This document shows positions 1 to 30,043 of a stretch of DNA of 30,043 bases, one piece after another. Positions within the stretch are counted from its first letter, which is position 1; every line of letters starts with the position of its first letter. The notes under the pieces were generated by a model that was not told the DNA's origin, made no database searches, and worked only from the letters and a program-made list of their open reading frames with translations. The translations under genes were made by a program, and so were the position numbers. This stretch comes from Cymbomonas tetramitiformis (Eukaryota > Chlorophyta > Pyramimonadophyceae > Pyramimonadales > Pyramimonadaceae). The DNA lies in NCBI GenBank assembly GCA_001247695.2, contig LGRX02009983.1, forward strand, positions 1 through 30,043. Direction: 5' to 3'.

Positions 1-56
1 TGTCTAGCAGAAAGATTGCGTTGGTCCATGTCTAGCAGAAAGATTGCGTTGGTCCA
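1..56. repeat. 28-bp tandem repeat, two copies
   Basis: Two identical 28-bp units (1-28 and 29-56) begin TGTCTAGCAGAAAGATTGCG, and the first six bases of a third follow before the sequence diverges. The array may extend past the left edge of the window. It lies downstream of the last C2-gene exon seen, probably in an intron. Confidence 0.9.
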
Positions 57-210
57 TGTCTATCCGCCTGAAGCCCACCCGCCCGGCTGAAACAGAGAAT
101 CCGGCGCGTCTCACAAATAACGTACGTCTCCGCTGCTTCCAGTTTTGGCTACGTGCGTCAGAGACAGTACATATCATCCCCGGGAAACACTCCCGAGGCC
201 CGAGGATCAC

Positions 211-2166
211 CTTGTACATGACGTACGACACAGACAACTCCACGGTTCCCGAAATGCCTTGAGCTCGCAGTGTTTTCTTCAGCATAGTTGAGGAGGTGAG
301 GCGGCAAGTTCGCCTTGAGATTCCGTCCTTGCCCTCGGAATGGACTAGTTTATCCAAGAGTATCTGCCACATAAATTGAAAAAATCCTTGATTCCGTCAT
401 GGGAGTCAGAAAAGTCTTCAGTTGCTACGGCTCGAGCAAGAGATGGCCAAGCTGGTGCCAGCCGGGTTCATAGCCTTCACGTGTTGTGACCGGCACACGA
501 GGCGAAGGAAGTCATAAATATTTTGGGTGACAGCAGGGGAGCCATGCAGCGCTTCACTCAGCGTTGGCTGGCAGGAACAAACGCATCAGTAGACGTTGTC
601 CAAACCATCGGAGCAAGGCATCAGTACAACATTTATTTCTAGAACCTCGAAAGCCTGTACGTTATGCATCTTGACCCGTCAGACTAGTACAAAGATCTCG
701 TCTGCTAAGGCTGGGGGAGCGGGCTTGACTCCACACATCCTAAAAGCGACGCGGGCCGTATGTAAGAAGCACCTCGCATTCTCCCATGTAGTCGTCCCCG
801 CTTGCAATATCCCAGTCGAACACCTCCACTCGAAGGCAAACGGAATTAAAGCTTCGTGGAACCTAGGGAGCAACGCAGCCTGTCCGATCAGGGGTGGATG
901 CTTCCACGTTGCCTTCCTGGTGTCTGGCACGACGGCTGATCTGAGAGCCTACAAGCACTCTGCCATGTTTGGAACTGCATGGATCAACTCTCCATTCCGA
1001 CGTGGGAGGAACTCAAACGACCCCTGTTGCGATCAGCCAGGAGCCAACCAACTGACTTCAGCCGACTGGCACGTCAGGATGACGAGGCAACTCTGAACAT
1101 TCTCTCGCGTCGCGAACCCGAAACTTCCAAGCAAGACTGGCGACTTGCCTCGAGGATGCATGAGGACGCGCGGAGATATCTGTGACATGCGAAAACGAAA
1201 CTATCCGCAAGCAAGCCTGGCACAACGAACACGTGGGAGTCACCTCGATCTTATAGGTTTCGTCGTCCCACACTGGATCAAGTGTCGCTTTTTTAACCGT
1301 GGACTTCGCTATATCCGCGATTTTCTGTCCCCGCACAGAAGATGCTCAAAAGCTTGCCACCAAGACGAATGTGTGCCGATTCCCACTGTTGTCCTTCGGG
1401 AGTACACTTCGGCAACGCAGAACTGTCTCTGTTGCGAGAAACGTTTAAGATGGCGTTCTGTGGTTGAGATACCGAACATGATAAAGCAAGACCTGGCTGG
1501 GGAACTCATGCTCTGTCTCGAGGAGAAACAAAGGAATATTACACTAAAGGGGCGAGGAATTTATTTGTTACCGTTTCTGTTGGCTTGTTCGGATCGAATA
1601 GGTGAAACTGCAATCACACAGCAAAAAAAAGAAATTAGACCTAAAGCGATGATGGGTCAACTTTTCTCCTCCATGCTTTCTGCATCCAAGCTTGCGCGCT
1701 TGGTGCGTATATCCAACCGGCTGAAATATGACGTGATATGTCATACGCGTGTGTGATGCTTGCTGCTCCTCCCCGCCCAAGTTATCCAGGAAACACGGAA
1801 GTTTTCATATCGTCAATGAAACGAGAACACTTGCATATGCGAGTGACAAGTGCTCAAAAGAAGTATGCGGACTCGAGCATACTCCCTGAAGACGCTTGTA
1901 ACAAAGCATCGTTTTCTTTGAAAAAACACTTTAACACAATGGGCGTGTAAGAGATCTCCCAGCCAGATATGAGTACATTACAAGCACAGCGCAGCCCATT
2001 GAGTCGCGTTTCAGCGCTCGTTCTGCGTTTACGTTCCTATTTTCATAAACATATATGTTTGTACCTTCACAAAAGGGTCTGACTTTCCGTTATTGTCTCT
2101 GGCAATGAGGTCCTTCGCGTTATGCAACGTCACGGACAGTGCACCCATATACTTTGCGTTTGCCAT
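211..2166 (-). CDS. C2-domain protein, N-terminal part, five exons, continues past the left edge
   Basis: The minus-strand exons are 2065-2166, 1572-1607, 1244-1324, 773-862 and 211-363, in that order of translation. All junctions are phase 0 with GT donors and AG acceptors, giving 154 residues. The first exon has ATG at 2166 and reads into a typical C2 start ending GKSDPFVK. The second supplies FHLFDPNKPTET. The third has TLDPVWDDETY, the family's NPVWNE-like motif. The fourth has VEVFDWDIASGDDYMGECE, and the fifth closes the fold with GTVELSVSY. Asp residues expected for Ca2+ binding are present in loop 1 (ARD, SDP) and loop 3 (DWD, GDD), so Ca2+-dependent phospholipid binding is a fair inference. 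The donor after residue 154 (intron GT at 209-210) shows the gene goes on; I found no convincing next exon in 1-208. C2 domains occur in many unrelated proteins, so the full protein cannot be named. The head-to-head neighbour is the dehydrogenase gene at 3942. Confidence 0.82.
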
Positions 2167-3941
2167 CTTGCAGAAGCGTGCGATAAACACTCACAAAAGC
2201 TACGAGTTCCTGTCGTGGTCACCACGATACAATAGAAATGTCTGCAAATTCGTTCCCCGTTTCAGACGAGAGTTGAGGCATATATATATGCAGAAAATTC
2301 ACTCTCGCATATCTCCGAGAAAACTGCTAATATTGCTGACAACAGTGTTAGGTGTGCCTGCGCCCTGAAAGCACTTCACGCGTTCACTTCAGGTAGCGGT
2401 AGGTATGTTATTAGCCCCACACGCCAAAGGATACAGCTACAGTACAGCACACGCAACGTTGCTATTCCGCAATAATGAACCCGTACAGTAACGTGGGACA
2501 CGATTGCTGTGTCTGACAGACACACGACAGCCTTAGCCACACGACAGGACAACGAACAGTTAAATTATAATTATACAAACAACAAACAGTTTAAAAACTG
2601 CAACTCAAAAACTCCAGACCGTCACCAGACCCGAAGCGCGAAGGAGACCGACGCGACGCGAGCGGACGGGAGGCTTCTCATTCAACACCTAACGAATTTT
2701 CATTCTGAATATCGAATAGAGCCCTATTATATGGAAAGTGTAAGATGGATAAGACAGATATGGTTTTGCCTTTTGGCTTTAAATTTGTTAATAACGCTTG
2801 ACGAGTCCTGGCCATCGGCATGCGATGGCCCTGAGACGCGAGACCCACGCCAGACCGGTAGAGCTGCCCAACTTAAACTTGTCCGTTCATTTTTTAACAG
2901 TGGCAATTTTCCGAATCCGACAGTCCATATACGATTCCAGAGATCGAAATACGATACATTCCTTTGTTGCTCCCCAGGAATCTCTTCGGACCTTCCGATG
3001 TTTCCGATCTGAAAACATTGGACGGCTCAACTTTAGTTGGGCACCCCGACAGACCGGACCGGCGCGGCGCAACGCGGGAGACGAGCGGAGGTTCAGCCTC
3101 AGCGTCGTCCTGGTTATCGGAAAGAGAGCGATGAGGTGGATCGTGGATGTCTATCGATGATCGAATAAATTGATCTGAAGGTTACAAATTGTCCGTGCAG
3201 TTATCCGGACTCCGGAGAGTATCCGGATCCGAAGTTCCGGACTATCATACCACGATATCAGACACCAGACAACCAGAGCAGAGTGAGAGAGGTCCAGGTG
3301 AGAGCGAGCTGCCGAGCTCGGTGAGAGCTGCTCCTTTCTCTCATCCCTTACGAATTACTAGATATAGATAGCATTCCTTTACGAATTGCAATAAAACTCG
3401 GTTGGAGCCCTACACTTACTAATCGTATCGTGCCAGTGCCGTCCGATCGCAAAATGACGTCAAATATTCGGTCGCAGCTCGCAGGCCTAATGGAGATCTC
3501 TAGATCGACTGGCCTAGTAAAAAAATAGTACTCCTACATCTACACCCCACATTCATATTTCTAATAATAGCATGCCGTTGAACTAACTAAATACGGATTC
3601 ACTGTTATTGTAATCCTGCGGTTGTCTGCACTTTTTTTTTCGTTCACTGCGATATATACCGTAGAGATTAATGATGCTGACGAGTTTATATATTGATGAC
3701 TCCGAGAATAAAATAAATAGTATAAGTATATGGAGACAAAACGTTGTAGGTCAGTACATCAGTAGGGTTTTCTGGCGAGCGCAAGCACCCTAAGAGGTAC
3801 GGGGTTTGCCGTAGGGCTGTGGTACCAGAAAATTTCCTTGGAAAGCTTCCTTGGAAGCGACTCAAACTGCGAATCTTATGCTCTGTAGTTTGCGGATGAT
3901 TTTTCGCGTGCCTCAATAGTCTTCAAAACAAACTTGAGAAA
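2167..3941. promoter_or_regulatory. Intergenic spacer between two divergent host genes
   Basis: This roughly 1.8-kb spacer separates the ATG of the C2 gene (minus) from the ATG of the dehydrogenase gene (plus), so it must hold both promoters and both 5' UTRs. I see no convincing coding exon in it. It holds a hAT-like MITE (2859-3049) and a cluster of TCCGGA and ATCCGG words at 3200-3245. I could not identify a clear TATA box at a fixed distance from either start. The 5' ends of the transcripts are unknown. Confidence 0.5.
2859..3049. mobile_element. hAT-like MITE, 191 bp, with 8-bp target site duplication
   Basis: The left end reads TAGAGCTGCCCAACTTAAAC. The reverse complement of the right end reads TCGGGGTGCCCAACTAAAGT. 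The inverted repeat shares TGCCCAACT exactly and stays alignable, with mismatches, for about 30 bp. The element is flanked on both sides by the same 8 bases, CAGACCGG (2851-2858 and 3050-3057). An 8-bp duplication with ends of the T/CAGGG(T)GCCC type is characteristic of the hAT superfamily. There is no coding capacity, so it is non-autonomous. It sits between the two divergent host genes and may affect their promoters. Confidence 0.8.
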
Positions 3942-6900
3942 ATGAGTGTAGTCCGACCAAAAGAAGTGGCGTTCATCGGACTCGGTGCCATGGGGTAATC
4001 TGAATACTGTTCCAATCCTCCTCCGAGTAGCTTGTTTATAAACTCCCCTTCGTTTGTCAGATTATTTGACTTCCAGATGCAGCTACCGCTCAAGTAGCGA
4101 AAAGTTCTATGGCCTTGCCCGAAATATTACAAGTTTAGCTGCATCCTTTGCCGCGCTTCGGAACTTTTTGCTACTGAATCCCAGCGCTCTCCAACCGACT
4201 GAACTCCTGCATTTGCAGCAGGTACCCTATGGCAGGTAATCTTGCAAAGACTGTTGGCAAGAGTTTACTGGTATGGAACAGGTGGGTTTCATAGAACTGT
4301 TTTTTTTCCTCCGTTGAGCTAAGTTTTTCGGTAGCGCACGGTATAGGGATGCTCTTTGCTATGCAGGTCCCACGAAAAAGCCACGAAGCACGCGAGTGAG
4401 CACGGGTCCACCAGTGTCCAGAACATCGAAGAAACTTGTCAAGCAAAGGTCGTAAACCTATTTTGAATTGGCTGGTATCGGGAGGCAATTCTTTGCGAAT
4501 CGGGCACTGTTATTGCATTGCATGTGTACCTCGTGCTCTATAATATCGCAAAATCGACGACGATAGACCTTCGTAATAGACCTTTCAGCCGAGAAATACG
4601 TGGAACCAATGTGATGACCGCCTGGTACGACCCACTAATGTCTCAGGTGATCTTCACGTGCCTGCCATCGAGCCGGGAGTTCGAGGAACTGATATTTCAA
4701 ATCCAAGACGGCTTAGTTCCGGGCACCATTATCGTGGACTGCACGTCCGGGGAGCCCGTGGCCACGCAGGTTCACGCCTCATATCTCTATCCTTATTTGC
4801 CTTCATTCATACAGCTGATGACGAGCTTCTGGATTTAGGGTTTAGCCAACAATAACGCCTCCTGCATGCAATCTATCTTGCAAAGAAGAGACACAGTAAA
4901 GTCGCTTCGTCATCACTAGAGCACGTTTATTTCTGTTTTTCATTGCTCGGCGCTCGACTGAAGACATCATCCGCCTTCGGCATGAGCTGCGTAGTGTTGA
5001 GCCACCTTCTGCACACTATCAAGGAATGACGGGTCGCCATGCACTTACACCAACACTTCATTCCGCCGTGACAATAGGGAGCGTTGTTGTATGCTGCTTG
5101 CCTGTTACCTGCTCACTGTTTTTATCGCAAGTATTTTCAGGAAAGCTAAAGTCAAGGTGATCAACTCGCTGTAATGAGGTAGTATTCCTGCTTGATGGAC
5201 AGTTGCTCAGCTGATAAACACACGTCAGCGATGGATCACTTCCAAGCATCCATCCTTTTTTTCAAAGCGTGCGGGTACGGCACGTTTGCAGAGAATTGCG
5301 AAAGCACTCCTTGAGCGTGGCACCCAACTGCTGGACTGCCCGGTGAGCGGCGGGCCCGGTGGAGCGAAGGCTGCGACCCTCACAGCGATGCTAGGAGGTG
5401 AATTCCAGTCCTTGTTGTTGAGACCTTTGTTTCACGAGAGGGTTCAATGGGTGCTGTGTTGTGTAAGGCCTGTCACAAGGGTCCGCCTTTCGCTTCTTAA
5501 AGGTTTACCTTTGCACACTAGGCGATCCGCAAGCTGTGCTTCAAGTGACTCCCACAGTGGCGTTATTTGCAAAGAAGATCATACATGTGGGACCTGTTGG
5601 GAGCGGGCATGCCATCAAGGTAGACAGGCTCGTTCTCGCTTTTGCCTGCTTCAAACAAACACTGTGAGGTAAAGGGTGCACTTCAGCAGGTTCTCACCGG
5701 GGTGGCAAAGTTGCAACTGGGCGCATTTACTCTTTTTGGCAAGATGTTGCATTTTTGAAAACTATAGGCTTTTCGTAAAGGCAAGAACACAATCAAAGGT
5801 TCGGTGCGTCCGGAGAATCAACGCTAGCTTGCCGTTTTTGAGGGATTTGAGTTGAGATTTATCGCTTGGATGACTGGTATGGTCTTGAACTTAGGCGGTG
5901 AACAATATCCTCAATGTCACCCATCTGATGTTGGCATCTGAAGGGCTCTTAGCACTGAAGAAGATGGGAGTAGACCCGGTGAGTATCCCAGCCTAACGTT
6001 TTATGTCGGCACTTGTATTTGACGAGGGACAATAATGACATGGCTGTCATGTATGGCAAACAAACAGGCAAACAAACACTGCACTTGTATCTTATTTGAC
6101 AACACGGTGTTATCAAGACAATCGATACAGAGCAACAAAAAAATAGTTTTAGCTGCTCAACTTCATCGGGTGCCTCATTTCCTCACACTTGCTGGGGAGC
6201 TCATGTTAACACTCAGTTTTGAGGTGCTCGCACCTCGTTGTGAACGGGGACGGCCACCGGATGCTTATGGTTCGGGGACTGCGCTTGTCCCTGATGTGCC
6301 TCGCTAGTGGGTGCTGCCTCTTTTGGAGCATCACGGATTCATCTGGAGGTTGCTCCCGTTCCTATCCGACAGCTCGTGGTTTGACACTTGATGGGGACTT
6401 GTGTAAGTGGACCTGGGTGTGGGGTATTGGCACCTCGTTTTTCCGGGGAAGACCGCAGTTTGAAAACAGTCGGAGAGATGGACCTGTAGTCCCTGTGGTA
6501 CCTTTTTGGCCGGCACCGCCTCTTCAAGGGCGTCGCAGATTAATCTGCTTCGTGCTCTCTCCTGTGCAATGCCTCACGGTTGTTCACTTGCCGGGGGACT
6601 CGTGTTCGTTAACCTGGATGTGAGGCTCTCGCACCTCGTTGTCAACGGGGGCGGGGGCCGTTTAGAAATTGGTGATTGGATGCAACCCGTGTGACAATCC
6701 CTTTGGTATCTTTCTGGCGGGTACCGTCTCTTAAAGAAATGGAGCAGACTAGTCTGCATGCACATTGCAAGGAGAGCTAGAGTGGGGTGAAGCCGTTCGC
6801 CCTTGTTCCTTGGGGGAGCGCCTCGGCACCTGCTTTTTGGTTGCTGCTTTCATCAATCTCCCCGTGTCTTTTCGTAGGTTTGCATTGATCGAGCAACGGG

Positions 6901-9900
6901 TCCCATCCATCGACCGTGCGCCCCGGCAGGATTCGCGATATCGCATGTTTGGCGATGATTGGCACCTTGAGCCTGCTTGTGCCCGAGAGTTGTCAAGATG
7001 ACCAAAATGGCACACAGCTCCTCCATCTTCTTCAGCATTTTTGCAGTGACCGCATCAGCCTGCCGGCACTCCCAAGACATCACTGAAGTCCTGCTCCCCT
7101 TACGCACCCAGCGTCCCATCTACGAAACACTTGGCATCTTCCTCAGGCCTCAGTACAAACACTTGGCATCTTCCTCAGGCCTCAGTACAAACACTTGGCA
7201 TCTTCCTCAGGCCTCAGTACAAACACTTGGCATCTTCCTCAGGCCTCAGAAAGTCACTAACTTCATCGGCTGAACGTCGAGGCCATTTGCTGCCGCCTCC
7301 TCCATATGCTTCCCATATGCAACCGCTGTTGAAATCGGAGGAACCATACCGAAAGCAGCATCCTAGTAGGAAAAGACGATCCCATTAGGATGTTCCTCCT
7401 GGACCCAATCCAGCACCATCTGCAGCGGGGCGGCCAAGTAAAGCAGCCCCAGGGGGTCCCCCTGCTGTGTGCATACCTTTGACTTGATATACCACATCAC
7501 CGAGCCATCAGTGTTGTATGTGCTTATCCTTGGATCGTATTTAGGGCGAGGCCCCGCTCTGCTCCTGAGTCCAGACCCCACTCTCTGGGCCCGGCAATGA
7601 GAGGTCATCTCACTCCGCCAAGATATCCTGGAGGCTCGATGCCGCTTGGTTGGGCCCGCCTGCGCCCGCGGGTGCCCCTCCAGACCGAGCCTCGTTGATG
7701 CATCTTCCATTGTCAGACCATCAGTTTCCATTGTCAAATCATCAGTTTCCATTTTCAGATCATCAGTTTCCATTTACCGTACCATCAGCCACGGGGGGGG
7801 GCGCGCCATCGGGATCTGCTTACTCCAGACCACCCTGGGATCAACATGCAGAGGTTGCGTAAAATTGTACAATCTCACAAAATGTGTCTGTGGCAATGAT
7901 TAGCACATACATCCATCTATCCATACTGCATTGCATTTGGTTTGAGATGTGGGTGCATGGGTGGCATCTTATCGCAGCCCCAACAAGTTTCTGAATGCTT
8001 CTCACATCCACTGGGATGATGGTGGGCTGGCTTTTGTCGGCGGGCCTCATGCCATTCAGTGTGTGCACATGCAATGGCGCAGGATTGAAATCAACACTTA
8101 AAGTGCTCATAAATTCCGTCATCCCGGCGCCATAGCACTCAATCGCTATTCATTGATTGACGCCATTTCAACTTCTAGTCGCCACCATTGGGTGTGCCTC
8201 GAGGCTTCGAGCCACCCTACTCCACACGCACCATGAGCGATGCCACCTCTCGTGCCCCTCGTCTCGCATGTTGCTTCCCGCACTCTACAGTATCCACTCC
8301 TATGCCACCCAGCGACTCCAGCAGCCCAGTCGCTGCTTAGCTCTACATTCTCCTTTCCGAGCCGTGCGCCTCTGCTGTGTCCGCCTCTCAGCACCTTAAG
8401 GGGAAAACCTGTGCACGCCTGGAGGGGCAGGCAAAGGCGCTCGAGACCATCAACAACGCAAGTGGAAGGAGCTTGCAAACAGAGCAGCGGATCCCAAAGT
8501 CAGCCTCACTAACTCCCCGCTGCGCACCAATCAATGCGCTGCCTCCTCGTTGCGCACGCCGATCGATACGCCACCGCCTCCCCACGTTTTGTGCCAATTG
8601 ATGCGGCGCCCTTTCCCACCGTGCTTGTCGATCGATTCGAGAACACTTTCCCACGGCGCATGCGAATCAAGGTGTCGCCACCTCCCCACTGCGTACACCG
8701 ATCAATGCGTTGCCAATCCACATTGGGTGCGCCAATCGATAATGCAAACCCACCTCTCCACTACTTGCACCATATGATGCGGCGCCACCTCCCCAGCACG
8801 CACGCCAGTGCATTCATCAAATAAACTGAAGTATCGGGATATGAGATGCCACTCTTCCCTATCTAAGGTAAAGAATTGTCTTGGCTTGACAGTGCATTTA
8901 GATGTAAAACAATTATTTAAAGAATTGGCTTGGCTTGACAGTGCATTTAGATGTAGAATAATTATTGCCGAAACCGGTTTCGGCCTAGACACTTGGATTT
9001 CTATATGGGTAGCACCTCGAAGCACCTTCGCAATTATGTCCCCGATCCTCTGACTTTGTGTGAGTGGGTGGTGGGGGCGGGGGAAATGCAGTTGTGTATT
9101 GACTAGATCCTTTGACTACGGCTTCAAACTTGGACTCATGAACAAAGATGTGGGCATAGCTGGCCGGTAAGAAGCGCCTTTGCCCGTGCATGTCGTGCGT
9201 GCGCACCGGGTCAAAGTGGTGAGGAATAATGGAATTGTTGAGAGGGTTAAGAGGAGAGCAAGAAGGCATGAGAGCTTGCATAAGGCTAAGAAGAGGGAGC
9301 GATTCGATGCTAAGGGTTCACTACCCAATGATGAAGGAGTGGTTGGACGCCGAGGATTGATTTAACAAGGACAAGGGAACAATCAGATCCTAAGGATTGG
9401 CTAAATCAATGGCAAAAGATTGTTTGGGAAGTTGCCTAAATCCATGATGATGAACACATCATCGTCGATTTGGAGTGCGAATTCTATCAGGGATTCGTGT
9501 CGCGATGTGGAACTTGCGGATAGGCCATTTTTTGCAAGGCTTCACTGATCTTGAGGGACATCACTGATCTTGATTGGTATGATGTGATATGTATGGAGAT
9601 AGATGCGGGTATGAGCGTATACGTCGCAACCATGCACAAGAGAGCATGCAAGATGCACTGTGTATACTTATCCTTGGACCGACTCCTTTGGTACACCGTA
9701 GCCGCAGAAGACGGACTGCACTATGTACCCACTTCGGGACACTCATCCGGATTCTCCGGAGCTTACTAGTGAAGAATGGGACCCCCCAAGCCTTACTGAG
9801 CCACCCGAGCCCCTCTGCATCCGCATCGCCGGCGCACTGCTGCCTTGTGCTTGAAGCCGGTTCACCCCTGCCCCCCGAGCTGCGCGTGCCATATCTCCAC

Positions 9901-11522
9901 CACCAAGCCTACGCGCAGGACCACCCCTCTGCCCACTGAGCCTCACTGGGCCACCTGAGCCCCTCTGCGGCTGCCCCGCCGGCGCGCTGCTGCTGTGTCT
10001 CTGAAGCCGGCTCACCTCCGCCACTTGAGTCATCTCTTCACCACCAAGCCCACATTCGGAACCACCCCGCTGCCCTCTACCCACCCTAAAGCCTGGTCTC
10101 AAGAGAGCTTGACCACCCACGCCACGGCCACAATCCCCAAGGGCTGTCCCAAGGGGCTTAGAATGATAAATTGGGTTGCCCTCATCCGAACCTGCGCCCC
10201 CGCCACTGACTTGCGCCTGCAACCCTCTACCCCCAGCACCAACTCCATGTGAGTGAAGCCCTTACACGGAATGCCTTGCGAGGAAACTGCAAACTTGAGC
10301 AATGCGTTCCACACTTGCCCTACAATTGGCGTGCCGCACTTGTTCCTACTTGGGGTCCCATCCCCACAGTAGCCTGTGTGTCCCAAGCCCTCCCAGTGGC
10401 CGATAGTTCACCATCCGGTCGTCGCCTTCCTGACAGTTGCACACTGTTAGCTCCGGCACGGCCAGCAACCCCACCCCGTGGTACGGAAGTTGATGACACG
10501 CCAACCGCTCCCGTGCAACCTGTTGTAAGTGGGCATCGCGGCCGGGATGGGCCTCTGGGCTTTTAGGGGCCCGGCATGTGTCAACTCCACCCACAAGCCT
10601 CCCCACATCTCCCTCGCCACCCTCATCAATACCCCCCATGCAAACAACCCCCCCAAGAAGGTTGGCCACCCGCCTGCTCGTCCCCATCAAAGTGGCCACC
10701 CCCCCTCAGCCAAGGCCATTGCTTGCTCCGGCGAGGCCCCACTCTGCTCCTGAGTCCAGACCCCACCCTCTGGGCCCGGCGATGAAAGGTCCTCCCATTC
10801 CGCCAAGATATCCGGGACGCTTGCACTGTGTATGCCAAGTGTCAACTAGACCGAGCATCGAAGGTGCCCTATGCCGACATAGAATCCGAGGTAAGGCATC
10901 CTACTCATGACCAGGTGGAGATAGAAGGCGATCATGAAGCATGCTAGATGGGGGGCTCGGGGGTGGGATGCGGTGCTCGATTGCTCTCTACAGTTTATTG
11001 GAAGAATATTTTCCGGAAGCAGTGCTTCTAAAAGCCGCACAACAGTTGATGCTCCAGGTGCGGCGGTCCGCGATGTCGCCACAAGGCATGCGCGGTGGTT
11101 GTCACCATAGGAGTGCATTGACTAAGATCCGGCTGGTCAATCGGGGGGAGGCTTGCGTTGATACAATCCGACAAATCGGTCATCATGGTTTGAGTAATTG
11201 AATGTCCTTCCATTTGCATTGCCTCGAGTATGCAGGCAGCTCCCACGGATAAGCATGCGCCATCTTGTGAAGACACATTGTGCCACTTCTCAATCATTTT
11301 GCCCGAGCTCTCTTCTTGAGCTCTTCCTTGGTTTATGGGAAGTGTGTCTAACGGGTTGAGAAAGTTGAATATTCGATGAGAAGGAAATGAGTTGGCGTGC
11401 TTGTTTCCATGATTCAGGCGGTTGAAACACAAGGGAGTGATGTAGACTATACAGAAGTTGTGAAGGCTTTGGAAGCTAAAGCGGGAACTCAGTTGGTACC
11501 TAACCCAAGATCTCGCTTATAA
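3942..11522 (+). CDS. 3-hydroxyisobutyrate dehydrogenase family protein, 11 exons, complete
   Basis: Exons: 3942-3994, 4222-4281, 4367-4448, 4647-4769, 5292-5397, 5522-5619, 5895-5978, 8431-8498, 9107-9166, 10994-11057 and 11418-11522. They total 903 nt: 300 codons plus TAA. Every intron is GT-AG and all phases agree. The protein starts with the Rossmann motif FIGLGAMG (NAD(P) binding), followed by VIFTCLP and DCTSGEP. The substrate loop is [20 protein letters not shown]. The catalytic Lys is in GSGHAIK at the end of exon 6, next to the NN in exon 7. Exon 8 carries NNASGRS, exon 9 [13 protein letters not shown], and the last exon [11 protein letters not shown]. The length matches the family (about 290-300). 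The family oxidises beta-hydroxyacids such as 3-hydroxyisobutyrate (valine catabolism) or reduces semialdehydes; the exact substrate is not shown. No targeting peptide is seen from this ATG, but an upstream exon cannot be excluded. The introns of 2452 and 1827 bp are filled with repeats. Confidence 0.93.
6221..6765. repeat. Degenerate ~200-bp tandem repeat, about three units, in intron 7
   Basis: The phrase CTCGCACCTCGTTGT recurs at about 6227 and 6629, with a related GGCACCTCGTTTTT at about 6430, giving a spacing near 200 bp. A second phrase pair, CCCTGTGGTACCTTTTTGGC (about 6491) and CCCTTTGGTATCTTTCTGGC (about 6699), confirms the period. The units are diverged and show no stable reading frame. 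This looks like a small satellite-type array inside the dehydrogenase gene. Confidence 0.65.
7125..7252. repeat. 32-bp perfect tandem repeat, four copies, in intron 7
   Basis: The 32-bp unit starts AAACACTTGGCATCTTCCTC and occurs at 7125, 7157, 7189 and 7221, the last copy slightly short. The copies are identical, so the expansion is recent. The array lies just beyond the end of the antisense non-LTR reverse transcriptase remnant and inside the 2.45-kb intron of the dehydrogenase gene. Because 32 is not a multiple of three, it is unlikely to be coding. Confidence 0.95.
7546..7638. repeat. Dispersed repeat, copy 1 (~93 bp), part of the LINE remnant
   Basis: This stretch is repeated at 10731-10823 with scattered substitutions. 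Shared blocks include CTCTGCTCCTGAGTCCAGAC and TCCGCCAAGATATCC. Copy 1 overlaps the non-LTR reverse transcriptase remnant, so copy 2 in intron 9 probably marks a second fragment of the same family. Confidence 0.85.
7705..7788. repeat. 21-bp tandem repeat, four copies, in intron 7
   Basis: Units TTCCATTGTCAGACCATCAG(T) start at 7705, 7726, 7747 and 7768 with a few substitutions. On the minus strand they read as repeats of METDDL, because 21 is a multiple of three. They sit at the upstream edge of the antisense reverse transcriptase remnant. There is no evidence that they are translated. Confidence 0.88.
8509..8807. repeat. Degenerate ~35-bp minisatellite, about eight units, in intron 8
   Basis: Successive units of about 34-36 bp share the pattern CACCTCCCCACTGCG-ACACCGATCAATGCG. 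The unit core ATCAATGCG or a variant recurs at roughly regular intervals (near 8530, 8705 and between). The array begins right after exon 8 (ends 8498) and fills half of the 608-bp intron 8. The units are diverged, so the array is older than the 32-bp array in intron 7. Confidence 0.7.
8871..8967. repeat. 49-bp tandem duplication in intron 8
   Basis: The sequence starting AAGAATTGTCTTGGCTTGAC at 8871 is repeated from 8920 as AAGAATTGGCTTGGCTTGAC, followed in both by AGTGCATTTAGATGTA. Only a few positions differ. It is non-coding and lies between the minisatellite and exon 9. Confidence 0.9.
9791..10088. repeat. 150-bp tandem duplication, C-rich, in intron 9
   Basis: Unit 1 (9791-9940) and unit 2 (9941 to about 10088) both carry GAGCCCCTCTGC, CCGGCGC and CTTCACCACCAAGCC-like blocks in the same order. 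The copies differ by substitutions and small gaps. It lies in the 1827-bp intron 9 of the dehydrogenase gene. The long minus-strand open frame over it is repetitive and I do not regard it as a gene. Confidence 0.78.
10731..10823. repeat. Dispersed repeat, copy 2 (~93 bp) of the LINE-associated sequence
   Basis: This is homologous to 7546-7638. No reverse transcriptase motif could be read around this copy. Flanking sequence in intron 9 (about 10100-10990) is C-rich and otherwise unassigned; it may be further debris of the same element. Confidence 0.8.
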
Positions 11523-12108
11523 GCGCAATGAAGATTGAGTGTAGTGCACTTATTTTTGCTAAGGAACCGCAAAGGTAAACAACATTTACAAAATGATGGA
11601 TAGAAGCTGGTGACACTTTGCACATCACCTATGACACACTATGACGCCTAGACGATAATTCGTTTACCGATCCGCTATTTACGTTGTTAGATCTCGGAGA
11701 TTTCAGAGCGTTGCACACCTCACCGAAAAATACAGAGTGTATCGCTGCAAAAAAAGGAGAGGGGCTGCCGCATCAGTATTTTTTGTAAAACATGCATATT
11801 TATCGCTCTGAGAAGTGGCGAGATATGGGATGGCGTTGAGATTGAGATAACCGCGGGAGTATGCCGTTGGTTTGCTAGTTTTCCGAGCGCTGGCTAATTT
11901 TCACTTTCGCGAGAAAACACACCATTTTGTTTTGAAGGGCTTAGAACGGTTTGAAGTCTTTTCAGACGTTTGTTTACGAGTTTTTTGAGGATCGCATCTT
12001 TTCACATTTCTCCCTTGCGGCAAAACGTAAAGGGACGAAAGTCATTTTTCCTCAGCAGTCGAATTATCGCTAATTGACTCGATTTTGGGTTTCAAGCATT
12101 TACCGTGG
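11523..12108. other. Intergenic stretch downstream of the dehydrogenase gene, no gene seen
   Basis: This follows the TAA of the dehydrogenase gene and must include its 3' UTR. I found no coding motif, no clear tandem repeat and no terminal repeat here. Confidence 0.5.
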
Positions 12109-12303
12109 CTAGGCACTACTAAACCTCCATTTCCCCGCAGTTCTAATTACCCAAATCCCACAAGTGTGGTCATCCATTTGTTGTCTTAGTGTCGACACAT
12201 CCACTTTCCATCCTTTACCGTTCATTGTCGTATGGTGCTTCCTCAGCCAGGAGGAAAGTGCAACCTCCAGCTTGTCTTGTGTTCCGGAAGCTGCCTCCGC
12301 CAC
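12109..12303 (-). pseudogene. Fragment resembling the C-terminal core of a Ulp1-type cysteine protease
   Basis: The minus-strand frame contains GWKVDVSTLRQQMDDHTCG followed by IWVIRTAGKW. In Ulp1/SENP (C48) peptidases the active-site Gln and Cys lie in a Q-x(4-6)-CG-x-(W/F)-(V/I) block near the C-terminus, which this matches (QMDDHTCGIWV). The His-Asp part of the triad, expected about 60-100 residues upstream, was not found, and the frame becomes low-complexity upstream. Such proteases are common in DNA transposons (MULE, CACTA), so a transposon remnant is more likely than a host gene. It rests on about 30 residues only. Confidence 0.35.
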
Positions 12304-12322
12304 AGGTCAGACGGGTTTGTGT

Positions 12323-12378
12323 CGGGGAGGGGGGGATTGGGGTTGGAGGGAGGGAGGAGGAGGAGGGAGGAGGGGGAG
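12323..12378 (+). other. G-rich polypurine tract, possible G-quadruplex
   Basis: Some 55 bases on the plus strand are almost only G and A, with many runs of three to seven G separated by short loops. This fits the G3+N1-7 pattern for quadruplex formation. The other strand is a polypyrimidine tract. Its role is unknown. Confidence 0.7.
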
Positions 12379-12940
12379 ACACAATCTCTATTTGTCGGTC
12401 TCTCCTCTTCACATGATGATGATAATGCTGATGGATGATCGGGGGGGGGGGTTATTTTCCCCCACCGGTACGTTCACGTACCCCTATATAAGTATATATT
12501 TACCCTAGGTTGGTGCTAACGCGACCCCCGTTATAACGTACGTTTTAACGTCAAAGGGAGTACACGTTATAACATCATTGTTACTAAGACCTGCTTTGGA
12601 AGCGCCTGGAGTCTACACTCAGGTGCGTCTCTTCGTACTAGACTTCATATATGATATTATATCACTTACGCTATCATGCCATTACTTCATATATCACTCA
12701 CTTAATCATTCTTAGGCAACGAAGAGGCTTCCGTCATATGCAAAATATGAAATGTCTGATGGTCTGAAAGATAATGCCTGACTCCACACTTATTTGATAA
12801 CTAGATACCCACTTTACTTATTACGTACAAACCTATAGTGTGTATTCACTAGCACTAAAAAGCTCAATAGGTAAACACTTCAAGACGGCGAATAACACGT
12901 CCCATGGAGCTCACTTCTCCCGGTGGCAAAGATGCAGATG

Positions 12941-13243
12941 TCACAGGTGCCTGCCTCCGTTCCTGGCTAGAGGCGATCCAAGATGCACGAGCAATAGAGC
13001 GAGAGATCTCTCGTCACGGGTGCCTGTGGCGACGATCTCCGCTCCCTCTCTCTCTTCTCGCCAGGCATCTTCCCAGCCATCATTAAGCTCAAGTCCTTCA
13101 CTCCAAGGAATCACTTCCACGTTTCGTTCAACGTGCTCAAGCTTTTCGGGTTGCAGGGAGTTCCAACAAACGTACATTCGGGACTCCACGTTGTCCCAAA
13201 GCAACCTGTTCCTATTCCGATCTTCGATAAAGTTCATCATCAT
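12941..13243 (-). other. Unrecognised minus-strand coding-like segment
   Basis: An open frame of 100 codons with a protein-like composition includes LLWDNVESRMYVCWNSLQ and an acidic stretch with WEDAWREER. I do not recognise a family. A second protein-like stretch on the same strand, around 13510-13622, reads VTVIKPFEPGYTPTELEKQ after an AG acceptor-like site. Together with the Ulp1-like fragment at 12109-12303 these could be parts of one decayed minus-strand transposon gene, but no splice path was established. Confidence 0.2.
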
Positions 13244-13622
13244 AATAATAATATAACATTTACGCTGAGAATAATGACAATGTCACGAGTCCACTGTAAT
13301 CCTGCAAGCAGGCAACTGAAGAACAGAGGGAGCTGGATCTTGTGACCCCGCTCAGCAGAACCTGCACCTGCAACTTGTGCACACCCTCGCATGCCCACTA
13401 GCTGCAACTATTTCACTCCAGAGCCGTACAAAAACCAAAAGTACGCTGCGGAAACGTGCTTCGCTGTCTCCCCCGCCGTCTCATGTGAGAATACACCACG
13501 TTTCATCTTGTATTCCAAAGCTAAATCTCTGCGGCACTCCTCTTCGCCACCGCCGCACAACATCCATCTTCGTATGCTTGCTTCTCAAGCTCGGTTGGTG
13601 TATATCCTGGCTCAAAGGGTTT

Positions 13623-14003
13623 GATCACAGTGACCCTAGTGTGAAATCCAAATATCACATGAACGCGGTCACATGGGTAAGATATATACATTCCTTAAGT
13701 ATGGGGATACTTTCGCATTTTGGGCGTAAGTCTTGGTCAATTTTTAAGCTTCGAAGCTAGATCCTTGCTTTGGTGAGCACTTCAGTACTTGCATATGACT
13801 TCCGAGTGTCCTTGAGAATTTTGGGAGAATTTTTGAACGATTAGAACTACCACTAGAGATTCTAGAATACGATTTTCAGACCTAAATTTGATGAAAATTG
13901 CTCCGCGGTACATGTGGAATGTTGAGGTCCACCGGAAGCGAGTCCCAACTATTAGTTGTGAGTAGTTGTGCTAGTTATACGTGCATCGTCTTTTCGTCAT
14001 TAC
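13623..14003. other. Stretch without recognisable features
   Basis: This is mixed-composition sequence before the LTR at 14004. I see no coding motif, terminal repeat or tandem array in it. Confidence 0.45.
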
Positions 14004-14214
14004 TGCTGGATTTGACACTGTGACACCCGAAACTGTCGCATGTCACTTCCTATAGTAGGTTGGGTGACCGTCACCAGTAATAGTGAAACACCCGTTAGGT
14101 ATTTATGTATACCTCACTTTTATCAAACACACTTTATCGTTCTGATTCTTTAACCCTCAACTCAGGGTCTATCTCAACTAGCTAGATATATACAGCAGAA
14201 TTATATATCTAACA
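14004..14214 (+). mobile_element. Putative Copia-type LTR (solo or 5' LTR), 211 bp
   Basis: It starts TGCTGGATTTGACAC and ends ATATCTAACA. It is followed at once by GGTTCGGTGTGCCAGG, closely similar to the sequence after the LTR at 26659-26849 (GGTTATGGTGCGCCAGG). Both LTRs share an early GGAT(A/T)TGACA...TGTCACTTCC block. No matching second LTR was found in the window. An alternative is that the TGTGACACCC at 14018 is the outer end of the 3' LTR of the minus-strand gypsy element, running to 14913. Confidence 0.5.
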
Positions 14215-14540
14215 GGTTCGGTGTGCCAGGGGCACGACGACAGATGCTCGGAAATATGTTTTTGATTGAACGTGCAAAGGTACACAATTCGGATTTTATA
14301 ATATACTGGATCAGGGCCAGATTGAGGTACAAACGATAATTCGGTTCCGAGTTCTGAAGGCTAAACACTTCTCAAGAGCTCCACTTATTCACTCGTCACT
14401 CAGGTTGCAGGGTCAACCACTCGACAGCCGATGTCACACTTCGGCTCAACGTTCAATTCCCGATCCGATCTCATTTCTAATTCCGATTCGTCATTCTCGA
14501 TTCAGATGTTATGCCGACAGACTGACACGATGACTGCTTC

Positions 14541-14870
14541 ACAGTACTGTCATACTACTGTACTGTCATACTGTCATACTGTCATAGCGTCATACTGTCA
14601 TACTGTCATAACCTTGATATCTGATATTCGATTTCATTGTCTTTTCAACCCCGATGCGAATCTGACCATTCTTCGAGGGTCTGACTGAGTTCCACGATGA
14701 CACCCCCCACAGTACTGTCATACTACTATAGTGTCATACTGTCATGCTGTCATAGTGTCATAGTGTCATAGTGTCATACCCCGGACATCTGGTATTCATT
14801 CTCATCGTGATTTCAAGCCCAATTTCACTGTCATCGTGCCAATCCCAGATTACCCCCGATGACACACATA
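14541..14870. repeat. 168-bp tandem duplication containing GTCATA/GTCATACT short repeats
   Basis: Two units start ACAGTACTGTCATACTACT at 14541 and 14709. Each then carries a run of TGTCATAC/TGTCATAG words spaced about 10 bp, an ATCTGATATTC or ATCTGGTATTC block, and ends near GATGACAC. The two units are diverged. The array lies downstream of the gypsy pol and could belong to its 3' LTR or UTR. Confidence 0.75.
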
Positions 14871-14913
14871 CGGACACATAGGCATATCGGCTCACGCTGT
14901 GCCTCCGGGCACA

Positions 14914-14931
14914 ACTCTCCCCCCCTTAGGA
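14914..14931 (-). promoter_or_regulatory. Candidate polypurine tract of the minus-strand gypsy element
   Basis: On the minus strand this reads as AAGGGGGGAGAG-type purine sequence about 170 bp past the pol stop codon, immediately before TGTGCCCGG. That is the order expected for a polypurine tract followed by an LTR beginning with TG. It is unconfirmed because no second LTR is visible for comparison. Confidence 0.35.
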
Positions 14932-15101
14932 GTGGTCTACCTCCTGGGATCACTCCGCTAAGGTACCCATCTAAGTTCCGGTTCTTAGGTTTTCTGGTTC
15001 CTTGTTGTTTCCAGTTCTTAGGTTCTCTGGTCCCTCTTCGAGCATAGTTTGCCTGCCGCTACCAGGGCACCACTTTCAAGAAGAAGGGTGCCACTTGGAA
15101 T

Positions 15102-16781
15102 CTAAAGCGGGTCTTCAGTTTTGCGGAGGCGTAAATGTCGGAAAAGTTGTCGTAGCAGAAGTGCTGGCACGGGATATACACTCGCAGATCGGCCCGCTCC
15201 AGTCTGCTGCGGGTGAGGTCCAAGCTGAGCAGTCTCTGGATGAGCACCGGTTGCCCATCTGCACGCACACGGTGTTGAAGTAGTACAGCGTAGCAGGGGC
15301 GAGGGTGGCGCTGAGTTCGTCCATATGCAGGTGGGCTTCATGTACTGCGTACCGTACATGCAGTAGGTACATACCAGCGGAGGAGGGAGCTGGCGCATCA
15401 TAGGGCGAAGCCGTAGCGCGTTAGGGAAGCGACCTCTGGGGTTTTCCATGAAACAATGTTTCGGCTCCAGGTAGTCAATGATCTGCAATGCTCGTCGTAC
15501 GATTTTGTCAGCCTGGGGAAGGTCAGGGGGTCCACCAGTGGTGCGCGCTTGACTGTACTGCCTGCAGGGGGGACTTGCCCAAACGACATCGAAGAATCCA
15601 GGCGGGTATTGTTTGTAGTTCCATTGCAGGATGTCACACACATGAGTGGGTTGCCAGATATGCCCGGAGTCGAGGGTCACCACTGAAGCAGAGGGAAAGC
15701 AATTTAGGAATTCCCTCTCTACTGAGCCAGTACCGCTGAAAAGTACGAGAATCCTGGGCGTGCGGGTTGCTTTCGTCTGTATCGCCAGCAGCTCTGTCAC
15801 CAGTGCCAACGACCCATCTTCCACGCGCTCTTGGCGTTCCCACGGCAGGGGGGTATCATATTCCATCTGTTCGAGCTGGTCCAGTTCATCGCAGGGATTA
15901 GTGATGAGGTGGGCCAGTGTCATTCCGGCTTGAGCGGAGTGACGACCACGTTGCTCGCGTCGCCGAGTGGCTTCGTCGCGAACTTGCGCTTCCATGTGCA
16001 GTCTCGCTTGCTCGAATTCACGAAGCTGCTGAAGTGGACCTCCGCGTTCAAGTTTGTCACGCGTCCTCCATTGGTCGTGAGCTTTGGAGTAGCCAGTCCA
16101 GCGAACCTTCCACTCTTCCACCTCTTTTCCTCGAACAGACCGCACTCGACGTGCAAGAATGCGCTCAACGTGTGCTTCCTTCTGACCGTCCACTATCACC
16201 TCTTCAGGTACTGCTAGGTGATCGCGTGCGGCGAAAGCATCTTGACCGCTGGTGTACGGTTTGAGGCGATGTTGAGCGAACACGTCGTGAATCCGCCAGT
16301 GAGGAGGAAGGCGTAGGCGGTAGGCTACTGGGGCTCCTCTGTCGGCCTCTGGCATGGTCATCTGTACATCGCTGAAGAAGCGTTCGGTCACAGGGACTGG
16401 TCCATGCCAGCGCTTGGTCAGTTTCCTGCAGATTGAGCGATCCATCACCTTCTCCGTAAGGTGTTTCGCCTCTATCCAGACCAGATCTCCAACAGCATAC
16501 TCCCGCTGCCCGTGCCTGCGATCAAACTGTTCGCGCTGTCGCTGTTGAGCCAGCTCTAACCGCTGTCTGGCGTCCCGCAGCTGCGACGAAAATTTCACGG
16601 CCACTTCGTGTGCGGTGCCTACTCCCCCAGTTCGTCGTCCAGCGGTGGACTGTGCGGCCTCCAGGAAAAGGTCTAACTGCGACAGCGGCGAGAACCCAAA
16701 CACCAGTTCAAATGGCGTGAAGCCAGTAGATTCACTCCTGGAGTCATTGGTCGCGAACTCCACGTTAGTGGTGAACAGATC
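15102..16781 (-). CDS. pol: Gypsy pol, second part: integrase C-terminus, chromodomain, C5-type methyltransferase
   Basis: This is in frame with the first part, directly after the TGA; the first ATG is at 16763. Residues below count from it. EFATNDSRSESTGFTPFELV (2-21) is the classic end of the integrase core. The C-terminal domain follows, with RRHGQREYAVGDLVWI and RHGP-like WHGPVPV. A chromodomain lies at about 188-250 (AHVERILARR, then EWKVRWTGYSKAHDQW). A linker of about 85 residues follows, then a C5-cytosine-type methyltransferase at about 335-545, ending at the natural TAG/TGA-type stop near 15102. Chromodomains direct integration to marked chromatin. The second methyltransferase as a C-terminal extension is highly unusual. 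If TGA is not read through, this part is not translated. Confidence 0.88.
   Translation of the reverse strand, partial: DLFTTNVEFATNDSRSESTGFTPFELVFGFSPLSQLDLFLEAAQSTAGRRTGGVGTAHEVAVKFSSQLRDARQRLELAQQRQREQFDRRHGQREYAVGDLVWIEAKHLTEKVMDRSICRKLTKRWHGPVPVTERFFSDVQMTMPEADRGAPVAYRLRLPPHWRIHDVFAQHRLKPYTSGQDAFAARDHLAVPEEVIVDGQKEAHVERILARRVRSVRGKEVEEWKVRWTGYSKAHDQWRTRDKLERGGPLQQLREFEQARLHMEAQVRDEATRRREQRGRHSAQAGMTLAHLITNPCDELDQLEQMEYDTPLPWERQERVEDGSLALVTELLAIQTKATRTPRILVLFSGTGSVEREFLNCFPSASVVTLDSGHIWQPTHVCDILQWNYKQYPPGFFDVVWASPPCRQYSQARTTGGPPDLPQADKIVRRALQIIDYLEPKHCFMENPRGRFPNALRLRPMMRQLPPPLVCTYCMYGTQYMKPTCIWTNSAPPSPLLRCTTSTPCACRWATGAHPETAQLGPHPQQTGAGRSASVYPVPALLLRQLFRHLRLRKTEDPL
15129..15761 (-). other. 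C5-cytosine methyltransferase-like domain at the end of gypsy pol
   Basis: Motif I (SAM binding) is RILVLFSGTGSVE. Motif IV is VVWASPPCRQYSQA, with the PC catalytic Cys dipeptide. Motif VI is FMENPRG, with the ENV-type Glu in an ENP variant. A cysteine-rich CTYCMYGTQYMKPTCIWTN segment and a YPVPALLLRQLF C-terminus follow. The target-recognition region is very short compared with Dnmt1 or bacterial Dcm enzymes. The combination SPPC...YS plus ENP is a divergent branch of the C5 methyltransferase superfamily. Key residues look intact; the base modified and the site recognised are unknown. I recall reports of C5 methyltransferases captured by LTR retrotransposons of some algae and dinoflagellates, which supports the reading. 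Confidence 0.8.
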
Positions 16782-16784
16782 TCA
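16782..16784 (-). other. In-frame TGA stop splitting the gypsy polyprotein
   Basis: The frame reads ...GTG GAG GAC TGA GAT CTG... and continues open for 559 codons on the same frame. Related integrases typically have Trp before this Asp, so a TGG to TGA transition is the simple explanation. Trp elsewhere in the frame is coded by TGG, giving no reason to think TGA is sense in this genome. Confidence 0.9.
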
Positions 16785-19700
16785 GTCCTCCACATTGGCG
16801 TCTACAAAGGACCTGAGCATGTCCTCAATAACCCTGTTGCTGTGTTCCGCCTGGCCGTCAGACCGAGGGTTGTACGGCGTGGTACAAGCCACCTTCACAC
16901 CCATCAGTCTCATGAGTTCCTGCCAGAAAGCATCTTGAAACCGTGGGTCACGATCAGAGACAATCTTCATAGGCGCGCCATGTAAGCGCCACACCGAGTC
17001 AAAGTAGATTCTGGCCACCACAGCTGCGGAGCTGTCGCCGAAGTTCATCGGCACAACGTGGACCATCTTCGTCAGCTTGCAAGTGAAGGCCACGAAAGCG
17101 TCATTGCCTCTCTCTGATACTGGCAGGCCGGTGACGAAGTCCACCGCAACATCCTGCCATGGCCTGTTCGGGATGCTGTGAGGGTTTAGCAACCCATCCG
17201 GGTAAGTCCCTCGCGGCCTCACTGATTGGCACACTGCGCAGGATGCAACCCAGGTGCCCACATCTTCCGCGGCACCACGCCAATAGAAGCGCCGCAGCAC
17301 CCTCTCTAGAGTCTTGTCTCGCCCAGTATGACCCGAGGACAATGACTCATGAGCATGACGAATCACTACTTCTCGAAGTGGAGAGTCCTCCCCCAGCACC
17401 AACTGATATCTCCCTGCTGCGGTCCTCCAAACCACTTCACCCACTAGCCTGAAGTCCTGTAGGCATTGGTGTGGTGCCGCCTTCACTTTCTCTTTTAGTG
17501 AACGAAGTGTCCCCTCTCGGGTGTACTCCGCTTTCAACGCACGCAGGAACTTTGAGTCCGACTGCTGGGAGGCTGCGTCTCTGAAGTCTGCTGCCTCACC
17601 TGTCCTTATCACAGCGGGGGCTGTTCGCGGATGCCTCACGCGTGCTGGCTGTGGTTTGGCGGAAGGGGCGTGTACTATCAGAACAGGCCAGCGAAGGTCG
17701 TAAGCCTTCCCATCTGGGTTCTCGAAGAACTGATTGGGCTCGCCCTTATCATCGTGAGTAGGGATGACCTCCACAATCTGCATATTGGCCTTTCTGAAAA
17801 GTTTGCGCCACGCGGGGAGCTTGGACTGGTGATCTGGTAGAACGAAGACTGCTGAGGTGTTTTCTGGGTCTGCCTTCCATTCTGCGATATACTTGTTCAA
17901 GATCGCCTCCACAGTAATGTGCTTGGAGTTGTATGGAGGGTTACACCAAACCCGAAGGCCCCTCCATTTCTCTGAAAGGCAGTCCGTCCAGAATCTATCC
18001 GCCTGTCTGTTGCGACCGCCAAAGTCACAACAGGCGTCCACATCGAAGGGTCCAAATTTCTCGACGTACTTCGAGGAGTACTCTGCTCGGACACGCCAAT
18101 TCTGTGAGTCCTCTGGGGGAGCCTGCCGTTTTTGTGGGTGAAGGACCGGGGATGGAGCTGACTGCTGGGGCGCCTGCTGCGGGGTTGGTGAGCTCGCTGG
18201 CACCTTCTCAGTGGGCGCCTCCGATGCGTCAGCTCGTGATATAGGCGTTCGCGTCTTCGGTGACGCCAACTGTGGAGGCGCTGGGGTCGTAGAGGCTTTC
18301 CCAGCGCGTGACATACTCCTCGTTATCCTTATCTGGGGTGGGGCTCTGTCAGGGGGTTCGTGAGGAGCTTCTGTCGGCTTCGCGCTATCAGCTTCAGGCC
18401 AGTCAGGCATGTCGAAGTCGAGTTGATCCTCCTTCATTCCCTTGTAGAGCTTCGGGTTAACGAGAGCGATGGTCTCCCCCATGTCCATGGCCTGTTCCGC
18501 CACGGAGAGGGTTTCCACTGCTGAGAGCCAACAGTCAATAGTCTGGGCCCAGTGGGGATGAGCTGCGGGTGGTGAGCTGGAGAAGCATTCAGATTCCAGC
18601 GTTGCCAGGGGGTCTTTCGGCAGATCTGAGGTGGGGTCAATCACTCCTGCCTCCTTCAACCCCTCGCGCACGTCCTTGTCTTTGAAGTCGGGTCTTCTGG
18701 ACAGGGCGTCCGGTACCAGCAGCAGCGCTCCCTTGATGTACTCCATTCTCGGGACTCCCACCTCCACTAGATCCATGTACCAGCGTGCCTGTCTGCGGCT
18801 AAGCTCTCTGCCAGGTTCCATTAGCCATTCAAGGGGGCGGTGATCACCCTGGATGCGGAAGTTGGTGAAGATGAGGTAATGCCGCCAGGTGACGGTGGTA
18901 CAGTGGTGTAGAGCACCTAGCTCACGCTCGCCGGTGTGATAATTCTGCTCGGCGGCTGAGAGCTGGCGGCTCTCGTATGCTATCACGCGCAGCCCAAGAC
19001 CATCTCCATTGTCTTGCATCAGTACTCCCCCAAGAGCGATGCCGCTAGCATCCGTCTGCACCACGAAAGGTGCTGTGCCGTCTGCAGCACCCTTAATGTT
19101 GGGCAAGGCGAGCACTGGCGCTGAGGTGAGGGCCTTCTTCAGCTCCTCGAAGGCCCACTGCTGCATGGGACCCCACTCCCAGGGTACGTCCGACTTGGTC
19201 AACCGGGTGAGGGGCTGAGCGATCTCGGAGAAGCAGTGAATGAACCTGCGGTAGTACCCCGCCAGGCCCAAGAACTGCCTGACGTGGGTAACCGTTTCCA
19301 GCTCGGGCCAGTCCCTCACTGCAGCCACCTTGTCGTGTTGGGGTCTGCAGCCATCCGCGGAGATACAGTGGCCAAGGAACCGCAAGGATTTCTTCAACAG
19401 TTGGCACTTGGACCTCTTGAGGAAGACGCCCTTCTCCCTGCATGCCAGGAGCAGTTGCTTGACGTGTTCGTAGTGCTCTGCGGCGGTGTTGCTGAAGACG
19501 ACCACATCATCGATGAAGATCCGGACAAATGGGAGATGGCCCAAGGCCCGCTGCATCCGTCGCTGGTACTGAGACGGTGAATTCTGCAGCCCCTGCGGCA
19601 TGACCAACCACTCATATGACCCCATCTGGGTGGTGAAGGCGGTCTTCTCGACATCTCCTGGTGCCATCGGTACTTGCCAGAAGCCATCCACCGCGTCGAA

Positions 19701-21200
19701 CGAAGAGAAGAACTTCGCACCCTGCATCTCGTCGAACATCATCTGGATGTCTGGAAGAGGATACTTGTCCTTAACTGTCTGGCGGTTGAGGAGACGGTAA
19801 TCGATCACCAGACGCAGCTCCTTGGGGTTCCCCGGTTTGGGGACCATCAGACAGGGAGCTGCATAAGGGCTGGAAGAGGGTCGGATGTAGCCCTCGGACA
19901 TCAGGGTCTCCACGCGTTCTCGAAGTTGGCGGAGTTCCTCTGCAGACTTCTTGTAGATGCGCTGGCAGGGCGGCCCCTTCTTGCTCAGCTCAGGGTCGAG
20001 GTTAATGTTGGCTTCATCTTGGGGGTCATGTCTGAGTCCATCGATGTTCGGTAGGGCAGTCGTCATCTCCTTTTTGTACTCCTCACCCCAGAAGTCCTGA
20101 AACTTGAGGGTCCACTCAGGGCTCACTTCTGCATCTTCGGTATCCGCAGCGGGTTCGGCGTTCTCAGAGTCGATAGCCGTGGCTGCAAAGGCAGAAGCAG
20201 TATCATCGGGGGACTTCTCGGCCATCATGAGCCAGGCGGGTTGTATCTCCGGGTCGGCATTGCCGCGTAGCTTCTGCGTCTCCGCGTACACCAGGTACTT
20301 CTTCAGCTGGGCAGGGGTTAGGAACACCTCGTCCACCAATCCCGCGCAGGCCGTGCCCTTCGGAGACCTGTCTCCAGATGCTTTCCCAGGAGAACAGCCT
20401 GTGATGGTGACGCGATCCCCAATCTTACCACTGCGGGACTTCCTGAGGAAGGAGACGGAGCCGTTCCCTTCATAGCCCAGAGTGACAGGAGAGTGACTGC
20501 GCAACCACCTTCCGCCAAGGATAACATCCACCTGTATGCCCAGTGGTAGGATCCGGAGGGCAAGGGCGTTCTCCGTATAGGTGCCCGTGGTGGTGTGCGT
20601 GTTAAACTTGGCGTACGCGGTGGCGCCAGTGATCTTCGCAGATCCATCCGCCAAGGTGACTCGCATCTCGGAGCCGGCTCGTGTCGTGAGGCCACATCGC
20701 TTAGCGCTCTGCTCCGAGATGAAGTTGTCAGAGGCCCCCGAGTCGATCAGCACCTTGACCGTGTGCCCTCTGAGGGTTGCATAGAATACCAGCAGTAGCG
20801 GTCCTTCTTCATCATGTGCCGCTGCGAGGGTACCCTCGATGTCGGTCTTCCACTGAACTCCCCCATCTGTGCGTATGCTTTTGCACTTGAGGTTGGGGAG
20901 GAGGTTGTCCGAGGCCTCGCGGCATTCTTCCAATGTCTGCCTACACGCGGCGTAGAACTCCTCATCCAGCAAATCAACATCCTCAGTTGGGTGACTGACG
21001 AGGTTGTCTACACTCGCCGTCAGCAGGGTGCCCGCTGAGATGCATTCGCTCGAGGTGGGGCTGACATGAGTGGTGTCGCTGGTGGTAGGGCTCACATGGG
21101 TGATGTTACTGGTAGTAGGGCTCACATGGGTAGTGCCGCTGGTGGTAGGGCTTACATGCCCTACAGATCTGCAACCCTTGGGAAAGCTTTCCATAGGCAT
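16782..21200 (-). CDS. pol: Gypsy pol, first part: protease, RT, RNase H, N6A-methyltransferase, integrase to TGA
   Basis: This part has 1472 codons to the TGA. Residues 15-50 are 10-residue HVSPTTS-type repeats. The aspartic protease has LIDSGASDNF at 151-160. RT spans about 425-610, with VIDYRLLN and FIDDVVVFS (catalytic DD near 564-565). RNase H spans about 705-835, with QTDAS, YHTGERELGAL and DALSRRP. A Pro/Ala/Ser-rich linker covers about 836-1035. The Dam-like methyltransferase spans about 1036-1180. The integrase zinc finger has H1284, H1291, C1321 and C1324; its catalytic core has D1354 (VDFVTG), D1416 (SDRDPRF) and E1452, an exact DD35E spacing. The frame stops right after FVDANVED, where gypsy integrases usually have Trp. 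The upstream frame closes with a stop within the hairpin array, so ATG 21200 is the first available start but may not be the native one; no gag is attached. Confidence 0.93.
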   Translation of the reverse strand: MPMESFPKGCRSVGHVSPTTSGTTHVSPTTSNITHVSPTTSDTTHVSPTSSECISAGTLLTASVDNLVSHPTEDVDLLDEEFYAACRQTLEECREASDNLLPNLKCKSIRTDGGVQWKTDIEGTLAAAHDEEGPLLLVFYATLRGHTVKVLIDSGASDNFISEQSAKRCGLTTRAGSEMRVTLADGSAKITGATAYAKFNTHTTTGTYTENALALRILPLGIQVDVILGGRWLRSHSPVTLGYEGNGSVSFLRKSRSGKIGDRVTITGCSPGKASGDRSPKGTACAGLVDEVFLTPAQLKKYLVYAETQKLRGNADPEIQPAWLMMAEKSPDDTASAFAATAIDSENAEPAADTEDAEVSPEWTLKFQDFWGEEYKKEMTTALPNIDGLRHDPQDEANINLDPELSKKGPPCQRIYKKSAEELRQLRERVETLMSEGYIRPSSSPYAAPCLMVPKPGNPKELRLVIDYRLLNRQTVKDKYPLPDIQMMFDEMQGAKFFSSFDAVDGFWQVPMAPGDVEKTAFTTQMGSYEWLVMPQGLQNSPSQYQRRMQRALGHLPFVRIFIDDVVVFSNTAAEHYEHVKQLLLACREKGVFLKRSKCQLLKKSLRFLGHCISADGCRPQHDKVAAVRDWPELETVTHVRQFLGLAGYYRRFIHCFSEIAQPLTRLTKSDVPWEWGPMQQWAFEELKKALTSAPVLALPNIKGAADGTAPFVVQTDASGIALGGVLMQDNGDGLGLRVIAYESRQLSAAEQNYHTGERELGALHHCTTVTWRHYLIFTNFRIQGDHRPLEWLMEPGRELSRRQARWYMDLVEVGVPRMEYIKGALLLVPDALSRRPDFKDKDVREGLKEAGVIDPTSDLPKDPLATLESECFSSSPPAAHPHWAQTIDCWLSAVETLSVAEQAMDMGETIALVNPKLYKGMKEDQLDFDMPDWPEADSAKPTEAPHEPPDRAPPQIRITRSMSRAGKASTTPAPPQLASPKTRTPISRADASEAPTEKVPASSPTPQQAPQQSAPSPVLHPQKRQAPPEDSQNWRVRAEYSSKYVEKFGPFDVDACCDFGGRNRQADRFWTDCLSEKWRGLRVWCNPPYNSKHITVEAILNKYIAEWKADPENTSAVFVLPDHQSKLPAWRKLFRKANMQIVEVIPTHDDKGEPNQFFENPDGKAYDLRWPVLIVHAPSAKPQPARVRHPRTAPAVIRTGEAADFRDAASQQSDSKFLRALKAEYTREGTLRSLKEKVKAAPHQCLQDFRLVGEVVWRTAAGRYQLVLGEDSPLREVVIRHAHESLSSGHTGRDKTLERVLRRFYWRGAAEDVGTWVASCAVCQSVRPRGTYPDGLLNPHSIPNRPWQDVAVDFVTGLPVSERGNDAFVAFTCKLTKMVHVVPMNFGDSSAAVVARIYFDSVWRLHGAPMKIVSDRDPRFQDAFWQELMRLMGVKVACTTPYNPRSDGQAEHSNRVIEDMLRSFVDANVED
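17661..18095 (-). other. Dam-like DNA N6-adenine methyltransferase domain inside gypsy pol
   Basis: About 145 residues (1036-1180 of the pol ORF) resemble the phage-type DNA N6-adenine methyltransferase family. The order is a YSSKYVEKFGPFDVDACCDF start, then NRQADRFW, a KWRGLRVWCNPPY block with the catalytic NPPY (1087-1090), and a VFVLPDHQSKLPAWRKLF helix-strand segment. The NPPY tetrapeptide and the preceding DVDACC are the key residues of this family and both are intact. The domain is in frame between RNase H and integrase, set off by a Pro/Ala-rich linker upstream and a charged linker downstream. Activity is inferred, not shown. A Dam-like domain is known from DIRS-type retrotransposons, but there it sits in a different architecture. 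Confidence 0.85.
21049..21160. repeat. 30-bp tandem repeat at the 5' end of gypsy pol
   Basis: Three full units (21061-21090, 21091-21120 and 21121-21150) and partial ones on each side have the form CTCACATGGGTGATGTTACT plus ten bases. In the minus-strand frame they encode the decapeptide pattern HVSPTTSxxT, a Ser/Thr-rich segment upstream of the protease. Confidence 0.9.
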
Positions 21201-22118
21201 GGAAACGGGTGAAAACCCTATGGAAAAGCCCTATGGAAAAGGGAAAATGGATACTGGAGGTTATCTCGAAAACAAAAATTTTGAGTTTCCATCCCTATAC
21301 TCACCCTTGGGAAGGTTTTCATTATTTTCCAGGGCATTCCATAGGGTGTTTGTGCTTTCCATAGGGTTTTCCAAGGCATTCCATAGGGATGATTGTGGCG
21401 TCCATACCTATGGAACGTTTTCCATAGGGATGGAAGGAATCGTATGGAAAATATCGTATGGAAAACCCTATGGAAACCCAATGGAAAGTCCTGGAATATC
21501 AAGCGCTTTCCGTACCTATGTCATCCCTATAGCCTTCCTATGGAAAGCCGTATGGAAAACCCTGTGGAAAAACACACGGATCTGTTCCATCCCTATGATA
21601 ACCCTATGCTGGTCCTATGGAACCTAATAGGTCATACCTATGGAAATCTTTTCCCCAGGCATGGTACCCCTTGGGAAACTTGTTTCCATACGGACGGTGT
21701 ACCTATGGAAGCGAATTCCATAGGCGTAGTATCCCTTGGGAAGCAATCTTCCATACGGTCGATATACCTATGGAACATTTTCCACAGGCATGGTATCCCC
21801 TGGGAAAGATCTTTCCATACGGACATTATGCGTACGGAAGACGGGCCCATACACTTAGCGTCCCTTGGGAAATAGGTTTCCATACGGCCGACATACTTAT
21901 GGAAAGGTTTTCCACTGGGTGGCTCACCTTTGGGAAAGATTGTTCCATAGGATGGCTATACCTATGGAAACACAATTCCATACGGGCTGTATACTTATGG
22001 AAAGGTATTCCATACGGATATTATACGTATGATTCCGTTAACAGCATCAGGAGTATACCTATGGAAACGCTTTCCGTAGGGTGACCCGCCCTATGGAATT
22101 CATATTCCATACGGTTAT
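21180..22118. repeat. TATGGAA/TTCCATA hairpin-rich tandem array, ~64-bp period on its right half
   Basis: The heptamers TATGGAA and TTCCATA, and close variants, occur dozens of times in roughly 940 bp, often as facing pairs a few bases apart that can fold into small hairpins (for example CTATGGAAACACAATTCCATA near 21962). From about 21640 to 22110 the pattern TACCTATGGAA...TTCCATACGG repeats with a period near 64 bp, with a TCCCTTGGGAAA block in the middle. Open frames on both strands are by-products of the repetition. It lies between the gypsy pol start and the gag-only element. Confidence 0.85.
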
Positions 22119-22120
22119 TA

Positions 22121-22363
22121 TGCTGGACTTCGGGTTTAGGCTTAGTTATTATGGGCTCTGACTAGCCCCTAGCCTGACCCTGCTTCCGTCTCGTGTCCGT
22201 GACATCCTAGCACTGTACTGTACAGTAGTACAGTACAGGAGTACAGTCATCGTTTCACTGTCTGGGTTTCCGAGAGCATAAAGCTTCGGCCAGACACAAG
22301 TTATATGATGATCAGTTTGTTTCCCCGCCAGCTTAGCCGGACAGCGTATCTGTCTTCCTCGCA
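22121..22363 (+). repeat. 5' LTR of the gag-only element
   Basis: This 243-bp LTR begins with TG and ends with CA. It contains a palindromic GTACTGTACAGTAGTACAGT cluster near 22215-22245, and GAGAGCATAAAGC further on. Confidence 0.9.
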
Positions 22364-22376
22364 GGTTATGGCCCGC
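22364..22376 (+). promoter_or_regulatory. Primer binding site matching the initiator tRNA-Met anticodon loop
   Basis: GGTTATGGCCCGC directly follows the 5' LTR. GGTTATGGGCCC is the complement of the anticodon stem-loop of eukaryotic initiator tRNA-Met, which Copia elements use as a half-tRNA primer. The match is good but lacks one G in the run, so it is probable rather than certain. It suggests a Copia-type helper element. Confidence 0.65.
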
Positions 22377-22798
22377 ACCGGCTTTCCGGTGATTCTGATG
22401 ATGGCACAGCGCCTTGCTGTTGCCATGTTCGGCTAAGTAGGACGTAGGAGGGGTTGAGCGCCCACTTGGGCGGTGGTGTATCATTCTCGCGGTATGGCCT
22501 TTTGACATGGCGGTGATGGCGGCACACGTTGTGCTCGCCTTCGCTGCGCAGGAGATCGGTTTGTGACGGATTGTTTTTATTTTACGGCAGTATCGTCGCA
22601 GCGAGAGTTGATTTGCATCGTGCGCCACTGGCCCTGGCGAGGACGCTCCACCCGTTGTGCATTTTGGCCGCTCTCATTTTCCGCTCACGACCTGTGAATC
22701 TCGATCTGTTGTGCTGAGGCTTCTACGGGTTATCTGGCCGCCGTGACAATTTTGTACCACCACCCTTGCTTAGCTCAACCTTCCGCTGTCTCTCTATC

Positions 22799-24969
22799 AT
22801 GGTTACCACAGCAAATAGAATGACGCGGTCACGCGTCCGTAGATTAGAGACGATTTTTGATGATGTGGGTGCGCAGCACGCTGCGACACTACACACCCCG
22901 CAGCTGCCAGCTCCGTCCACCGCAGCTGCGAGGGAGCTCCTCGACAAATGTCAACAGCTTGCTCGCGACAATTTTGACAGGAAGGTTGCAAAAATCGTTG
23001 CCACGAAAATTCTCGGAGAGAAATCGGACCGCTTCGCTGGTACGGAGTCCGACGCAGTCGACATTTTTTCGCAAATCATGCATGAGCTCCGGACACAGTT
23101 TCTTCTGCAGTCGCAGGCGCTTGCTCCCCTCTTTGACCTGACTGACATGACTGTTGCGGCTAGGCATGAGGGCAACGAGTTGCTGCTCTCGGCTCTGACG
23201 TTTCTGGCTCGCCCTGGCTCGCCTGCTCGTGACTGGCTTGAGGCCTCTGGGACGTTCCTGGAGATGGCAAGCGCGCTGCCCTTGAGGTGGTGCGCATGCT
23301 CCAGGAACGCTCAGAACCCTTTGACTCTTTTGAGTCGCTGCTGGCGGTTCGCATCCCCAGCAGCGAAGATCCTGACCGTGACATCCGTGAGTTCAATGGC
23401 CTGTTGCGGGACGTTCAGCGTTCCCACAACTTGCCAGAGGACGCGGTGAAGCGGCAGTTTCTCAAGGCTCTCGGCAATGCGGCTCTGTACCGTGACTTGG
23501 CTAATTCCTTGGCTCGAGCTGACCAGCGGCAGGGCGTGTCTCTTCTGACCATTCAGGCTCGTGTGCGGGAGCAGTTCCGCCACGGCCTGAAAGTCTCTGG
23601 CACCCCTATTTCGGCTCTGTCATTCGGCGATGGCGCGTCTGACCTGGCTGCGGCGTTGTCCAGTCTGCAGAAGCAGCTGGAGCGCATGCAACAGGACATT
23701 CGTGACCTAAAGCGGCAGAAGCGGGAAGGGCCTCCGCCTGCGGGCAAGCACCTTACCCGCTCTGCTGCTAAGCATCATCGTGCTGGTGTTAAGCCACTTG
23801 GCACCGCTCCTCCTGTCTCGTTTGACAAGAAGAGTGGTGCCTTCGTGCCCCACTGCAAGAATGCGGTGTGTGCACAAAGTGGTTTGAAGCACTGGCATGC
23901 TGAATGCCCCAACGGCGGTCTTCACTCTGCCCACTATTGTAGTGCGGTTGAAGACTACGAGGCTGACTGCTTGGCTGTTCGTTTCCAGCGGTTCTATGAC
24001 GCTGGGGATGCACATGCCTTCGAGTCGCTCTGCGCGATGGAGGGTCGCCCGGAGGTGTGCGAGCTGTCGGCGCATTCTTTTGTGACGGCTGAGCCCACGT
24101 CTCTGCGGCACTTTCAGGATGCGGCGGCTTCCGCTCGGGATGCGGCGGCTGACGATGACGGCGTGGCTCACTTTCCTCTAGCCACATTCCACTCGGATGC
24201 ACGGGGTTCGATTCCGCCACCGCCTGCGGTTCGGGATCCCTCTGCACTCGTGGCTGGTGGTGTGCCTACGGCTCATGACCCACCAGTGGCTGTCCCTGGC
24301 TCTCTCGGCTTGCCTGGTTCTGTCCCATCGCTCCAGCTTGGCGACTCTGCACCGGCTCCGCTGTTTGCTGGCATGACGATTGAGGCTTCTGACATTGGCT
24401 CTGAAATCTCTGACAACGACCAAGGCTCTGACAATGACTCTGACGGCGGGCAGCAAGTGGCTTTTGACTCCTTCGGCACTCTTGAGCATGACTCTGACAG
24501 GGGGGCATCGCCACTAGCAGCTCCGATGTACCGTCCACGGGCGCCGCCGAGTTTTCTCCGGTGTGCGTTAATGTCCTCGATGCTCTGTTGTTCTCTACTG
24601 GCCAGTGCTACGGCATCTCTGGTTGCCGTGGGCGGTGGTGACAGGGGCCTGGTTGAGCCCGGAGTCACCGTCCATCGGTCCACTGGAGGTATCTTTGCTT
24701 CGGATCCGCCACTTGGCTCTCTGGACATCCGTGATTGGCCGCCTGACGATCGAGTTCTTTCATCTCTTTCTTCGATGTTCAAACCGCCATGGGAATCTGC
24801 TTGTATGAGTTCTTCACTTGATTTACTTTCTGCTGTGGAACCGCCTTGCCCACTTGGGCCTGGTGGTGCTCGATTTCAACGAGACAGTCTGCAATTCACT
24901 TCGGGATTACACTGTATTTACATCCCGACCGCTGAACTCAGCTCTGCTGACCAGCTTCAAAGTGGCTGA
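22799..24969 (+). CDS. gag: Gag-like protein of the gag-only element, one frameshift
   Basis: The likely start is ATG 22799 (MVTTANRMTRSRVRR). The first frame runs to the region 23242-23290, where the reading continues in the next frame (DGKRAALEVVRMLQERSEPF) to the stop at 24969. Both frames are open across 23242-23449, so either a net one-base indel or programmed frameshifting could be involved. The helical N-terminal half looks like a capsid domain. A coiled-coil follows (LQKQLERMQQDIRDLKRQKR). A CKNAVC...GLKHWHAEC cluster near 23850-23905 looks like a variant zinc knuckle. Then come an acidic Asp/Ser-rich stretch near 24385-24450 and a hydrophobic segment around 24570-24630. No polymerase or integrase motif is found. 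About 720 residues are encoded in all. The C-terminal third is not recognisable as any known domain. Confidence 0.7.
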
Positions 24970-25155
24970 GTTTCTGGTCAATCATCCTGGCAGCTTGATT
25001 AGCTTTAGCCCAGTAGTGGGATGACCGGGTCAAGACCCCGGCACCCAGCTAGAAGTGATCGGTTTCCACCGAGTTGCACGTAGGTGTTTGTTTATTATCA
25101 CGTGGCTGTATTATGCTGTACCTGCCTTGCTAGGTAGTCACACCCACGGGTGGTG

Positions 25156-25398
25156 TGCTGGACTTCGGGTTTAGGCTTAGTTATTATGAGCTCTGACTAG
25201 CCCCTAGCCTGACCCTGCTTCCGTCTCGTGTCCGTGACATCCTAGCACTGTACAGTACAGTAGTACAGTACAGTAGTACAGTCATCGTTTCACTGTCTGG
25301 GTTTCCGAGAGCATAAAGCTTCGGCCAGACACAAGTTATATGATTATCAGTTTGTCTCCTAGCAAGCTTAGCCGGACAGCGTATCTGTCTTCCTCGCA
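25156..25398 (+). repeat. 3' LTR of the gag-only element
   Basis: This is the 243-bp partner of 22121-22363, preceded by the weak purine run ACGGGTGGTG. Differences from the 5' copy include AGCTC for GGCTC early on and TCTCCTAGCAAG for TTTCCCCGCCAG near the end, so the insertion is not brand new or the ends have different origins. Confidence 0.9.
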
Positions 25399-25985
25399 CC
25401 TCCTCCCAAGTTGGTGACTCCTCCTCTTGTGGAAGAACTTCCTTCGCCCGACTTTCGGCCGGGTTCTCTTCAATATTTGGAGGCAAAGTTATAGGATGTT
25501 CGGAATCTTGCCCTGGAGTGGCAAGCTTTCGAGACCACGCCCTTGCAACAGGGTCTCCTTGAACCTATTCACATGCCGGCTCCTCCCCCAAAGCCGGACC
25601 GAGGAATGTTGGAGGAGCACGCAGGTTCGTTTCAGATTAACGGCATTCGTCAGAAAAAGCGTGAGAGGCGAGAGAACGAGGAGGCGGTCCAAGAGCAGCG
25701 GCAGCGGGATCGTGACTTGGCGGATCGTCTGAGGACTGATAGGGGAGAGGCAGCATCGGCCGCCCAACAACAAGCGGCGGGCACGCGAGAGAAGTTGTAG
25801 GCTGCTTGGCAAAAGTGCACCCCGGTTTGTACGTGTCCTTGGAATGGTGTTGTCATGTTTATTGCAGGAGCAAGGATGCAGTGTCCTCTGAAGGGATTCA
25901 AGAAGTGCCCATTTTGTTTTGATATCAAGAAAAGCATGGGTGGCAAAAGGGAGTGCAAGGCAAAGATGACTGCAACGACAGCTTA
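25399..25985 (+). pseudogene. Probable C-terminal part of a transposase-like gene (Arg/Glu-rich coil and Cys motif)
   Basis: One frame is open from the LTR edge to 25800 except for a TAG at 25492-25494. It reads Pro-rich sequence, then LALEWQAFETTP, MPAPPPKPDRGM, and a long charged helix (RQKKRERRENEEAVQEQRQR). A second open stretch at about 25870-25985 reads CPLKGFKKCPFCFDIKK and RECKAK and ends with TAA. It is preceded by a TTTATTGCAG acceptor-like site, but I could not match a donor and phase. A charged coil followed by a KCP-x-C motif is the layout of C-terminal tails of some pogo/Tc1-like transposases. A transposase piece (27325 onward) lies nearby, so a link is possible. Family assignment is an inference. 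Confidence 0.35.
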
Positions 25986-26658
25986 AAGCAAACCTAATAT
26001 GTGGCAGTGACCTATTTTGTTGCCTGAAGTCATATCGTTCGTGCCTTTGAGCATGCAGCACTGCCGGGATGGAATGACGCACAAACCCTAACTTTTACTG
26101 CCTGTATGCATCCTTCGTCGCACACCTCCGATCTTCACTTGAATAGTTGTCTGGACAAAACTTTTGTAAACTACGTTTATTTGTAGCTTTACTTTGAAAT
26201 ACGTATGCATAACAAAGTGTCCACAACACTTTCTATTGCACTTTTACTGTCTTATTCCTCTCAGGGGTGAGCTTTTCAGTGCGTGTTCTCCACTTGTGTG
26301 TATTATTCCACCTCGATTAGCAAATATACCTTAAGGACCGGGTTTTTACAAATATTTCCAGTTAATATGAGTCCTTGAGGTGTCCTGCCTAAGAGTATAG
26401 CCCCTGATATTGTTTTCACAAATTGTAAGGGCCCTTTTACTTTGGGTTTTAAACTACGTCATAATGGGAACACCAGTTCTAGGGTACCGGTCAAGTTTGA
26501 GTGAATTACGTAATGATATTACGATATATGTAGAAATTTGACATTAGGGAACCAAAATTGACCCAATGTTTGACTTTTTTCTCACTTGTGGGACCCGCTA
26601 AAACTAAATATATCAAAAATTATAAGCCGTTAAAAAAGTGCGTCATAATGGGAACAGC
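25986..26658. other. AT-rich non-coding stretch with a 17-bp direct repeat
   Basis: No gene is seen. The sequence CGTCATAATGGGAACA occurs at about 26457 and 26641, 184 bp apart, the second copy ending just before the LTR at 26659. The stretch between is AT-rich. Confidence 0.6.
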
Positions 26659-26849
26659 TGTTGGATATGACACACCGTGTGTCACTTCCTGTTATCTGTA
26701 CTAGTACTCGGTACAGTACGGGTGTCACAGGTTTAGGGTTTTCGGCATAAAGCCGAGACTGTCTTATGTTTATTTACACTTATGCAAACACCGAAAGTGA
26801 AAGCATTCTGACCGCAACTCAATATGTAGTTGTAGCTATATATCTCACA
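26659..26849 (+). mobile_element. Putative Copia-type LTR (solo or 5' LTR), 191 bp
   Basis: It starts TGTTGGATATGACAC and ends TATATCTCACA. TGTTGGA is a common start of Copia LTRs. It is followed by GGTTATGGTGCGCCAGG, whose first eight bases match the initiator tRNA-Met anticodon-loop complement. It contains GTACTAGTACTCGGTACAGTAC and GGCATAAAGCC blocks, both with counterparts in the 22121 LTR. No second copy is found downstream, so the internal region is truncated or the LTR is solo. Confidence 0.6.
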
Positions 26850-27203
26850 GGTTATGGTGCGCCAGGCACCTTCCACTACGTTTGGTAGCATGATTGGTTA
26901 AACGACTCCGCTTGGTGGGGCGTTGGGGGGCCCAATTGATGGTTGCGCTACGAGAGCTCGCGGTTGAGGCACGCGTCGTTACGGAGTAATTGTGTTTATC
27001 GCTGCAGCGTACCCTACGTGATTTTTGGATGTTCACGGGATTTTCGTTTTGACTAGAATTGATCACTCTTTGTCGCGGACTTCTTGCGCAACGTGTATTT
27101 CGACTTCCGCATTTCTACAATTGGGATTTCACAGTTACGGACGCTTTGACTGTGCGGTGTCATTCGTTTGTGGTTCCAACAGCTTGAAAATTCGTTTTCG
27201 TGA

Positions 27204-27340
27204 ATTTTGTAGCCAGCTACAAAATGGGCCAACCCGGCAGCTTTTGTAGCTATAGCTACAAAACGGGCCACCCCGGCAGCTTTTGTAGCTAAGCTACAAA
27301 CCCGGGTAGCTACAAAAATGGTAGGGGGTAGCTACAAAAA
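27204..27340. repeat. GTAGCTACAAAA palindrome array
   Basis: A perfect 10-bp inverted repeat, ATTTTGTAGC-CA-GCTACAAAAT, lies at 27204-27225. A second, TTTTGTAGC-TATA-GCTACAAAA, lies at 27242-27263, and a third related one at 27281-27300. They are spaced about 38 bp apart by GGGCCA-CCCGGCAG spacers. Two more GTAGCTACAAAAA copies follow at 27306 and 27328. This could be the terminal structure of a DNA transposon; it lies directly upstream of the transposase frame. Confidence 0.85.
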
Positions 27341-27919
27341 CGTCGTGTTACCCAGCTTTGCTTGACGCGGGTATTATGGACCCTAATACCAGGCGTATTC
27401 TGGATCCAAGGCGTGTGCTGAATCGTGACGAAACCCCTCAGTTCATCTCCTTCGACACGCAGAGGGGCAACAACGTCAGGAAGGTGGCAGGTCGGAAAGG
27501 AAAGTCTGCAGCAGACGCGAAGAAAGAGAACCGCGAGAGCTTCACTGTCGACATGGTCATGGGCCTAGACGGATTTCTGTATGGCCTTCACGTTCTCGTT
27601 GCACGTAGCACGCTCACGAAGGGGCTTACACCCGAGATCCTTGAGGATACCTTCACGAACGAGATCCGGGAGGGGGAGAAGATCAGCACGTACGGTCTTA
27701 TCACCTTGAACGAGTGTGGTGTACAAACCGAAGTTTCCTTGGAAGAGCGTTACAAGGTTTTGGTTAAGGAGCTCGAGCATAGGGGTGTCCCCTTACCTGT
27801 CGTCGAACTCACTGGCAACCACGCTTCACGGTATGGGGAGATGGTGATGATAACTGCTGAAGGTGCAGGTATCCGGCAGTTCTCCGAGAAGCCCAACTCC
27901 TCGGGCTTTTTGCAGGCTT

Positions 27920-28159
27920 TGCTGGATATTAACATATTATACCGTGAGGGTAATAATATACCAAGCGGACAGAGGGTCAATGCAAGTCGGAACGCTGTAA
28001 GGCAAGGCTACGTACTCGGAATATTATGTTATTAGAAGGGGAGAGACATACGGACGGGAGAGCTAAATAGCATGTGAACTGTTTGTCACGGCTGGACACC
28101 GAGTCTGATTACGGATATGACAGGTGACCATAATGACAGTCACCGTGTCATTTCCAGCA
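27920..28159 (+). repeat. Left LTR of the TRIM-like element
   Basis: This 240-bp LTR differs from the right copy by an 8-bp insertion near its start, a small change around 28005-28015, and several substitutions. It holds ATTATACCGTGAGGGTAATAAT (imperfect palindrome) and GACAGTCACCGTGTCATTTCC. Confidence 0.92.
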
Positions 28160-29539
28160 CACCACCTCAGATGAGGTGGGACAGACACGAGTGACAAACA
28201 CCACCCTGGCTAGCTAAATGTGTTAGGGATAAGTCATTTTGCGAGTCAGTTAAGTGAGATGCAAGATGCACGAGCCGGAGCTCGTGGCTAAGGCATGCCA
28301 GAATACGGAACCCAAGATCGTAAGCATGCATCTACTACTGTATCCGTTGAAAACAAAGGATCCTTACTGTGAAGCTGGCATGTGATGCTGGCCAAGCACC
28401 ACCGACTGCGAAAGCCATTGAACAGCTGTGATTCAAGAATGTAGCAAAGAACAAAAGAAAGCTGAAACCAACGAAATCAGCGCGTGCCCGCCGTGCCATA
28501 GTAGGCGAGTCATCAAAGTAGTGGTCGTACATGCCAGAGACCAGAAAAATGTACAGTCATTGTTTGGTGTGAAATACAGGAACCTCTAAGATGTCAACGA
28601 GGTCGTGTGGTCGAACAGAGAGCTAGCTGGTAACAGATGGTGTGAACGTCGACCGAAGATATACCACTCTTGCCAACGATGCTACACGCCAACGAAAAAG
28701 GAATGTTCTGCACAAGCACCACCCAAACGCAGCGATACAGCCTACGGAGAAATGCCACCTCTTCGCATAGCCTCGAGCCCACCAAATGATGAAGGGCGAA
28801 GTAGATTCACGAAACAATAGCGCCAAAGCACCACCCACAAGGTGAACAAATGCCCAGATAACCACAAGTCCACAAGTTCACGAGTCAAATATAAAAGAAC
28901 CATGCCAACGCTAGAGGTCCCAGCGGAGAAAACTGCCCGATAGAAAGCGAGGTCACAGAATTCCTCCATTCCTCCAACAGCGAGAGAGAAAATCACGTCA
29001 AGCAACGTAAAACCAAACGGTCCAAATTACTTCAAACGTGCGAATCGGAGAAGGCGAATAACAAACAAAACGGCATCACGCAATGAATGCAATGTAGGAT
29101 GCAGTGCTGAGTCGTCAAACGAAGCCGAAAAAATTACGAACCATATGGAGATACCCATCCCTACTATAGCTGCTTCAACGCTCTCTCCAAAGCCTGAAAT
29201 GCCAACGTAAACATAAAAAGCGATCTTGTGCGAAACGGTAATTAACTCGTGGTCGGCCTCCACGAAGTTCTGCTCTGAACCGTGACCTAATGAGAGCCGC
29301 GACAAAGATGATAACGTAAACCCAAAGAAAGAGGTAGCGAAAGATGCGTGGCCCAACAGAGATAGCAACTGGTCGTACAAGGCGCTAATCCGACGTCCCA
29401 GCAGAACCAATGTAGATCACGTCCCAGCGCATCAAAGAATAATACCGCGAACGGTAAGAATCCGCCGATACCCAAAAGCCACGCAAGAAACGAACCAACC
29501 TGCAAAGACGAGACGCAAGCGTAAAGTGGGACCATAACC
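28160..29539. other. Internal region of the TRIM-like element, no recognisable gene
   Basis: About 1.38 kb lies between the LTRs. It starts with a palindrome CACCTCAGATGAGGTG, which is not an obvious tRNA primer site. Several overlapping minus-strand open frames of 60-127 codons have hydrophobic, Phe/Leu-rich translations but no family resemblance, and I do not call them genes. The words AAGCACCACC and close variants recur at about 28396, 28718 and 28824. Confidence 0.6.
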
Positions 29540-29768
29540 TGCTGGATATTATACCGTGCGGGTAATAATATACCAAGCGGACAGAGGGTCAATACAGGTC
29601 GGAACGCCGTAACGGACTACATACTCGGAACATTATGTTATTAGAAGGGGAGAGACATACGGACTGGAGAGCTAAATAGCATGTGAATTGTTTGTCACGG
29701 CTGGACACCGAGTCTGATTACGGATATGACAGGTGACCATAATGACAGTCACTGTGTCATTTCCAACA
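29540..29768 (+). repeat. Right LTR of the TRIM-like element
   Basis: This is the 229-bp partner of 27920-28159. The short sequence before it (AAAGTGGGACCATAACC) is only a weak polypurine tract. Confidence 0.92.
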
Positions 29769-30043
29769 GGCTTTGGACCAGATTAATCGGAAGTTTCATG
29801 TTGAATTTGCTAAGGGGGGACGTGAGCTCAAGCATACCCGACGTGCGGAGATGGAGTTCGAATTCAGGAAGACGAACCCCGACAGGAAGGTCGGCATATC
29901 CGAGGTGACCCTGAACATGACCGACGCCTTCACGATACTCACGATGATTTGGTTTTGTTGGTCTACAGTAACGTGGACCGCATTACTGCATTTAGGAAGG
30001 TTGGGATCACACAATCTATGTGCGACCCAAGCCTGGTCAACAG

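Follow-up and report, generated by a model that had tools for sequence, protein, structure and literature searches.

The window, a stretch of 30,043 nucleotides from Cymbomonas, contains a copy of a Ty3/gypsy element of a chromodomain lineage whose polyprotein joins a Dam-type and a C5-type methyltransferase domain to the usual retroelement enzymes. The copy itself is decayed, and on balance we favor the reading that the element's own DNA copies are the predicted substrate of both domains, adenine being the target of the Dam-type and cytosine that of the C5-type one. The basis for this reading is the order of the domains, the existence of a relative with an open frame, the many relatives that carry both domains, their largely congruent descent, and the retention of catalytic residues. 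More tentatively, we suggest that an old and diverse chromodomain lineage writes 6mA and 5mC on its own DNA, and that the pair of writers has been kept or regained through domain rearrangements. Retrotransposons with a single methyltransferase had raised the question whether and why elements methylate their own copies; a lineage that combines two distinct predicted DNA writers with a reader of chromatin in one polyprotein, and that has natural members in which one catalytic motif or the other is lost, makes this question testable.

A decayed chromodomain gypsy copy

The earlier note on this DNA had read one minus-strand gypsy polyprotein with both methyltransferase families, a single stop apart, and this is borne out by Pfam, PHROGs and the table of open reading frames (ORFs). 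There are two minus-strand ORFs in one shared frame, at 16785-21227 (open on to 21230) and 15105-16781; Pfam was run separately on ORF1 (16785-21227, 1481 aa) and ORF2 (15105-16778, 558 aa), and the features are collected in Table 1.

Table 1. Features of the dual-methyltransferase element in the window
Feature	Position	Strand	Evidence
Aspartic protease (PR)	20511..20780	-	Pfam PF13650 Asp_protease_2, E 6.2e-11, ORF1 residues 150-239
Reverse transcriptase (RT)	19368..19844	-	PF00078 RVT_1, E 1.4e-31, ORF1 residues 462-620
RNase H	18765..19175	-	PF17919, E 2.5e-25, and PF17917 RT_RNaseH, E 3.9e-27, jointly residues 685-821
Dam-type N6-adenine methyltransferase domain	17739..18143	-	PF05869, residues 1037-1108; own HMM extent 1029-1163
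Dam NPPY motif	about 17931-17942	-	
Integrase zinc-binding domain H2C2	17211..17384	-	PF17921, E 3.5e-17
Integrase core (rve)	16866..17165	-	PF00665, E 1.6e-5, 25.5 bits, under the gathering cut-off of 32.6
Nonsense codon splitting the polyprotein	16782..16784	-	ORF table and direct reading
Integrase C-terminal SH3 region (Tf2-1-like)	16215..16598	-	PF24626, E 2.9e-9, best stretch of SH3_Tf2-1 at ORF2 residues 149-175; extent from own HMM
Chromodomain	16008..16172	-	PF00385, E 2.7e-7, ORF2 residues 203-257
Compact C5-cytosine methyltransferase domain	15144..15797	-	PF00145, phrog_757
C5 motif SPPC	about 15564-15575	-	
C5 motif ENP	about 15438-15446	-	
Stop, natural polyprotein end	15102..15104	-	C-terminus coincides with that of P0002
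Probable polypurine tract, CTAAGGGGGGGAGAGT	14914..14929	-	Sequence reading
Probable 3' LTR, about 692 bp, ends TGTGCC...GGCACA	14222..14913	-	Sequence reading
Junction, then CCTATGGAAA-type repeats in place of the gag side	21158..22110	.	Match to P0002 ends at 21158

The pol order PR-RT-RNase H-integrase found by Pfam is that of the Ty3/gypsy elements (Metaviridae), with a strong H2C2 match and a sub-cut-off rve match in ORF1, and the position of the chromodomain downstream of the integrase is that of a chromovirus. Membership in the DIRS group was ruled out by the DDE integrase domains together with the absence of a tyrosine recombinase, for which neither ORF gave a Pfam match at E up to 1.

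The state of the copy is best judged against P0002, a protein of 2492 aa encoded on a 12,615-base contig from a JGI metagenome and belonging to a cluster of 31 member sequences. The window copy is 97.6% identical to it over P0002 residues 477-2492 (99.1% in the integrase region), and P0002, which has the full domain set, is an uninterrupted frame, also across the stretch that matches the window's nonsense codon. Because the match to P0002 ends at 21158 and repeats rich in CCTATGGAAA lie beyond it (21158-22080), the gag side is missing from the window copy; these repeats include a 65-bp family (D2) at 21669-22012, and similar motifs can be seen by eye from about 21190. No gag profile matched residues 1-585 of P0002 at E up to 0.1. 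With its in-frame stop and without gag beyond about 21158, the window copy is thus very likely inactive, while an open relative is on record. The earlier note had the element run from 15102 to 21200: the C5 end at 15102 stands as a natural one, but on the other side the copy is 5'-truncated at 21158, and the probable 3' LTR lies outside that span. Evidence for LTRs in the copy comes from this one repeat beside the polypurine tract, the 5' side being missing, and we infer its nature since no second LTR of the dual-methyltransferase element was found in the window.

Two further repeats lie nearby. A 3.3-kb element on the plus strand (22111-25398) contains two direct repeats of 253 nt that are 95% alike, and gag-like ORFs at 22718-23449 and 23242-24969; no pol was seen between the repeats. 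These ORFs (22718-24969) match parts of the CYMTET protein P0029 outside its pol region, at 27-34%, and the whole may be a non-autonomous LTR element with gag alone, which the dual-methyltransferase family could serve. The repeat blocks at 27934-28159 and 29546-29768 are about 1.61 kb apart and 94-96% alike; the former overlaps the end of an ORF at 27325-28035, for which Pfam returned nothing at E up to 1.

The two methyltransferase domains

The earlier note had named a profile search as a check on its reading, and the search places both domains in methyltransferase families. PF05869 matches ORF1 with E 5.4e-7 (29.9 bits vs. a curated cut-off of 28.1), and PF00145 (DNA_methylase) matches ORF2 with E 1e-4, barely above its cut-off (22.3 vs. 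22 bits). In PHROGs the best families are phrog_111 for the Dam part (E 6.9e-11) and phrog_757 for the C5 part (E 1.1e-15), both annotated as "DNA methyltransferase", and NCBIfam gave the sub-threshold matches phage_N6A_met (E 2.5e-4) and dcm (E 0.1), respectively. The signature residues that had been pointed out, NPPY in the Dam part and SPPC and ENP in the C5 part, are all present. The former domain is assigned to PF05869 by its score above the cut-off and its NPPY motif, and the latter to the C5 class by its profile match and the motifs PPC (motif IV of C5 methyltransferases) and ENP (motif VI). Chance or misreading was ruled out by the matches of both domains to curated profiles and by their many relatives.

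Spanning about 218 residues by our own profile, the C5 domain is compact, and it stands at the natural end of the polyprotein. Once rows covering less than 60% of the domain profile had been excluded from both alignments used for motif counts, PPC was intact in 35/35 and ENP in 34/35 aligned retroelement C5 domains, many of which are only about 45-50% identical to that of P0002. The predicted structure (pLDDT 85, pTM 0.83) has as its best Foldseek matches in the PDB M.HaeIII (E 1.2e-7), DNMT3B and M.HhaI, with TM-scores by query length of about 0.45-0.6, which assigns it to the fold of DNA C5 methyltransferases. Searched by sequence, the solved structures yield DNMT2 and DNMT1 and not DNMT3, whereas the fold search does list DNMT3; motif VI of Dnmt3 is ENV, that of the window domain ENP. 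Many of the close relatives are themselves compact, at about 195-222 aa, as judged from the best 120 of the 5828 sequences that passed among 7999 candidates scored in a search for relatives of C5 length. The window domain resembles a compact enzyme of the prokaryote or phage type. As to traces of its activity, CpG decay was considered as a sign of 5mC and gave no clear signal: the CpG observed/expected ratio is 0.78 in pol vs. 0.84 and 0.89 in the flanks.

The Dam-type domain is the less conserved partner in its motif: NPP[YF] is kept in 40 of the 46 aligned retroelement domains, the window's among them, and is broken in six (P0030, P0031, P0039, P0042, P0044 and P0045), which suggests that one of the two marks may be dispensable. 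At middle distances, conservation of the domain is modestly above that of the spacer between Dam and integrase (0.47 and 0.53 vs. 0.42 and 0.48). Foldseek with the predicted Dam model found no significant match (best E 0.37), and a PDB sequence search with the Dam piece returned no methyltransferase among its matches. Since the nearest solved fold is that of the cap-adenosine enzyme PCIF1/CAPAM, a different role has to be considered, in which only the C5 domain would be an active DNA enzyme and the Dam-type domain would bind nucleic acid or N6-methylate adenosine in the element's RNA. We regard such a role as unlikely, given the PF05869 score above the cut-off and the persistence of the motif, both in the retroelement domains and in 70 of 72 Dam frames of fetched loci (nearly all phage, with one retroelement locus, L100, included), most of these loci having been found by patterns that contain part of the motif.

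Relatives, domain orders and descent

The dual-methyltransferase gypsy family is present in Cymbomonas and in environmental DNA. A query with the Dam region returned 27 long proteins and one with the C5 region of P0002 returned 33, P0002 included, of which 24 were new, for a total of 51 relatives. According to our own profiles, 37 have both domains, ten have Dam without C5 and four have C5 without Dam; the relatives were chosen by Dam or C5 similarity, so that 37/51 is not a rate in nature. The window order (RNase H, Dam, integrase, with C5 at the end) is found in 33 of the 37; 19 have the full set of eight domains that begins with protease and ends with C5, though in part incomplete. The six closest relatives (P0001-P0005 and P0029) all have Dam and C5, by which a chimera confined to this one copy, named beforehand as a possible refutation, is ruled out. 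Among them P0003, P0004 and P0005, the three closest CYMTET proteins, are 90-95% identical to the window in the Dam region. P0001 and P0002 have a complete C5 and the other four (P0003, P0004, P0005 and P0029) a partial one, the remainder of which lies out of frame or outside the gene model.

Full-length elements without one of the domains were seen only among distant relatives. Dam without C5 was found in P0007, P0009, P0019-P0023 and P0025-P0027. Seven of these proteins (P0007, P0009, P0020, P0021, P0023, P0025 and P0026) extend no more than 41 residues past their last detected domain, and six of the seven stop short of, or close to, where C5 lies in the window order, P0025 having another order; the corresponding extensions are 89 residues in P0022, 120 in P0019 and 262 in P0027. 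The C-terminus of P0027 (residues about 1730-1950), which has no C5 profile match, looks by eye like a C5 relic without PPC and ENP. Its Dam domain keeps NPPY, the reverse of the situation in the Dam-broken relatives. The proteins with C5 and without Dam are P0043, P0047, P0048 and P0050. One of them, P0047, is a Cymbomonas gene model with a partial C5 (57% identity over 37% of the query) and Pfam numbers that we take to be ankyrin-type; it is possibly an insertion remnant or a gene-model fusion.

Four distant elements combine the two domains in a different order. In P0045 and P0046 C5 stands ahead of the protease and Dam at the end, in P0044 C5 and then Dam both stand at the end, and in P0049 Dam is at the front and C5 between RNase H and integrase, with an extra C5 piece that looks degenerate by eye. 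PHROGs backs the C5 domain in all four. The Pfam Dam score is clear in P0049 (33.6 bits) and below the cut-off of 28.1 in P0045 (24.9) and P0044 (22.7); for P0046 Pfam lists no Dam match, and the domain was found by phrog_111 (E 0.0021) and our own profile only. The elements with C5 in front of the protease (P0043, P0045 and P0046) also show weak, sub-threshold matches, Tudor-like in P0043 and P0046 and NUDIX in P0045.

Scans of viral contigs with each window ORF as a single query found no relative. A relative at the DNA level is the locus L100 (contig NHEN01000032.1), which is filed under the metagenome-assembled genome (MAG) "Verrucomicrobiaceae bacterium TMED86". Its open frame of 1325 codons, the start of which is cut by the end of the locus, comprises RNase H, Dam, integrase, SH3, chromodomain and C5 and is 63% identical to P0038. 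A gypsy pol with both domains makes it very likely that the contig is eukaryotic, and contamination of the MAG is probable. Downstream of it lies an open frame of 1158 codons without any Pfam family above the cut-off.

Path distances in FastTree trees of RT+RNase H+integrase, Dam and C5 are correlated (0.952, 0.894 and 0.885); none of 9999 permutations reached such values, in a test that ignores relatedness. In IQ-TREE analyses most main groups, including the Cymbomonas-like one, recur across the pol, Dam and C5 trees, with high support. P0037, P0038, P0039 and P0042 are grouped in the C5 and Dam trees, but the pol tree does not unite them in a single clade; the Dam tree, with 136 columns, resolves less and leaves P0036, P0040 and P0041 ungrouped, and long branches (P0042, P0044, P0045, P0046, P0049, P0050 and others) make the deep joins unsure. 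A pol tree in which the window-order elements form one clade with P0026 and P0027 is compatible with the data (p-AU 0.404). In a Dam tree of 31 of the 46 retroelement rows, L100 and 56 phage-locus sequences (DIRS Dam domains were outside its scope), the retroelement domains form one side of a branch with SH-aLRT 99. The retroelement C5 domains are intermixed with free-standing ones, defined by a length of up to 222 aa only, in a tree of 27 of the 35 retroelement rows and 69 of 116 others (left of 130 after removal of near-duplicates), where a single retroelement clade is neither shown nor rejected (p-AU 0.326). The large agreement of the pol, Dam and C5 trees suggests that both domains were inherited with the element, and that the two enzymes have probably traveled with pol since at least the main-group ancestor.

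This descent bears on the question of targets. The enzymes could act on host or viral DNA, either to weaken silencing via host methylation or to aid the host against DNA viruses, as in the hypothesis on transposon methylases of Morozov et al. (PMC6338049). Cymbomonas has many endogenous viral elements (PMC10675990), and Burns et al. (2015) reported three of its scaffolds, at more than 10,000x coverage, with chromodomain, RNase H and cytosine methyltransferase regions (PMC5741210). The window order, however, puts both domains inside pol, in the neighborhood of RT and integrase, and both follow pol through the phylogeny, to which the element's own DNA is the best fit as a target, so that we find host or viral targets rather improbable. 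It is also very improbable that the two domains are neutral passengers, i.e. phage-type genes captured once and carried without need. The six degenerate Dam motifs would agree with this, as would the C5 pieces that look degenerate by eye, one in P0027 and one in P0049 (its first C5 copy), but the C5 motifs are nearly all intact in spite of the low sequence identity, the frames of P0002 and L100 are long and open, and the pair is also present in elements with other orders. An assembly or gene-model chimera of unrelated methyltransferase genes and a gypsy element can be dismissed: some CYMTET gene models do look fused (P0029, 3665 aa; P0051, 4110 aa), but the same joins on separate metagenome contigs from several sources and in the DNA of L100 are independent copies that refute it.

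Proposed self-methylation and known systems

If the element methylates its own copies, as we prefer to think, its protease would cut the polyprotein, RT and RNase H would make the cDNA, and its methylation would fall to the Dam domain, which lies just downstream of these two. The integration complex would keep integrase, SH3 region, chromodomain and C5 as one unit, and there C5 could write cytosine marks on the new copy at the chromatin site picked by the chromodomain. The marks might protect the cDNA against attack by the host or determine the chromatin state at the insertion. It is the domain order that suggests a role of Dam on the cDNA and of C5 on the insertion; the swapped ends in P0045 and P0046 imply that the pairing of RT with Dam and of integrase with C5 is not a rule. 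Besides these swapped ends, we count against self-methylation the six broken Dam motifs, the C5 relic of P0027, the partial C5 in four of the six closest relatives, the non-significant fold match and modest conservation of Dam, the lack of a CpG-loss signature, and the stop and missing gag of the window copy. If true, the element would be a mobile system that sets two marks and brings its own reader of chromatin. Copies in which Dam or C5 is broken offer natural comparisons when 6mA and 5mC are mapped on young insertions; the 2023 Cymbomonas assembly used nanopore reads, the raw sequence data having been deposited (PMC10675990).

In the earlier note a gypsy element with both kinds of enzyme was not known, and no retroelement with both came up in our searches of the open-licence literature. 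Morozov et al., in the part of their paper on this subject, write in general terms of Ty3/Gypsy and DIRS elements that encode DAM and DCM, and name none with both (PMC6338049). Nucleic-acid modifiers have been taken up by other elements too: an orchid Ty3/gypsy carries an AlkB-type m6A RNA demethylase, an RNA eraser as opposed to the predicted DNA writers described here (PMC9289625), and a Sola transposon gene of Ectocarpus combines a ParB-like domain with a methyltransferase domain whose predicted product is N4-methylcytosine or N6-methyladenine (PMC12477816). In Cymbomonas itself, Chlamyvir-like chromoviruses share with the window element the Ty3/gypsy pol and the chromodomain, in a report whose main text contains no word beginning with "methyl" (PMC10675990). 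The high-copy scaffolds of Burns et al., in the description of which only a cytosine enzyme is named, with no adenine enzyme and no element, possibly belong to the dual-methyltransferase lineage (PMC5741210); if such elements are the high-copy repeats of Cymbomonas, they may be a main source of DNA methylation in that genome.

The nearest published kinds are DIRS elements with PF05869, a gypsy of the charophyte Klebsormidium with Dnmt3, and Symbiodinium LINE and DIRS elements with C5 enzymes (PMC3783388, PMC5890265, in the sections that describe them). The account of single-methyltransferase elements in the earlier note was right as to Dam domains in DIRS and a C5 enzyme in an algal LTR element (that of Klebsormidium), but the Symbiodinium C5 enzymes reside in LINE and DIRS elements. 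Dam-bearing DIRS elements have PF05869 with RT and RNase H in pol, as does the window element; they encode a tyrosine recombinase and neither DDE integrase nor aspartic protease (Muszewska et al. 2013, PMC3783388), whereas the window element has protease, DDE integrase and chromodomain and an additional C5 enzyme. SymbioLINE-Dnmt and SymbioDIRS-Dnmt3 likewise represent C5 enzymes borne by algal retrotransposons, in LINE or DIRS elements for which the passages concerned describe no adenine enzyme; the enzyme of the Symbiodinium DIRS, like that of the Klebsormidium gypsy, is a Dnmt3 (PMC5890265). Finally, KnitGypsy-Dnmt3 from Klebsormidium nitens (de Mendoza et al. 2018, PMC5890265) is an LTR gypsy whose Pol ORF includes a C5 methyltransferase, and it shares with the window element a C5 enzyme with conserved key residues in a gypsy of a green-lineage alga. 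Its description there gives one methyltransferase, of the eukaryotic Dnmt3 class, and a DIRS-like repeat structure, whereas the window element has a compact C5 of the phage or prokaryote type behind a chromodomain and, in addition, a Dam-type domain.
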